This document shows, piece by piece, positions 1 through 64,000 of a stretch of 64,000 nucleotides of DNA (position 1 is the first letter of the stretch; each line of letters opens with the position of its first letter). The translations under genes and the position numbers were made by a program. Source of the stretch: an uncultured Bacteroidales bacterium (lineage in GTDB: Bacteria; Bacteroidota; Bacteroidia; Bacteroidales; UBA932); NCBI GenBank assembly GCA_946187865.1, contig CAMHST010000001.1, forward strand, positions 44,070-108,069, in the 5' to 3' direction. Under the pieces are notes generated by a model. That model saw only the letters and a list, made by a program, of their open reading frames with translations, was not told where the DNA came from and did not search any database.

Positions 1-293
1 GTCCGCACAGGACAGGGCACCCGTCTGCGGAAAGCGCAGTAGGGAGTAATCTTTAGATATCGTAACAGAAAATAACCGCCGCGGGAGGCCTTTCGGGGCC
101 GATTGCACCGCCGGCAAGGGTGAAAACGCGGGGTAAGGGCCCACGACGCTGCATGGCGACATGCCGCGGGTACGGTATCCGGGCCTGCAAGACCAAATAT
201 ACCGGCAGATGAGGACGGCCCGTCCGATGCCGGGGGGTAGGTTGCGAAGATAAATGACAGATTTAAAAACAGAAAGCGGCTTACGGCCCCACC
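1..293 (+). ncRNA. rnpB: RNase P RNA (class A), 5'-truncated by window edge
   Basis: Recognisable RNase P blocks: 'gtccg...acagggcacc', 'agggtgaaaacgcggggtaagggcccac', 'ggcgacatgccgcgggtacggtatccgggcctgcaagaccaaata', 'gatgaggacggcccgtccgatgc...gggggtaggttgcgaagataaatgacag', 3' 'gcggcttacggcccc' then T-run. Confidence 0.88.
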
Positions 294-299
294 ATTTTT

Positions 300-758
300 T
301 TATTCTCCCTTAAGCACGCGGGATACGGCGGCTTCCACATCGGCATATTCATAGCCCCGGGAAAGGGCGAACTTGAGCAGTTTCAGCCGGCACTGCGGGT
401 CTCCCTGCAGGGTGCGGTACTTGGCGGCGATGAGGCGGTCCAGTTTGTCGGCGGCTTTTTCCGGGTCTATCTCTTCCAGGGCGGCCCGGATGGCTTCGTC
501 GGCAATGCCCTTTCCCTTCAGCTGGAAACGGATTTTCACGGCGCCCCAGCCCTGCAGCGAGGATTTCTCCCGGGCGAAGGCCGCGGCATAGCGGGCGTCG
601 TCCACGTACCGCTCCGCCACCAGCTGCGCGACAATGCGCTCTGCGGCATCGGCATTCCCCTCCAGATCTTTCAGGGCTTTCCGGTACATGTCCTGACGGC
701 AGTATTCCGCCCGGGAGCACAGCCGCTGCAGGCGGGACAGACACTTGGCGCTTTCCAT
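300..758 (-). CDS. recX: RecX family regulatory protein
   Basis: 152 aa; ALxxLxxRxYS-like helical repeats, 'VAERYVDDARYAAAFAREKSSLQGWGAVKIRFQLKGKGI' typical of RecX. Confidence 0.88.
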   Translation of the reverse strand: MESAKCLSRLQRLCSRAEYCRQDMYRKALKDLEGNADAAERIVAQLVAERYVDDARYAAAFAREKSSLQGWGAVKIRFQLKGKGIADEAIRAALEEIDPEKAADKLDRLIAAKYRTLQGDPQCRLKLLKFALSRGYEYADVEAAVSRVLKGE

Positions 759-762
759 GGCC

Positions 763-3165
763 TTAGAAATTGAAGCCCAGGGACACGTACGCGCCCACCT
801 TTTTGGTGAGGGAATTCCAGTGGATGTCCAGTTTCAGGGGGCCCACTACCGAATCGTAGGCATATTCCAGGCCAGCCCCGAAAACATGTTCTCCCAGCTC
901 GAAGGTGCCGAAATTGTCGAAATCATAAGCGGCATTGAAAATGGCGCTCACATAATGGCTTTTGCCGAACCCCAGACGGGCGTCCAGCCGGCCGATCATC
1001 ATGTAGTTGCGCCGGAAGGCCCCGCTGGGAATGCCCATGAAGGGCAACTGCTGCTCTACGTAGCGGCCGGCAAAATCACCGCCCATCACGTTGGAGTACA
1101 CGATGGGGACATTCTCTCCCAGGATGTAACGGAGACTGCCCTGCGGGATCAGGGCGAACCGGCCCATAGCCACCGGCATCTTTCCGTCCAGGGATACGAT
1201 GCCGAACAGGCTCCCCTTCTCCGGTGTGAACATCCGGGACACCAGTTCCGCCTTGATTCCGCCCGAGATGCCCCGGGTGGGGAAATACCCGTCGTCCATG
1301 GTCTCCATCCGGCCGTTGACAAAGAAGCTGGGATAGTCCCGGGTCACGGCCGCGGGATCATAGGCGCCCGACTCTTCGGCGGAGAGGATACGCTTGACCC
1401 GGAAATACTGGTTCCGGATACCGGCCTGCAGGTCAAAGGAATACCACTTGAGGTTGGACGCGTAGATCTCCTGGGTGTACTGGGTAAAGTCGATGGAGTA
1501 GATATTGCTCCCGGACAGGAAATTGTTGCGGTCGTTCCAGCGGAAACGGGCCGTGACATTGATGGTTGGCATCTTGGGCGCGTCGTAGGCATAGTGGAAT
1601 TCCAGGAAGGGATTCACGCCGATCCGTCCGGTCAGGTCCAGGGAAGACCCGCGGACGGCGTGCGTGTTGAAGCCCAGATTAACCAGGATGGAAACCAGGT
1701 CTTCTGAATCGGCCCGAAAACCCAGTCCCAGCTGATGCAGAGGTCCCCGCTTGCACAGAATCCGGAGCCGGTAGGGCTCCATGGTTCCGCGAAGCTCATA
1801 GCTCACAAAGTCATAGGTGCCCTGCCCGAAGACCCGCGCGATATCCTCTTCGATGGCCTGTTTGGTGACCACGGCACCAGGCTGTACGGCCAGCTTGGAG
1901 CGGATGAATTCCGCATCGGAGGCGGGCACGCCCACGATATCGATGTCGCCGATGACCACCGGCTTCACGTTCAGGTCTACCGCCTTCGGGGCCTGCAGTT
2001 GCCTCTTGGCGCCGCCCACCTTCTTTTTCACGGCGGCAAGCTCGGCGGCGCTCGCACGGGCGGCACGGAGCCCCCGCTGGTACATGGTATCGATGGCAAC
2101 GTCGTTGAAGCTGAGCATGTCGTACCCCGTAAGGTCCGGATGGATGCGCACGTCCACCGACTGGATATTCCGCTCGAAGGAGTCGTTGGACAGCATGTCT
2201 ATCCCCTGCATCAGGATGTCTCCCAGGTTGTTGATCTTGTCCGCCCCGGGAGAGGAGCCGGAAAGGTCTATGCCGATGACAATGTCGGCGCCCATGTCCC
2301 GGGCGATATCCACAGGGAAATTGTTCCGCATGCCGCCGTCGGCCAGGACCATTCCCTGGGTGCGGACCGGCGTGAACAGGCCGGGGATGGACATGGTGGA
2401 ACGAAGGGCCAGGTTCACGGAGCCGCTGTGCCAGATCTTGGCCTTGCCGGAAGCCATGTCCGTGGCCACGCAGGCGAAGGGAATGGGGAACTTGAAGAAA
2501 TCGGTGGAATCACTGTAGCCTACTGTCCGGGAATTGATGATCTGGCTCACATTCTGCCCGTACACGAAGCCGGAGGGAAGGCTGCCCATGAGGTTGTCTC
2601 CGAGGATCCGGTCTATGGAGCGCGCCTGCTCATCGTCGGCCCGAAGGTGCAGGAAACGGTCTTCCCCGTTGGAAAAAGGCATATCACCCGCCACGAAGGA
2701 TTTGTAATCGTCTGTCCGGTAGTAGAAAGGGATGGATACCAGGAACTTCTCCTTGTACCGGATCCTGGAATAGGGGATGTATTCCCGCTGCACCTTGTCG
2801 CTCAGGGCCATGTCCCAGTTGATGGAATGGATGAGCGTATCCAGATAGGCGGCGTCGTACCCCAGGGCGTACATGCCACCCAGCAGGCCGCCGATGCTGG
2901 TCCCCACCACCATGTCTACCGGAAGGCCATACTCTTCGATGACTTTCAGCGCCCCCACCGTAGCCGCGCCCTTGGCGCCGCCGCCGGACAGGACCAGCGC
3001 CACCGTGGGCCGATGCTTGCGGATCTGGGCCATCCGGTTGCGGATACTGTTCACAGCCTTGGCGTCTTTGGGATCCAGGCCGAAAGTGGAAGAAGAGCGG
3101 TCCTGGGCCAAGGCGGACAAGCCGGCAAGGACAAGACAGGACAGCCAGGTGAGGACTTTTCTCAT
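763..3165 (-). CDS. Patatin-like phospholipase with C-terminal BamA/POTRA-like outer-membrane barrel
   Basis: 'ALVLSGGGAKGAATVGALKVIEE', GTSIGG, 'LADGGMRNNFPVDIARDMGADIVIGIDLS' patatin motifs; C-terminal beta-barrel ending in F. Confidence 0.9.
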   Translation of the reverse strand: MRKVLTWLSCLVLAGLSALAQDRSSSTFGLDPKDAKAVNSIRNRMAQIRKHRPTVALVLSGGGAKGAATVGALKVIEEYGLPVDMVVGTSIGGLLGGMYALGYDAAYLDTLIHSINWDMALSDKVQREYIPYSRIRYKEKFLVSIPFYYRTDDYKSFVAGDMPFSNGEDRFLHLRADDEQARSIDRILGDNLMGSLPSGFVYGQNVSQIINSRTVGYSDSTDFFKFPIPFACVATDMASGKAKIWHSGSVNLALRSTMSIPGLFTPVRTQGMVLADGGMRNNFPVDIARDMGADIVIGIDLSGSSPGADKINNLGDILMQGIDMLSNDSFERNIQSVDVRIHPDLTGYDMLSFNDVAIDTMYQRGLRAARASAAELAAVKKKVGGAKRQLQAPKAVDLNVKPVVIGDIDIVGVPASDAEFIRSKLAVQPGAVVTKQAIEEDIARVFGQGTYDFVSYELRGTMEPYRLRILCKRGPLHQLGLGFRADSEDLVSILVNLGFNTHAVRGSSLDLTGRIGVNPFLEFHYAYDAPKMPTINVTARFRWNDRNNFLSGSNIYSIDFTQYTQEIYASNLKWYSFDLQAGIRNQYFRVKRILSAEESGAYDPAAVTRDYPSFFVNGRMETMDDGYFPTRGISGGIKAELVSRMFTPEKGSLFGIVSLDGKMPVAMGRFALIPQGSLRYILGENVPIVYSNVMGGDFAGRYVEQQLPFMGIPSGAFRRNYMMIGRLDARLGFGKSHYVSAIFNAAYDFDNFGTFELGEHVFGAGLEYAYDSVVGPLKLDIHWNSLTKKVGAYVSLGFNF

Positions 3166-4187
3166 AGTTGCATGTGTTTTCCGGCCAGAAGGCCGCAGGC
3201 GGCGAAAATATCTTCTCCGCGCGAGGCGCGGATGGTGGCGGTGAGCCCGCCCCGGGAAAGGCGGTCCCGGAAGGCTTCCATCTGCGTGTCGCTGGCGGGT
3301 CCCAGGGGGAAATCGGGGATACGGTGGAAACGGATCAGGTTAACGCGGCATTCCAGTCCGGAAAGCAGGCGCAGGAGCGCGTCTGCATGCCGTTTGGTGT
3401 TGTTCCACCCGTCAAAGACCGTGTACTCGAAACTGACCCGGCGCTGCCCGGTGAAATCGTAGCGGCGGATCAGTTCCACCACCGACTCCAGGGGCCACGC
3501 CTTCTCTACGGGCATCATTTCCAGACGCTCCTCCGGGAAGGGATTGTGCAGGCTCACGGCCAGGTGGCAGTGGCTTTCGTCCAGGTATTTTTTCAGGTTG
3601 GGCAGCACGCCGATCGTGGAAAGGGTGATACGCTTGGGACTCCAGGCCAGCCCCCAGGGGGCCGTGAGGATTTCGATCACCTTTTTCACCTGGTCCCAGT
3701 TGTCCAGCGGCTCTCCCATGCCCATGAAGACGGTGTTGGTGAGCTCCGCGGCTTCGTCGATCGCGAAAAACTGCGAAAGGATGTCTGCGGCCGACAGGTT
3801 TCCGTGGAAGCCCTGCCGCCCCGTCATGCAGAACTTGCAGCCCATCTTGCAGCCGGCCTGGGAGCTGACGCAGAGGGTTTTCCGGTCCTGGTCCGGGATC
3901 ATGACCGTCTCTACGGCGTTCAGGGGGTCCTCCCCTACCGGGAACAGGTATTTCCGGGTACCGTCGACCGAAGTCTGGGAGCCCAGGGGGCGGGCCATGC
4001 CCACCTCCCAGTTTTGGGAGAGGGCTTCCCGGCCGGCCTTGGACAGGTTGGTCATTTCCTGCAGCGAATGGGCGCGGCGCACATACAGCCACTGGGCCAT
4101 CTGCTTGCCGGCGAAAGCGGGCAGGCCGGCGTCCAGGGCAATCTCTTTCAGTTCTTCCGGGGTTTTTCCAAGCAGGCGTTGTTTCAT
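3162..4187 (-). CDS. rlmN: 23S rRNA (adenine2503-C2)-methyltransferase RlmN (radical SAM)
   Basis: CxxxCxxC motif 'CKMGCKFCMTGRQGF', 'TNTVFMGMGEPLDNW'; start set to internal Met 'MKQRLLGKTPEEL'. Confidence 0.93.
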   Translation of the reverse strand: MKQRLLGKTPEELKEIALDAGLPAFAGKQMAQWLYVRRAHSLQEMTNLSKAGREALSQNWEVGMARPLGSQTSVDGTRKYLFPVGEDPLNAVETVMIPDQDRKTLCVSSQAGCKMGCKFCMTGRQGFHGNLSAADILSQFFAIDEAAELTNTVFMGMGEPLDNWDQVKKVIEILTAPWGLAWSPKRITLSTIGVLPNLKKYLDESHCHLAVSLHNPFPEERLEMMPVEKAWPLESVVELIRRYDFTGQRRVSFEYTVFDGWNNTKRHADALLRLLSGLECRVNLIRFHRIPDFPLGPASDTQMEAFRDRLSRGGLTATIRASRGEDIFAACGLLAGKHMQL

Positions 4188-4263
4188 GGACTCACTCTTT
4201 TCCTTCGCACAAAAATAATAATAAATATCCAATGAAAAAATTCTGAATAACCGAGTTTTTGAT

Positions 4264-4271
4264 TAACTTTG
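4264..4271 (+). promoter_or_regulatory. Bacteroidetes -7 element TAACTTTG upstream of recA
   Basis: Exact TAnnTTTG match about 50 bp before the recA start. Confidence 0.6.
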
Positions 4272-4321
4272 TCTTTCAGCGGTAAAGGATGCCCGCGCAA
4301 AACTTTTAACTAAAACAGATT

Positions 4322-5356
4322 ATGGCAAAAGCAGCAGAAGAAATGACCGAAGCCCAGGTAAACGCAGCCAAACTCAAGGCCCTGCAGGCTACGATCGACA
4401 AGATTGAGAAAGATTACGGGAAAGGAACCATCATGAAGCTGGGAGACCAGCCGGAATGGGATGCCTCTCAGGTCATCCCCAGCGGTTCCATCTCCCTGGA
4501 CCATGCGCTGGGCATCGGCGGATACCCCAAAGGCCGCATCATCGAGATCTACGGTCCGGAATCCTCCGGTAAAACCACCCTGGCCATCCACGCCATCGCC
4601 CAGGCCCAGAAAGGCGGGGGCATCGCCGCCATCATCGACGCAGAACACGCGTTCGACCGCAGCTATGCCAAAGCCCTGGGCGTGAATCTGGACACCCTCC
4701 TCATTTCCCAGCCGGACAACGGGGAACAGGCCCTGGAAATCGCCGACAACCTTATCCGCAGCGGCGCCGTGGACATTGTGGTGATAGACTCCGTGGCCGC
4801 CCTTACCCCCAAGGCGGAGATCGAAGGAGAGATGGGAGAGAACAAAGTCGGCCTGCAGGCCCGCCTGATGTCCCAGGCCCTGCGCAAACTGACGGCCAAC
4901 ATCTCCAAGACCGGCACCTGCTGCATCTTCATCAACCAGCTGCGTGAGAAGATCGGCATCATGTTCGGCAACCCGGAAACCACCACCGGCGGCAATGCGC
5001 TCAAGTTCTACGCTTCCGTCCGGCTGGATATCCGCCGCACCACCCAGATCAAAGACGGCGACGACGCCCTGGGCAACCACGTGAAGGTAAAGGTGGTCAA
5101 GAACAAGATGGCTCCGCCCTTCAAGAAAGCGGAATTCGACATTGTCTTCGGCGAGGGCATTTCGCGCAGCGGAGAAATCGTGGACCTGGGCGTAGAGCTG
5201 GGCATTATCCAGAAGTCCGGTTCCTGGTTCAGCTATAACGACAGCAAACTGGCCCAAGGCCGGGAAGCCACCAAAAAGCTTATGCTGGACAATCCGGAAC
5301 TCGCAGAGGAAATCGAAGGCAAGATCCGGGAAGCCATGAGCAAAATCCAGGACTAA
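4322..5356 (+). CDS. recA: Recombinase RecA
   Basis: '[20 protein letters not shown]', '[36 protein letters not shown]'. Confidence 0.98.
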
Positions 5357-5441
5357 GGTGCCGTTGCACCCCCATCAAGAGGCAGACCTTCCGGGCCTGC
5401 CTCTTTGTTTGTGTCCCGTAAGCCGCCAGGCCGGTGTTGGT

Positions 5442-5542
5442 CGTGACTTCCGCGCCGTCACTTTTGGCCGATTTTGCGGGCGCCGATGTCAGCCGTGACT
5501 TCCGCGCCGTCACTTTTGGCCGTTTTTGCGGGGGCCGATGTC
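5442..5542. repeat. Two-copy tandem duplication, period 52 bp
   Basis: CGTGACTTCCGCGCCGTCACTTTTGGCCG(A/T)TTTTGCGGG(C/G)GCCGATGTC at 5442 and 5494; 47/49 identical. Confidence 0.9.
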
Positions 5543-6661
5543 GGACAGGGGTGCAATGAGGCAGAGCGACAGGCGGGCGGCGTGATCTTCCGAGAGTACG
5601 CCGGCTTTCCGGAGGCCTTCTACCGTACAGGCTTCTGCCCGGTTATGCTGGCGGTACAGGACGATACCGTGGGCTTCGGCCTTGGAGATATACGGGTGGC
5701 GGGCCAATTCCGCCTCCGGAAGGGTCCAGAGCGGGTATGGAGCCGGCGGAGAACAGCTGATCAGGTCGCTCAGGCCGTCGTATTTTTCCCGGTCGAAGCG
5801 ATAGATTTCCAGCAGCTGCTCCGGATGCGAATACCCGCCCAGCTCTTCCCGGTAGCTGATCATTTTGGCGGCAAACCAGGGGCCGATACCAGGAAGGGTT
5901 ACCAGCGCGGCGCTGTCGGCCCGGTTGATGTCGATTTTGGGGATGTCGATGTAGGGCGCCAGCCGCTCATACACGGAATCGGCCACCACGTACGACTTGG
6001 CAAAATCCGTCTTTCTGCGGAAGCGGCCGCCCTTTTCCCGATAGCGGACGATGGAGAGCGCCTGCTTTTCAGAGAACCCCAGCCGCTGCAAGTCCTCCGC
6101 CGAGACCGTATTGGGGTTGAACCGGAAGTTCTCCACCCGGCGTGGCTGCGCCTTCTCCCGCACCGCCCGGACCGCCGCCGAATGCACCGCATTCTTCCGC
6201 ACCACCACCGCACCGGCCTTCTTGCTTCGTCCGGCTTCGGCGTTGTTTCCAAGGGCATCAACCTTTTTGCTTCGTCCGGCTTCGGAGATGCCGCCAGGGG
6301 CATCGGCCTTCTTTTTTGCCCCTGGAGGCATCTCTGAAGCCCTATCACCTGAAGCCCTATCACCTGAAACCCTGTCAGCAACCACCGGATCTTCGGATGC
6401 AATGAAAGAGGCCGATGCATCCGACGATTCCGCGGCTTCCGGAGAGAAATCGGCCTCCCGGAGGATTTCTTCGGCCAGGGCACGGTCTATCACATACACC
6501 GTGTCCGGCCGGTCCCGGTTGGCCTGGATACGCATTACCGCAGCTTTGTGCACGAACAAAGCCACTTCATAACCGATAATCAGGAATACCAGGGCGATGG
6601 CGCCCGTTACGAAACTGCCGTGAAGGCTACTCCCCTTCCGTTTGTCCTTCCCCTCTTTCAT
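5510..6661 (-). CDS. Helix-hairpin-helix (ComEA-like) DNA-binding protein with N-terminal TM and low-complexity linker
   Basis: Several HhH motifs ('NPNTVSAEDLQRLGFSEKQALSIVRYREKGGRF', 'INRADSAALVTLPGIGPWFAAKMISYREELGGY'). Confidence 0.85.
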   Translation of the reverse strand: MKEGKDKRKGSSLHGSFVTGAIALVFLIIGYEVALFVHKAAVMRIQANRDRPDTVYVIDRALAEEILREADFSPEAAESSDASASFIASEDPVVADRVSGDRASGDRASEMPPGAKKKADAPGGISEAGRSKKVDALGNNAEAGRSKKAGAVVVRKNAVHSAAVRAVREKAQPRRVENFRFNPNTVSAEDLQRLGFSEKQALSIVRYREKGGRFRRKTDFAKSYVVADSVYERLAPYIDIPKIDINRADSAALVTLPGIGPWFAAKMISYREELGGYSHPEQLLEIYRFDREKYDGLSDLISCSPPAPYPLWTLPEAELARHPYISKAEAHGIVLYRQHNRAEACTVEGLRKAGVLSEDHAARLSLCLIAPLSDIGPRKNGQK

Positions 6662-7361
6662 ACCGCCTCTTTTTTTCCGATTTCACCGGCTCTGCGCCGG
6701 CCACTACAATGACAATTTCCCCTTTGGGTTCATGCTCCCGGAACCAGTCCGCCACTTCCTGGAGGGTGCCCCGGCGGTGCTCCTCGTGCACCTTGGAGAT
6801 TTCCCGCGCCACCGAACAGCGGCGCTCCCCGCCGAAGTGTTCCGAGAGCTGCTCCAGCGTTTTCACCAGCCGGTAGGGCGACTCGTAAAAGACCATCGTC
6901 CGGGTTTCCGCGGACAGCTGCTGCAGGAGCGTCTGGCGGCCCTTTTTCTGGGGCAGGAAGCCTTCGAAGCAGAAACGGTCACAGGGAAGGCCGGAAGACA
7001 CCAGCGCCGGGATGCAGGCCGTTGCCCCAGGAAGCGTCTGGACCTCAATGCCTTCTTCCGCGCAAGTGCGCACCAGCAAGAAACCGGGGTCCGAAATGCC
7101 CGGCGTGCCGGCATCGCTGATCAGGGCCACGTTGAGCCCGCCCAGGATGCGCTCTTTGATGAGCTGGACCGTCTGGTGCTCGTTGAATTTGTGATGGCTC
7201 TGCAGACGGGCCTGGATGCCGTAATGATGCAGCAGCACCGAACTGGTGCGGGTGTCCTCCGCCAGCACCAGATCCGCCTCCCGAAGCACCTGAACGGCCC
7301 GGTAAGTCATGTCTTCCAGATTCCCCACCGGTGTGGGGACGATATAAAGTTTCCCTGCCAT
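6627..7361 (-). CDS. rsmI: 16S rRNA (cytidine1402-2'-O)-methyltransferase RsmI
   Basis: 'LYIVPTPVGNLEDMTYRAVQVLREADLVLAEDTR', 'ALISDAGTPGISDPG'. Confidence 0.95.
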   Translation of the reverse strand: MAGKLYIVPTPVGNLEDMTYRAVQVLREADLVLAEDTRTSSVLLHHYGIQARLQSHHKFNEHQTVQLIKERILGGLNVALISDAGTPGISDPGFLLVRTCAEEGIEVQTLPGATACIPALVSSGLPCDRFCFEGFLPQKKGRQTLLQQLSAETRTMVFYESPYRLVKTLEQLSEHFGGERRCSVAREISKVHEEHRRGTLQEVADWFREHEPKGEIVIVVAGAEPVKSEKKRRYERGEGQTEGE

Positions 7362-8050
7362 CAGCCCAGCTTTTTGCGGACAGCCATCATGAAACTGTAC
7401 ACCACATCCGAATGCAGGTTCCAGTCCGGGAAGTGCCTCCGGATATAGTCCACGGCCTGGTCCAGGGTGGTGAGCTCGTTCAGTTCCCGGATGGTGTTGT
7501 CGTACAGGGTGAAGTCTTCCTTGAACAGCGTGCCGATAAAAAGGGCCCGGTCGTACAGGGAGATGCCGCTGCGGATGTTTTTCACCTGCAGGCCAGGACG
7601 GTCTTTCCGCCAGGGAAGGTCTGCCGTGTCGTCCGGTTCAAGGGGCGCGGGAGCTTCTTCCTCCGCAGGAACATCGGCCGCAGGGACATCCCCCGCAGGC
7701 ACCTCCACCGGAGCCTCTTCCGGTACGGACAAAACCTCCGGGCCGAACGCTTCCCCGTCCATCTCAACGTCCGTGAAATCCACCGGCGCAGCGTCCTGCA
7801 CGGCAGCCTCTACAGGAACGTCCCCGGCCGATGCCTCCTCCACGGCGGCCTCGTCCACCGGCGCGAAATCCACTGGAGGAAGATCCATCGGCGGCATGTC
7901 CGCTTCCGGGATATCGGCCTCCGGGACATCCGCCTCCTGCGCCTCCGCCTTCCAGGCCGACAGCTTCTCCTCCAAGGCCGCTACACGCTCTTTGAGCAGG
8001 GCGAGCTCCGCCTCGCATTCTTGCAAAAAATCTGTATGAGTTTTGTCCAT
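7361..8050 (-). CDS. Hypothetical protein with coiled-coil N-terminus and acidic Pro/Ala/Asp repeat linker
   Basis: Open frame overlapping the rsmI start region; 'EADVPEADIPEADMPPMDLPPVDFAPVDEA...' repeats. Confidence 0.7.
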   Translation of the reverse strand: MDKTHTDFLQECEAELALLKERVAALEEKLSAWKAEAQEADVPEADIPEADMPPMDLPPVDFAPVDEAAVEEASAGDVPVEAAVQDAAPVDFTDVEMDGEAFGPEVLSVPEEAPVEVPAGDVPAADVPAEEEAPAPLEPDDTADLPWRKDRPGLQVKNIRSGISLYDRALFIGTLFKEDFTLYDNTIRELNELTTLDQAVDYIRRHFPDWNLHSDVVYSFMMAVRKKLG

Positions 8051-8057
8051 AAATGAC

Positions 8058-8065
8058 TATATTTG
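8058..8065 (+). promoter_or_regulatory. -7 element TATATTTG upstream of tdk
   Basis: Exact TAnnTTTG match 28 bp before ATG 8093. Confidence 0.6.
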
Positions 8066-8092
8066 CATTCAAGCACCAACAAAGTTACGGAA

Positions 8093-8671
8093 ATGTTTTT
8101 GGAAAATGCAAAAAAAGCGGGCTGCATCGAAGTGATTTGCGGCTCCATGTTCTCCGGCAAAACGGAGGAACTGATCCGGAGGCTCAAAAGGGCCCAGTTC
8201 GCCAAACAGAAAATCGCCACTTTCAAACCCACGATAGACAAGCGCTACTCAGATCTGGACGTTGTCTCGCACGACTCCCACAGCATTTCCTGTACGCCTA
8301 TCAAATCCCCGTCCCGGATGCTCCAGATAGACCCTGACGTGCAGGTGGTGGGCATCGACGAAGCCCAGTTCTTCGACGAGAGCATCATCCCCGTATGCCA
8401 GGAACTGGCAAACCGGGGCGTCCGCGTGATCATCGCCGGACTGGACACGGATTACCTGGGCAAGCCCTTCGGCCCCATGCCCGGGCTGATGGCCATCGCG
8501 GAGGATGTGCAGAAGGTACACGCCATCTGCGTACGCTGCGGTTCCCTGGCCAACCATTCCCATCGGCTCTCCGCCTCCAAGAAACTGGTGGTGCTGGGAG
8601 AGAAAGACACCTATGAGCCCCTGTGCCGGGAATGCTACCAAAAAGCCCTTGCAGAAGATGCGCAGCAATAA
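8093..8671 (+). CDS. tdk: Thymidine kinase
   Basis: '[18 protein letters not shown]', '[11 protein letters not shown]', C-terminal CxxC zinc sites; start moved to MFLENAKK. Confidence 0.95.
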
Positions 8672-9056
8672 GAACCTGTCGGCAGAAGACCTCCCCGTCT
8701 ATCAGGGAGAATACAACGAGGACAAACTCTGGAAAAAAGTGGGCAAGATCGCCAAAAAGGCCGGCATCAAGCTCATCTACTACGTCCTGCTGCTGTATTA
8801 TGTCCTCAAAGACCCTTCCACCCCCGCCCGCTACCGCATGGTCATCATGGGAGCCCTGGGCTATTTCATCCTCCCGGCCGATGTAATCCCGGACCTGCTC
8901 CCCTTTGCGGGCATGGCCGACGACTGGGCCGCCCTGATTGCGGCCGTCAGCTTTGTGGCATCGGCCATCACCCCCGCCATCAAGGAAAAGGCCAAGGCGC
9001 AGCTGCGCGCCTGGTTCGGGGATTATGACGATTCCCAGCTGGGGGAAATGGCTTGA
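8658..9056 (+). CDS. YkvA family protein (DUF1232)
   Basis: '[43 protein letters not shown]' hallmark; overlaps the tdk 3' end. Confidence 0.88.
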
Positions 9057-9082
9057 AACCAAACCAACAACCAATAACTGAC

Positions 9083-11389
9083 ATGAAAAGAATCTTCCTT
9101 CTGACTGCAGCCGCACTGAGCTTCTTCTGCAGTTGCAGTAACGGTTCCGGGTCGGCTTCGGCCGACGCCAAAATGGACCGCTTTATCGACAATCTGATGG
9201 GCAAAATGACGCTGGAACAGAAGATCGGCCAGCTGAACCTGCATTCCGCCTCCGGCTTCGTGTCGGCGCTCCGCGTCACCGAAGAAGACGAGAACGTGAA
9301 ACTGCTCCGCGCCGGAAAGCTGGGCGGCATCTATGGCAGCGGAAACGTGGAGTATCTGCGCGACATCCAGAAAATCGCCATGGAATCCGGCGCCGGCATC
9401 CCCCTGATTACCGGCATGGACGTCATCCACGGCTACCAGACCGTATTCCCGGTTCCTCTGGCCCTTTCCACCTCCTGGAATCCGGAGATGGTGGAAAAGA
9501 CCGCCCGCATCGCCGCCAAGGAAGCGTCGGCCAGCGGCATCAACTGGGTGTTCAGCCCCATGGTGGACATCTGCCGCGACGCCCGCTGGGGCCGAATCGT
9601 GGAAGGCGGCGGTGAAGACCCTTTCCTGGGCGGTGAACTGGCCAAGGCCTATGTGTACGGCTACCAGGGCCGCGACGGCGTATATGACAATACGGACGTG
9701 ATGACCTGCGTCAAACACTACGCCCTTTACGGCGGAGCAGAGGCCGGCCGCGACTACAACTCCGTATTCCTGAGCCGGCAGGAAGCCCTGAACGGCTACC
9801 TGCGCCCGTATCAGCAGGCCGCCTATGCCGGCGCCGCCAGCTACATGAGTTCCTTCAATGAATTCGAAGGCATTCCCGCCACCATGAACACCTACCTGAT
9901 GGACGAACTCCTCCGCAAGGCCTGGGGCTTCGACGGCTTCATCGTGAGCGACGCCACCGCCGTGCTGGAAGAGGTGGCCCATGGCATCGGAGACCTCCAG
10001 GAAGTGTCGGCCCGTTCCCTCCAGGCCGGTCTGGACATGGACATGAACTCCGACGGCTTCGTGGGCACCCTGGAGAAATCCCTTCAGGAAGGCCGCATTT
10101 CCAAGGCCGATATAGACCGCGCCTGCCGCCGCATCCTGGAAGCCAAATACAAGCTGGGCCTGTTCGACGACCCTTACAAATACCTGGATCCGGAGCGTGC
10201 CGCCAAGGATGTCTATACGCCCGAACACCGGGCCTTCGCCCGCGAGGCCGCCCGTGAGTGCCTGGTGCTGCTGAAGAACGACGGCGTACTGCCGCTCAGG
10301 AAAGGAACCCGCGTTGCCGTGGTGGGTCCGCTGGCCCAAAATGGAGAAGCCATGGCTGGCAGCTGGTCCATGTCGTCCCACAATGCCGAGAGCGTGACCC
10401 TGTTCCAGGGCATCTCCGAAGTCACCCCCGCCACCTATGCGGAAGGCAGCTGGCTCTTCAAGGACAAAGACCTGGAAGAGAGCATCCTGTACGGCATGAT
10501 CAAATACTTCGCCCCCAACTACCCCATCCCTGAGCTCCACACCGTTCCCCAGCAGAAGCTGGTGGCCGACGCCGTTGCCAAGGCCCGTCAGGCCAACGTA
10601 GTAATCGCCTGCGTGGGTGAGGTGCCCAATATGAACGGCGAAGGTGCCTCCCGCACGGACATCTCCATGCCGGACGCCCAGCTGGAACTCCTGAAGGCCC
10701 TGAAAGCCACCGGAAAGCCCGTCGTGATGGTGCTCGTGACCGGTCGTCCGCTCACCCTGAACTGGGAAAACGAGAACATGGACGCCATCCTCAACGTGTG
10801 GTCCCCGGGCTCTGAAGGCGGTCATGCCGTGGCAGACGTGCTCTTCGGCGACTACGCCCCTTCCGCCAAGCTCACCACCACCTTCCCGCGTGCCGTGGGT
10901 CAGCTGCCGCTCTATTACAACCACAAGAGCACCGGCCGTCCGCACCCGGATTACGAGCCTTACCGGAAGTTTACCAGCTGCTATGAAGACGAGCTGAACG
11001 GGCCGCTGTATCCCTTCGGTTTCGGCCTGTCCTACACCACCTTCGCGTACTCCCCTGTTACTCTGAGCGCCGCTGAGATGCCGCTCAGCGGCTCCGTGAC
11101 CGCCTCCGTGACCGTGACCAACACCGGTTCCCGCGATGCCGATGAAATTGTGCAGTTATACATCCACGACATCTACGCCACCTCCACCCGTCCGGTGAAG
11201 GAACTGAAGGGCTTCAAGAAGGTGCACATCGCGGCCGGAGCGTCCGTCAAGGTAGATTTCACCCTAACCGCGGAAGAACTCTCCTACTTCAACCACGACT
11301 GCGAGTGGGTCTGTGAACCCGGCGACTTTGAAATCATGGCCGGCCCCGACAGCGAACGCCTGCAGAAGGCCGTCCTCACGGTGAAATAA
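9083..11389 (+). CDS. bglX: Glycoside hydrolase family 3 (BglX-like periplasmic beta-glucosidase), lipoprotein
   Basis: Lipobox 'LSFFCSCSNG'; 'GIYGSGNVEYLRDIQKIAMESGAGIPLITGMDVIHGYQTVFPVPLALSTSWN'; 'FIVSDATAV'; C-terminal FnIII-like domain. Confidence 0.93.
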   Translation: MKRIFLLTAAALSFFCSCSNGSGSASADAKMDRFIDNLMGKMTLEQKIGQLNLHSASGFVSALRVTEEDENVKLLRAGKLGGIYGSGNVEYLRDIQKIAMESGAGIPLITGMDVIHGYQTVFPVPLALSTSWNPEMVEKTARIAAKEASASGINWVFSPMVDICRDARWGRIVEGGGEDPFLGGELAKAYVYGYQGRDGVYDNTDVMTCVKHYALYGGAEAGRDYNSVFLSRQEALNGYLRPYQQAAYAGAASYMSSFNEFEGIPATMNTYLMDELLRKAWGFDGFIVSDATAVLEEVAHGIGDLQEVSARSLQAGLDMDMNSDGFVGTLEKSLQEGRISKADIDRACRRILEAKYKLGLFDDPYKYLDPERAAKDVYTPEHRAFAREAARECLVLLKNDGVLPLRKGTRVAVVGPLAQNGEAMAGSWSMSSHNAESVTLFQGISEVTPATYAEGSWLFKDKDLEESILYGMIKYFAPNYPIPELHTVPQQKLVADAVAKARQANVVIACVGEVPNMNGEGASRTDISMPDAQLELLKALKATGKPVVMVLVTGRPLTLNWENENMDAILNVWSPGSEGGHAVADVLFGDYAPSAKLTTTFPRAVGQLPLYYNHKSTGRPHPDYEPYRKFTSCYEDELNGPLYPFGFGLSYTTFAYSPVTLSAAEMPLSGSVTASVTVTNTGSRDADEIVQLYIHDIYATSTRPVKELKGFKKVHIAAGASVKVDFTLTAEELSYFNHDCEWVCEPGDFEIMAGPDSERLQKAVLTVK

Positions 11390-11481
11390 GCTTCTTTTAA
11401 AGAAATTGATAGGATAAAAACAGTTTCTGAAATAAAAGAAAGAGTCTGGGCTGTTATCTTTGCATTCAGTAAAATGTGCAA

Positions 11482-14400
11482 ATGATGAACAGTTTCAGAC
11501 CCTTTCTTTTTGTCTTTGCCCTGACGGGCCTCTCGCTCAGTCTCCGGGCCGAGGAACGGAATTTCAGCAAAGGCTGGGAATTCTCCCGGGATTCCCTTGC
11601 AACCGTTAAAACAGTGGACCTCCCCCACGATTTCAGCATGGAACCTGCCGTAGAGGCCGAAGGCGTCACTACCATGGGCCCTTTCACCAGTGCCTCCGCC
11701 AACGGCCGCGCCATGGGCTACCTGGGCGGCGGAACCGGCTGGTACCGGAAAACCTTCACCGTCGCCCCGGAAGAGGCAGGGAAACGGTTTTCCCTGCTCT
11801 TTGACGGCGCCTACATGGAAACCGACGTCACCGTGAACGGGAAACCAGCCGGCAGCCACAAGAACGGATATACGCCTTTTTATTTCGACATCACGGACCT
11901 TCTGCTCGCTCCCGGAGAGGCCAACGAAGTCATCGTCAAAGTCCGGAATATCGGCCGCAACACCCGCTGGTACAGCGGCTCCGGCCTGTATAGGGAAGTC
12001 TCCCTGGTGGTTACAGAGCCTGTGCATGTGGCCCAGTGGGGCGTCAATGTGACCACACCGTCCGTTTCCAAGGCCGATGCCGAAGTGCTGGTCGCCGTCT
12101 CCGCCGTCAATGACACCCGCAAGCGCACGGACATCCAGGCCGTCGTTTCCATCCTGGACGCCGCCGGGACCTGTGTCGCCGAGGGAAAGGCGTCCCTCCG
12201 CCTCAATGCGGCGGCATCGGCCCAGGGCAAAGTGAATATGAAAGTGGAGAGGCCCCGCCTCTGGGACACGGAGCATCCCCATCTCTATACCGCCCGCGTA
12301 GAGTTGAAAAGCAAGGACGGCACCCTCCTGGACAGCTACGAGCAGCGTTTCGGCATTCGCTCCATCGCGTGTGACGCACAGGACGGTCTCCGCATCAACG
12401 GTGAGCCTGTCCTTCTCAGGGGCGGCTGCGTCCATCACGACAACGGCCTGCTGGGAGCCGCCGCTTACCGCACGGCCGAATACCGCCGGGTGCGCCAGCT
12501 CAAGGAAAGCGGCTACAATGCCGTCCGCTGCGCCCACAACCCGCCTTCCCGCTATTTCCTGGAAGCCTGCGACGAACTGGGCCTGCTGGTAATGGACGAG
12601 TTCACCGACATGTGGGAACAGCCCAAGAATACAGACGACTACTCCCGGTTCTTCGTAGAATGCTGGGAAAGCGACCTTACCGATATGATGCTGCGGGACC
12701 GGAACCATCCGTCCATCATCCTTTGGAGCATCGGCAATGAAATTCCCAACTGGAGCATCAAGGATGCCTCCCGGATCGGGAAACAGCTCAGCGACAAGGT
12801 CCGTCAGCTGGATCCCACCCGCCTGGTCACCCAGGGCATTACAGGCGCTTACATCCACCTGGAATGGGACAATTCCCAGTACACTTTCCAGCATCTGGAC
12901 GTGAGCGGTTACAACTACCTCCGCCATCTTTACGAAGGCGACCATGCAAAATTCCCCGACCGGGTGATCGTAGGGACCGAATCCTATCCCAACCAGTCCT
13001 ATGCCTACTGGAAGGACGTGGAGGAGAAGCCTTATGTCATCGGTGACTTTGTCTGGACGGCCCTGGACCATCTGGGAGAGGCCGGGCTGGGTTCCAGCCG
13101 CTATGTACCGGCCGACCAGCCCGAGCGCCAGATGCCGCAGTCCCAGACCTCGATGGGTCCCAAGGAGAACCAGAATCCGGCCATGATGTGGTTCGGAGGT
13201 GGCGGAAACGCCCCTGCCGGTGCCCCGCGCATGCCGCAGGTGCAGTTCCCGGCCACCTACGTGAATTACTGCGGTGACATCGACCTCGTCGGGGATGTGA
13301 AGCCGCAGGGACGCTACCGCCGGGTGATGTGGGATGTTTCTCCGCTGGAGATCCTGGTTCACGAACCCATGCCGGAGAATACCAAAGAGACCATGGGCCT
13401 CTGGGGCTGGCAGCGTGAGGAATCTCTCTGGTACTTCCCCGGCCATGAGGGCGAGAAAGTGCAGGTCCGCGTATTCACCAAGGAGCCGCAGGTGCGCCTG
13501 GAAGTGAACGGCAAGGTCGTGGGGATCCAGAACACGGACGACAACCTCACAGCCACCTTCGAAGGTGTCGAATACTTGCCTGGCAAGTTGGTCGCCATCT
13601 CGCTCCGCGACGGCAAGGAAATGGAGAGCCGCGTGCTCCGTACCCCCGGAAAACCCGCCGCCGTCCGCATCCTCCGCGAGCGCTACAACGTAGCCGATGA
13701 CTTGGTCTTCCTGAAACTGGAAGTGATTGACAATGAAGGAGTCATCGTTCCGGACACCTTTAAGCTGAACATCAATGTGCAGGGAGCGGAGTTTGTCGCT
13801 TCCGGCAACGGCTCGATCAGCGGGATGGAGAGTTTCGGCTCCCATACTCCCCTTACTCACCTCGGCGGTGCCATGGTGATTGTGCGTCCGGACAGTCCGG
13901 AGGCCATCGTGGATGTGACGGCCGCCTGCGAAGGACTTGAGACAGGCCGTGCCATCTTCGACGGCAAAGGCCAGGACATCCTGAAAAAAGACATCGGCGT
14001 TGGGCTTTGCTCGGTCATCGGCATCGGGGCCGATTTCGAGGATTCCGTCCGCCGGGTGGCGCAGACAGGCGCCACCTATGTAGAGATGAACAACTTCATG
14101 GGCGGCCGCATGTTCGGGCTCACACCTCAGGAAACCAGGGCCATCATGGACAAATACGGCCTTCGCGTGGTTTCAGACGTCACCATGGCCAGCGCCATCG
14201 AAGATACCCCTGAATATCTGGCCCGCTGGGAGGAGACCTTCAAGGAAGACGCCGTCCTGGGCGTGAAGTACGTAGCCATGACCGCCAACATGTTCTGGGG
14301 CAACGAGGAGCACGCCCTCACCTGCTGTCAGGTACTGGATAAGATCGGCGCCATCGCCAAGAAATACGGCATCCAGTTCCTCTATCACCTGCACAACATC

Positions 14401-14973
14401 GAGTTCAACCCGCTGGTGGATTCCGACAAGCAGATTGTGGATTTCATGATAGAGCATACCGACCCCGACCTGGTGAAATTCGAGGACGACGTGTTCTGGG
14501 TGCAGATCGGCGGCCGGGATGCGGCGCAGTTCCTGCGCGACCATGCCGACAGGATTCCCATGCTGCATGTGAAGGACTTCTATTTTATCGGCCAGGGAGA
14601 TTTCATGGACTATAAGGCCGTACTGGGCCAGTTCTATGCGAACGGAGGCCACGACTGGGTGCTGGAGATGGAAGACCCGATGACCCGCGAGGCCATGTTC
14701 CAGAAGGCCGAAGGACACAACCGCATGAGCCAGACCCGCGAAATGCCCCGCATGAACTTCGGCCCGGGCGGACCCGGCGGACAGCGTCCCCAGCCCTCCG
14801 AGGAGGAACTGGCGGCCCGCCGCGAGCAGCAGAACCGCTCCCGCCTCAAAGCCCTCAGGGACATCGAGACCAACATGCGCACCCTGGAAGGCTTCCCCTT
14901 CATTCCTTACATCCCGCTGACCACCCTTTCTCCATCGACAACCGTTTCAGCAAACTCGCACAGTAGGCCGTAA
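11482..14973 (+). CDS. GH2 beta-galactosidase-like protein fused to a C-terminal sugar phosphate isomerase/epimerase-like TIM-barrel
   Basis: GH2: 'GWYRKTF', 'VRCAHNPPS', 'WSIGNEI'; TIM: 'DILKKDIGVGLCSVIGIGADFEDSVRRVAQTGATYVEMNNFMGGRMFGLTPQETRAIMDKYGLRVVSDV...LLHVKDFYFIGQGDFMDYKAVL'; single uninterrupted ORF. Confidence 0.85.
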   Translation: MMNSFRPFLFVFALTGLSLSLRAEERNFSKGWEFSRDSLATVKTVDLPHDFSMEPAVEAEGVTTMGPFTSASANGRAMGYLGGGTGWYRKTFTVAPEEAGKRFSLLFDGAYMETDVTVNGKPAGSHKNGYTPFYFDITDLLLAPGEANEVIVKVRNIGRNTRWYSGSGLYREVSLVVTEPVHVAQWGVNVTTPSVSKADAEVLVAVSAVNDTRKRTDIQAVVSILDAAGTCVAEGKASLRLNAAASAQGKVNMKVERPRLWDTEHPHLYTARVELKSKDGTLLDSYEQRFGIRSIACDAQDGLRINGEPVLLRGGCVHHDNGLLGAAAYRTAEYRRVRQLKESGYNAVRCAHNPPSRYFLEACDELGLLVMDEFTDMWEQPKNTDDYSRFFVECWESDLTDMMLRDRNHPSIILWSIGNEIPNWSIKDASRIGKQLSDKVRQLDPTRLVTQGITGAYIHLEWDNSQYTFQHLDVSGYNYLRHLYEGDHAKFPDRVIVGTESYPNQSYAYWKDVEEKPYVIGDFVWTALDHLGEAGLGSSRYVPADQPERQMPQSQTSMGPKENQNPAMMWFGGGGNAPAGAPRMPQVQFPATYVNYCGDIDLVGDVKPQGRYRRVMWDVSPLEILVHEPMPENTKETMGLWGWQREESLWYFPGHEGEKVQVRVFTKEPQVRLEVNGKVVGIQNTDDNLTATFEGVEYLPGKLVAISLRDGKEMESRVLRTPGKPAAVRILRERYNVADDLVFLKLEVIDNEGVIVPDTFKLNINVQGAEFVASGNGSISGMESFGSHTPLTHLGGAMVIVRPDSPEAIVDVTAACEGLETGRAIFDGKGQDILKKDIGVGLCSVIGIGADFEDSVRRVAQTGATYVEMNNFMGGRMFGLTPQETRAIMDKYGLRVVSDVTMASAIEDTPEYLARWEETFKEDAVLGVKYVAMTANMFWGNEEHALTCCQVLDKIGAIAKKYGIQFLYHLHNIEFNPLVDSDKQIVDFMIEHTDPDLVKFEDDVFWVQIGGRDAAQFLRDHADRIPMLHVKDFYFIGQGDFMDYKAVLGQFYANGGHDWVLEMEDPMTREAMFQKAEGHNRMSQTREMPRMNFGPGGPGGQRPQPSEEELAARREQQNRSRLKALRDIETNMRTLEGFPFIPYIPLTTLSPSTTVSANSHSRP

Positions 14974-15004
14974 AATGGAACATCATACAAATCAAGCATT
15001 TAAC

Positions 15005-15041
15005 AAAAAGTGTCTAGTTGAAATCGACTAGACACTTTTTT
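15005..15041. terminator. Bidirectional intrinsic terminator
   Basis: AAAAAGTGTCTAGTTG-AAAT-CGACTAGACACTTTTT: 16-bp stem (one G-T pair), A-tract/T-tract on both sides, between convergent genes. Confidence 0.92.
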
Positions 15042-15081
15042 ATAACAATATGTTTATCAATTAGTTCCACTCAACGCTATT

Positions 15082-17472
15082 TCAGAGCACGATCTCCAAT
15101 ACCTGCTTTCCCTCTTTGTAGGGGATGAACGCCTGGGGGGCCTTGCCTTCCTGGCGTATGGTTATGTCGTATTCCGCATTCCGGAAACGGCGGTGGACGC
15201 GGTAGGTTCCTAGCGGAATGCAGGGGCGGATGAGCAGGCCATCAAACTGCGGCTGGATGCCCAGCAGCGCCTCGCTCACGGCCTTCCAGGCCCAGGCGGC
15301 CGTACCGGTGAGCCAGCTGTTCTTGCCTTCGCCGGGGCGGAAAGCATCTTTTCCGGACACCATCTGGCAGAACACATACGGCTCCACTTTCCGTAGCTGC
15401 TGGTCTTCCGCAAAGGCGGGAGCAATCTTGCGGTAATGGCGCCAGGCATCGTCGGCCCGCCCGGCCATGGCCTCCGCGATGATGATCCAGGGATTGTTGT
15501 GGCAGAACACACCGGCGTTCTCCTTGTAGCCCTGCGGGTAGGAGCTGATCTCTCCGTAGTCCTTGATATAGGCCGAATAGGCCGGGTTGTTCAGGACCAG
15601 CCCCTGCTCACATTCCAGGTACTTCACAGCGGCGTCCAGGGCCTTGTCGCACAGGCCTTCCTCCGCCCCGATCCGAGCCATGGCGCACCAGCCCTGGCTC
15701 TCGATGAACACCTTTCCCTCCGCATTTTCCTTCGACCCGATCTTATTCCCATAGTAATCGTAGGCTCGCAGGAACCACTCCCCGTCCCAACCATATTCCT
15801 TCACGGCTTTCTCCATGTCGGCCACGGCCGCTCGGACCTGGACCACATACGGAGCGGGGGCTTTCACGCGGGGATGCTCCAGCAGCTCCGCGAAGTCCTT
15901 GCCCTGAGCTACAAACAAGCCGGCGATCATCAGGGATTCCGCCTTGGAGCCCTCCGTCTTGTTCTCCGTGGTCTGGAAAGACTCGTCGGGGTTGTCGGAG
16001 AAGCAGTTCAGGTTCAGGCAGTCGTTCCAGTCGGCCCGGCCGATGAGCGGGAGGCCGTGCGGGCCGAGGTTGTCCGTCACGTGCCGGAAGCTGATTTTCA
16101 GGTGTTCCAGCAGGGAGACCTCGGTTCCGGGCTGATTGTCGAAGGGCACCGGCTCCTGCAGGATGCCGAAATCCCCCGTCTCGCGGATATAGGCGACGGT
16201 GCCGAAGATGAGCCACAGCGGGTCGTCATTGAAACCGCCGCCGATGTCGTTGTTCCCGCGCTTGGTGAGGGGCTGGTACTGGTGGTAGCAGCCGCCGTCC
16301 GGGAACTGCGTGGAGGCGATGTCGATGATGCGCTGCCGGGCGCGGTCCGGGATGAGGTGGACGATGCCCGCGAGGTCCTGGTTGGAGTCGCGGAAGCCCA
16401 TGCCCCGGCCGATGCCGCTCTCGAAATAGCTGGCGCTCCGGCTGAAGAAGAAGGTGATCATGCACTGGTACTGGTTCCAGATGTTCACGGTGCGGTCCAG
16501 CTCCGGGACCTCGGAGGTCACGGAGAAACGGCCGAGCAGGTTATCCCAGAAGGCCTTGAGCGCGTTAAAAGCCCGCTCTACCTTTTCACTGCTGTCAAAC
16601 GCCTCCATCATGGCCAGGGCCGGCGCCTTATTGATGACCCCGGGCGCCGAAAACTTCTCCCCGTCCGGATTTTCCACATAGCCCAGCACGAAGATGATTT
16701 CCTCCGTCTGCCCCGGTTCCAGATCCAGGCAGAAACGGTGAGAGGCCACCGGGCTCCAGCCATGGGCCACGGAATTGCCGGAAGTGCCGGCGAGCACCTG
16801 CTGCGGGGCGTCGAAACCGTTATACAGGCCGATGAACGTTTCCCGGTCCGTGTCGAAACCGTCGAAGGACCGGTTGGCCCCGAAGAACGCGTAATGGTTG
16901 CGGCGTTCCCGGTATTCCGTCTTGTGATAGAGGACATTCCCTTCCACCTCCACTTCCCCGGTAGAGAGGTTGCGCTGGAAGTTCTCCATGTCGGTGGAGG
17001 CGTTCCACAGGCACCATTCCACAAAGGAATACAGTTGGACCTGCTTCCGCTGATTTCCCGTATTGGTCAGCCGCACCCGGTGCAGCTCGCACCGGTGGCC
17101 GATGGGGACGAAAAACAGCACCTCCGAGCGAAGGCCGCCTTTCTCCCCCGTGATCCGGGTGTATCCCATTCCGTGTCGGCACTCATAGAAGTCCAGCGGC
17201 GTCTTGCAGGGCTTCCAGCCGGGATTCCACACGGTGTCACCGTCTTTGATGTAGTAATACCTGCCCCCGTCGTCCATGGGCACTCCGTTGTAGCGGTAGC
17301 GGAGGATACGCCGGAATTTGGCGTCCCGGCAGAAGCAGTAGCCGCCTGCCGTGTTGGAAATGAGCGAGAAAAAGTCTTCCGTGCCCAGGTAGTTGATCCA
17401 GGGCCAGGGGGTGTCCGGGCGGGTAATCACATACTCCCGGGCCGGGTCGTCGAAATGTCCGTATCGTTTCAT
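15082..17472 (-). CDS. GH94 family glycoside phosphorylase (cellobiose/cellodextrin phosphorylase-like)
   Basis: '[45 protein letters not shown]', '[14 protein letters not shown]', '[15 protein letters not shown]'. Confidence 0.92.
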
Positions 17473-17501
17473 GGATGATGGAAATGATTGCTGGTAAAGG
17501 A

Positions 17502-18512
17502 TTACAGTCTGAGCCCCAGGATAACATGCCCCTCCGTGCGGGCGTTGGAGAACTCCAGCCGGTCCTGGGCGCCGTAGGTGGCCCCCCGCACCGACAGGTT
17601 AACCCCGTAGAACCATCGGCCTGTCCAATGGAGGGCGGCGGCCTGGAACACGCCCACCCAGTCCGGGAAGGTTTTCTGCATCCGGTAATCCCCCGCCGAC
17701 GTGTATAACTTGTTATAGCTGAGCAGGGACAGGTTGGCCATGGCCGACACATGGAACAGCCAGTGGTGCGGCGTGACAAAATTGTGCGCATAGCCGGCGC
17801 CCACCGCCAGGATATTGGTAATCAGGGACATCTCCTCTGTCCCCTGGTAGCTCAGGCCCGCGAAGCGCGTGACGCCGTTTCGCAGGGATAGGCTCAAGAC
17901 CGGACTGCCGGCACTCCTTTTCTGGGTCTGCATCATGCTGAAGGCGGCAGGGAAGGAGAATTTGTCCCCGTTGAAAACATAATAGGCGTCGAAGTCTCCG
18001 GAGATGTCGGCGTTGACGGCGCCCAGGGGGATCTCCGTCACCGTGGAGTCCGGGTAGGAGATGATGCTTCCCCGGTAGGAATTGGACACCCGGAAAGTGG
18101 CCGACATGCTGAATTTATTGCCGAAAAAGGAAATGGAATAGGCCTGGTCGCTGTTTTTCAGGCTGGGGATGAACCAGCCCGGGTTGACGCTCACCCCCAG
18201 CTCCAGCCACCGCCAGGCCACGGAAAACCCCTGCGAGAGCGTGGGGGTGGAATTCAGGACCGTGGCATAGCCTTCCTCCTGCTCCTGGTGACGGATGCCC
18301 AGGGTGTTCCAGGAATAGTTGGACGATGTCTTGAAGGTCCAGCGCTCTTCGGGGATATCGATATACGCGGTATCCACCCGGGCCTTGTGCTGACTGCGGT
18401 ACATGCGTGCGTCTATCCGCTGGAACATATTCAGGCTGTCAGCTACCTCCTGCGCCGTCAGGGACAGGGCAGGAAGCAGGAACAAAAAAAGAAGGAGTAT
18501 CTTTTTCATCAT
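17502..18512 (-). CDS. DUF4421-like outer-membrane protein
   Basis: Signal peptide, beta-barrel pattern, '[37 protein letters not shown]'. Confidence 0.75.
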
Positions 18513-18548
18513 CCAAAGATACTCCTTTTTCCACAGAATGGCAACAGC

Positions 18549-19481
18549 TTAGATCTCTTTTACGGAAGAGCCGCGGGAGGCGTTGATAATCCTGGTTCCC
18601 AGCTTGCCCGCCGCCTTGTACCGGCAGGTCGAGGCGCCGGAGGCCTCCACTTTCAGGCTCTCCTGTGCCGCCACCCGGCACTTGGAGGCGCCGCTCAGTT
18701 CAATCTCCACCTCGCGGGCCGGAGCTTCCTCGGCGTCCAGGGAAGAGGCGCCGCTCCCTTCGTATTCCAGCTTGTCCGCCTGTACTTCCAGGCTTGCGCC
18801 GGCCGATCCGGAACATTCCATCTCAACCGACCGGCATTCCGCGCCCCGGAGAGTGGCTTTGGCCGATCCCGAGAGAACCACCTTCCATGTATCGGCCTGG
18901 AGGTCGAAGCCGCCCTTGGCCGCTCCGGACATGCGCAGGTCTACCTGCGGAATCTGACCGGTGAACGAAGGCAGTTTGGCCGCCCCGCTGGCTGCCAGCC
19001 GCGCTTTGGGGGCCGATACGGCCATGCCGTCCACGACGGCGGCGCCGGAGACATCCAGCCGGAATGTATCTCCCGCAGGCTCGAAGGAACCCTGCGCATT
19101 GAGCCGGGCCGCGCCGCTGACCGTGAGTTTGTTCAGGCGCGGCATGTGCACCTTGGCCGTGAGCACCTTGTTCTCCTTGTAATTACGGCTGCGCTGGACA
19201 GACTGCGGCACGTTTTTGAGGTTCAGTTTGAGCTGGCTGCCGGCAAGCTGCACATCCAGATACGGCTCCAGGAAATCGCTGTATTCGATGCTCACCTTCC
19301 ACTGGTTGTCCTGTACCAGTTCCACCTGGAAGGAATGCCCTACTGCAAGCTCCTGGAAATTCTTGAAATCGAAGGTTTTAGATATTACCTTCGGCGTGGC
19401 GTCCGCCGGGTTTTCCACGGCATGCAAGCCCGTGACAGACAGGGCGAGAAGGGCGGTAATAAGGGTAAGGATTCTTTTCAT
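18549..19481 (-). CDS. DUF2807 (GIN-domain) secreted beta-helix protein
   Basis: Repeated 'SGAA' turns, 'FQELAVGHSFQVELVQDNQWKVSIEYSDFLEPYLDVQLAGSQLKLNLK'. Confidence 0.85.
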   Translation of the reverse strand: MKRILTLITALLALSVTGLHAVENPADATPKVISKTFDFKNFQELAVGHSFQVELVQDNQWKVSIEYSDFLEPYLDVQLAGSQLKLNLKNVPQSVQRSRNYKENKVLTAKVHMPRLNKLTVSGAARLNAQGSFEPAGDTFRLDVSGAAVVDGMAVSAPKARLAASGAAKLPSFTGQIPQVDLRMSGAAKGGFDLQADTWKVVLSGSAKATLRGAECRSVEMECSGSAGASLEVQADKLEYEGSGASSLDAEEAPAREVEIELSGASKCRVAAQESLKVEASGASTCRYKAAGKLGTRIINASRGSSVKEI

Positions 19482-19487
19482 ATCGTT

Positions 19488-19964
19488 TTACTTTTTATTG
19501 GTTTTCAAGATAGATTCCACGCCGTCCAGCAGGGCGCCGTAATAGTCGCGGAGAATTTGCGCCTGCTCCGCTGCCGGCAACTCTTCCGGCAATTGCTCCA
19601 GCATAGGAACCGTTTCCTCCGTGAGGCCGGAGAGCTGGTCGGAGAGGTCTTCGTACGGTCCCGCCAGTTCCCAGGCATGTTCCACCTGGGCCAGATAGCT
19701 GCTGTAAACGGCTTCCGGGGTATTGTCTATGCCGCGGAACCAGTCGTGCGGCGTAGCGGACCGAACCCAAAGCAGTGCGGCGACAACGGCGGCAGCGGCG
19801 GCACTCCAGAAGACGACACGCTGGATTCCGTGTGCAGGCTTCTGCCGGTCATGCCCGGCCTCCCAGCGCTCCAGGAAGCGTTCTTCCGCTTCTTCGGGCA
19901 GCGGGGCCGTATCCAATTCGGCGGCGTGCTGCCGGATGTATGTCTCCCAATTATTCATCGTCAT
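19488..19964 (-). CDS. Single-TM hypothetical protein, possible anti-sigma factor
   Basis: Lies between an ECF sigma factor and DUF2807 gene; one TM 'VVFWSAAAAAVVAALLWV'. Confidence 0.65.
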   Translation of the reverse strand: MTMNNWETYIRQHAAELDTAPLPEEAEERFLERWEAGHDRQKPAHGIQRVVFWSAAAAAVVAALLWVRSATPHDWFRGIDNTPEAVYSSYLAQVEHAWELAGPYEDLSDQLSGLTEETVPMLEQLPEELPAAEQAQILRDYYGALLDGVESILKTNKK

Positions 19965-20448
19965 TCCAGTTTTTCAGTTTGGCGGCCAGCCGGGCTTTTC
20001 CCCGGGCGTACACAGAACGCAAGGTATTCTCTTTCTGGCCTGTCATCTTGGCTATTTCGGCATAGCTGAGCCCTTCTGTCAGCACCAGGTTCAGGACCAG
20101 GCCGTAGGGAGGGGGCATCTCATCCATCGCCTTGCGAATCACAGCCAAGGGTGGAATTACTGCCAGATCCGTCTCTTCCTCCACGTCCCCTGCCGCCTCT
20201 ACATCCTCAAACACCAGGTCTTTCTTCCTGGCCCGCAGCAGGTCGATGGAGCGCCGCACGCAAGTGGTCCGGAGCCAGGCGGCAGCCTGGGCATCGGAGG
20301 CGCTCCTTACCCCCAGGGAAAGGTATTTGAGCAGGGTGTCCTGCATCACCTCTTCCGCGTCGGCCCGGTTATGGAGGATACGCAACGCCGCATTGTACAG
20401 CGGCTGGCTGTGCTTCCTGTAGAACTGTGCGGCTTCCTGTCGGGTCAT
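19951..20448 (-). CDS. ECF-type RNA polymerase sigma factor
   Basis: 'YNAALRILHNRADAEEVMQDTLLKYL', 'EGLSYAEIAKMTGQKENTLRSVYARGKARLAAKL'; start at MTRQEAAQFY. Confidence 0.93.
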   Translation of the reverse strand: MTRQEAAQFYRKHSQPLYNAALRILHNRADAEEVMQDTLLKYLSLGVRSASDAQAAAWLRTTCVRRSIDLLRARKKDLVFEDVEAAGDVEEETDLAVIPPLAVIRKAMDEMPPPYGLVLNLVLTEGLSYAEIAKMTGQKENTLRSVYARGKARLAAKLKNWNDDE

Positions 20449-20545
20449 GGCGGTTTTTCTTGTCTCTACTCTATAAACGGCAAAGATGGCGTTTTGTTGC
20501 AAAAAAGAGAAAAAAAAGAGCAACCCGGAAGGTTGCCCTCAAAAG

Positions 20546-22924
20546 TTACTGCGGAAGGAGCAGGCGCTCTGTCTTCCATTCGGAGGCCTTGCCCAGCTTG
20601 ACGGTGGTTTCCGTGAGCATCTTCTCCGAGGAGGCGCCAAAGCAGAACTTGTACGTCCCCTTGGCCGTCTGCCAGGCCGATTTCTTCTCGTTGAAGGAGG
20701 CCAGGCCGTAGAGGGTGACGGGGATTTCCATTACCTGGCTTTCACCGGGCTTGAGTTCCCGGGTCTTGGCGAAGCCCTTGAGCTCGCGGGCAGGTTTGTC
20801 CAGACCGCCGGAGGGGGCGCTCACATATAGCTGCACCACCTCGCGGCCGGGGCGGGAGCCGGTGTTCCGAACCGTGACGCGGGCCACAAAACCATCGGCC
20901 GAAGGCTCTACCACAGCATTTTCGTACGCAAAAGCGGTATATGTAAGACCGTGGCCGAAGGGATAGGCCACCGGAGCGCCGGAAGTGACGAAATAGCGGT
21001 AGCCCATATTCAGCCCTTCCTCATAGTTGGTATAATCCACCGTAGGAACCAGTTCGCGGCCTTCCCGGGGTGCACGGCCGCCAATCAGGGCCCTGAGGTC
21101 CATCTTGTCTTCCATCACGGGGAAATTCTTGTCGGCCGGGGCGTCGCCGTAGCGTATGCTCCAGCTCTGATTCAGGCGGCCGGAAGGGGCCACCTTGCCG
21201 CAGAGGGCGTCGGCGATGCTCTCCCCTGCCCGCTCGCCAGGCTGCCCTACCACCAGAATGGCATCCACGCTGTCCCGCCAGGAAGCCGTTTCGATGGCGG
21301 CGGGAACATTCAGCAGCACCACCACCGGCTTTCCGGCTGCCCTATAGGCGGCCGATACCTCCTCCAGCAGCTTCCGCTCAGACCCCGTCAGGTCATACTC
21401 AGAGGGATGGCGGTCGAAGGCCTCTCCGGTGGTGCGGGCCAGCGTGATGATGGCTGCATCATTTTCCGCAGCCTGCTCCGCCAGCGTCCAGTTGCGATGG
21501 GCCACGGTGACCGCCACGCCGACATCGGCCGCCATGGCAATTTCTTCCGCCGACAGGGAGGACGGGCGCTCCTGCCCGGGAATGATCTCTTCCGGATTGT
21601 CAAAACGGTAGAACTGGGCATACACGGCAGGGAAGGCCGACCGGATTTTCTCCTTGGCCGACGGCACATAGTCCGAATACTCGCGGAGAAGGTCCCAGTC
21701 CACCGTGAAACCGTCTTCCCGGAGGCCCTGCACCAGGGAAACGTGATAGACGCCCTGGTTGGTGCCGCCCACCCCCATGTTGGCGGGGACCAGGTCATAA
21801 GAAGCGCAGCCGTACAGGGCTACTTTACCCGGAGTGAGCGGCAGGGCGCCGCCGTCGTTCTTCAGGAGCACCATTCCCTCGGCCGAAACCCGCCGGAGAA
21901 GCTTCTGATGGGTTTCCCGGTCGATATCGTTGCTGTACTTGTAGCCCTTGAAGGAGGGACTCTTCACAATCAGCTCCAGCACGTGCTTCACATTGCGGTC
22001 CACATCGGCCTGGGACAAGGTGCCGCTTTCCAGGCCCTTCACAATGTCCTGGCGGTTCGCTTCCGTGCCGGGCTCGATGAGGTCGCAGGTGGCCCGCACG
22101 GCTTCCTCCGTAAGCACCACGCCGTCCCAGTCGCTCATCACTACGCCCTTCCAGCCCCATTCCTGCCGGAGCAGGCGGTCCAGCAGGTCCGGGTTCTCGC
22201 AGGCGTGGACCCCGTTCACGTAATTGTAGGCGCCCATGACGGTTGCAGGATTCCCCTCCTTCACGGCAATCTCGAAGGCCTTCAGGTACAGTTCCCGGAG
22301 CGTACGGACATCCACGCGGGAGTCGTTCTCCTTGCGGTTGGTCTCCTGATTATTCACGGCAAAGTGCTTCAGGGAAGTTGCCACCCCGTTGGACTGTGCG
22401 CCCTGGATCCAGGCGGCGGCCATCTTGCCGGCAAGCACCGGATCTTCCGAGAAGTACTCCTGGTCACGGCCGCCCAGCACGCTTCTGTGCAGGTTGATTC
22501 CCGGGCCCAAGATCACGTCCAGGCCCCGCTCTTTCAGCTCATAGCCGATGGCATGGCCTACGGCGCGTGCCGCCTCCACATCCCACGAGCTGGCCAAAGA
22601 AGAACCGGAAAGGAAGAACGTACAGCTGTAGTCGTTCACATCATACTCGCGGTAGCGGGACATGTTTACGCCCTGGGGGCCGTCGGCAAAATAGATGGAG
22701 GGAATGCCCAGCCGCGGGATGGCGGCCGTCCAGCCGGCGGTGCCCATGAACTTGGCGTTCACATTGCCCCAGCCGGCGCCGCAGCCCACCAGCAGGGTGG
22801 CTTTTTCCTGCGGGGTCATGACGCTGACAATTTGGTCGATATTGTCTTCCCGGAGACGGAGCTCCTGAGAAAAGGCTGGCACGCAGAGCGATACGAGCGC
22901 AGCGGATAAAAGAAGTTTTTTCAT
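20546..22924 (-). CDS. Glycoside hydrolase family 3 (beta-glucosidase-like) with FnIII-like C-terminus
   Basis: 'DVILGPGINLHRSVLGGRDQEYFSEDPVLAGKMAAAWIQGAQSNGV', 'VVMSDWDGV'. Confidence 0.93.
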   Translation of the reverse strand: MKKLLLSAALVSLCVPAFSQELRLREDNIDQIVSVMTPQEKATLLVGCGAGWGNVNAKFMGTAGWTAAIPRLGIPSIYFADGPQGVNMSRYREYDVNDYSCTFFLSGSSLASSWDVEAARAVGHAIGYELKERGLDVILGPGINLHRSVLGGRDQEYFSEDPVLAGKMAAAWIQGAQSNGVATSLKHFAVNNQETNRKENDSRVDVRTLRELYLKAFEIAVKEGNPATVMGAYNYVNGVHACENPDLLDRLLRQEWGWKGVVMSDWDGVVLTEEAVRATCDLIEPGTEANRQDIVKGLESGTLSQADVDRNVKHVLELIVKSPSFKGYKYSNDIDRETHQKLLRRVSAEGMVLLKNDGGALPLTPGKVALYGCASYDLVPANMGVGGTNQGVYHVSLVQGLREDGFTVDWDLLREYSDYVPSAKEKIRSAFPAVYAQFYRFDNPEEIIPGQERPSSLSAEEIAMAADVGVAVTVAHRNWTLAEQAAENDAAIITLARTTGEAFDRHPSEYDLTGSERKLLEEVSAAYRAAGKPVVVLLNVPAAIETASWRDSVDAILVVGQPGERAGESIADALCGKVAPSGRLNQSWSIRYGDAPADKNFPVMEDKMDLRALIGGRAPREGRELVPTVDYTNYEEGLNMGYRYFVTSGAPVAYPFGHGLTYTAFAYENAVVEPSADGFVARVTVRNTGSRPGREVVQLYVSAPSGGLDKPARELKGFAKTRELKPGESQVMEIPVTLYGLASFNEKKSAWQTAKGTYKFCFGASSEKMLTETTVKLGKASEWKTERLLLPQ

Positions 22925-23033
22925 ATTGGATTGATTGGTTTTTCCGTTTGCGCAAAATTACAAAAAAAGAAGGACCTTCACCAGACGATTTGTGCGATAT
23001 TATCAACAATTTTTGTAACTTGCCTGCCGTTTT

Positions 23034-23957
23034 ATGGGTAAATCGCGTTTCATCTGGCATTTGCTGGCCCTGGCCGTCGTTGCGGTATGGGGTGTGACGT
23101 TCGTGTGCACCAAAACCTTGATATCGGCCGGAATGGACCCCGCCGGCATCTTCGCCATCCGTTTCACCCTGGCCTATATAGGCATCTGGGTGCTCTGCCT
23201 GTCGGACAGGAAGAATCTCCGGTGCTGGAGCCGCTCCTGGAAAGACGAGCTGGTATTCCTGTTTCTGGGCATCACCGGCGGCTCTTTCTACTTTCTCACG
23301 GAGAATACCGCCCTGGCCCACACCCAAGCCACCAACGTGGCGTTCCTGGTCTGCGTAGCGCCGCTTTTCACCCTCTTGTTCACGCTCCTGTACAAGCTGC
23401 TGTTCAAAGACCGTTTCGCCCGGGGCATGGAAGATGTCCGGCTGGGGTTTCCGCTTGTCGGCGGCACACTTCTCGCCCTGGCGGGCATGGCCATGGTGGT
23501 GTTCGACGGAGCACGGCTGCAGATTTCCCTGGAAGGGGACCTGCTGGCCATCGGCGCGGCCCTCTGCTGGGCACTCTACAGCCTGTTCATGGGACAGATG
23601 ACGGCCGATTACGGAGCGGTTTTCGCCACCCGGAAGGTCTTCTTCTACGGGCTTCTCACCATCCTCCCCTTCCTGGGCGCATCGGCCGGTTCTTTCTCCC
23701 CTGCCGTCCTGGGTCAGCCGGTCGTTTACGGGAACCTGCTGTTCCTGGGCCTGGTTGCCTCCCTGGCCTGTTTTGTGGCCTGGAACCTGGTGATGGCCAA
23801 GCTCGGGAACGTCACCTCCACCAACTATGTATACCTGAACCCCGTGTTCACGCTCATCTCCGCCATGGTCATCCTGGGAGAGCGGATGACCCTGGTCTCC
23901 GGGCTGGGCAGCGCCGCCATCCTCGCGGGAGTGATCCTGGCCGGTTCCAAGAAATAG
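23034..23957 (+). CDS. DMT/EamA family transporter
   Basis: Ten TM-like segments, paired EamA repeats, 'LTLAYIGIW...TENTALAHTQATNVAFLVCVAPLFT'-type core. Confidence 0.9.
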   Translation: MGKSRFIWHLLALAVVAVWGVTFVCTKTLISAGMDPAGIFAIRFTLAYIGIWVLCLSDRKNLRCWSRSWKDELVFLFLGITGGSFYFLTENTALAHTQATNVAFLVCVAPLFTLLFTLLYKLLFKDRFARGMEDVRLGFPLVGGTLLALAGMAMVVFDGARLQISLEGDLLAIGAALCWALYSLFMGQMTADYGAVFATRKVFFYGLLTILPFLGASAGSFSPAVLGQPVVYGNLLFLGLVASLACFVAWNLVMAKLGNVTSTNYVYLNPVFTLISAMVILGERMTLVSGLGSAAILAGVILAGSKK

Positions 23958-24023
23958 GTTGCAGGCAATAACTGTTCAAATCCAAATTCGTCCCCAAATT
24001 CTTGGCGGATGAAAAAAAATGCG

Positions 24024-24031
24024 TATATTTG
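24024..24031 (+). promoter_or_regulatory. -7 element TATATTTG upstream of tRNA-Gly
   Basis: Exact TAnnTTTG match 10 bp before the tRNA 5' end. Confidence 0.6.
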
Positions 24032-24041
24032 TAGTCCCGAC

Positions 24042-24117
24042 GCGGAATTAGCTCAGTTGGTAGAGCGGCGGCTTCCCAAGCCGCAGGTCACGAGTTCGAA
24101 CCTCGCATTCCGCTCCA
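24042..24117 (+). tRNA. tRNA-Gly (anticodon CCC), CCA encoded
   Basis: GCGGAAT...ATTCCGC acceptor, anticodon loop TTCCCAA, T-arm GTTCGAAC, 3' TCCA. Confidence 0.95.
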
Positions 24118-24177
24118 AGACACTCCTCAAGGCCCGCGCCCAAGGGAGTGTATTGTTTTAATAACCGCATAATTGTT

Positions 24178-25692
24178 ATGGACAAAAACATTGCCCTCAA
24201 CCCCAACCAGGTTGTCGCTTTCCTGCAGAAACACCCGGAAGAGTTTACCCGGGAAGACCTGCTCCGTTTTATCACAGAAAACGGAATCCAGATGATCGAC
24301 TTCATGTATCCCGCAGAAGACGGCCGGGTGAAAACCCTGAATTTCACCGTCAACAGCCTTGCCTACGCAGAGACCATCCTCACGGAAGGAGAGCGGGTAG
24401 ACGGTTCCAGCCTGTTTCCCTCCTTCATCGAGGCCGGCAACAGTGACCTGTACGTGATTCCACGCTACCGGACCGCCTTTGTAGATCCCTTCAACGAGAT
24501 TCCCACGCTGTGCCTGCTGTGCAGCTTCTTCGACAAGAGCGGAGAACCGTTCGACTGCGCCCCGCACGAGACCCTGCGCCGCGCGGAAAAAGCTTTTGAG
24601 GCTTCCACCGGCATGCAGTTCGAGGCCATGGGAGAGCTGGAATACTATGTGATATGCGAGGAAGACCCGCTTTTCCCCGCCACGGACCAGAAAGGCTACC
24701 ACGAATCCGAGCCCTTTGCCAAACTGAACGACTTCCGCCGCGAATGCATGATGCACGTGGCCCGCACGGGCGGCCAAATCAAGTACGGCCACTCGGAGGT
24801 AGGCAATTTCACGCTGGACGGAAAAATCTATGAGCAGAACGAAATCGAATTCCTCCCCTGCCCGGTAGAAACCGCAGCGGACCAGCTCCTGCTGGCCAAA
24901 TGGGTAATCCGGAACCTGGCCTACCGCTATGGGCTGGACGTTTCCTTTGCGCCGAAGATCACCACCGGAAAGGCCGGCAGCGGCATGCACATCCACATGC
25001 GCCTGATGCGGGACGGCCGCAACGCCACCCTGGGCGCCGACGGAAAACTCTCCGAGGAAGCCCGCCGCGCCATCGCCGGTCTGATGCAGATGGCTCCGTC
25101 CATCACCGCTTTCGGCAACAAGAACCCCACCTCCTATTTCCGCCTGGTGCCGCATCAGGAGGCCCCCACCAACGTCTGCTGGGGAGACTGCAACCGCAGC
25201 GCCCTGGTGCGCGTTCCACTGGGCTGGAGCGCCGGCACGGACATGTGCTCCAAGGCCAATCCCCTGGAAAAGGCCGCCGACCACGACACCACCGCCAAAC
25301 AGACCTTCGAGATGCGCTGCCCGGACTGCTCGGCCGACATTTACCAGCTCATGGCCGGCCTGTGCGCAGCCGCCCGCATCGGCCTGGAAATGGAGCCGGA
25401 GAAGGCCCTGAAAATCGCCGCGGACAAATACGTGGACATGGACATCCACCGCAGCGAGAATGCGGCCAGACTGGCCACGCTGGAGAATCTGCCCACCTGC
25501 TGCGCCGAGTCGGCCGACGCCTTGGAAAAGGCGCGCGCCTGCTACGAGGCCGCCGATGTTTTCCGCCCGCGGATGATAGACGGTATTATCAAGGCCCTCC
25601 GCGCCCACGACGATGCCAACCTGCACGAAGCCGCCCGGAAAGACCCGGAGCTGATGCGGAAACTGGTGGAACAGTATTTCTACTGCGGATAA
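24178..25692 (+). CDS. Glutamine synthetase family protein
   Basis: 'EDGRVKTLNFTVNSL', 'VDGSSLFPSF', 'GKAGSGMHIHMRL', 'NPTSYFRLVPHQEAP'. Confidence 0.92.
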   Translation: MDKNIALNPNQVVAFLQKHPEEFTREDLLRFITENGIQMIDFMYPAEDGRVKTLNFTVNSLAYAETILTEGERVDGSSLFPSFIEAGNSDLYVIPRYRTAFVDPFNEIPTLCLLCSFFDKSGEPFDCAPHETLRRAEKAFEASTGMQFEAMGELEYYVICEEDPLFPATDQKGYHESEPFAKLNDFRRECMMHVARTGGQIKYGHSEVGNFTLDGKIYEQNEIEFLPCPVETAADQLLLAKWVIRNLAYRYGLDVSFAPKITTGKAGSGMHIHMRLMRDGRNATLGADGKLSEEARRAIAGLMQMAPSITAFGNKNPTSYFRLVPHQEAPTNVCWGDCNRSALVRVPLGWSAGTDMCSKANPLEKAADHDTTAKQTFEMRCPDCSADIYQLMAGLCAAARIGLEMEPEKALKIAADKYVDMDIHRSENAARLATLENLPTCCAESADALEKARACYEAADVFRPRMIDGIIKALRAHDDANLHEAARKDPELMRKLVEQYFYCG

Positions 25693-25759
25693 GAGAAGGC
25701 TTAAATTTGCAATTTCGGGGGCAGAGTGGTAACTTTGCTCCCGATTGATTATTGTGAAG

Positions 25760-26887
25760 ATGAAACGCCTTTTCATGCTGCTTGCCGGTTCCCTTGCGCT
25801 CGCCCACGGCTGCGCTGCGGGAGACCCGGTAGAAAAACAACTCAGGAAGATGACACTGCGAGAGAAGATCGGCCAGCTGTTTATCGTTCGGCCGGAAGCC
25901 CTGGACCCGGAAATCAGCTGGGTCACGGGGGAAGATCTGGTCCCCTACGCCGTCCGCAGCGTCAACGGGCGGATGGCTGCCACGGGCAAACAGTATCCCG
26001 TCGGGGGCATCCTGCTGTACGCCCATAACATCGACACCCCGGAGCAGGTGACCCGCTTCATCGGGGAGCTCCGCCACCTGCAGGGAGATCCCTTGATCTG
26101 CATCGACGAGGAAGGCGGACGGGTGGCCCGCATAGCCAACAACCCCAATTTCAAGGTGCCCAAGTTCGAGAGCACGGCTTCCATCGGCGCCACCGGGAAT
26201 CCCAAGGCCGCCTACAAGGCCGCCTACGCCATCGGCTCCTACCTGAAGCAGTACGGCTTCGAGGTGAATTTCGCCCCCGTGGCAGATGTGAACACCAACC
26301 CGGAGAACATCATCATCGGCACGCGGGCCTTCTCTGACAAGCCGGAGGTGGCCGCCCCCATGGTGGCCCAGTATGTGAAAGGCATGGCCGATGCCGGCGT
26401 GGTGAGCTGCCTCAAGCACTTCCCCGGACATGGAGACACCTATGCCGACACCCACCTGGGCTACGCCGTGAGCCACAAAAGCTGGGAAGAGATGCTGGAC
26501 TGCGAGATGGTCACCTTCCGCGCGGGCATCGAAGCCGGCGTCCCCATGGTCATGACCGCGCACATATCGGCCCCGAAAGTGACCGGCTCGGAAATTCCCT
26601 CCACCCTCTCCCCCGTGATCCTGCAGGATAAACTCCGGAAAGAGCTGGGTTTCAATGGCGTAATCATCACCGACGGCATGGAGATGGGCGCCATCACCCG
26701 CGAATACAAGTCGGAGCAGGCCGCCATCCTGGCCATCCAGGCCGGAGCCGACATCCTCCTGGGCACCCGGGAATATCCCAAGGTCTTTGACGCGGTGCTC
26801 AAGGCCGTCCAGGACGGGACCATTCCCGAGTCCCGCATAGACCAGAGCGTCCGGCGCATCCTGAAACTGAAAGCGTCCGTCCGTTAG
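25760..26887 (+). CDS. GH3 beta-N-acetylhexosaminidase-like lipoprotein
   Basis: '[14 protein letters not shown]', '[21 protein letters not shown]', '[13 protein letters not shown]' (NagZ-type motif). Confidence 0.92.
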
Positions 26888-26922
26888 CGTTTTTTTCGTA
26901 CTTTTGTAAAAATTATAGAGTT

Positions 26923-28296
26923 ATGGCAATCCAGAAGCCCGGAATCCCGAAGGGCACCAGAGACTTCGGCCAGAAAGAAATGGCCCGTCGCAATTATATT
27001 TTCGATACCATCCGGAGCGTTTTCCGCACCTACGGATACCAGCAGATAGAGACTCCCGCCATGGAGAACCTGTCCACCCTGCTAGGCAAATACGGGGAAG
27101 AAGGGGACAAACTCCTGTTCCGCATCCTCAACTCCGGGGATGCATTCGCCGGGATAGACCCGGACAAGCCCGTTGTCCCCCAAATCTGCGAAAAGGGTCT
27201 CCGCTACGACCTCACCGTGCCGTTCGCCCGGTATGTGGTGCAGCACCAGAGCGATATCTCCTTCCCCTTCAAGCGCTTCCAGATCCAGCCGGTCTGGCGG
27301 GCAGACCGTCCCCAGAAAGGCCGCTACCGCGAATTCTACCAGTGCGACGTGGACGTGATCGGCTCCACCTCCCAGGTGAACGAGCTGGAACTGGTGCAGA
27401 TGGTAGATGCCGTGTTCGGCAAGCTGGGCGTCCGGGTGGGCATCCACATCAACAACCGGAAGGTGCTCACCGGCTTCGCGGAGATTGCCGGCGCCCCGGA
27501 CAAGGTGGTGGACATCACGGTGGCCATCGACAAGCTGGACAAGATCGGCCTGGACAAGGTGAAGGAAGAGATGGCGGACAAAGGCATCGAGGCCGGCGGC
27601 ATCGCCGTCATCGAACAAATCCTGTCCCTGAGCGGTTCCTTCCAGGAGAAACTTGCCGCCATGCGTACGCTCTTCGAGGGCGGCAGCGCCTCCGGCATCG
27701 GCTCCGAAACCGGGCTCAAGGGCCTGGCAGAGCTGGAAGAGCTGTTCGGCCTCATAGAAGCGGCCGGCGTGGGGGCCCCGGTAGAGATGGACCTTTCCCT
27801 GGCCCGCGGGCTCAATTATTACACCGGCGCCATCTTCGAGGTAAAGGCGCTGGACTGGGAGATCGGTTCCATCTGCGGCGGCGGCCGCTACGACAACCTC
27901 ACCGGCATCTTCGGCCTGCCGGGCCTCTCCGGCGTGGGTATCTCCTTCGGCGCAGACCGCATCTACGACGTCCTCACCGGCCTGGAACTCTTCCCTGCCT
28001 CGCTGTCGGAAAGCACCACCCTGCTGTTTGCGGTGATGGGGGCCGACGAACTCCGCTATGTGCTTCCCGTAGCCAAAGCGCTCCGGGAGGCGGGCGTATC
28101 GGTAGAGGTATATCCGGAACCCACCAAACTCAAGAAGCAGTTCGACTACGCCGACAAGAAAAACATCCCGTTCATCTCCATCAACGGCAGCACCGAGATA
28201 GAGGCCGGCACAGTGAATATCAAGAACCTGCAAAGCGGTGAGCAGAAGGCTTTCCCTACCGCGGACCTGCCGGGCATTCTCGCATTCCTGAACTAA
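26923..28296 (+). CDS. hisS: Histidyl-tRNA synthetase
   Basis: '[13 protein letters not shown]', '[12 protein letters not shown]', '[26 protein letters not shown]', 'GGGRYDNL'. Confidence 0.97.
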
Positions 28297-28312
28297 CCAA
28301 ACTTGAATAATT

Positions 28313-29665
28313 ATGAACCGATTCAAACCTTTCCTCACTGCAGTGGCCCTGGTCATTGCCGTATCGGCAGGCGCCCAGACCCTGAAAATGGAGCCTCAGG
28401 TGGCCGGCGTCACCACCTACGAAGCCTCCACGGCCGTCAACCTGGTTGTGGTCAAGCCGGAAATCAGGCTGGAGAACCCTGATCCGTCCGTATTCTCCGT
28501 GAACACCAACGGAACGGAACGCAATGTCTTGAGCATCTATCCCTGCGACGCCCGGGGCGCGTTCAACCCGGAAGGCGAATACCTTGCGCTGGGCCTGGAA
28601 AAGGCTTCCGGCCGCGGTATCGGCCTCACCAAAAACGGCGATGTCTGGAAAGACGAATACAGCATCAAGGTGGCCCTGAAGAAGGGAAAGGTCCTGAAAG
28701 TGGGCAAGCAGAAATTCACCGCCATCGACTGCGAGACGGAAAAAGGTCTGCGGGACTTCGTTTCGGAAGCCGACTACTTCAACAAGGGCACCTTCACGGG
28801 CGCAACCACCGGAAAGCCCGGTGAAGTCACCCTCACCTATGCCTCCTATGAGCCCTGGTCGCTCAAGGGCGACGGAAAAGCCAATCCCCTGATCATCTGG
28901 CTGCACGGCGGCGGAGAAGGCGGCGTGGATGTGTCCATCACCCTCCTGGGCAACGAGGTGGTATCCCTGATCCGTCCGCAGATCCAGTCGCATTTCACCA
29001 CGGAAGGCGGCGCCGGCGGCGCTTACGTCCTGTCCGTCCAGTGCCCCACCATGTGGATGGCAACCGCCAAGGGCTTCGGCCACGGGGATTACCCTTCCCT
29101 TTATGCCGATGTTCTCAAATCCTGCATCGACTACTATCTGGAGCAGAATCCGGACGTGGACCGCAGGCGCGTGTACGTGGGCGGCTGCTCCAACGGCGGA
29201 TACATGACCATGCACATGCTCATGCGCCATCCCAGATTCTTTGCCGCAGCCTATCCCACCTGCGAGGCCTACATGGACCAGTACATCTCCGACACGGAGA
29301 TCGCCACCCTGGCAGAGGAGAACATCTGGATCGTCCAGTCCTACGACGACACCACCGTGGATCCCAAGACCCACTGCATCCCCACGTTCCAGCGCCTGAT
29401 GAAGGCCGGTGCCAAGAACGTATGGATGTCCATGTTTGAAAATGTCCAGGGAATGGACACTCCCGGCCGCCGGCTGATGGGCCATTTCTCCTGGTGCTAC
29501 CTGTTCAACGACGCCGTCACCAAGTCTCAGGAGCAGAGCGAGGGAGATGTCAAGCCCAGCAACGACGGAGGCGGCTCCGTCGCCCCCCAGGGCCATGCGA
29601 ACATCTTCGAATGGATGAACGCCCAGGTCCTCTCAGACCCTGAGATCACCCATCCCCGCTGGTAA
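28313..29665 (+). CDS. Secreted alpha/beta hydrolase (esterase/PHB-depolymerase-like) with N-terminal beta domain
   Basis: Signal peptide; 'LIIWLHGGGEGG', 'VYVGGCSNGGYMTM' nucleophile elbow. Confidence 0.85.
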   Translation: MNRFKPFLTAVALVIAVSAGAQTLKMEPQVAGVTTYEASTAVNLVVVKPEIRLENPDPSVFSVNTNGTERNVLSIYPCDARGAFNPEGEYLALGLEKASGRGIGLTKNGDVWKDEYSIKVALKKGKVLKVGKQKFTAIDCETEKGLRDFVSEADYFNKGTFTGATTGKPGEVTLTYASYEPWSLKGDGKANPLIIWLHGGGEGGVDVSITLLGNEVVSLIRPQIQSHFTTEGGAGGAYVLSVQCPTMWMATAKGFGHGDYPSLYADVLKSCIDYYLEQNPDVDRRRVYVGGCSNGGYMTMHMLMRHPRFFAAAYPTCEAYMDQYISDTEIATLAEENIWIVQSYDDTTVDPKTHCIPTFQRLMKAGAKNVWMSMFENVQGMDTPGRRLMGHFSWCYLFNDAVTKSQEQSEGDVKPSNDGGGSVAPQGHANIFEWMNAQVLSDPEITHPRW

Positions 29666-29713
29666 AATCGGCTCCGCGGCTTGGAAAAATTTGTTTTTTT
29701 CAAAAAAACGCCT

Positions 29714-29721
29714 TACCTTTG
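29714..29721 (+). promoter_or_regulatory. -7 element TACCTTTG upstream of tRNA-fMet
   Basis: Exact TAnnTTTG match 11 bp before the tRNA 5' end. Confidence 0.6.
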
Positions 29722-29732
29722 CATTCCCAAAC

Positions 29733-31357
<1,625 letters not shown>

Positions 31358-31559
31358 AGTCGGCGTGTTTTTGCAGATAGTCTTTTACTAAAACTTTAGA
31401 CAACCGGTCCAGAAACTCCAGCATCACTTCTCTTTGCCGGGCATCGGAGAATCCGGCTTTCTGGAGTTTTTCAGAGTACCTTCTATACTCTCCGGGTGTC
31501 ATACAAATTTAGTCATTTTTCGCCAACTCAGACAGTTCAGAGATGGTTTTTTCAAATAT

Positions 31560-32459
31560 TTACATACTTGGATATAATGCCATATGGGAGGAATAGCCCC
31601 GGGATGCCTGAAGCATTTCGCTTATGTCTTTGAATTGGCCGTAGAGGTCGGACATGTCCACCGCGTCTTTCCCTTTCAAGAGGTCACGGACGCCCTGATA
31701 GCAGCGCTCCCCGGCGGCATCGTTGTCCAGGAAACAGGTGGCGCCGTCGTGCTGCTTGAGGTATTCGGCCGCCTTGCCGAGGTTGTTGACGGAGTTCAGG
31801 ATGACTACGTCGCAGCTGGGCAGCTCGCTTCCCTGCATCACGCGCCACGAAAGGAAATCGAACATCCCTTCAAAGACGGCAACTTTCTTCGTGGACGGTT
31901 TCGAGGTAATCTTTCCCTCCTTATTTATAGTGGTGATTCCCGCTTTGTCGGTTCCCTTATGACCGCTGGGCGACTTCATTGCATAGCCTCCGGCGTTGTT
32001 GGGAATTCCCAACAAGGTAAAATGCAGGTCCCGCTGCGGGTCATAGACGATAATCTCTTTCAGATATCGCTGGGCCAGGCTCAGCGGAATCTTCCTCCCC
32101 TCCAGGTACTGCAGGAGATAGTTGCTCCGGATGGCCCGGACGGCCTTAATCTGTATGGAGGGACGCTGCTCGACTGCTTCCTTTACGGCCGAACGGAGCG
32201 GCGTGGGAACCAGCCTGGCCAGGAAACTGTAAGCCTCGGCCTGCGAGCATTTCCTCACGCGCATCACCAGGTCCACGTTGGTTCCGCCCTGCGAGAGACC
32301 GAAGTCGTACCAGACGTTCTTGACCGGATCCACATGCAGGGACGCATTCTTCTCGGAGCGTAGCGGAGAGGTCCACATATTCCGGGCCTTCCCCGGCCTT
32401 GCACCCAGGGCTTCCAGCACCTTCCCCAGCGGGATGTTGTACAGTTCGTTGTCGAACAT
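31560..32459 (-). CDS. Toprim / primase-like protein
   Basis: 'WTSPLRSEKNASLHVDPVKNVWYDFGLSQGGTNVDLVMRV' (CHC2-like) and toprim 'VAVFEGMFDFLSW...TCFLDNDAAGERC'. Confidence 0.82.
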   Translation of the reverse strand: MFDNELYNIPLGKVLEALGARPGKARNMWTSPLRSEKNASLHVDPVKNVWYDFGLSQGGTNVDLVMRVRKCSQAEAYSFLARLVPTPLRSAVKEAVEQRPSIQIKAVRAIRSNYLLQYLEGRKIPLSLAQRYLKEIIVYDPQRDLHFTLLGIPNNAGGYAMKSPSGHKGTDKAGITTINKEGKITSKPSTKKVAVFEGMFDFLSWRVMQGSELPSCDVVILNSVNNLGKAAEYLKQHDGATCFLDNDAAGERCYQGVRDLLKGKDAVDMSDLYGQFKDISEMLQASRGYSSHMALYPSM

Positions 32460-32509
32460 ACGAAAAAAGTTTATCTTTTTCTCGGTTTTTCCGATTATTC
32501 TACTTACTT

Positions 32510-32530
32510 TTGTCAAGTCAAATTTGACAA
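32510..32530. promoter_or_regulatory. Inverted repeat TTGTCAA-N7-TTGACAA in divergent promoter region
   Basis: Perfect 7-bp arms between toprim (-) and HTH (+) genes. Confidence 0.5.
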
Positions 32531-32598
32531 CGGCGGTTGTTAACTGACAATGCAAAGGAAAACAATGCGCCGTAAACGCCCAAATTTGAAAAGGAAAA

Positions 32599-32904
32599 AT
32601 GATGGCAAACGAAGTTAAGAATGCAGCAGTAGAATCTGCTGCCCAGACCGCTCAGACCCCGAATTCAAGGGCCAGAATGCCCTTTTCTCCCGGAACGAAA
32701 AAGGGAGCCCGCCTCCGTCCCGTATTTGACTTCCTGATGGACGAAAACGTCTCCCTTTCGGAGCTCGGCCGCCGTGTGGGAATCTCCCGCCAAAGCATGA
32801 GCACCCGCTTCGCCGTGGACGACTGCAAAATGTCCGACATGGAAAAGATGGCCGACGCCCTCGGCTACGATTTCGAGTGGACCTTTAAGAAGAGGCAGCA
32901 GTAG
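32599..32904 (+). CDS. Small HTH (lambda-repressor-like) DNA-binding protein
   Basis: 'VSLSELGRRVGISRQSMSTRFAVDDCKMSDMEKMADALGYDFEWTF'. Confidence 0.75.
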   Translation: MMANEVKNAAVESAAQTAQTPNSRARMPFSPGTKKGARLRPVFDFLMDENVSLSELGRRVGISRQSMSTRFAVDDCKMSDMEKMADALGYDFEWTFKKRQQ

Positions 32905-34819
32905 CCCCCGGCTCCGGATCCGGCCGGTTGAGTTCCTTTTGCACGAGGTTATAAACCTCGTTGCGGATGCGCTTATAGTTGAGCCGGACCTCCTTCATGA
33001 TTGTTTCTTTTGTTGTATCGACGACCTGCGGGACTTCCTCCTTGTGGGTCGTCTTTCCGTCCGAGATAATCTCCCCGCAGAACACCTTCGGGTGGATCTT
33101 CTGCCGATACTCATCGGCCACGTAGCCGCAGAAGGAGCCTTGCGACAGCGCCTCTATACGGCTGGCCGGGAGCACATCCCGCTGCTGGAAGGATATGGTG
33201 ACGTGTTCGGAGGTGTCGCTCTCCTGATAGGAGCGTGTTTCCTGCTCGAACTTGCCGAACGACTTGGACAGTCCCTCGGCCGTCTCGCCCTTGACAGCAC
33301 CGGCAAAGACGTTCCCCACCGTGTTGAAGATGACGTCCGATTCCTTCTTGTCGTAATCTTTCACCAGCTGGGATTTGTCCTGGGCGCCTAGTACCACAGC
33401 GACCTTATTCTGCCGGGCCGTGTTGATGAGGTGGTCCAGGCCTTTCAGGTAGATGGTGGGCAGTTCGTCAATCAGCACGCCGCAGCGCATCATCCCGGGC
33501 CGGTTGATAATCTTGAAGAGCTGGCTCATCAGCATGGCCAGCGTGGTCCCGTAGACCTGCTGACGGGTGGGATTGTTCCCCACGCAGACAATCTTCGGAT
33601 GCTGCGGGTCGTTGATTTGCAGGGAGAAATCGTCCCCGGAGAGCGTCCAGTACAGGGTTTCGGAGACAAAGCGGTTGAGTGGCACACGGGCCGATGCAAT
33701 CTGGCCCTGCAGCTGCTCGAAGGCCCGGTCCGTTATGGCGTCCTGAAAAGTGTTGCGCTTCACGTCCAGTTCCGGATAGCGCTGCATAATCAGCAGCACG
33801 TGCTTGTAGTTCTGCCCCATCAGCTCGATGAGGTGCGGAAATGTGCAATACTTGCCGCCCTCGTAGATTCGAAGGAACCAGATGAGCATATCCACGTAGC
33901 AACGGGCAGACAGTGAGAAGAAATCATCCCCCTTGTTCGTCTCCTTGCTGGCGTTTTTCATGATTACCTCGGCAATCTCCGTGGCGTCGATGGGGTCCTG
34001 CAGGTAGCGCGGATGGATGGGGTTGAAGCGGTGCGAGTACAGCGGGTCATCAAAGTTCACCACATACATCTCCGGCTTCACGCCCTTGTAGCAGTCGATG
34101 TTGTCCAGCAGCTCGTTCATCACGCGCTGAGTGAGGTCCGGGAACTTGTAGTCATACACAAAGAGCGAATAGCCCTTCTGGATCATCTGCCGGATGTAAG
34201 GGCCATAGACCGAGTGAGTCTTGCCGGAGCCGGGCGTGCCGATGACCATCGTCCCGCGGAAAGGGTTCACCACATTGATGTAGCCCTTGTGCATCTTGCC
34301 TTTATCCTGATACCGCGTGGGGATATTGATGCTGTAGCGGTTTTCAATCAGCCTTTCGCACTGCGGGAAAGTATCGTTTCCCCGGTCCATCGTACCGGCC
34401 TTCATCGCCCTCCAGGCACGGCCCAGGGCGATGGCGCCCATCAGATACAAGGCGAAACCCACCAGTGTCATCAACACGTACAGCAGCCCGGTTCCCGCCG
34501 CACGTCCGCCGAAGAATAGGGCCGCCCCGATGCCGACGGGAAGGGCTACCTCCTGCCACTGCGCCTCCTTGGAACTGCCGCTCCGGACCATCACGGACCA
34601 GGTGCAGAAGAACAGCGCAATCAGCCGCACATCCCACCAGTTCTGCATCACTCCTGCCTTGTAGATGGCCAGCATCAGCGAGTCCGTCAGTCCGGCTGTC
34701 AGGTGCAACTCCGCCCAGAACGGGTAGGCCTCATAGTAAATCATTATCAGTACCAGCGCTCCCGAGAAATATAGGAACGCCGAAAACATGGGTTTAGTTC
34801 TTGAATCCATACGCCTCAA
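32885..34819 (-). CDS. mobC: MobC/TraG-type conjugal coupling ATPase (T4CP)
   Basis: Walker A 'VIGTPGSGKTHSVYGPYIRQMIQKGYSLFVYDYKFPDLT', 'VLIDELPTIYLKGLDHLINTARQNKVAVVLGAQDKSQL', N-terminal TMs. Confidence 0.9.
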   Translation of the reverse strand: MRRMDSRTKPMFSAFLYFSGALVLIMIYYEAYPFWAELHLTAGLTDSLMLAIYKAGVMQNWWDVRLIALFFCTWSVMVRSGSSKEAQWQEVALPVGIGAALFFGGRAAGTGLLYVLMTLVGFALYLMGAIALGRAWRAMKAGTMDRGNDTFPQCERLIENRYSINIPTRYQDKGKMHKGYINVVNPFRGTMVIGTPGSGKTHSVYGPYIRQMIQKGYSLFVYDYKFPDLTQRVMNELLDNIDCYKGVKPEMYVVNFDDPLYSHRFNPIHPRYLQDPIDATEIAEVIMKNASKETNKGDDFFSLSARCYVDMLIWFLRIYEGGKYCTFPHLIELMGQNYKHVLLIMQRYPELDVKRNTFQDAITDRAFEQLQGQIASARVPLNRFVSETLYWTLSGDDFSLQINDPQHPKIVCVGNNPTRQQVYGTTLAMLMSQLFKIINRPGMMRCGVLIDELPTIYLKGLDHLINTARQNKVAVVLGAQDKSQLVKDYDKKESDVIFNTVGNVFAGAVKGETAEGLSKSFGKFEQETRSYQESDTSEHVTISFQQRDVLPASRIEALSQGSFCGYVADEYRQKIHPKVFCGEIISDGKTTHKEEVPQVVDTTKETIMKEVRLNYKRIRNEVYNLVQKELNRPDPEPGATAASS

Positions 34820-34822
34820 TCT

Positions 34823-36004
34823 TTATCTGTGTCTTCCCCTTCTCATGATCTCCTCATCCTCGTGACGGCGGCTCCGTTCCGCCGCCATCGCAGCCACCAG
34901 CGATTCGGCCGCCTCTTCTGCTGCCGTTTTCTGCCGGGGCTCCTCCCAGACTTTCCACTCCCGGTCCTCCGGAGGCCACTTGGTCATCCGGGCTTCCTCG
35001 AACTGACCGGCGGTGATGCCCTTCAACTCGCTGGACTTGAACACGCAGCGGGTCTGATGGTCGATGAAAGTAACGCCGAAAATCTTCCCCTCCTTGGTGC
35101 GGGAAAAGACAATCCCGATGTTCTTTTTCCGAAGAATCCGCCGCGTATGCAGCTCGGAAGTGCCATTTTTCAAGGCTATGCGGGCCAGGTTGGCCACGCG
35201 CTGCTTCTCCTTGTCACGTTTCTCTTTCTTGCAATCTTCAATGTGCTTGCGGATTTCTTCCATCGCAGGTACGTTCAGGTCTTTTTCCGGGATGGGCGCC
35301 GTACATTTGCGCCCGGTCTTGGGGTCAACGCCATAGTAAACCAGCATCGGCTTGCGCCGTATCATCTGCTCTTCCACAACTACGCCGAACTGCTTCATCA
35401 GCATCTTATACTGCTCGCCGGTGGTGAAATGGTACTTCATGGCCAGCTCCACAAGCGCTTCTATCTGCTTCATATAGTCGCCCTTCTCAGGGTCGAAACG
35501 CGGATAATCCACCCGCTCATCCTTCGGCCCTTTGTCCTTCTTCTCCTTCTTTTCTCCCTTGCCGATGGTGAAGCCGTACTTCGGGGCCAGCTCCTTCATC
35601 AGCTCCTGGCAGCGTCGGTGCTCCTGATGGTCGGGAATCTTCCGGCCGTCCTTGTCCACGCGCACGGATACGATATGGTAGTGCTCGCGGCCGATGTCGT
35701 TGTGCCGGTAGATGATGAAGGGCTGGTTGCCATAACCGAGGCCCTCCATCATTTCCCGAGCAAAGCTGACAATCTGTTCCTGGCTCATCCCGTCCGTCAC
35801 CGACGGATTGATGGACATGTGAAAGGACATCTTCTCGCACCGGCGGCTGCCGCGTTCATACCGCTCGAAAGTCTCAAGCGGTTTCTCCGGGTTATCGAGA
35901 CCCTGGGAACAGACCACGGCAGCCTTGCCCTCTTCCACTTTCCTCTCATTGTACTGGAGGCTGGTGGAACAGTGCGGTGTGGGTGCGTTGATTTTCACTA
36001 CCAT
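34823..36004 (-). CDS. mobB: MobB-type relaxase
   Basis: 'KMSFHMSINPSVTDGMSQEQIVSFAREMMEGLGYGNQPFIIYRHNDIGREHYHIVSVRVDKDGRKI' relaxase HxH motif. Confidence 0.9.
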   Translation of the reverse strand: MVVKINAPTPHCSTSLQYNERKVEEGKAAVVCSQGLDNPEKPLETFERYERGSRRCEKMSFHMSINPSVTDGMSQEQIVSFAREMMEGLGYGNQPFIIYRHNDIGREHYHIVSVRVDKDGRKIPDHQEHRRCQELMKELAPKYGFTIGKGEKKEKKDKGPKDERVDYPRFDPEKGDYMKQIEALVELAMKYHFTTGEQYKMLMKQFGVVVEEQMIRRKPMLVYYGVDPKTGRKCTAPIPEKDLNVPAMEEIRKHIEDCKKEKRDKEKQRVANLARIALKNGTSELHTRRILRKKNIGIVFSRTKEGKIFGVTFIDHQTRCVFKSSELKGITAGQFEEARMTKWPPEDREWKVWEEPRQKTAAEEAAESLVAAMAAERSRRHEDEEIMRRGRHR

Positions 36005-36044
36005 GTCATAAACAGTTCAGGTCAACAGAGTAAATCCGAATCAG

Positions 36045-36350
36045 TCAGCTCTCCTTGGGGAGCGGTGCCAGGTCCAGGCTGCCCACCCAGACGTCCAGGT
36101 TCACATAGGTCTTGCCTTCCTTCTCCACCACATTCACCTTGAGGTTCCCGAGGATGGACACGAAGCGTCCCTTCTTCAGGTACTCGGCGATGCCGGTCTT
36201 CTTCATCCGGCATGTGTAGTACGTCGGCTTTTCTTCCTTGTCCCGGCCGTCTTTCACGGCCACGTCGAAACGGAGCATCTCGGCCCCTTCCTTCCCTTGG
36301 ATCACCTCGCAATCCTTGGCGAGGTTCCCCGAAATCAAAATGGTTTGCAT
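36045..36350 (-). CDS. ssb: Single-stranded DNA-binding protein (OB fold), short form
   Basis: 'MQTILISGNLAKDCEVIQ...LRFDVAVKDG...TYYTCRMKKTGIAEYLKKGRFVSILGNLKVNVVEKEGKTYVNLDVWV'. Confidence 0.85.
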   Translation of the reverse strand: MQTILISGNLAKDCEVIQGKEGAEMLRFDVAVKDGRDKEEKPTYYTCRMKKTGIAEYLKKGRFVSILGNLKVNVVEKEGKTYVNLDVWVGSLDLAPLPKES

Positions 36351-36372
36351 AATGCGTTTGGGTTAAAAATGG

Positions 36373-36825
36373 TTATACATAGGAGGACTCATCATCCTCA
36401 CTTTCTTTCTCATCTCCTTCTTCACCGGCGCAGCCGGTCACCTCCTCCCGGATGACCGAAAAGGTCCTGACCATTTCGGTCATCATCTCCTTCATCTCGG
36501 TCATGTCGTGCTCGATGTCCCGCGCATTGATAATGACGTTCCCGTGCCTGTCGCGCACGAGCGCAAGGCGGTTGAGCGTCTTTACGCGCTGGTTGTAGTT
36601 CACGCCGATGCGCTTGAGATCCAGGCGGAGCAGCTCGATCTGCTTCGCCACGTTTGCCTCATTCAGACTAAGGTTCCTGCGCTTGCGGACGCGCGTAGAA
36701 AGCAGCGCGTCACGGATGTACCTTGAACGGTTGTTATACCCGGAAAGATGCATCTGGGTATTCAGCTTCTCGAACTCTTTCTCCGAGAAACGCACATTGA
36801 CATAGTGTTTTCTAATCTCTCTCAC
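36373..36825 (-). CDS. mobA: MobA-type plasmid mobilization protein (ribbon-helix-helix); likely GTG start
   Basis: 'HYVNVRFSEKEFEKLNTQMHLSGYNNRSRYIRDALL...LDLKRIGVNYNQRVKTLNRL'; ORF-track start at 37044 runs through structured non-coding DNA and is probably over-extended. Confidence 0.8.
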   Translation of the reverse strand: MREIRKHYVNVRFSEKEFEKLNTQMHLSGYNNRSRYIRDALLSTRVRKRRNLSLNEANVAKQIELLRLDLKRIGVNYNQRVKTLNRLALVRDRHGNVIINARDIEHDMTEMKEMMTEMVRTFSVIREEVTGCAGEEGDEKESEDDESSYV

Positions 36826-36866
36826 AATACCAAACTCTACATTAAACACTGTCTCCACTGCCCAGA

Positions 36867-36996
36867 CGGGCCGTAGGCCCGAAAGCAGGCGACTTCGGAG
36901 CCTGCTGTGCCCGCCGTAGGCGCACGAGATGGCCCCGTAGGGGTCTGCGTTCGTGACACGAAAGCCCATCTCGCAATCTGGACTAACGCCCAGATT
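36867..36996. repeat. Run of consecutive hairpins upstream of mobA (candidate oriT/leader)
   Basis: CGGGCC-GTA-GGCCCG; AGCAGGC-N9-GCCTGCT; CGCC-GTA-GGCG; GGCCCC-GTA-GGGGTC; TTCGTG-A-CACGAA; CGAGATGG..CCATCTCG; AATCTGG..CCAGATT. Confidence 0.75.
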
Positions 36997-37103
36997 CACC
37001 GCTCCTTTATAAGTCGCGCTGCAAACATAGGCATTTTGTGGCAAATTGACAAATACTATTTGACAAAGTAAGACAAAACATATACTTTTGTGGCGGACTT
37101 TTC

Positions 37104-37264
37104 TGATATCAATGCATCAATGTAAGGATGTATCTTGATAGAAAGGATAGAAGATAGCTTGTCATCTTGATAGCTTGATAGGTTGAAACAATGGCATAAA
37201 GATGCATTGATATCAAGATGACATGATGAAATGATGACAAGATGAGAAGATACAATGATATCAA
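37104..37264. promoter_or_regulatory. mobA/orf divergent region with TGATATCAA palindromes and 15-bp inverted repeat
   Basis: TGATATCAA at 37104, 37208, 37256; TGATATCAATGCATC (37104-37118) is the exact reverse complement of GATGCATTGATATCA (37201-37215). Confidence 0.65.
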
Positions 37265-37297
37265 GTAATCAAGTAACCAAGTAAACATTATATCAAT

Positions 37298-37606
37298 ATG
37301 ACACAGTTGGACGAATTCCGGGAGCAGCTGCGACAGCGCCCCAAGCTACATCAAGATGAGAGAGACAAGCCGGTGGCCGAGGATCCCTCGGCGCCAAAGA
37401 AGGTGAGAAAGAAAAAGGATGCCCCGCAGGAGCGGGCGGCCGTCTGGATTCCCAAGGAGGTTCAGCGCAAAGTCCGCCTGCTGGGAATCTGGCTGGACTC
37501 GGAAGGGCTGGAGGATGCCCCCTCCCTCGGCGATGTCATCACCGAGGCAATTGAGCATCTTATCGACACCAAGTACCCTAAAGCGAAGAAATTTGCCGAG
37601 AAATGA
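37298..37606 (+). CDS. Hypothetical small basic protein (possible RHH/partition-like)
   Basis: 102 aa; 'ERAAVWIPKEVQRKVRLLGIWLDSEGLEDAPSLGDVITEAIEHLI'. Confidence 0.65.
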   Translation: MTQLDEFREQLRQRPKLHQDERDKPVAEDPSAPKKVRKKKDAPQERAAVWIPKEVQRKVRLLGIWLDSEGLEDAPSLGDVITEAIEHLIDTKYPKAKKFAEK

Positions 37607-37636
37607 CTAAATTTGTTTCTTGGATGATTTCAGACG

Positions 37637-38200
37637 ATGAAAAGTACAATTAACGAGGACAACAAATGGAAGGTGCTCCACTCCGAGTATCTGATACAGC
37701 GCCCGTGGCTGACGGTGCGCAAGGATGAGGTGCAACTTCCGGATGGTCGCATCAATCCTGAGTACTATATCTTTGAGTGCCGCGATGGTGTGAACATTAT
37801 TGCCATCACAAAGACCGGCGAAATCATCCTGGAACGCCAGTACCGGCACGGCCTGGGCAAGACTTGCTACGAGCTACCCTGTGGTGTAGTGGAAGATGGT
37901 GAAACGCCGCTGCAGGCCGCCAAGCGCGAACTTCTGGAGGAAACCGGATACTCCGGAGGCATGTGGCAGGAACTGATGACCATTTCTCCCAACGTGGGCA
38001 CTCACAATAATCTGGTGCATTGTTTCCTCGCCCGGGATGTCGAGAAGGTTGCCGACCAGAGACTGGACCCTACCGAAGACATCAAAATCTCCCTTCACAG
38101 CGAATCCTATGTGCGTGAACTGCTGGTCGATAACCAGATTATGCACGGGCAGATGGTCGCCTCGTTGTGGAAATTCTTCTATCAGCTGGATAAGAAATAG
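37637..38200 (+). CDS. NUDIX hydrolase
   Basis: NUDIX box 'GVVEDGETPLQAAKRELLEETGYSG'. Confidence 0.93.
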   Translation: MKSTINEDNKWKVLHSEYLIQRPWLTVRKDEVQLPDGRINPEYYIFECRDGVNIIAITKTGEIILERQYRHGLGKTCYELPCGVVEDGETPLQAAKRELLEETGYSGGMWQELMTISPNVGTHNNLVHCFLARDVEKVADQRLDPTEDIKISLHSESYVRELLVDNQIMHGQMVASLWKFFYQLDKK

Positions 38201-38203
38201 GAT

Positions 38204-38344
38204 AGCCGGTCAGGCGGGCTTGCCCGACTGACGGGCGGAAAGAGGCGCGGCGGTGGAACAGTCTCTGACGGGCTTGCCCCGGCAGAGTCTGTGGAGCCGT
38301 GAGACTTTCGCGGCGGCTTCGCCGACGTGAAGGTCTCAAGCGCC
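38204..38344 (+). repeat. 141-bp multi-hairpin direct repeat, copy 1
   Basis: Starts 3 bp after the NUDIX stop; about 96% identical (6 mismatches) to 38668-38808. Confidence 0.92.
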
Positions 38345-38457
38345 GACGGAGCGGAAGTGGGGTTGGCAGCTTGCTGACAACCCGACTGGAGTGACAACCC
38401 GTAACAAATGCCACGGTTTTTGCATCTATAGAGGCGTAAAACCAATCAAGTACAACA

Positions 38458-38766
38458 ATGAAACCGAGGAAAGGAAAGAAACTGCGGATTACGGAGGCCG
38501 ACTATATGTTGGCCCAGCGCAGGGCGGCTCGGATGGAAGAGATTGCCGAGCACGGGAGGCCGGTTTCATACTCGGCGTTCCACAAATCCAAAAAGGTCTA
38601 TGACCGCAAGCGTTTGAAGAGGACGGGCATCAATCTCGATGACTCGTTCTCTTTTCGTGCTTGGGAGAGCCGGTCAGGCGGGTTTACCCGACTGACGGGC
38701 GGTAATAGGCGCGGCGGTGGAACAGTCTCTGACGGGCTTGCCCCGGCAGAGTCTGTGGAGCCGTGA
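38458..38766 (+). CDS. Small basic hypothetical protein; last ~33 codons encoded by repeat copy 2
   Basis: 'MKPRKGKKLRITEADYMLAQRRAARMEEIAEHGRPVSYSAFHKSKKVYDRKRLKRTGINLDDSFSF' plausible; tail lies in the repeat. Confidence 0.5.
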   Translation: MKPRKGKKLRITEADYMLAQRRAARMEEIAEHGRPVSYSAFHKSKKVYDRKRLKRTGINLDDSFSFRAWESRSGGFTRLTGGNRRGGGTVSDGLAPAESVEP

Positions 38767-38808
38767 GACTTTCGCGGCGGCTCCGCCGACGTAAAGGTCT
38801 CAAGCGCC
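38668..38808 (+). repeat. 141-bp multi-hairpin direct repeat, copy 2
   Basis: AGCCGGTCAGGCGGG...GGTCTCAAGCGCC, 6 mismatches to copy 1, no indels. Confidence 0.92.
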
Positions 38809-38881
38809 ATTCAGCGGAGATGAAGCGGCAGGTTCACCTGACGCTTGGTCGGAGCGGAGATTTTGGTTAAATTTGCAATAC

Positions 38882-39045
38882 GACACGGCGGGACGTTCTT
38901 TTGCTAATGGCCAGAGCAGGCCCTGTTCCGCTGTGATGCCTTTCGGGCATGGTCGGAGTCCTTTTTCACGCGGGGCTCCGGTTTCGTTTGTGCTCCGGGC
39001 GGAAGCACAATTATAAACCCTCACTATGCTGTAGCGAGGGTTTTG
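38882..39045 (+). ncRNA. Candidate structured small RNA with terminator, antisense to the RadC-like gene 3' end
   Basis: Upstream TAAATTTG (-7-like, about 38868), hairpins ATGCC-GGCAT and TTGTGCT-N-AGCACAA, ending in AACCCTC-N13-GAGGGTTTT; no convincing + strand ORF. Confidence 0.3.
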
Positions 39046-39620
39046 AGGATGGTTTCGTTATATTTGGCTTTATGCTCCTCCTGGAAGGAATAGTAAGAGG
39101 AATCGGAGATGATGATGTGGTCGAAGAGGTGTAGTTCTACTGCTGCACAGGCTTTCTCAAGAGTCTTGGTCGCCAGAACATCTGCCTTGCTGGGCATGGG
39201 ATCACCCGTGGGATGGTTGTGGGAAATGATGATGCCGTGGGCGCCGAGGAGTAATGCATGACGGAGAATCTGCTTGTTGTCAATGGTAGTCTGGGTAAAG
39301 CCACCCTTGGAAATCTGCATCCGCTTGATGATGGTGTTCTTGCGGGAGAGATAAAGAATCCAGCACTCTTCATGGTCCAGTCCCTTCATGACGGGCAGCA
39401 GGTAGAAACTGGCCAGGTCGGCATTCTTGATTTGCACGTTCGTACTAACCGGTATGGAAACCATGTATTCGGAAATGGCTTCTCTCAGGACACCGATTCT
39501 GTCCAGCTGTTCATTAGAGAAACCTTCCAGATAACCGGCGCCGCTGGCAAGGATAAGGTCGGATACATTCCAGTCTTCGCGGAGTTCAAGCCCCAGCTTG
39601 TTGAGTTCTTCACATCTCAT
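39024..39620 (-). CDS. RadC-like JAB/MPN domain protein
   Basis: 'GAHGIIISHNHPTGDPMPSKADVLATKTLEKACAAVELHLFDHIIISDSSYYSFQE'. Confidence 0.92.
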   Translation of the reverse strand: MRCEELNKLGLELREDWNVSDLILASGAGYLEGFSNEQLDRIGVLREAISEYMVSIPVSTNVQIKNADLASFYLLPVMKGLDHEECWILYLSRKNTIIKRMQISKGGFTQTTIDNKQILRHALLLGAHGIIISHNHPTGDPMPSKADVLATKTLEKACAAVELHLFDHIIISDSSYYSFQEEHKAKYNETILKTLATA

Positions 39621-39780
39621 AAGGCAGCAAGTTAAGGGTTGAACCATTGACACTGACCAACGTGAGCCCCAGTTCATCAATCAGGTTCCGGAGCTCGGAT
39701 TTCATGGATGCACTCATCCTGGATGCCATCTCCTGAAGCATCTGCTTCTTTGTGAGATTTCTTTGTTCTGAAAGTTTCAT
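39610..39780 (-). CDS. Small hypothetical protein overlapping the RadC-like gene
   Basis: 'MKLSEQRNLTKKQMLQEMASRMSASMKSELRNLIDELGLTLVSVNGSTLNLLPYEM'. Confidence 0.5.
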   Translation of the reverse strand: MKLSEQRNLTKKQMLQEMASRMSASMKSELRNLIDELGLTLVSVNGSTLNLLPYEM

Positions 39781-39786
39781 AATACA

Positions 39787-39989
39787 ATCAATTAGAGGGT
39801 TTAACGAATTATGGAGCGCTGGCAATCAATGCGGTTTGAGATGCAAGGTTTTTGTCGAAAATACTACCCCGCAGGGGTGGAGATTTTCGGCAAAAGGCCG
39901 CAGGCCCCTGACCTTGCAGCTCAAAGACGGCCTCCGGCCGTCAGCATTGATTATTTATGCGGAGGAATTCGATAAACCCTCTGATTGAT
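39787..39989. repeat. ~200-bp multi-tier imperfect inverted repeat (nested hairpins)
   Basis: Outer arms 39787-39810/39966-39989 (22/24); 39824-39832/39944-39952 (9/9); 39835-39848/39912-39925 (13/14); inner hairpins 39856-39889, 39896-39906, 39926-39942. Confidence 0.88.
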
Positions 39990-40004
39990 GGAGGCAACGA
40001 AGAA

Positions 40005-40130
40005 AAAGTATTCAAAACTTAGGAACGGCTCCGAGAGTTACTCAATTCTTAGGAGAAAAGTATTCAATCCTTAGGAGGAAAGTATTCAAAACTTAGGAAA
40101 CCGAGGCTGAAAAGTATTCAAAACTTAGGA
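40005..40130 (+). repeat. Five iterons, consensus AAAGTATTCAAAACTTAGGA
   Basis: 40005-40024, 40035-40054 (degenerate), 40057-40076, 40079-40098, 40111-40130; start spacing 30/22/22/32. Confidence 0.9.
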
Positions 40131-40231
40131 AACCGGCCCCGTTTCACACCTTCCAATCATCAAATATACAACGAATTAACAACGCCCGAAAAGCGCCGTA
40201 CAAATTGAATCATTACAAGTATAAATAAATA

Positions 40232-41264
40232 TATGACTAACAAATGTTTTACCTAAAATAGACCTTGCGCCTCGTCTTGGCACAATCAGGCACTACTTTC
40301 GTACCATCAAACGACGATATACGATGAACCTGATTGATTTCACCAAGGAGTTTCCGAACGATGAAGCCTGCGAGCGCAAGTTGAAAGAGTACCGAATAAG
40401 GGAGGGCGTGGTCTGCCCCAAGTGCGGATGCGTCCACCATTACTGGAAGAATGACAAGAAATGCTTCGAGTGCAAACAGTGCCACTACCGGCAGAGCCTT
40501 ACGGCCAATACCGTGATGCACGGGAGCCAGCTCCCGCTGCTGTACTGGTTCACGGCCATTCATCTGCTCACGTCCACGAAGAAGAGTTTCTCCGCGGCGG
40601 AGCTTCAGCGGCAGCTCGGCCACAAGAACTATATGCCAATCTGGGCGATGCTTCATAAACTGAGGATAGCGATGGGCAAACGGGACGAACGGTACACACT
40701 CAAGAACATGGTGGAACTCGACGAAGGGTTCTTCACGACGGAAGTGCCTGACGATGAGAAGGGAAAGCCTCTCAAGAAAGGCCGTGGCAGCCAGCGGAAG
40801 ACGAAGGTCCTGGTGATGGCCGAGACCGTGGAGGGCAACCCGACGAAGAAAAGCCACAAGCACACGGCCGTCAAGCACATCAAGATGATCGTCATCGACG
40901 ACCTCTCGTCCGAGACCATCGACGGCAAAGTAAAAGACAATATTGAATCAAGCTCAACCATCATCAGTGATCATTCCACGTCATACGCCAACTTCAAGTC
41001 CATCGTGGCCAGCCACCGTCCCCAGGTCATCCCGAAGGATCAGGTCGGCCAGATCCTGCCCTGGGTCCACATCGCCATCAGCAACGCCAAACGCCTCTTC
41101 CTGGATGTCTACCATGACATCTGCCCCGGCTACATCCAGAACTACCTCAGCGAGTTCTGCTGGAAGTTCAACCGCCGGACGATGGGCAATGAGATGTTCG
41201 ACAGGCTCGTCGTGGCAGGACTGGGCTATAAAAACTCGTTTAGGTATAACATTTAGTATTCATA
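40232..41264 (+). mobile_element. IS1595-family (ISXO2-like) insertion sequence, 1033 bp
   Basis: 26-bp TIRs TATGACTAACAAATGTTTTACCTAAA / TATGAATACTAAATGTTATACCTAAA (22/26); 8-bp TSD AATAAATA at 40224-40231 and 41265-41272. Confidence 0.93.
40324..41256 (+). CDS. IS1595-family transposase
   Basis: N-terminal zinc ribbon 'CPKCGCVHHYWKNDKKCFECKQCHYRQSLTANTVMHGSQLPLLYW', 'VELDEGFF'; 'AISNAKRLFLDVYHDICPGYIQNYLSEFCWKFNRR'. Confidence 0.95.
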   Translation: MNLIDFTKEFPNDEACERKLKEYRIREGVVCPKCGCVHHYWKNDKKCFECKQCHYRQSLTANTVMHGSQLPLLYWFTAIHLLTSTKKSFSAAELQRQLGHKNYMPIWAMLHKLRIAMGKRDERYTLKNMVELDEGFFTTEVPDDEKGKPLKKGRGSQRKTKVLVMAETVEGNPTKKSHKHTAVKHIKMIVIDDLSSETIDGKVKDNIESSSTIISDHSTSYANFKSIVASHRPQVIPKDQVGQILPWVHIAISNAKRLFLDVYHDICPGYIQNYLSEFCWKFNRRTMGNEMFDRLVVAGLGYKNSFRYNI

Positions 41265-41353
41265 AATAAATATCTCAACAACGCGTGTACGCACCCGGGG
41301 AAAGGAGATGAGAAAGAAAAAGAGAAGATGCCCGGCGGGCCGGGCATGACTGG

Positions 41354-42382
41354 TCAGATGTCCGAATAGCGCAACAGCCAGTCGGAATACCAGGCCAGCA
41401 TGGCGGCGTGAACGTAGGCGTCCACATTGGAAATACCCCGGCGGATGCGAATGTCGGCTGTGAGACTGGCCAGTTTGTCCGTGAACGAATGCAGATCCTC
41501 GAAATCCAATTGTTTCCAGATGTCGGCAATGGCCTGTGCATGCCCTCCTGCGGCATTCATCAGCAAACGACACGCATCCCAGGCCTCCTGCGTCGCCTTG
41601 TTTCTGGTCTCTTCATCTACCTGATAGCCAATCTTAAAGCAGATGTACTGACGGTCGGAGCGAAGCAGCAGTCGGAAATCGAACCAGATGGGATAATGCT
41701 CCCGCAAATCGGCGGCTGACGGTTTCAGGATGTGCGTTACGATATTGTCCGAACGGTCATAGGACGGCCCGAGCGTAAGCATCCGCCGAAGTTCGTCAAT
41801 ACTTAGGACAAAACCGCCGCGATTACGCCAGGAGCAGACCAACCAGTAGAGCCGGACGGTGTATTTGTTGGCCATTGAAAGTGCCGCCTGGCAGGAATAG
41901 GCGGTGTAGCCCTCTTCCACCAGAAGCAAGCGGGCCACCATTTGCTCCTGCAGGAAGATTTCAACGTCGTGGCCGTAAGCCGGAAATCGGAACCCCTCTA
42001 TGAATCCTGTGAAATGATTCTTCTGCTCGCTGTCCGGAAAACGGATGGCGGTATGCTCCAACTCCCGAAGGCAAGCACGGAGCCTGGCGCCATTTTTCTC
42101 CCCAATGTGAAAAGCCTGCGCCGGGATGGTCAACACCCGATATCCACGGTCATTCTTCGGCGGCAGGAAAACTTCCGGCACACCCTTCCTTTCATTGCCT
42201 CGCGTCAGGCGCAATCTTATTGCTCGCTGGAGCTCCGAAATGATGGCCATCAGGATGCGAAGGTGATTCAATTTTAAATCGGCTTCTATGTACGTGATTC
42301 CGTTGACATGAAGCAGCTCATCCTTGCGCTGAGGTGCGTCAGGACGTCTTTTTGTGCTTGGAGATGTCAACTTTTTTCTCAC
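41354..42382 (-). CDS. Rep_3-like replication initiator protein; GTG start suggested
   Basis: Winged-helix Rep pattern 'YSCQAALSMANKYTVRLYWLVCSWRNRGGFVLSIDELRRMLTLGPSYDRSDNIVTHILKPSAADLREHYPIWFDFRLL'; adjacent iterons. Confidence 0.85.
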   Translation of the reverse strand: MRKKLTSPSTKRRPDAPQRKDELLHVNGITYIEADLKLNHLRILMAIISELQRAIRLRLTRGNERKGVPEVFLPPKNDRGYRVLTIPAQAFHIGEKNGARLRACLRELEHTAIRFPDSEQKNHFTGFIEGFRFPAYGHDVEIFLQEQMVARLLLVEEGYTAYSCQAALSMANKYTVRLYWLVCSWRNRGGFVLSIDELRRMLTLGPSYDRSDNIVTHILKPSAADLREHYPIWFDFRLLLRSDRQYICFKIGYQVDEETRNKATQEAWDACRLLMNAAGGHAQAIADIWKQLDFEDLHSFTDKLASLTADIRIRRGISNVDAYVHAAMLAWYSDWLLRYSDI

Positions 42383-42506
42383 AAAGTAAGCCGGTTTTTG
42401 TCTCAAAAGTATCTGAAATATTTTGAAAGAACAAATTTTTGCCTTTCCTTTGTTGTCAAATAGCGTATGACAATGCAAGACTAAATGCGTCAAACCAAAA
42501 CGAGAA

Positions 42507-43082
42507 ATGACAAAAAGGCATTCAATAAGCAAATCATTCGGAACCATCCTCACCGGATTGTTCCTCATCCTCTCGTGTACCTCAGCCTCGGCCCAGCGAA
42601 CCATCTCTGGCCAATCTACCCTCGCAATCTCTGCGCACTATACCGGCACGTCCGTGGGGGCCGAGGCTTTCTATTCGCAATATACCCTTGGCGGTTTCTG
42701 GGAGTCCGGCATCATGGTATCCCCCTACCGTTACGGGCTTTCCACAAACCATATTCTGGACGACTGGCACATTTCTGCCGCCGGGGCCTACCTTTGGAGA
42801 CTCGCCGCCACTCGCAGCCGCAGTTTCAATTGGTACGCAGGCGCAGGCGTATTCGCGGGTATAGAATGGTTGGACCCGTTCGGGCACCTGCCTGATTACA
42901 TCGATCTGGGAACAGCCAATATCCGTTTCCTGTATGGCGTCTATGCAATGACCAGCCTGGAAATCTTCCTCTCTTCCAGGTTCGCCCTTCTGGTCCAGGG
43001 CGCCCTTCCTGTCAACTTCTCTTCCTATGCCGGGAACATCCACTGGCAGGCGGGACTTGGGATCAAATTCATGCTCAACTAA
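42507..43082 (+). CDS. Outer-membrane beta-barrel protein, possibly TraO-like
   Basis: Signal peptide 'LFLILSCTSASAQ', barrel-like alternation 'LLVQGALPVNFSSYAGNIHWQAGLGIKFMLN'. Confidence 0.6.
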   Translation: MTKRHSISKSFGTILTGLFLILSCTSASAQRTISGQSTLAISAHYTGTSVGAEAFYSQYTLGGFWESGIMVSPYRYGLSTNHILDDWHISAAGAYLWRLAATRSRSFNWYAGAGVFAGIEWLDPFGHLPDYIDLGTANIRFLYGVYAMTSLEIFLSSRFALLVQGALPVNFSSYAGNIHWQAGLGIKFMLN

Positions 43083-43094
43083 TCCATTATTCAT

Positions 43095-44123
43095 ATGAGA
43101 CCTTTTATCAATTGGGCGGGCAGCCGCGAGAAAGACCTGGGAGTGATTCTCCCCCTGATTCCGAAGGATATCGAGACCTTCGTGGATCCATTCGTCGGTG
43201 ACGGCGCCTGCTTCCTGGCCGCAGAGGCGAAAAGCTATGCGCTGGCCGACAAAAACGCGGAACTAATCAATGCCTACCGCGTCGTGCAAACCGGAGGCCC
43301 CCGGCTTCGCACACTGCTTCCAGAACTGAAAAAGACCTGGGAAAACTGCGATTTGGCCTTTGAAAGCATCCGGAGCGGATTGCTGGAACTCAAGTGCAGT
43401 GCCGATGACGGCCTGTTCGCGGAGTATCCTTCGCTGGTGAAAGCTGTCGGCCGCATCACGGACCGGATACCGGTGGAGGACCTCTTCCCCTCACCCTACA
43501 CGGAAGGAGACCAGTTCCTCATGGAATTGCGCCACCAGACCATTGAGGCGTTGGAGTCCATGACTCTGTTTATTGACGATGCAACCGTCACTTCAACATT
43601 CTACACCGCCTTCAAGGCCGCCGTACATCAGTATCTGGTGGAAGTGTTCAACCTGCCGGAAACGAAAAATACACTCCGCGCCGCGCTGCTCATCTTCCTC
43701 ATGGAGTACGCCCGGGGCGACAAATATGTGGAAGACGCGCAGCAGTTCCGGCCGGAGTATGCCGGGCGCAAGGCGAATCAGCGTAGCATTGAGAGCCGAA
43801 TTTCCACGGTTACGAGTCCCGTCCTTGCCAGAAAAATGGAAGTGACCCGGACGTACTCGCAGGAACTTTTCCGCACGCTGGGCTATCCCTTCTCCAAGGA
43901 AGAAGGCAATTTCCTGTTTCTGGATGTCCCCGGCCCCGGGCCGAAGACACTCACCACGGCAGGACACAAGCGCCTGGCGAAGTTTCTTCGTAACGACACC
44001 AAGGCACGCTGGATGGCCATCTGCGCCCCGGACAACCCGATGGTGGACATGCTTAACGCGAAGCCCAAGAAGATACGCCATGCTGTTCCCCTTGGGAAGG
44101 AACTCATCATCATGAACTATTGA
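43095..44123 (+). CDS. D12-class DNA adenine methyltransferase homologue with altered motif IV (DVPG instead of DPPY)
   Basis: 'PFINWAGSREKDLGVILPLIPKDIETFVDPFVGDGACFLAAE' FxGxG-type motif; 'FLFLDVPGPGPKTLTTAGHKRLAKFL' at the DPPY position. Confidence 0.8.
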   Translation: MRPFINWAGSREKDLGVILPLIPKDIETFVDPFVGDGACFLAAEAKSYALADKNAELINAYRVVQTGGPRLRTLLPELKKTWENCDLAFESIRSGLLELKCSADDGLFAEYPSLVKAVGRITDRIPVEDLFPSPYTEGDQFLMELRHQTIEALESMTLFIDDATVTSTFYTAFKAAVHQYLVEVFNLPETKNTLRAALLIFLMEYARGDKYVEDAQQFRPEYAGRKANQRSIESRISTVTSPVLARKMEVTRTYSQELFRTLGYPFSKEEGNFLFLDVPGPGPKTLTTAGHKRLAKFLRNDTKARWMAICAPDNPMVDMLNAKPKKIRHAVPLGKELIIMNY

Positions 44124-44219
44124 CCCTTGGATGAAACTCTCCGGCGAGTCAAGTGAGCCGGATTAGTGAGAGAGAGACCCTCCGGAGAGCGGATTCCATT
44201 TGCAATCATTTTTCCAACC

Positions 44220-44247
44220 GGGAAGGACGTTGGGAAATGTCCTTCCC
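44220..44247 (+). promoter_or_regulatory. Leader hairpin upstream of fimbrial operon
   Basis: GGGAAGGAC-N10-GTCCTTCCC, 33 nt before the DUF3575-like start codon. Confidence 0.6.
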
Positions 44248-44279
44248 TTTGTAAGGGACCATTTAAAAATTTACTGAAT

Positions 44280-44864
44280 ATGAAGAAGTTAGTTTTTCTT
44301 TTCTCATCGTTATTCTTGTTCGCGGCAGCCGCTTCGGCCCAAACCTGGGCCGTGGCGGTGAACGCCGCCGATGCCATTGATCTGGGAACCATCGGAATCG
44401 AGGGTTCCGCAGCCGTCGGCCAGCACTGGAGTATCCACGCCGGTGCCAGAGTCAATCCCTGGACCTTCGCAAAGAAGGACACCTTCAACGGCCTGTTCTC
44501 TGAACCCAACCCGGACCAGTTCCAAGACCGTAAGCAATCTTATGCCGTGGGCATGCGCTGGTGGCCTTGGAACGTCTATTCCGGCTGGTGGCTTGGCGGC
44601 AAAGCTCAGTACCAAGAATACAACCGGGGCGGCGTGCTCCGGGAGACCGCCGAAGAGGGCGACGCCTTCGGAGCAGCTCTTTCCGGAGGATACTCGCTCA
44701 TGCTAAAGGAGCATATCAACCTGGACTTCGGCCTGGGCCTCTGGGGAGGCTGGACGAAGTACACAACCTATGCCTGTCCGAGCTGCGGAAAAGTCGTGGA
44801 CCAGGGTGAAAAGTGGTTCATCCTGCCCAATGAAGTGATCCTCTCGCTGGTTTACATCTTCTAA
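44280..44864 (+). CDS. DUF3575-like fimbrial-locus protein
   Basis: 'GQHWSIHAGARVNPWTF...QSYAVGMRWWPWNVYSGWWLGGKAQYQEYNRGG', typical first gene of Bacteroidetes type V fimbrial loci. Confidence 0.82.
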   Translation: MKKLVFLFSSLFLFAAAASAQTWAVAVNAADAIDLGTIGIEGSAAVGQHWSIHAGARVNPWTFAKKDTFNGLFSEPNPDQFQDRKQSYAVGMRWWPWNVYSGWWLGGKAQYQEYNRGGVLRETAEEGDAFGAALSGGYSLMLKEHINLDFGLGLWGGWTKYTTYACPSCGKVVDQGEKWFILPNEVILSLVYIF

Positions 44865-44877
44865 AACGTAAAATCAT

Positions 44878-46116
44878 ATGAGACAGTTATTTATAGCTGC
44901 GGCGGGAGCCGCGGCGGCGCTAGCCCTGGCTTCCTGCGACCCCAAAGAACTGATTGTAACCGATACCAGCGCCCTGGAGAGTATCACCATCGAGGTGAGC
45001 AATGACAACCCAAAATGGGATTATGGCGAGGAGCGCCTTTTCACCATCGTCCCCACGCCAAATACTGCCATTGTCAGCGAATACGGACTGAGTTGTTCAG
45101 ACCCTGACATCGTGGAAATGAAACCCGGCGAACTGCCCAATCAGTTCAAGGTAACTGCTGCGGGCGAAGGAAAACTGACCATTACGGCGCGTGCTGTCGG
45201 CCATGGAGCCGTTCCCGGGCAAAGCGGAACGGAGTGGAAAGTGGAAAAGACCGATCAGGTCGGCTTCACCCTGCAGGACAACCGCGTGAAGCCCAAGCGC
45301 CCCGTGGTCACGATGCAGCTGGCGCCTACGACCGATATCGAGAATAAAACCTATATGGCCGAGGATGCTCCAACCGTGATTGCGGACAATCAGGACCTCT
45401 TGCTCACGGCGGGCAGCGATTCTGAACGTGCGACTTACTCCCTCTCCAGCGCTGACAAGAAGGTGCTCACAGTAGAAAAAACCGGCGCCCAGAGCTGGAT
45501 GCTCAAAACGACCGCTCCCGGTAGGGCCATGCTGAACCTAATCGTTACCGATGGCTACGGCAATCCATTCGAGTACAGTTACTGGGTCTATTCCTTTGGT
45601 CACGTGACCATGACCGCCGAGTACGACCCCCTGATGGCTGAGGCCGGCATCTCTATCAGCGAACATCAGTACCCTAACTTGACCGGCCAGGTCTATATGG
45701 CAGGGACTATCTTCGGATGGCCTTGGAACGATGTAAATAATATTGCCAGCCGGGACATTCCTGTGTTCAATGGCACGTTGGATTTCAGCGAGGAGTTCGA
45801 GCACCCTTCGCTGGTCGAGACCTATGACCAGCAGAACGAGATTTATAACATGACCGTCGGTGAAGGGCTGGACAAAGCCTGGTTCAGCATCCACGAAGTG
45901 AAGCTCAATTATATCATCACACTCAGCACCCCCTTCATCATCATCGATGACCTGGTTGATGACGATGACCGGGAAGAGACGCTTTGGTGGAACTTCAAGA
46001 TCATGGGCGCCCTTCAGCAGGAAGGGATTGCTCCTGTGGAAATCCCGGAGCCTATCGGTTTTACTGCCGGAGTTGACAGCTGGCAGGATGGAGGCGAATA
46101 CACGATTCCATTATGA
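44878..46116 (+). CDS. Fimbrial-locus lipoprotein with Ig-like region
   Basis: Lipobox 'LALASCDPKE'; in operon; 'EGKLTITARAVG'. Confidence 0.7.
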   Translation: MRQLFIAAAGAAAALALASCDPKELIVTDTSALESITIEVSNDNPKWDYGEERLFTIVPTPNTAIVSEYGLSCSDPDIVEMKPGELPNQFKVTAAGEGKLTITARAVGHGAVPGQSGTEWKVEKTDQVGFTLQDNRVKPKRPVVTMQLAPTTDIENKTYMAEDAPTVIADNQDLLLTAGSDSERATYSLSSADKKVLTVEKTGAQSWMLKTTAPGRAMLNLIVTDGYGNPFEYSYWVYSFGHVTMTAEYDPLMAEAGISISEHQYPNLTGQVYMAGTIFGWPWNDVNNIASRDIPVFNGTLDFSEEFEHPSLVETYDQQNEIYNMTVGEGLDKAWFSIHEVKLNYIITLSTPFIIIDDLVDDDDREETLWWNFKIMGALQQEGIAPVEIPEPIGFTAGVDSWQDGGEYTIPL

Positions 46117-46559
46117 GCCAGATAAGCGACTACATGCACGACCAGGAAGTGAGGAAAGTGCAACTACTCTGTGAAAACCCTGAGCGTTACGCCATCCGTT
46201 TTGACGATGGCTCTGCCATGCTGACTGACGGTGAGGGAAACAGAATTAACAGCCCACTGAGCAATTACGATTTCATCACCAAGGTCGAGTACATCGGCAG
46301 GATGAACGACGTTCCTCACTTTGCCTTTGAGGGCTGTGATTATGCCAGCCGGCATTTCCCTGAAACGGGAATGTTCGATGCCGATGGCCACCGGAAACTG
46401 TTCCGGGATCCACGCACGGCAGGCTTGGATGGCGTGGAGTACATCAAATGGGAGTTTGAAAGGCTTGAAAAGCTGGCAAACGACCCGACGAATCCCCACC
46501 GGAATGACCCTGTGCTGATTGACCTGGATGAACAACAGAACCTGAGTATGAAACGATGA
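46113..46559 (+). CDS. Hypothetical cytosolic protein inside fimbrial operon
   Basis: 148 aa, 4-bp overlaps with both neighbours, no signal peptide. Confidence 0.75.
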   Translation: MSQISDYMHDQEVRKVQLLCENPERYAIRFDDGSAMLTDGEGNRINSPLSNYDFITKVEYIGRMNDVPHFAFEGCDYASRHFPETGMFDADGHRKLFRDPRTAGLDGVEYIKWEFERLEKLANDPTNPHRNDPVLIDLDEQQNLSMKR

Positions 46560-48694
46560 AGAAGTTTTTCAAGACCATAGCCGGCTGGTTCAAAGAGACA
46601 AGGAACCGCCCGGATGACTGGGATAATATGAGCTACTACGAAAGAAAATTATACACTGCATCCGTAGGGCTGGCAGGCATTGTAGTTCTGTTCCCCATAG
46701 TAGTAATCTTGCTGATAGTGTCACTGTGCAGCCAAGGTTGTTCCGGCCCAAGCAAGATCCAGCGCGTACAGACCGAACAGATGCAGGCCTCCATTGGGCT
46801 GGTGGAAGAAGATGCTTCGCGTGCGCTCAGCATGACAGCCTCCGTTCAGGATGTTGCCAGGCCGGACACCCTGGTTGTCCGCGACGATGACGGCCGCGAG
46901 TTCATCATCATGAAGGCTGTCAAGGATGAAAACGGCGAAATGGTGGCAACGGACGTTATCAGCGCTGCCGTGGTGGAAGCTCGCTTCCGGAATGTGGCTG
47001 AACGCCACGGGAAAGTGGACATCGAGTTCCAGATCCGCGTGCCCCAGGACATGCAGGACGAAGCCTGGCAACTCAGGTTCTATCCCCGGATGCACATTCT
47101 GGGCGATACGCTGAATCTGGAGCAGGTCATCATCACTGGCGCCAAATACCGCAAAGCTCAGCTGCGCGGATACCAGCAGTATGAGAAGTATCTGGCCAGC
47201 ATCGTGACGGACAGCACCCGCTTCATCAACATGCGCCTGCTGGAACTGTTCATCCAGCGGAATATCCCTGACCTGTATGCGTTCAAGGCCGACTCCACCG
47301 AGGTGGCCGACGAAAGTTTCAACGCTATCCTGGACACGAAAGTGGCCAGCAACTTTGCCTCGCAGTACGGCGTAACCGGCCGCGATGCTATTGAGCACTA
47401 TACCAACACGATATCCAAGCACCTCAATGCCCGTCGCTGGGAGCAGAGAGAGAAGATGTACCGCCGGTACGTCAAGGCTCCCATCGTTCACGAGGGCTTG
47501 AGGCTGGATACCGTTATCACGGCCGCCAATGGCGATTTTATCTACAATTACGTGCAGACCATCCACGCCCGGCCGAAGCTCCGGAAGGTAGACGTGATTC
47601 TTTCCGGGGACATCTACGAGCAGGATAAGCGACTGTATGAGATTCCCGCGACGGAGCCGCTGACCTACTACATCAGTAGCCTGTCGGCCTTTGTGGACGG
47701 CACATCCCGCTATAAGAAGCAGATCATCAGCCGCCGGGTGGAAGCTAATACCGCCTGCTATATCGACTTTGAGCAAGGGTCTGATGTCATTATCGAGGAA
47801 CTCAGCAATAACCGCTTCGAGATGGGCCGCATCAAGAAGAACCTGGGCAGCCTAATTGAGAACAAGGATTTCGACCTTGACAGTATCGTGGTGACGGCCT
47901 CCTGCTCCCCGGAAGGATCGGTTGCACACAATACCAAACTCTCCCAAAGAAGGAGCGAATCCGTGAGCCGGTATTTCAGCCAGTTCATCGAGGCTTACCG
48001 GGATTCCCTGCGGGAGGAAATGCTGGAGCACATCTACTTCGATGGCGCCGAGGACCCGCGTGAAACGCAGACGGACATCAAGTTCATTTCGCGCAGCAAC
48101 CCGGAGAACTGGAGGATGCTGGACGTACTGGTCGAGCAGAGCGAAGTCCTGACCGACAATGAGAAGCAAATCTATCGGGATATCCGGGAGATAGAGAACC
48201 TGGATCTTCGGGAGCAGTCCCTCTCTTGGCAGGACTTCTATCCGCACCTGCGGGAGGTCCTTTATCCGAGGCTCCGCACGGTGAAGTTTGATTTTCATCT
48301 TCACCGGAAAGGCATGGTTAAGGACACCCTCCAAACCACCGTGTTGGATGAGGAATATATGGCCGGCATCCAGGCCATCCGCGACAGGGACTATGAAACG
48401 GCTATCCAACTACTCCGTCCATACAAGGATTACAACTCTGCCGTAGCATTCTGTGCCATGGACTACAATGCCTCGGCGCTCCAGATATTGGAGGCACTGC
48501 CGGAAACAGACCAGGTGCATTACCTGCTGGCCGTCATCTATAGCCGTCAGGGCCGGGACAAAGAAGCCGTGGAGCACTATCTCAAGGCCTGCCGGATGAC
48601 ACCGGCCTACATCCACAGGGGCAACCTGGACCCTGAAATATCAGAACTGATTAAAAGGTACAACCTTACAAAAAATTATCTACAAACTCATTAA
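46556..48694 (+). CDS. TM-anchored OmpA-like/TPR protein of fimbrial locus
   Basis: N-terminal TM, OmpA-like 'VVTASCSPEGSVAHNTKLSQRRSESVSRYF', C-terminal TPR-like repeats. Confidence 0.78.
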   Translation: MKKFFKTIAGWFKETRNRPDDWDNMSYYERKLYTASVGLAGIVVLFPIVVILLIVSLCSQGCSGPSKIQRVQTEQMQASIGLVEEDASRALSMTASVQDVARPDTLVVRDDDGREFIIMKAVKDENGEMVATDVISAAVVEARFRNVAERHGKVDIEFQIRVPQDMQDEAWQLRFYPRMHILGDTLNLEQVIITGAKYRKAQLRGYQQYEKYLASIVTDSTRFINMRLLELFIQRNIPDLYAFKADSTEVADESFNAILDTKVASNFASQYGVTGRDAIEHYTNTISKHLNARRWEQREKMYRRYVKAPIVHEGLRLDTVITAANGDFIYNYVQTIHARPKLRKVDVILSGDIYEQDKRLYEIPATEPLTYYISSLSAFVDGTSRYKKQIISRRVEANTACYIDFEQGSDVIIEELSNNRFEMGRIKKNLGSLIENKDFDLDSIVVTASCSPEGSVAHNTKLSQRRSESVSRYFSQFIEAYRDSLREEMLEHIYFDGAEDPRETQTDIKFISRSNPENWRMLDVLVEQSEVLTDNEKQIYRDIREIENLDLREQSLSWQDFYPHLREVLYPRLRTVKFDFHLHRKGMVKDTLQTTVLDEEYMAGIQAIRDRDYETAIQLLRPYKDYNSAVAFCAMDYNASALQILEALPETDQVHYLLAVIYSRQGRDKEAVEHYLKACRMTPAYIHRGNLDPEISELIKRYNLTKNYLQTH

Positions 48695-48707
48695 ACCTCA
48701 AAAAGTT

Positions 48708-49712
48708 ATGCGAAAACTTGCATTTCTCGCGGCCGTAGCCGCAACCTTCTGCACCGTCGCGTGCAACAAAGAAATCTCCACCTCCAAGGTGGAAGCGCCC
48801 GTAACTTCCGACGATGGAAGGGTGGAAGTCACCCTCACCATCACCGGAGGAGCCAAAACCAAATCGGCCGACCAGGACATCGATGACAACCTGAGCGTCG
48901 TCCATAACATCCAGTTCTTCGCCTTCAACAGTGACGAGACCATCGACACTTACGTGAAGGTGACCAGCGGAATGAGCGGAAGCATGCGCGTCAAGGCCGG
49001 TCAGAAGAAATTCTGGGCCGTCGTCAATGCCGATGACATCACCAATGTCCAGACGCTGGATGAACTCAAGGCCATCAAGACCCAGCTTGCCGACAATGCC
49101 GACGGGTTTATCATGGTGGGCAGCTACAACTCCAACGTGGGCACTACTCCGATTCCCATCGAGGTCAAGCGCCTTGCCTCCCGCGTGGTCCTGAAAAAGG
49201 TCACCGCCGCGTTCACCAGCCCCGCCGAGGCTGCGTTGGACTGTGTCCTCAAGCGCGTCTATCTAATCAACGTAGCGGGCGATTTCAATCTGGGAGCCAC
49301 AGATGATCCCACCGTATGGTACTCCAAGATGGCATACGAGAGCCCGACCGGGCTGGATGACCTGCTGAACACAACCCTCAGCCCCAGCCACGACCTCAAA
49401 AGCAGCGCCTACGAGGTCCCCAGCTATCATTACTGCTACCAAAACCACAAGCAGCCGGACACTCAGGCGACCACTTGGAGTCCACGCTTCACCAGAATCG
49501 TGGCCGAAGTGGAACTTGGCGGCACCACCTATTACTACCCGGTGAACATCCAGTATATCGACTGCAGCAAGTCCTACGAGATTGAGAACCTGACCATCAC
49601 TCGCAAGGGCTCCACCAATCCCGACCAGCCCATAACCATTCAGTCCGGCACTTTCGAAATTACTGTGAAAGACTGGACCGTTGTCCCTGTTACCAGCGGA
49701 ATCACCATCTAA
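48708..49712 (+). CDS. Fimbrillin (FimA/Mfa1-type) lipoprotein, probable major subunit
   Basis: Lipobox 'FCTVACNKE'; 'KTKSADQDIDDNLSVVHNIQFFAFNSDETIDTYVKV...FWAVVNADD'; C-terminal strand 'FEITVKDWTVVPVTSGITI'. Confidence 0.85.
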   Translation: MRKLAFLAAVAATFCTVACNKEISTSKVEAPVTSDDGRVEVTLTITGGAKTKSADQDIDDNLSVVHNIQFFAFNSDETIDTYVKVTSGMSGSMRVKAGQKKFWAVVNADDITNVQTLDELKAIKTQLADNADGFIMVGSYNSNVGTTPIPIEVKRLASRVVLKKVTAAFTSPAEAALDCVLKRVYLINVAGDFNLGATDDPTVWYSKMAYESPTGLDDLLNTTLSPSHDLKSSAYEVPSYHYCYQNHKQPDTQATTWSPRFTRIVAEVELGGTTYYYPVNIQYIDCSKSYEIENLTITRKGSTNPDQPITIQSGTFEITVKDWTVVPVTSGITI

Positions 49713-49753
49713 ACGACGCGAGGTCGTGATTTGATACTTTTCATAATGTTGGT

Positions 49754-49803
49754 GGGGCCGGAGGTCCTTCGGCTACGCTCAGGATGACAATCCGGCCCCT
49801 TTT
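49754..49803 (+). terminator. Intra-operon intrinsic terminator/attenuator
   Basis: GGGGCCGGA-N28-TCCGGCCCC-TTTT, 9-bp perfect stem between first fimbrillin and next subunit. Confidence 0.82.
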
Positions 49804-49817
49804 AAAACGAGATTTTT

Positions 49818-51152
49818 ATGCGAAAAATACTGACACTGTTGCTGCCCCTGGCCCTGATGCTGCCTGTCTCCTGCAGCAAGGATATAGAGCCGCAGCAAAC
49901 CCAGACAGGAGACGAAGAGCATACTGTAACCGTCTTGATTACAGGAGGACGTGCGGCAACCACAAAAGCTTATAATACGTCCGATCTCACTCTTACCGAT
50001 GGCGTACAGCGCCTGGATCTGTACATCTTCCACCAGACCGCCACCGAGGATGACCGGCACGTAGCCATCACCGAGATTACCAGCGATACCACCCGATTCG
50101 TCATCAAGGAAAAGAAGGGAGAGCGTGTGGGCATCATCGCGATGGCGAACCTCGACGTCGATACCGCGGAACTCCTCTCCGGGCACACCCTGGCCGATTT
50201 TGCCGATTACTGGAACATGCCCTGTCCTATCGTTTGGACGGCGAACAACTTCGACTTTGACCGTATGCCGATGGTGGGCGCTGCTGACACTTATTTCAAC
50301 GGTGACAGGACAGTTGAGATAGAATTGCGCAGGCTCATGTGGCGCATTGACATCGGAAATATTGTCTATGACCCGGAGGATGAACGGATGAGAGGCAAAG
50401 ACGTGTTCGTGAAAAACATAGCCATCACCAACATCGGCAACCATTTTAACCCCACTATGTCCAGTTCTATCGGACATTTCTACACTTGGTACTTGTTCTT
50501 CGGGAATGGCGAGTATGAGGGTAGTTCCACCGGAGCCTTTGGTAGGATTACGGACGGTTTCCGCTTCTACACCAACGCTCCCTCAGGCTGGTCCCAAACC
50601 GGAACGTGGAACCCCGGTGGCCCTGGCATCCTGAATCAAAGCTATCCACGTACCATCAACAACAACTGGAAGGTGGCCAAGGGAGTCCTGAACATCGACG
50701 CCACCGGAAAGTATCTCGCTGCCACCTGCCAGACCTACGATGTTGCCAATGGGCAGGGCCGTTTGGCCACCGCCGGAAATACCGCCGTCCAAAGCATGAC
50801 TGTTGGTAAGAGCCTTTACGGATTCATGGGACGCGGCTGTTTCAGCAACTATAGCCCTGTGAGCACCTACAACGACCAGGTTCAGTACCCGAAGTTGGTT
50901 ATTGAATTAGTGATAGATGGCGTGTCCAAGTTCTACCCGATCTGCATCACCTATCCCCAGCCGAACACCGTGTACCAGGTTGGAACAATTACCATTGTCG
51001 GAGAGGGTTCGGATTACTCGAACTTCATTGAGCAGAAGTATTATGCCACTTTCAACATCTCCGTGCGGGATTGGGACCAACTGGAGGTAAACAATATTGA
51101 CGTGGGCGTAGACCCGGTGACAGGACAGCCCATCGGTGGACAACAGAACTAA
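49818..51152 (+). CDS. Fimbrillin-family lipoprotein subunit
   Basis: Lipobox 'LMLPVSCSKD'; 'VQRLDLYIFHQ'; C-terminal 'FNISVRDWDQLEVNNIDVGVDPV'. Confidence 0.82.
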   Translation: MRKILTLLLPLALMLPVSCSKDIEPQQTQTGDEEHTVTVLITGGRAATTKAYNTSDLTLTDGVQRLDLYIFHQTATEDDRHVAITEITSDTTRFVIKEKKGERVGIIAMANLDVDTAELLSGHTLADFADYWNMPCPIVWTANNFDFDRMPMVGAADTYFNGDRTVEIELRRLMWRIDIGNIVYDPEDERMRGKDVFVKNIAITNIGNHFNPTMSSSIGHFYTWYLFFGNGEYEGSSTGAFGRITDGFRFYTNAPSGWSQTGTWNPGGPGILNQSYPRTINNNWKVAKGVLNIDATGKYLAATCQTYDVANGQGRLATAGNTAVQSMTVGKSLYGFMGRGCFSNYSPVSTYNDQVQYPKLVIELVIDGVSKFYPICITYPQPNTVYQVGTITIVGEGSDYSNFIEQKYYATFNISVRDWDQLEVNNIDVGVDPVTGQPIGGQQN

Positions 51153-51164
51153 AATCGATTGAAA

Positions 51165-52538
51165 ATGAAAAAGATACTATATATCGCAGCGTTGGCGGCC
51201 ACTATGCTGACCGCCTGCAACAAGGAATGGGGCCCCGATGCTCCTGGTAAGGGTCAGTGTGAAATCAGCCTCCGCTTCCAGCAGGCTCCGCTCACTGCAT
51301 TCCAAACCAAGGCCGATGCCATAGGCCCGGCCACAGAGGATGATGTCATCGACCGTCTGGATGTCTTCGTCTATAAGGGAACGGACACACTTCTCTTTGA
51401 CCATAAGGTTTATACAAACGCTTCCGGCGTGGACCTCTCGTCCATCGAGACAAAGTATTATGACGTGCATGGCACATACTTCTACTTCTTCGCCCTGGCC
51501 AATCTGGACAGCGCGACGGCGGCGTATTTTGCGCAGCTCAGCAAGAATCAGGTCCAGACTTACTACGGCGGACTGATTCCGCTGGAAGCCGGGAACTTCC
51601 GGGCTCACCGTCCCATTATGGGAGGTGTGGCATCAGTGCAGCTGGGAAACTATTCTTACTATAGCACCCAGCCCGGCGACAAGACCGCCACGATTACCCT
51701 TTACCGATATCTGGCTCGCTTTGAGATTGAGAAGATTACGGCCGATTTTGACAGTGCGGACTTGATGAATTCCGACGTAATCGTCAAAGGCATCATCTGG
51801 ACCAACGTCGCCAATGCCTTACGTCCACTGCAATACTTCCCGTCGCCAAACACCGTTGAGAGCGGTGGCCCTGTGTTTGGCAGCCGTTCGACCTATTTCC
51901 CAGAACAGGAGTTTGGGAACCTGGAATATGAAAGCGGCTATCGGTACTATCAGGCGAATGAGAACCATCACGGATGGGTATCGCTGCAGGAGAACTACAA
52001 CCTGGCACAATATGGTGCTACGGGTGCGTTGGCGGCCGATTTCCCCTATATCTACAACAACAATTACAGATTATCAGAGGGCGTGCTGAATGTGGATGCC
52101 CCGGGATATATGTGCGATGCAACCACCCACTATTTCACAGGAGAGACCGGTCGCGTGTGCTCGTCTACAAACCCTTCTCAAAGCCATATCCTCAATGTGA
52201 ACCGCGAGTTTTACATTTACCCCATTGGCCGGAATAGCTACGGCACGTATATGTGCACGAACTTCGAAGGTCAGGATGACACCATCAAGATGGTCATCGT
52301 AGTAGAAATAAACGGCACCACGTACTACTATCCTTACCGGACCATGTATGTCCAGCCCAATTCCCGCTATCTGGTCCATAACATTACCCTCAAGGGCCTT
52401 GGCAGCACCTACAGCAACTTCTACTTGAAGAAATACAGCGCAACGATGGCTCCGATGAGTGTCGGTGAGTGGCAGGAACTGGAGGTGGACAACATCAACC
52501 TGGGTTACAAAGACTATGGCGGAACTGAAATCTATTAG
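51165..52538 (+). CDS. Fimbrillin-family lipoprotein subunit
   Basis: Lipobox 'TMLTACNKE'; 'DVIDRLDVFVYKG'; C-terminal 'VGEWQELEVDNINLGYKD'. Confidence 0.82.
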   Translation: MKKILYIAALAATMLTACNKEWGPDAPGKGQCEISLRFQQAPLTAFQTKADAIGPATEDDVIDRLDVFVYKGTDTLLFDHKVYTNASGVDLSSIETKYYDVHGTYFYFFALANLDSATAAYFAQLSKNQVQTYYGGLIPLEAGNFRAHRPIMGGVASVQLGNYSYYSTQPGDKTATITLYRYLARFEIEKITADFDSADLMNSDVIVKGIIWTNVANALRPLQYFPSPNTVESGGPVFGSRSTYFPEQEFGNLEYESGYRYYQANENHHGWVSLQENYNLAQYGATGALAADFPYIYNNNYRLSEGVLNVDAPGYMCDATTHYFTGETGRVCSSTNPSQSHILNVNREFYIYPIGRNSYGTYMCTNFEGQDDTIKMVIVVEINGTTYYYPYRTMYVQPNSRYLVHNITLKGLGSTYSNFYLKKYSATMAPMSVGEWQELEVDNINLGYKDYGGTEIY

Positions 52539-52542
52539 ACCT

Positions 52543-53898
52543 ATGCGAAAGAGAATCAGATACCTGCTCCTGCCGCTGCTGATCGCACTGGCAGGATGCG
52601 AGCCGGAGGACATCCCGACCTCCTTCGGTGTGGAAAGCGGCGGGCAGGAAGTGGTGAACATCACCTTCAGCGTGATGGACTTTGACACCCCTGACACCAA
52701 AAGCATAGCGGCCGACAACGTGGATGATGAAGTGGACCGTATTGACATCTTTGCCTTTGACAACAACGGAGCTATCTACGGCCATACCGTCATTGGCGAA
52801 TACGGCGGCTCAGCGTTGGACCTTTCTAACGTGTCCTTCCAAGACTCCGGCGAGGGCGGCAAGAAGCGCTACTACCTCATCATGGCCAACTTGGATCCTG
52901 ACAGTGCCAACTACATCGCGACACTGGACAAAGTGGGCATCAGCAGCTACCCCAAGGCTTTCATCCCTTGGAGCGCCGGGAACTGCCGTCCTAACCGGCC
53001 GCTGATGGGTGCCACGGCCTATGTCCAATTCAATTCGACAACAACGGTGTCCGTGGAGTTCATGCGCTATATGTCCAAGTTCAAGATTGAGACCATTTCC
53101 GCACAGTTCTGGGGCGATCCGGACCTGTATCGGAATGTGTATGTAAAACACCTGGCCTTCATCAACGGCTGGGATATCGTACGCATTTGCCAGACGCAGC
53201 CGCAGAGTTTTAACGGTACGCCCTGGGACATCTTCGGCCCCAACGGAACGTCCAGCTACAACTTCGGCGGTGCTTCTTATCACTATTTCATGGCGAACTG
53301 CTTCCTCGGGCAGGATGAATGGAGCCAGCACGGAATGACCTACGCCGACATGCACGGAACCTACAACATGGGTACCTACGGTGGCCGGGGCAAACTGAAC
53401 CAGGCCTACCACTACATCTACAATGACAACCACATGCAGCCGAAGCACACCATCTGCCTGGACGCGCCGGAGCCGCTTGTGGCCGTCTCCCAGCAAACCT
53501 GGGACACCAACGCCTACCTGCCGCAGAACGCAGGAAAGCTTTGCAGTGACATCGATGGATACCTTGGCCCCTTGCAGGTGAACAAAGTGTTCTATTCCCT
53601 GCCAACCAAGTTCAACGCCTGGTTTGATGAACCCACTTACGGAGATGAATCCCAGAACAGTGAGCTTCGGCTCTGTTTGGCAGTAAAGATTAACGGCACG
53701 TTGTATTTCTACTCCAAAATGATTACCGGGCTGAACCCCAACATGTATTACATCATCCATAATATCACCCTGGCCGGTGAGCCGTCGGAATATCCGAACA
53801 CGTGGATTAAGGGCGGTCAGGTGACTAAGGCAGGAACTCCGGAAGAACAATGGCGCGTACACGGCAACGTGGCCGAAATAGACAATCTGGTGCTATGA
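52543..53898 (+). CDS. Fimbrillin-family lipoprotein subunit
   Basis: Lipobox 'LIALAGCEPED'; 'VDDEVDRIDIFAFDNNG'; 'YYIIHNITLAGEPSEYPNTWIK'. Confidence 0.82.
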   Translation: MRKRIRYLLLPLLIALAGCEPEDIPTSFGVESGGQEVVNITFSVMDFDTPDTKSIAADNVDDEVDRIDIFAFDNNGAIYGHTVIGEYGGSALDLSNVSFQDSGEGGKKRYYLIMANLDPDSANYIATLDKVGISSYPKAFIPWSAGNCRPNRPLMGATAYVQFNSTTTVSVEFMRYMSKFKIETISAQFWGDPDLYRNVYVKHLAFINGWDIVRICQTQPQSFNGTPWDIFGPNGTSSYNFGGASYHYFMANCFLGQDEWSQHGMTYADMHGTYNMGTYGGRGKLNQAYHYIYNDNHMQPKHTICLDAPEPLVAVSQQTWDTNAYLPQNAGKLCSDIDGYLGPLQVNKVFYSLPTKFNAWFDEPTYGDESQNSELRLCLAVKINGTLYFYSKMITGLNPNMYYIIHNITLAGEPSEYPNTWIKGGQVTKAGTPEEQWRVHGNVAEIDNLVL

Positions 53899-54620
53899 GA
53901 CGGAGTTTAATAATCGGATTGCTGGGGCTGGTGGCCCTGGCATCCTGCTCGGTCAAGGAAGACCGAAGCGACTGTCCGTGCTGGCTCACGGTTAGGGCAT
54001 CCTACCCGCAGGAGCTTGTCAGCGCCTGGTTCGGCACCCACACTCTCTTTGAGGGGCACGATGGCGAGTTGATTGACTACAGGGTCCCCAGAGGAATCGT
54101 GGAAGTGGTGGCCAGCACCGGAGACTTCACCGTTCCGGAAGGCCAGCAGATGGCCGAACTCTTTGCCAGCGTTACAAAGGTGAATACCATATGCGAAGAG
54201 ACGGAAGTCATTCCCGTCCTGCACAAACAGTTCGCCCGCGTGGACATTGACTTTAAGGACGAAGATGACGGTCGGACCGCTTATGACCTGCTGGTGACAG
54301 GCAATGTGTCCGGCTCGGACAAACGCACACTGGAGCCACTGGAGGGCACTTTCCGCTGCGCTCCGGAGCCCATAACGGATGGCCGTGGCTACGAATTCCG
54401 CGTACCCCGGCAGAAGGATGAATCCCTGAGGCTTGAACTCTCATATCACGGAAACCCAGTCGAGACCATCGACCTGGGCTATCTGATTGGCAAGACCGGC
54501 TTCGACTGGAAGGCCGAGAACCTGGGCGACGTGTCCATCCTCTGCGACCTCCCGGCCCACACCTTCACCATCACCGTGATGGAATGGGAAGGGCCTGAGA
54601 CATTCAACATTACGATATAG
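53895..54620 (+). CDS. FimB/Mfa2-family fimbrial anchor/minor subunit
   Basis: 'ALASCSVKEDRSDCPCWLTVRASYP' signature; ATGA overlap with upstream gene. Confidence 0.85.
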   Translation: MRRSLIIGLLGLVALASCSVKEDRSDCPCWLTVRASYPQELVSAWFGTHTLFEGHDGELIDYRVPRGIVEVVASTGDFTVPEGQQMAELFASVTKVNTICEETEVIPVLHKQFARVDIDFKDEDDGRTAYDLLVTGNVSGSDKRTLEPLEGTFRCAPEPITDGRGYEFRVPRQKDESLRLELSYHGNPVETIDLGYLIGKTGFDWKAENLGDVSILCDLPAHTFTITVMEWEGPETFNITI

Positions 54621-54676
54621 ACAACCAACCTAAACCTCTAAAGTTTTTTTCATAAGTATTAAACAGTTAAACTACC

Positions 54677-54710
54677 GGAGCGGACGCCTGTGAGGGTCTC
54701 CGCTTCTTTT
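54677..54710 (+). terminator. Intrinsic terminator after fimbrial operon
   Basis: GGAGCGGA-N14-TCCGCTTC TTTT between convergent genes. Confidence 0.7.
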
Positions 54711-55599
54711 ATTGCAATTGTTGTCCTTGAGTAAAGGCACGATATTCCAACGGCGTCATCCCGGTATGGTGACGAAACAGCGTGTAAAAATAATCTTCAT
54801 TCTCATATCCTGCTTCAAAGGCTATCTGGCGTGCGGGAAGATCGCTGTTGGTCAGTGCTTCCTTAACCTTGTTCAAACGGACCATTTGAATGTATTTTGC
54901 CGGTGAAAACCCCGTGTAGTCCCTGAAAACCCTTCGGAAATTATTATAGCCCATGCAGATCTGGGAGGCTACATCCTCAGGATAAATAGTCCTATATTGC
55001 TCTGCAATAATGATTTTTGCCCGGTTTATCTGCTGTGCTGATTCAGAAAATATGGCGTTTCTTCCATAGAACCATGCCAGGCTCAGAAGATGGGATACGA
55101 TACCCCCGAGCCTTTGCTGGAATCCGGACTGCTGACGGTCTGCAATGGCAATGGCCTCTATATACAAGTCAACAATTTCGTTTTGTAGGCCTATATCCCA
55201 AACAGGTTGTAAGCGGGAGAAGAAGCCGTTGGTTATCCAATCTTCCATCTGTGTTCCGGTGAATCCTATCCAATATTCTTTCCATCCTGTCTCCAAATAA
55301 GGAGCATAACTATGCCATTCTCCTGGATATAAGAGGAACATGGAACCTTTCTGTAAGTGGTGATTTTGTGGACAGCTTGCACTTTTGAAAGAACCCTTGC
55401 CCCTAATTATATAAAGGAGTTGGTATTCATCAAGAATTCTCCCGTGATCTCGTGTAAATAGGTATCGGGAAGGATGATTCTGCGGAGGATATGGCTCTCC
55501 AGCAAGCACCTCTTGGACGCCCACCGAATTCACGGCAAGCCCCCATAAAGAATCTGCAGGACTTACGGCTAAATATTTAAGGTGTATTGAATCTTTCAT
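54709..55599 (-). CDS. AraC-family transcriptional regulator (RhaR-like)
   Basis: Two HTH motifs, 'DLPARQIAFEAGYENEDYFYTLFRHHTGMTPLEYR'; divergent from rhamnose operon. Confidence 0.92.
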   Translation of the reverse strand: MKDSIHLKYLAVSPADSLWGLAVNSVGVQEVLAGEPYPPQNHPSRYLFTRDHGRILDEYQLLYIIRGKGSFKSASCPQNHHLQKGSMFLLYPGEWHSYAPYLETGWKEYWIGFTGTQMEDWITNGFFSRLQPVWDIGLQNEIVDLYIEAIAIADRQQSGFQQRLGGIVSHLLSLAWFYGRNAIFSESAQQINRAKIIIAEQYRTIYPEDVASQICMGYNNFRRVFRDYTGFSPAKYIQMVRLNKVKEALTNSDLPARQIAFEAGYENEDYFYTLFRHHTGMTPLEYRAFTQGQQLQ

Positions 55600-55630
55600 G
55601 GACGCAAGTTACTCCATTATTATCAAAAAT

Positions 55631-55638
55631 CAAAGTTA
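55631..55638 (-). promoter_or_regulatory. -7 element TAACTTTG (minus strand) for the AraC regulator
   Basis: CAAAGTTA on + strand, 32 bp upstream of the regulator start. Confidence 0.5.
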
Positions 55639-55678
55639 GGCATCCAAAAACTGCATTATATTGTATTAAGCCGCAATA

Positions 55679-55686
55679 TAACTTTG
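55679..55686 (+). promoter_or_regulatory. -7 element TAACTTTG for the rhamnose operon
   Basis: Exact TAnnTTTG match 23 bp upstream of ATG 55709. Confidence 0.65.
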
Positions 55687-55708
55687 CATCATTAAACAAA
55701 GTTTCGCT

Positions 55709-57115
55709 ATGGCAAACCAATTCCTCGCTTTCGACTGTGGCGCCACTTCCGCCCGTGCGGTCCTCGCCACCTTCAGCAACGGATCCTTCCAAATGGAAGA
55801 AGTCTATCGCTTCCCCAGCGGCATCATTGAATTATACGGAAAGTACTATTGGGATATCCTCGCCATTTACGACCACTTCCTCAAATGCCTTTCGGACTTG
55901 GGGCGGAGAGGCATCAGGATTGATTCCATAGGCATAGATACCTGGGGCGTAGATTTCGGCTTCGTGGCCGATGACGGTTCCCTGCTGGGCAACCCCCGCG
56001 CCTACCGCGACCCTTATACGGACGGCATTCCGACGAAGGTCTTCCAGACCATATCCCACGAAGAGTTGTACGCTTGCACGGGCATCCAGATCCTGAATTT
56101 CAATTCCATTTTTCAGCTTTATGCGCAGATCAGGGAGGACTTTTCCCCTTTACGCTATGCCAAGGCCATCCTATTCATCCCGGATCTGCTTTCTTATATG
56201 CTCACCGGCAACAAGGCTTGCGAATACACCATCGCTTCAACTTCCGGAATGATGGACCAGACTTCCCGCCAATTCAACAAGGAGTTGCTGAAAAAACTTG
56301 GCATCCGGACCGACATGCTCCTTCCCATTGTCCAACCGGGAGAGAAGGTTGGTGTCCTCCGCAAGGAAATTGCAGAAGCCTGCGGCCTGCCACAAATTCC
56401 GGTCATCGCTGTAGCCGGGCACGATACCGCATCGGCCATTGCCGCCGTTCCTGCCAGAGACAGGAACTTCGCCTATCTTTCCAGCGGAACGTGGAGCCTG
56501 ATGGGAATCGAAGTTCCTGAACCGATTATCAATGCCGATAGCGCCAGACTGAACTTTACAAACGAAGGCGGAATAGAAGGGACTACTCGTTTTCTGAAAA
56601 ACATCACCGGCATGTGGCTTCTTGAGCAGTGCCGGAAGGTCTGGAAGGGCGAAGGCAAAGATTATTCGTATCCCCATCTTCAAGAGATGGCCTTGGCCGA
56701 AAAGGACTTTTCAGGGCGCATTAACCCGGACGATCCTCGCTTCGTCAATCCTAACAATATGGTGGAAGAGATTGCCAGTCAGGTCGGCAATGACGCGAGC
56801 GATGCCCAGATTGTCTCCTGTATCTACCATTCTCTCGCTGATAGGTATAAACAGGTCCTTACGATGCTTAAAAGTTTCGCACCTTTCCAGATAGAGAAAC
56901 TGCATGTCATAGGAGGCGGTTCCGCCAATGACCTTTTGAACCAATGGACGGCCGATGCTATCGGCATCCCTGTGGTAGCCGGTCCAACCGAAGCTACTGC
57001 CATCGGCAATATAATGATTCAGGCTAACGCTGCCGGCCTGGTGGTAGACCGTTGGGAAATGCGACGCATCATTGCCGATGCCTTCCAAGTAAAAACCTTC
57101 ACGCCAAATAATTAA
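55709..57115 (+). CDS. rhaB: Rhamnulokinase
   Basis: 'FLAFDCGATSARAVLA', 'GIDTWGVDFGFV', 'VIGGGSANDLLNQWTADA'. Confidence 0.94.
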   Translation: MANQFLAFDCGATSARAVLATFSNGSFQMEEVYRFPSGIIELYGKYYWDILAIYDHFLKCLSDLGRRGIRIDSIGIDTWGVDFGFVADDGSLLGNPRAYRDPYTDGIPTKVFQTISHEELYACTGIQILNFNSIFQLYAQIREDFSPLRYAKAILFIPDLLSYMLTGNKACEYTIASTSGMMDQTSRQFNKELLKKLGIRTDMLLPIVQPGEKVGVLRKEIAEACGLPQIPVIAVAGHDTASAIAAVPARDRNFAYLSSGTWSLMGIEVPEPIINADSARLNFTNEGGIEGTTRFLKNITGMWLLEQCRKVWKGEGKDYSYPHLQEMALAEKDFSGRINPDDPRFVNPNNMVEEIASQVGNDASDAQIVSCIYHSLADRYKQVLTMLKSFAPFQIEKLHVIGGGSANDLLNQWTADAIGIPVVAGPTEATAIGNIMIQANAAGLVVDRWEMRRIIADAFQVKTFTPNN

Positions 57116-57125
57116 AATCGATACC

Positions 57126-58376
57126 ATGAAAGAAGCCCAAATCCTGAAGTCCTACGAAATGGCCCGCGAGCGTTATGCCGCCCTGGGCGTGGACACCGAC
57201 AAAGCCATTGAAACCCTGGAAAAGACCCCCATCTCCCTGCATTGCTGGCAGACCGACGACGTGGTGGGTTTCGAGCGCAACGACGCCCTTTCCGGCGGCA
57301 TCCAGACCACCGGCAACTATCCCGGCCGCGCGCGTAATATAGAAGAGGTTCGCAAAGATGTCCTCTTTGCCAAGAGCCTTATCGCCGGCAACCACCGCCT
57401 GAACCTCCATGAGATTTACGGGGACTTCGGCGGACAGTTCGTTGACCGCGACCAGGTGGATGTCAAGCATTTCCAGAGCTGGATCGATTGGGCCAAGGAG
57501 AACAATCTGAAGCTTGACTTCAATTCCACTTCCTTCTCCCATCCCAAGAGCGGAGACCTGTCCCTGAGCAATCCGGATCCCGCCATCCGTGAGTTCTGGA
57601 TTGAGCACACCAAGCGCTGCCGCCGCATTGCCGACGCCATGGGCAAGGCCCAGGGCGACCCCTGCATCATGAACATCTGGGTGCACGACGGTTCCAAGGA
57701 CCAGACCGTGGAGCGCAAGCGCTACCGCGAAATCTTCGCCGAGTCCCTGGATGAGATCCTGAAGGAAGACCTGCCCGGCATGAAGACCTGCCTGGAGGCC
57801 AAACTCTTCGGTATCGGCCTGGAAAGCTATACCGTAGGTTCCCACGACTTCGTGTCCGGCTACTGCGCCACCCGCAAGCTGATGTACACCCTGGATACCG
57901 GTCACTATGAGATGACGGAGAATGTGGCCGATATGGTGGCTTCCCTCCTGCTCTTCGTGCCTGAACTGATGCTGCACGTTTCCCGCCCCATCCGCTGGGA
58001 CTCCGACCACGTGACCATCATGAACGACCAGACCCTGGACCTGTTCAAGGAGATTGTGCGTGCCGATGCGCTCAACCGCGCCCACATCGGCCTGGATTAC
58101 TTCGACGCCGCCATCAACCGCATCGGCGCCTACGTGATTGGCACCCGTGCCACGCAGAAGTGCCTGCTGAGCGCCCTGCTGGAGCCGCTGGCCAAACTGC
58201 GCGAATACGAAGATGCCGGCAAGGGCTTCCAGCGCCTGGCCCTGCTGGAAGAAGCCAAGACCCTGCCCTTCGGCGCCGTGTTCGATTATTTCAACTACAA
58301 GAACGGCGTTCCCGTGGGCGAAGCCTTCATCCCGGAAATCGAGAAGTACGAGAAAGAAGTCACCTCCAAGAGATAG
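57126..58376 (+). CDS. rhaA: L-rhamnose isomerase
   Basis: 'ISLHCWQTDDVVGFE', 'NLHEIYGDFGG', 'LDTGHYEMTENVADMVASLLLFVPELMLHVSRPIRWDSDHVT'. Confidence 0.95.
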   Translation: MKEAQILKSYEMARERYAALGVDTDKAIETLEKTPISLHCWQTDDVVGFERNDALSGGIQTTGNYPGRARNIEEVRKDVLFAKSLIAGNHRLNLHEIYGDFGGQFVDRDQVDVKHFQSWIDWAKENNLKLDFNSTSFSHPKSGDLSLSNPDPAIREFWIEHTKRCRRIADAMGKAQGDPCIMNIWVHDGSKDQTVERKRYREIFAESLDEILKEDLPGMKTCLEAKLFGIGLESYTVGSHDFVSGYCATRKLMYTLDTGHYEMTENVADMVASLLLFVPELMLHVSRPIRWDSDHVTIMNDQTLDLFKEIVRADALNRAHIGLDYFDAAINRIGAYVIGTRATQKCLLSALLEPLAKLREYEDAGKGFQRLALLEEAKTLPFGAVFDYFNYKNGVPVGEAFIPEIEKYEKEVTSKR

Positions 58377-58379
58377 TTT

Positions 58380-59399
58380 ATGAATCTCATCATCGGTTTG
58401 TTAATCATAGCAGTTGGGGCATTCTGCCAGTCCAGCTGCTATGTCCCTATCAACAAGATTAAGTCTTGGAGTTGGGAAAGCTACTGGTTGGTACAGGGCG
58501 TTTTCGCCTGGCTGTTTTTTCCGCTCGTGGGCGCTCTCCTGTCCGTCTCAGGAACGGGCGCTGGCTTCGGTGATTTGATGGGCCTGATGAATGCGAATCC
58601 CAAAGCAACTTGGCTCACTATCCTGTTCGGCGCGTTGTGGGGTGTGGGAGGCCTGACTTTCGGTCTGAGCATGCGTTACCTTGGCGTTGCCCTGGGACAG
58701 AGCATCGCACTCGGTACCTGCTCGGCACTCGGCGCCATCCTGGGCCCGGTTTTCACGGGACATGCGGGTGACCTCACGAGCGCCGTCATCATCGGCGTGG
58801 TCGTCACGCTCATCGGCATCGCTATTATCGGCATCGCCGGAGCCATGAAGGCTTCCACATTGCCGGAAGAAGAGAAAAAGAAGGCAATCAAGGACTTCAA
58901 CTTCGGCAAAGGCATCTTTGTGGCACTGCTCGCCGGTTTCATGAGCGCCTGCTTCAATATCGGCCTGAACTTCGGCCAGGACCTTTATCTGGAGGGTACA
59001 CAGGAAATCTTCAAGAGCCTCCCGGCCACGATGCTTGTGACTTTCGGTGGTTTCCTGACGAACGCAGCCTACTGCTTATTCCAGAATCGTAAAAACAAGA
59101 CATGGGGCGACTATAGTCAGAAATCCCTATGGGGCAATAACATCGTATTTTGCTGCCTCGCCGGCCTGCTGTGGTATAGCCAGTTCTTCGGCCTTAGCCT
59201 GGGAAAAGGCTTCCTGACGGAGTACCCAGTCCTCATCACCTTCAGCTGGTGCATCCTCATGAGCCTGAATGTTGTGTTCAGTAATGTCTGGGGGATCATT
59301 CTCAAGGAATGGAGAGGCGTTTCCCGCAAAACCATCGCCGTCCTTGTGACCGGCATCGTTGTCCTGATTATCAGTACTTTTTTACCGCAAATCATATGA
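58380..59399 (+). CDS. rhaT: L-rhamnose/proton symporter RhaT
   Basis: Ten TMs, 'GVGGLTFGLSMRYLGVALGQSIALGTCSALGAILGPV'. Confidence 0.93.
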   Translation: MNLIIGLLIIAVGAFCQSSCYVPINKIKSWSWESYWLVQGVFAWLFFPLVGALLSVSGTGAGFGDLMGLMNANPKATWLTILFGALWGVGGLTFGLSMRYLGVALGQSIALGTCSALGAILGPVFTGHAGDLTSAVIIGVVVTLIGIAIIGIAGAMKASTLPEEEKKKAIKDFNFGKGIFVALLAGFMSACFNIGLNFGQDLYLEGTQEIFKSLPATMLVTFGGFLTNAAYCLFQNRKNKTWGDYSQKSLWGNNIVFCCLAGLLWYSQFFGLSLGKGFLTEYPVLITFSWCILMSLNVVFSNVWGIILKEWRGVSRKTIAVLVTGIVVLIISTFLPQII

Positions 59400-60205
59400 G
59401 CATTTTAGATAATAGAGCGGCCTTGAAGGCCGAAATATACAGGGTGGCCGAAGTGGCCGGATACCTATGGATGAAGGGCTGGGCCGAACGCAACGGCGGC
59501 AACATCACCGTCAATATCACGGAGTGGGCAGATGAGCCGATGCGTTCACTCCCTGCCATCAGTGGGACCATAGCTATCGGCATAACCCTTCCTCACTTGA
59601 AGGATTGTTGGTTTTATTGCAAGGGTACGCAGAGACGAATGCGGGACTTGGCTCGTGACCCTATGGGAAACGGCTCCATCATCCGCATTACACCGGACTG
59701 CGCCCATTATGAGATTATAGCAGATTCCCCTGTGGCCCCTACATCGGAACTCCCTTCCCACCTGGCCGTGCATGACTATCTTTTAGCAAAGAATTCGCCA
59801 TACCGGGCCTCTCTCCATACTCATCCCATTGAACTGGTGGCTCTCACACATAGCAAGAAATGGATGGAGAAGGACGCAGCAACTCATATGCTCTGGTCTA
59901 TGATTCCGGAAACCAAGGCCTTCTGCCCAAGAGGGCTGGGTATGGTTCCATATATGCTCCCATCCAGCGTGGAGCTGGCCGATGTAACCATAAAGGCCAT
60001 TGGCGATGACTATGACGTTGTGATGTGGGAAAAGCACGGCGTGTTTGCTGTTGATACGGATATCATGAGTGCATTCGACCAGGTGGATGTCCTTAACAAA
60101 GCCGCACAGATTTACATATCTTCCCGCAACATGGGTTTTGAACCGGACGGAATGACAGATGTTCAGATGAAAGAACTTACTGACGTTTTTGGACTGCCAA
60201 AATGA
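59396..60205 (+). CDS. rhaD: Rhamnulose-1-phosphate aldolase
   Basis: 'GWAERNGGNITVNI', 'LHTHPIELVALTH', 'WEKHGVFAVDTDI'; start set to MSILDNRAAL overlapping the rhaT stop. Confidence 0.93.
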   Translation: MSILDNRAALKAEIYRVAEVAGYLWMKGWAERNGGNITVNITEWADEPMRSLPAISGTIAIGITLPHLKDCWFYCKGTQRRMRDLARDPMGNGSIIRITPDCAHYEIIADSPVAPTSELPSHLAVHDYLLAKNSPYRASLHTHPIELVALTHSKKWMEKDAATHMLWSMIPETKAFCPRGLGMVPYMLPSSVELADVTIKAIGDDYDVVMWEKHGVFAVDTDIMSAFDQVDVLNKAAQIYISSRNMGFEPDGMTDVQMKELTDVFGLPK

Positions 60206-60294
60206 ACAAAACGAAGAGAGGAGTAAACAAAATGGAGACTCTGTGAATGCTGGATGGGCTACCTTTGCATCGGTTCTTTAAAACATTTTAACAA

Positions 60295-60966
60295 ATGAAG
60301 AAATTTGGAATCATTGCATTATTTGCACTCATTTCTGTAGCTGCCTCGGCCCAGATTAACGTCGGTGCAGGCTATCTCCAGTCCACCGCCACCTACCAGG
60401 CCAAATCCGGGGCCGATGTGAACAGCACCAAGTCCAACGGCTTCTATGTCGGCCTGGGCTATGAGATCCCCCTTATGCAGGGCCTAAGCGTCACTCCCGG
60501 CATCTATTATTCCTATCTCTACAGCGACGATGCGGGTTCTACCGCTATCGGCACCGTGGCCACCGGTTCTCTCAAGACCAACCTCAAGGAGCAGTATCTC
60601 AACATCCCCGTCACGGTCAATTTCGGTTACAACCTCACCCGTGACCTTCGCCTTTTCGCCTTTGGCGGTCCCACTGCCTCCATCGGCCTTAGCTCCGTGA
60701 GCCATTACGACGCCAGCGTTACCGTTATCGGCATCAACATCAGCGATTCCGGCGACACGGACAACTACTCCGGAACGAGTGACAACCCCGCCACTTATGG
60801 CCGTTTCGACGTTCTTCTTGGTGCCGGAGCCGGTGCCGACATCATGGGCAAGTTCCGCATCACCGTGGGCTACGACTGGGGTCTTCTGAACCGCAACGTG
60901 GATTCCAACTCCACGGCCATCCGTCACCGCAACCAACTCAAAGCAGGTATTGCCTATCTTTTTTAG
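60295..60966 (+). CDS. Outer-membrane beta-barrel protein
   Basis: Signal peptide, 'GFYVGLGYEIPLMQGLSVTPGIYYSYLY', C-terminal 'QLKAGIAYLF'. Confidence 0.85.
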   Translation: MKKFGIIALFALISVAASAQINVGAGYLQSTATYQAKSGADVNSTKSNGFYVGLGYEIPLMQGLSVTPGIYYSYLYSDDAGSTAIGTVATGSLKTNLKEQYLNIPVTVNFGYNLTRDLRLFAFGGPTASIGLSSVSHYDASVTVIGINISDSGDTDNYSGTSDNPATYGRFDVLLGAGAGADIMGKFRITVGYDWGLLNRNVDSNSTAIRHRNQLKAGIAYLF

Positions 60967-61056
60967 TTCGACAGTACTTTAAATTATTAGGTTAGCGGGC
61001 TTGCGGTGTCTTTGGCGCTGCAGGCCTTTTCGGGTTGAAATGATTATATTTGCATA

Positions 61057-61974
61057 ATGAACAAAACCGTGAAGAGAATACTGATTGTCGCAGTCATCGT
61101 GCTTGGCTGCTGCGCCTGCTCGCAAAAATTCTGGGACAGCTTGCAGACCGTCTCGGAAGGATATCAGAAAAAGTACGAGTATCAAGGTGTTTTGGAAAAG
61201 AAATACGCGATGAACGGCAAGTATCAAGTGGAAGAGTATTCCCTTGAGGACAGCGACGAAAAGATAAAAAGCCATGATGTCTACTATCCGTCTGAATTGA
61301 AAACGTCTTCCCGCAAGTGGCCGCTTGTCGTAATCGCCAACGGAACCGGCACCCCTGCCAGGAAGTATAAGGCCATATTCCGTCATCTGGCTTCCTGGGG
61401 GTTCATCGTCGTGGGAAACCAGGAGGAATGGGCCTGGGAAGGGAAGTCGTCCAGTAAATCCCAGGAAGTAGTACTTGGTGAGAACAATAACCCTCAAAGC
61501 CCTCTTTATCATAAAGTGGATGCGGAGCTTATCGGTCTCGCCGGGCATTCTCAAGGCGGCATGGCGGTTTATACGGCCGCTTCCCGCTTCGAGAACAGCA
61601 GGCGCTACAAGGCGCTCTGCACACAAAGCGGGACCGCTGTCATGCTTGCAGACAGTCTTGGTTGGGGATTTCTGAAAGACGTAAAAGCCCCCATGCTGAT
61701 GATGGGCGGTACCGGGGCCTTCGATGCCAACGGACTTTGCAAATTGGACGATATGGTCAAGACATACGATGCCATCGGCTCCACACAAAAAGTAATGGGG
61801 CGGATCAAAAAGACCGACCATGGTGATATGCTCTCACGCAGCGACGCCTATATGACCGCCTGGATGCTCTACTGGCTGTGCGATGACAAGGAGGCTGGGA
61901 AATGCTTCACCGGCTCCAATTCCGAAATAGTCACCAATACGGGATGGCAAGACGTCAGAAAAGAGGGACTGTGA
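61057..61974 (+). CDS. Chlorophyllase/dienelactone-hydrolase-like lipoprotein
   Basis: 'WPLVVIANGTGTPARKYKAIFRHLASWGFIVVG', 'IGLAGHSQGGMAVYTAASRF'. Confidence 0.85.
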   Translation: MNKTVKRILIVAVIVLGCCACSQKFWDSLQTVSEGYQKKYEYQGVLEKKYAMNGKYQVEEYSLEDSDEKIKSHDVYYPSELKTSSRKWPLVVIANGTGTPARKYKAIFRHLASWGFIVVGNQEEWAWEGKSSSKSQEVVLGENNNPQSPLYHKVDAELIGLAGHSQGGMAVYTAASRFENSRRYKALCTQSGTAVMLADSLGWGFLKDVKAPMLMMGGTGAFDANGLCKLDDMVKTYDAIGSTQKVMGRIKKTDHGDMLSRSDAYMTAWMLYWLCDDKEAGKCFTGSNSEIVTNTGWQDVRKEGL

Positions 61975-61979
61975 ATTCC

Positions 61980-62393
61980 ATGAGGGGACTGCTGGTCTTT
62001 TTGCTTGTCTTCCTTCCGGTGCTCTCCTTTGCCCAGCGGTCGGCAGATCCCGTGCGTGAAAACTTGTTTCCGGGATTTGGCGTTGGTTCCCTGCATCAAG
62101 GCGACACCCTCGGCGCCAGGAAGTTCAAGACGGCAGACATCGTGGGGGTATCCCTTATCGGAGTCGGCACCCTTGGCATTGCTGCAACCGCCATCGAGAG
62201 AGACCTGCTCCGGGCAATGGTCGGCGAGACCACCAAGGCCGATTATTACATCTGCGGCGGAATCGCCGTGGCGGGGATTGCAACGCTGGTGACTTCCCGC
62301 ATCCTGGCCGTGAAGAAGGCTAAGAATTATGACGTGACGCCGGTCGCTTACTCTCAGGGCGGCGGAGGGTTGTCCCTTAAAATCAATTTCTGA
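61980..62393 (+). CDS. Hypothetical membrane protein
   Basis: Signal peptide and two TM segments; overlaps next gene. Confidence 0.65.
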   Translation: MRGLLVFLLVFLPVLSFAQRSADPVRENLFPGFGVGSLHQGDTLGARKFKTADIVGVSLIGVGTLGIAATAIERDLLRAMVGETTKADYYICGGIAVAGIATLVTSRILAVKKAKNYDVTPVAYSQGGGGLSLKINF

Positions 62394-63340
62394 TGAAACG
62401 CCTGCTTCTGCTCATACTTGCTGCCGCTTCGCTTATGACTGGCTGCGTCGCCTTCCTGGAATCCCAGGAAAAGTTGAAGGAAACGCAGTCGCTGATTAAC
62501 GTGGATTTCAAGGGAACCGTCCAAAGGGACATCGCGTATGCCGACGGGCTCACTTTCGATTTGTATCTGCCCGTGGATTGCAGCAAACCGGCCGCAAATA
62601 CGCTTTTCTTCTTCATCCACGGCGGAGGCTGGACCAGCGGTTCAAAGGCCGACGGAGAGGCTTGGAGCCGGTTTTTTGCGGCAAGCGGTTATACGGCAGC
62701 GACGCTGGATTATTCCCTGCAGACCGGCAAAGCGACGCCTTCCATCGACCAAATGATTGATGAGATTCACCAGTGCATCCGGAAGGTCATCGCGGTCTCT
62801 GCCGAAAACGGCGTTTCTCTTACTCAGATGGTGGTGAACGGCTATTCTGCCGGAGCCTGCCTTGCGCTGCTGTACAGCTACCGGGAAGAGCCAGAACTTC
62901 CGGTTCGTTTTGTCATCACGGAGTCGGCCCCGGTGAGTTTCGACCCTTCCACATGGGAGGAAGGCGTACACTGGTACGTGAACTTCACCACAGGTGTGGA
63001 CGGCTCCGACAAGGGCGCTGCAGCCTGGCTCTCCAAGATGTCCGGCCAGGATGTGACGCCCAGGATGATTGCCGACGGAAGCGCCAGGCCAGTATGGGAA
63101 AAGATTTCTCCCGTTGACCAACTGAAGGCCGGTGCTCCGCCCACGCTGCTGGGCTACGGCCTTACGGACGGGGTGGTTCCCAGGGGGCATAAAGATTTAA
63201 TAATGAGTAAACTGAAAGAAACAGGGACGCATTATGATTACGTCCCCTTCCCTAATTCCGGCCATGCATTGGCCTATGATATCGATTGTCAGAAAGCGTT
63301 CCTGGACTTAGTCGCTCTCTACCGCAATCTTTTCCTATAA
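62393..63340 (+). CDS. Alpha/beta hydrolase lipoprotein (carboxylesterase-like)
   Basis: 'LFFFIHGGGWTSGSKADG', 'MVVNGYSAGACLALLYSY'; lipobox 'LMTGCVAF'. Confidence 0.88.
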   Translation: MKRLLLLILAAASLMTGCVAFLESQEKLKETQSLINVDFKGTVQRDIAYADGLTFDLYLPVDCSKPAANTLFFFIHGGGWTSGSKADGEAWSRFFAASGYTAATLDYSLQTGKATPSIDQMIDEIHQCIRKVIAVSAENGVSLTQMVVNGYSAGACLALLYSYREEPELPVRFVITESAPVSFDPSTWEEGVHWYVNFTTGVDGSDKGAAAWLSKMSGQDVTPRMIADGSARPVWEKISPVDQLKAGAPPTLLGYGLTDGVVPRGHKDLIMSKLKETGTHYDYVPFPNSGHALAYDIDCQKAFLDLVALYRNLFL

Positions 63341-64000
63341 CGGCATATACTTGTCCAGATACTCCTCCACGGCTTCCATCCATTGTCTTTGGATGGCGCT
63401 GTCGTTCTGCAGTCCATGGCCGGAGTGAGGCATTTCAAAGTATTTGAAATCCACGCCGTTAGCCTCTAAAGCCGCTTTCAGGCGAAGGGATGCCGGAAAG
63501 GCCTGTACCCGGTCGTGCGTGCCATATGCAACCACGGTCGGCGGAGCATCCGGCGTAATCCATTCCATGGCCGAGATGGGTTTCATCGTCTCCAGATAAG
63601 AGCCGTCCTTGATACTGTCGACAGAGAGCATTTCTCCGCGCATAGCGCTGAAAATGCCCACGGCGGCGAGATAACTCTCTTCGCTCTCACCCGTCATCCC
63701 ATAGCAGCCCCAGTCCTCTTTGTAAAAGCAGGACGGACCCACGGCGCCGAAAGTAAACACTACGGGGACAGGAGCTTCTTTGGCATCGCGATAGGCGTAA
63801 ATCATGGCCAGGGCATGCCCCGCAGATCCGCCGGCAATGGTCATCTTGTCGATGGGGTAACCCGCCGCCTCGGCCGCCTTGATTACTTCCGGGATAGCCG
63901 CCTTGATTTCGTTGGACTGGGAATAGACGCTTGCACCGTTGGATGCTCCGTTCAGCTCCTTTGCCAGGGTGTAATTGATTCCGGCGGCCACGTAGCCCTT
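63335..64000 (-). CDS. Alpha/beta hydrolase, N-terminus beyond window
   Basis: 'MTIAGGSAGHALAMIYAYRDAK', 'WITPDAPPTVVAYGTHDRV', 'HSGHGL'; frame open at the window edge. Confidence 0.85.
   Translation of the reverse strand, partial: KGYVAAGINYTLAKELNGASNGASVYSQSNEIKAAIPEVIKAAEAAGYPIDKMTIAGGSAGHALAMIYAYRDAKEAPVPVVFTFGAVGPSCFYKEDWGCYGMTGESEESYLAAVGIFSAMRGEMLSVDSIKDGSYLETMKPISAMEWITPDAPPTVVAYGTHDRVQAFPASLRLKAALEANGVDFKYFEMPHSGHGLQNDSAIQRQWMEAVEEYLDKYMPL

Follow-up and report, generated by a model that had tools for sequence, protein, structure and literature searches.

We found a family of structured elements, here called EL, in the window, the whole stretch of 64,000 nucleotides of Bacteroidales DNA that was analysed, and in related genomes. 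The family and its role as a boundary are well supported. EL forms a single-strand fold that is under selection and marks the ends of units in an array of variable cargo. Each unit or cassette consists of at least one accessory gene, usually under a promoter of the unit's own, and is closed by an EL of approximately 195-250 nt. The arrays lie in a mobilisable element, between the mob and F3 genes on one side and the RadC and Rep3 genes on the other. Their gene content shifts between close relatives, with breaks at the 5' start of EL and within or at its 3' end. EL matches no known integron site or RNA family. We read it, tentatively and with slightly less than even confidence, as a new folded site that serves as boundary element in an integron-like array of gene cassettes.

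Structure of the element in the window

An earlier note, made from the letters of this DNA, had described an ungapped pair of repeats 464 bp apart, with three successive hairpins in each copy. We observed the pair at 38200-38344 and 38664-38808 (145 nt, 95% identity, no gaps, 464 nt apart). Both copies folded at -102 to -107 kcal/mol (z approximately -4.7), and for neither was this equalled by any of 200 dinucleotide shuffles. The hairpins were present, but the second and third (P2 and P3) do not simply follow the first (P1): they are enclosed, after P1, by a common closing stem of 5 bp. The two-sided change described at the tip of hairpin 1 (C-T/G-A) was found as well. Each copy is followed by a further hairpin with G.A mismatches, as the note had said; these hairpins are, however, not unrelated extras but a fourth part of the element, P4. 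They seem unrelated in the two copies because P4 exists as covarying sequence types that retain identical pairs (type A, GCGGAAGT...ACTGGAG; type B, GCGGAGACGAAGCG...CGCTTGGTCGGAG; type C, GCTCCGAC...GTCGGAGC). Therefore the element, in the order P1, P2 and P3 on their common stem, and P4, is approximately 195 nt long and not 141, with two copies in the window (Table 1). It reaches approximately 250 nt where P2 is longer, and its composition is 68% GC. In a window-wide scan there were 19 mismatch hairpins, compared with 3-5 in Markov controls. Eight of them had G.A or A.G mismatches, and six of these belonged to the two EL copies.

Both copies had also been placed at the 3' end of a + strand open reading frame. 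This holds for the NUDIX frame, which stops at the start of EL, but the second frame lacks its own stop and runs into copy 2.

Table 1. Features of the mobilisable element, the cassettes and the structured elements in the window
Feature	Position	Strand	Basis
Large serine recombinase, probably the host element's integrase	29765-31357	-	PF00239 and PF07508
TraG/VirD4 coupling protein	32885-34819	-	PF02534
Relaxase (MobA/VirD2 type)	34823-36004	-	PF03432
Single-strand binding protein (SSB)	36045-36350	-	PF00436
MobC-like mobilisation protein	36373-37044	-	PF19514
F3, 102 aa, no clear Pfam family; forms the fixed left-hand border of the cargo site	37298-37606	+	
-7 type promoter AAATGACTAAATTTG at the start of the first cassette; overlaps the F3 stop	37600-37615	+	sequence
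Cassette gene 1, NUDIX hydrolase	37637-38200	+	PF00293
EL copy 1 (P1, P2/P3, P4 type A), directly 3' of the NUDIX stop codon	38200-38395	+	repeat, fold, model R1 159 bits
P1 of EL copy 1; G.A mismatch 4 bp below the loop	38205-38236	+	fold, P1 alignment
Closing stem GGCGC/GCGCC, P2 (with a T.T mismatch that is nearly invariant) and P3 of EL copy 1	38244-38344	+	fold, covariation, mismatch counts
P4 of EL copy 1, type A (GCGGAAGT...ACTGGAGT); includes hairpin 38360-38383	38351-38394	+	fold, covariation
Cassette gene 2 ("F7" family); has lost its native C-terminus, frame enters EL copy 2 from 38664	38458-38766	+	
EL copy 2 (P1, P2/P3, P4 type B)	38664-38857	+	repeat, fold, model R1 152 bits
P4 of EL copy 2, type B (GCGGAGATGAAGCG...CGCTTGGTCGGAGCGG); includes hairpin 38823-38846	38815-38857	+	fold, covariation
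EL2, a different conserved structured element of approximately 112 nt (ACGACACGGCGGGAC...GGGGCTCCGGTTTCGTTT)	38878-38989	+	terminator-like hairpin end
RadC-like protein at the right flank of the cargo site, as in L123 and L126	39024-39680	-	PF04002
Rep3-type initiator, conserved backbone	41354-42604	-	PF01051

Selection on the fold

Covariation was assessed on an alignment of 15 EL copies, with P1 aligned separately. In this alignment 95% of the cells were paired, and two-sided changes were seen in 20 of the 44 pairs. The covariation score was 0.399 (0.156 when shuffled) and collapsed when the pairings were slid. For P1 alone 98.8% of the cells were paired, with a score of 0.340 compared with 0.113 when shuffled. 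The closing stem, unlike every other helix, showed no two-sided change among the 15 copies. The many such changes in all other helices bear out the earlier suggestion that the structure is selected.

We analysed 38 distinct EL copies further. Their stem cells contained 125 G.T or T.G and only 8 A.C or C.A combinations; therefore the + strand of the array is the folding strand. This strand was also the more stable one in every copy computed (37 of 37), whether RNA or DNA parameters were used. Some mismatches are conserved as strongly as pairs: a T.T in P2 (37/38 copies), a G.G in P4 (36/38) and a purine-purine mismatch in P3 (33/38), where one further position was U.G or U.U in 37 of the 38 copies and Watson-Crick in none. 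A selected fold of the + strand with conserved mismatches implies that a single-strand fold, of RNA or DNA, is recognised.

Distribution of EL

A DNA search of 100 relatives detected EL in 9 genomes of a single genus, among them that of the window. We built a covariance model (R1) and ran it on 400 genomes of this genus; strong copies were present in 23 of them, often 2-4 per locus. With the same model no strong copy was found outside the genus in samples of the order, family and phylum. The window's own genome had two strong copies, both in the array described here. The promoter type (TAnnTTTG) and the gene content around EL were Bacteroidales-like. Rfam 15 gave no match to EL (region 37000-39600; the sole weak hit, E = 0.38, was unrelated), plasmid and phage collections contained nothing resembling it, and a pattern scan of viral contigs gave 12 hits, none of which was confirmed by the EL model. 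The earlier note would have given way to a lack of other copies, or to copies with neither covariation nor a link to gene boundaries; copies were found elsewhere, they covary, and they lie at gene boundaries.

Weak R1 hits on other contigs (28-45 bits) were set aside, as they were mostly other mismatch-hairpin elements, several of them near prophage-like genes, and not EL. Short weak matches of 30-38 bits also occurred in the same class but another family (loci L130 and L131; genomes G1341 and G1046), at three places in one genome, and might be dispersed REP-type hairpins. Another kind of large mismatch-hairpin element (GGCGCAGTCTGTGGCGGGCTTGTCCCGACACTGTCTGCGCC...GGAGGAATAGC) was seen in the genus of the window at L050, L054, L055, L077 (G000:C52) and L082-L088, in several cases near tyrosine-recombinase-like and prophage-like genes.

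Host element and cargo site

The order of genes in the window was large serine recombinase, toprim protein, TraG, relaxase, SSB and MobC, all on the - strand, followed by F3 on the + strand, NUDIX, EL, F7, EL, EL2, RadC, an IS1595 insertion, Rep3 and an adenine methyltransferase. Between MobC and F3, which diverge, a run of short tandem-like repeats (37199-37265) is a plausible oriT region. In related elements that lack EL (L123, L126, L127, L128) the RadC and Rep3 genes come after F3, directly or past other genes; therefore the ELs occupy a fixed cargo site. Integrases differ among the EL-bearing elements, a serine recombinase in the window's own and tyrosine recombinases on several other EL contigs, and for this reason we dropped the elements' own integrases as enzymes acting on EL.

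Organization of the arrays

In 10 of 10 multi-copy loci the ELs were co-oriented, while the genes between them ran either way. True reverse genes were present in L023 (which we take to be a flavodoxin-like reductase and a CrcB-like protein), L056 (family F33) and L062 (presumably a rhomboid-like protein). One membrane-protein family was on the + strand in L018 and on the - strand in L023 (66% identity). The cargo is varied and accessory: nitroreductase, DUF5131, an alanyl-tRNA editing-like protein, DUF4234, YfiH, alpha/beta hydrolase, GNAT, AbiEi/AbiEii (toxin-antitoxin), DUF4143 ATPase, Fic and NUDIX. Gene content between copies varied among loci, and the likeness to cassettes with folded sites, which the earlier note had called superficial, goes deeper than that.

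The stop codon of the upstream gene was the TAG of the TAGCC with which EL starts in L018, L019, L021 and L067; after other upstream genes EL began 5-21 nt past the stop codon. A -7-like promoter often lay 3' of EL, before the next start codon. We considered EL as a leader or riboswitch of the next gene and dropped this idea, since a promoter often intervenes before the start codon, and since some of the genes are reversed. Similar promoters on either side of EL were likewise discarded as a special feature; they match a general promoter consensus found elsewhere in the window.

Most arrays contained ELs of one subfamily, whereas L059 held two, which suggests that cassettes bring their own EL. 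Within arrays the ELs were more alike (P3 0.88 vs 0.75; P4 0.85 vs 0.57, by a permutation that ignores species relatedness). In L074 both ELs (1732-1833 and 3305-3406) had an identical internal deletion that removed P2 and P3, a sign of within-array homogenisation.

The element EL2, with its terminator-like hairpin GGGGCTCCGGTTTCG, was found also in L017, L023, L056, L058, L061, L065, L067, L069, L072, L073 and L090, once per array, and adjoined an EL or stood directly 3' of a stop codon. Chimeric ends, in which a hairpin GGCGGGTCCGTTGGCGC..GCGCCGGCGGTCCCGC is followed by an EL-type P4, were observed in L072 (8403-8560 and 10314-10450) and L073 (1450-1607 and 3365-3533; oriented coordinates). 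Thus P4 behaves as a separable module.

These arrangements bear on the first alternative, that EL is an RNA element, namely a structured 3' end on the transcript of the upstream cassette (acting in processing, stability or weak termination), with arrays shuffled by homologous recombination between ELs. Its folded + strand is sense to most upstream genes and has conserved G.U pairs, and it starts 0-21 nt past many stop codons. The promoter that often follows would make it a 3' UTR and not a leader, and the similarity of ELs within arrays fits gene conversion. However, the reversed genes of L023, L056 and L062 lie between ELs of unchanged orientation, and therefore those ELs adjoin the 5' side of a gene that is read away from them. 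EL is also placed behind the terminator-like hairpin of EL2 (L065, L017 and L056), and there is no match in Rfam. The reverse genes and the ELs behind a terminator-like element weaken the role at RNA 3' ends, and we consider this alternative rather unlikely.

Breakpoints between related elements

We compared the element of the window with that of genome G051, the backbones being approximately 92-95% identical. On the left, similarity ended at the F3 stop codon, and on the right it restarted exactly at the start of an EL (GGAGAGCC/GGACAGCC). The genes between these breaks were unrelated, NUDIX-EL-F7 in the window and YfiH in G051, so that EL stayed with the backbone and the gene was replaced. 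G054 shared F3-YfiH-EL with G051 and then added genes plus an EL.

A second case was the presence or absence of the cassette F33 plus EL in L017 and L056/L057. The EL of L017 equalled the upstream EL of L056 and was joined to the sequence 3' of the downstream EL. The junction fell in the identical stretch that makes up the final 30 nt of EL and ends in ...GGAGCGAC. As this 30-nt stretch is the longest identical one, ordinary recombination still fits. Homologous recombination between ELs could have caused both this insertion or deletion and the similarity within arrays; alone it does not account for the sharp 5' junctions of EL with unrelated genes. Genes were also exchanged away from any EL, downstream of F4 in L018 compared with L017 and L056.

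Comparison with known systems

Integron cassettes and CALINs are similar to the EL arrays in many respects. They are arrays of mostly accessory genes in which each unit is closed by a site that folds from one strand, lies at or over the stop codon and has the same orientation as the other sites; some genes are reversed or have their own promoter, the sites are similar within an array, and mismatches are conserved. In contrast, attC forms one hairpin and EL four, over approximately 195-250 nt, and the EL arrays sit in a mobilisable element beside mob genes. None of the 15 EL genomes (drafts) had an integron integrase above the curated cut-off of TIGR02249 (best 83 vs 265 bits), so that the search for an associated recombinase proposed in the earlier note did not yield this enzyme. 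The attC core pair RYYYAAC...GTTRRRY was found in 0 of 38 ELs, and RYYYAAC itself in none. By definition, therefore, the EL arrays are not an integron.

Sites of the pdif type are short double-strand sites of XerC/XerD, whereas EL is long, folded and GC-rich. The pdif modules of Acinetobacter plasmids nevertheless resemble the EL arrays in that they too are carried by mobile elements, with accessory genes between recombination sites and no dedicated recombinase linked to them (PMC12907356).

A less probable alternative is a REP- or MITE-like palindrome that a Y1 (RAYT) or other transposase placed behind genes, the arrays arising by homologous recombination. REP and BIME elements are, as EL, imperfect palindromes with conserved mismatches (purine-purine ones in the EL hairpins) 3' of genes; the ends of EL are sharp and joined to differing flanks, and Y1-type proteins number 2-6 per genome in most sampled members of the genus. 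The window's own genome (87% complete), however, gave no hit to PF01797 (Y1), and EL, a long multi-hairpin element, is not dispersed there, so that a link to RAYT, which the earlier note had suggested looking for, was not borne out. The mapped copies all lie in the same kind of cargo site and in a single orientation, and no pair of sites differing by a lone EL was seen.

Leading regions carry repeated Frpo promoters together with anti-defence or toxin-antitoxin genes (PMC11541004), and the least probable alternative, that EL is such an element, acting in transfer on the single strand that enters (an Frpo/ssi promoter or single-strand origin, repeated along a leading region with establishment genes), fits arrays that begin beside the mob region, where oriT is expected, a fold of one strand with conserved mismatches and a position often just upstream of a gene, but is weakened by the lack of the promoter core TAnnTTTG, the only promoter type scanned (0/38 + strands, 1/38 - strands), by genes in both orientations between ELs and by cargo that is mostly metabolic or housekeeping-like.

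Proposed role of EL

As the boundary of an integron-like cassette array, EL would act at the DNA level as a folded single-strand site of recombination or joining. The fold may be exposed while the element is single-stranded, in conjugative transfer or replication, and a putative trans-acting protein would recognise it through the conserved hairpins that bear mismatches. Units of gene plus EL could thereby be gained, lost and exchanged. Several observations count against this reading. No recombinase was tied to the EL array, as integrases on EL contigs vary between elements; neither an excised circle nor any movement was observed; and the likeness of ELs within arrays matches gene conversion or homologous recombination. 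The EL that stayed with the backbone in the comparison with G051, and the gene exchanges away from any EL, also weigh on that side. Bolder, and in our view doubtful, is the proposal of a complete integron-independent cassette system, in which a putative recombinase or relaxase-like protein acts on four-hairpin single-strand sites, so that mobilisable elements of one genus could take up promoter-bearing cassettes, stack them and exchange them, all in a fixed cargo site next to their mob genes.

In bacteria, integrons are the classic platform for stacking genes by means of sites folded from single strands. To our knowledge, how the gene of an integron cassette gains its boundary element is an open question. 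EL would offer a system in which to study this, as several joins of gene and EL use bases of EL as the stop codon. The EL covariance model can be used to find and annotate cargo arrays in Bacteroidales-like bacteria. If our reading is true, the EL arrays would be a second layout with folded sites, with an unrelated site and without IntI, and folded cassette boundaries would have arisen more than once.
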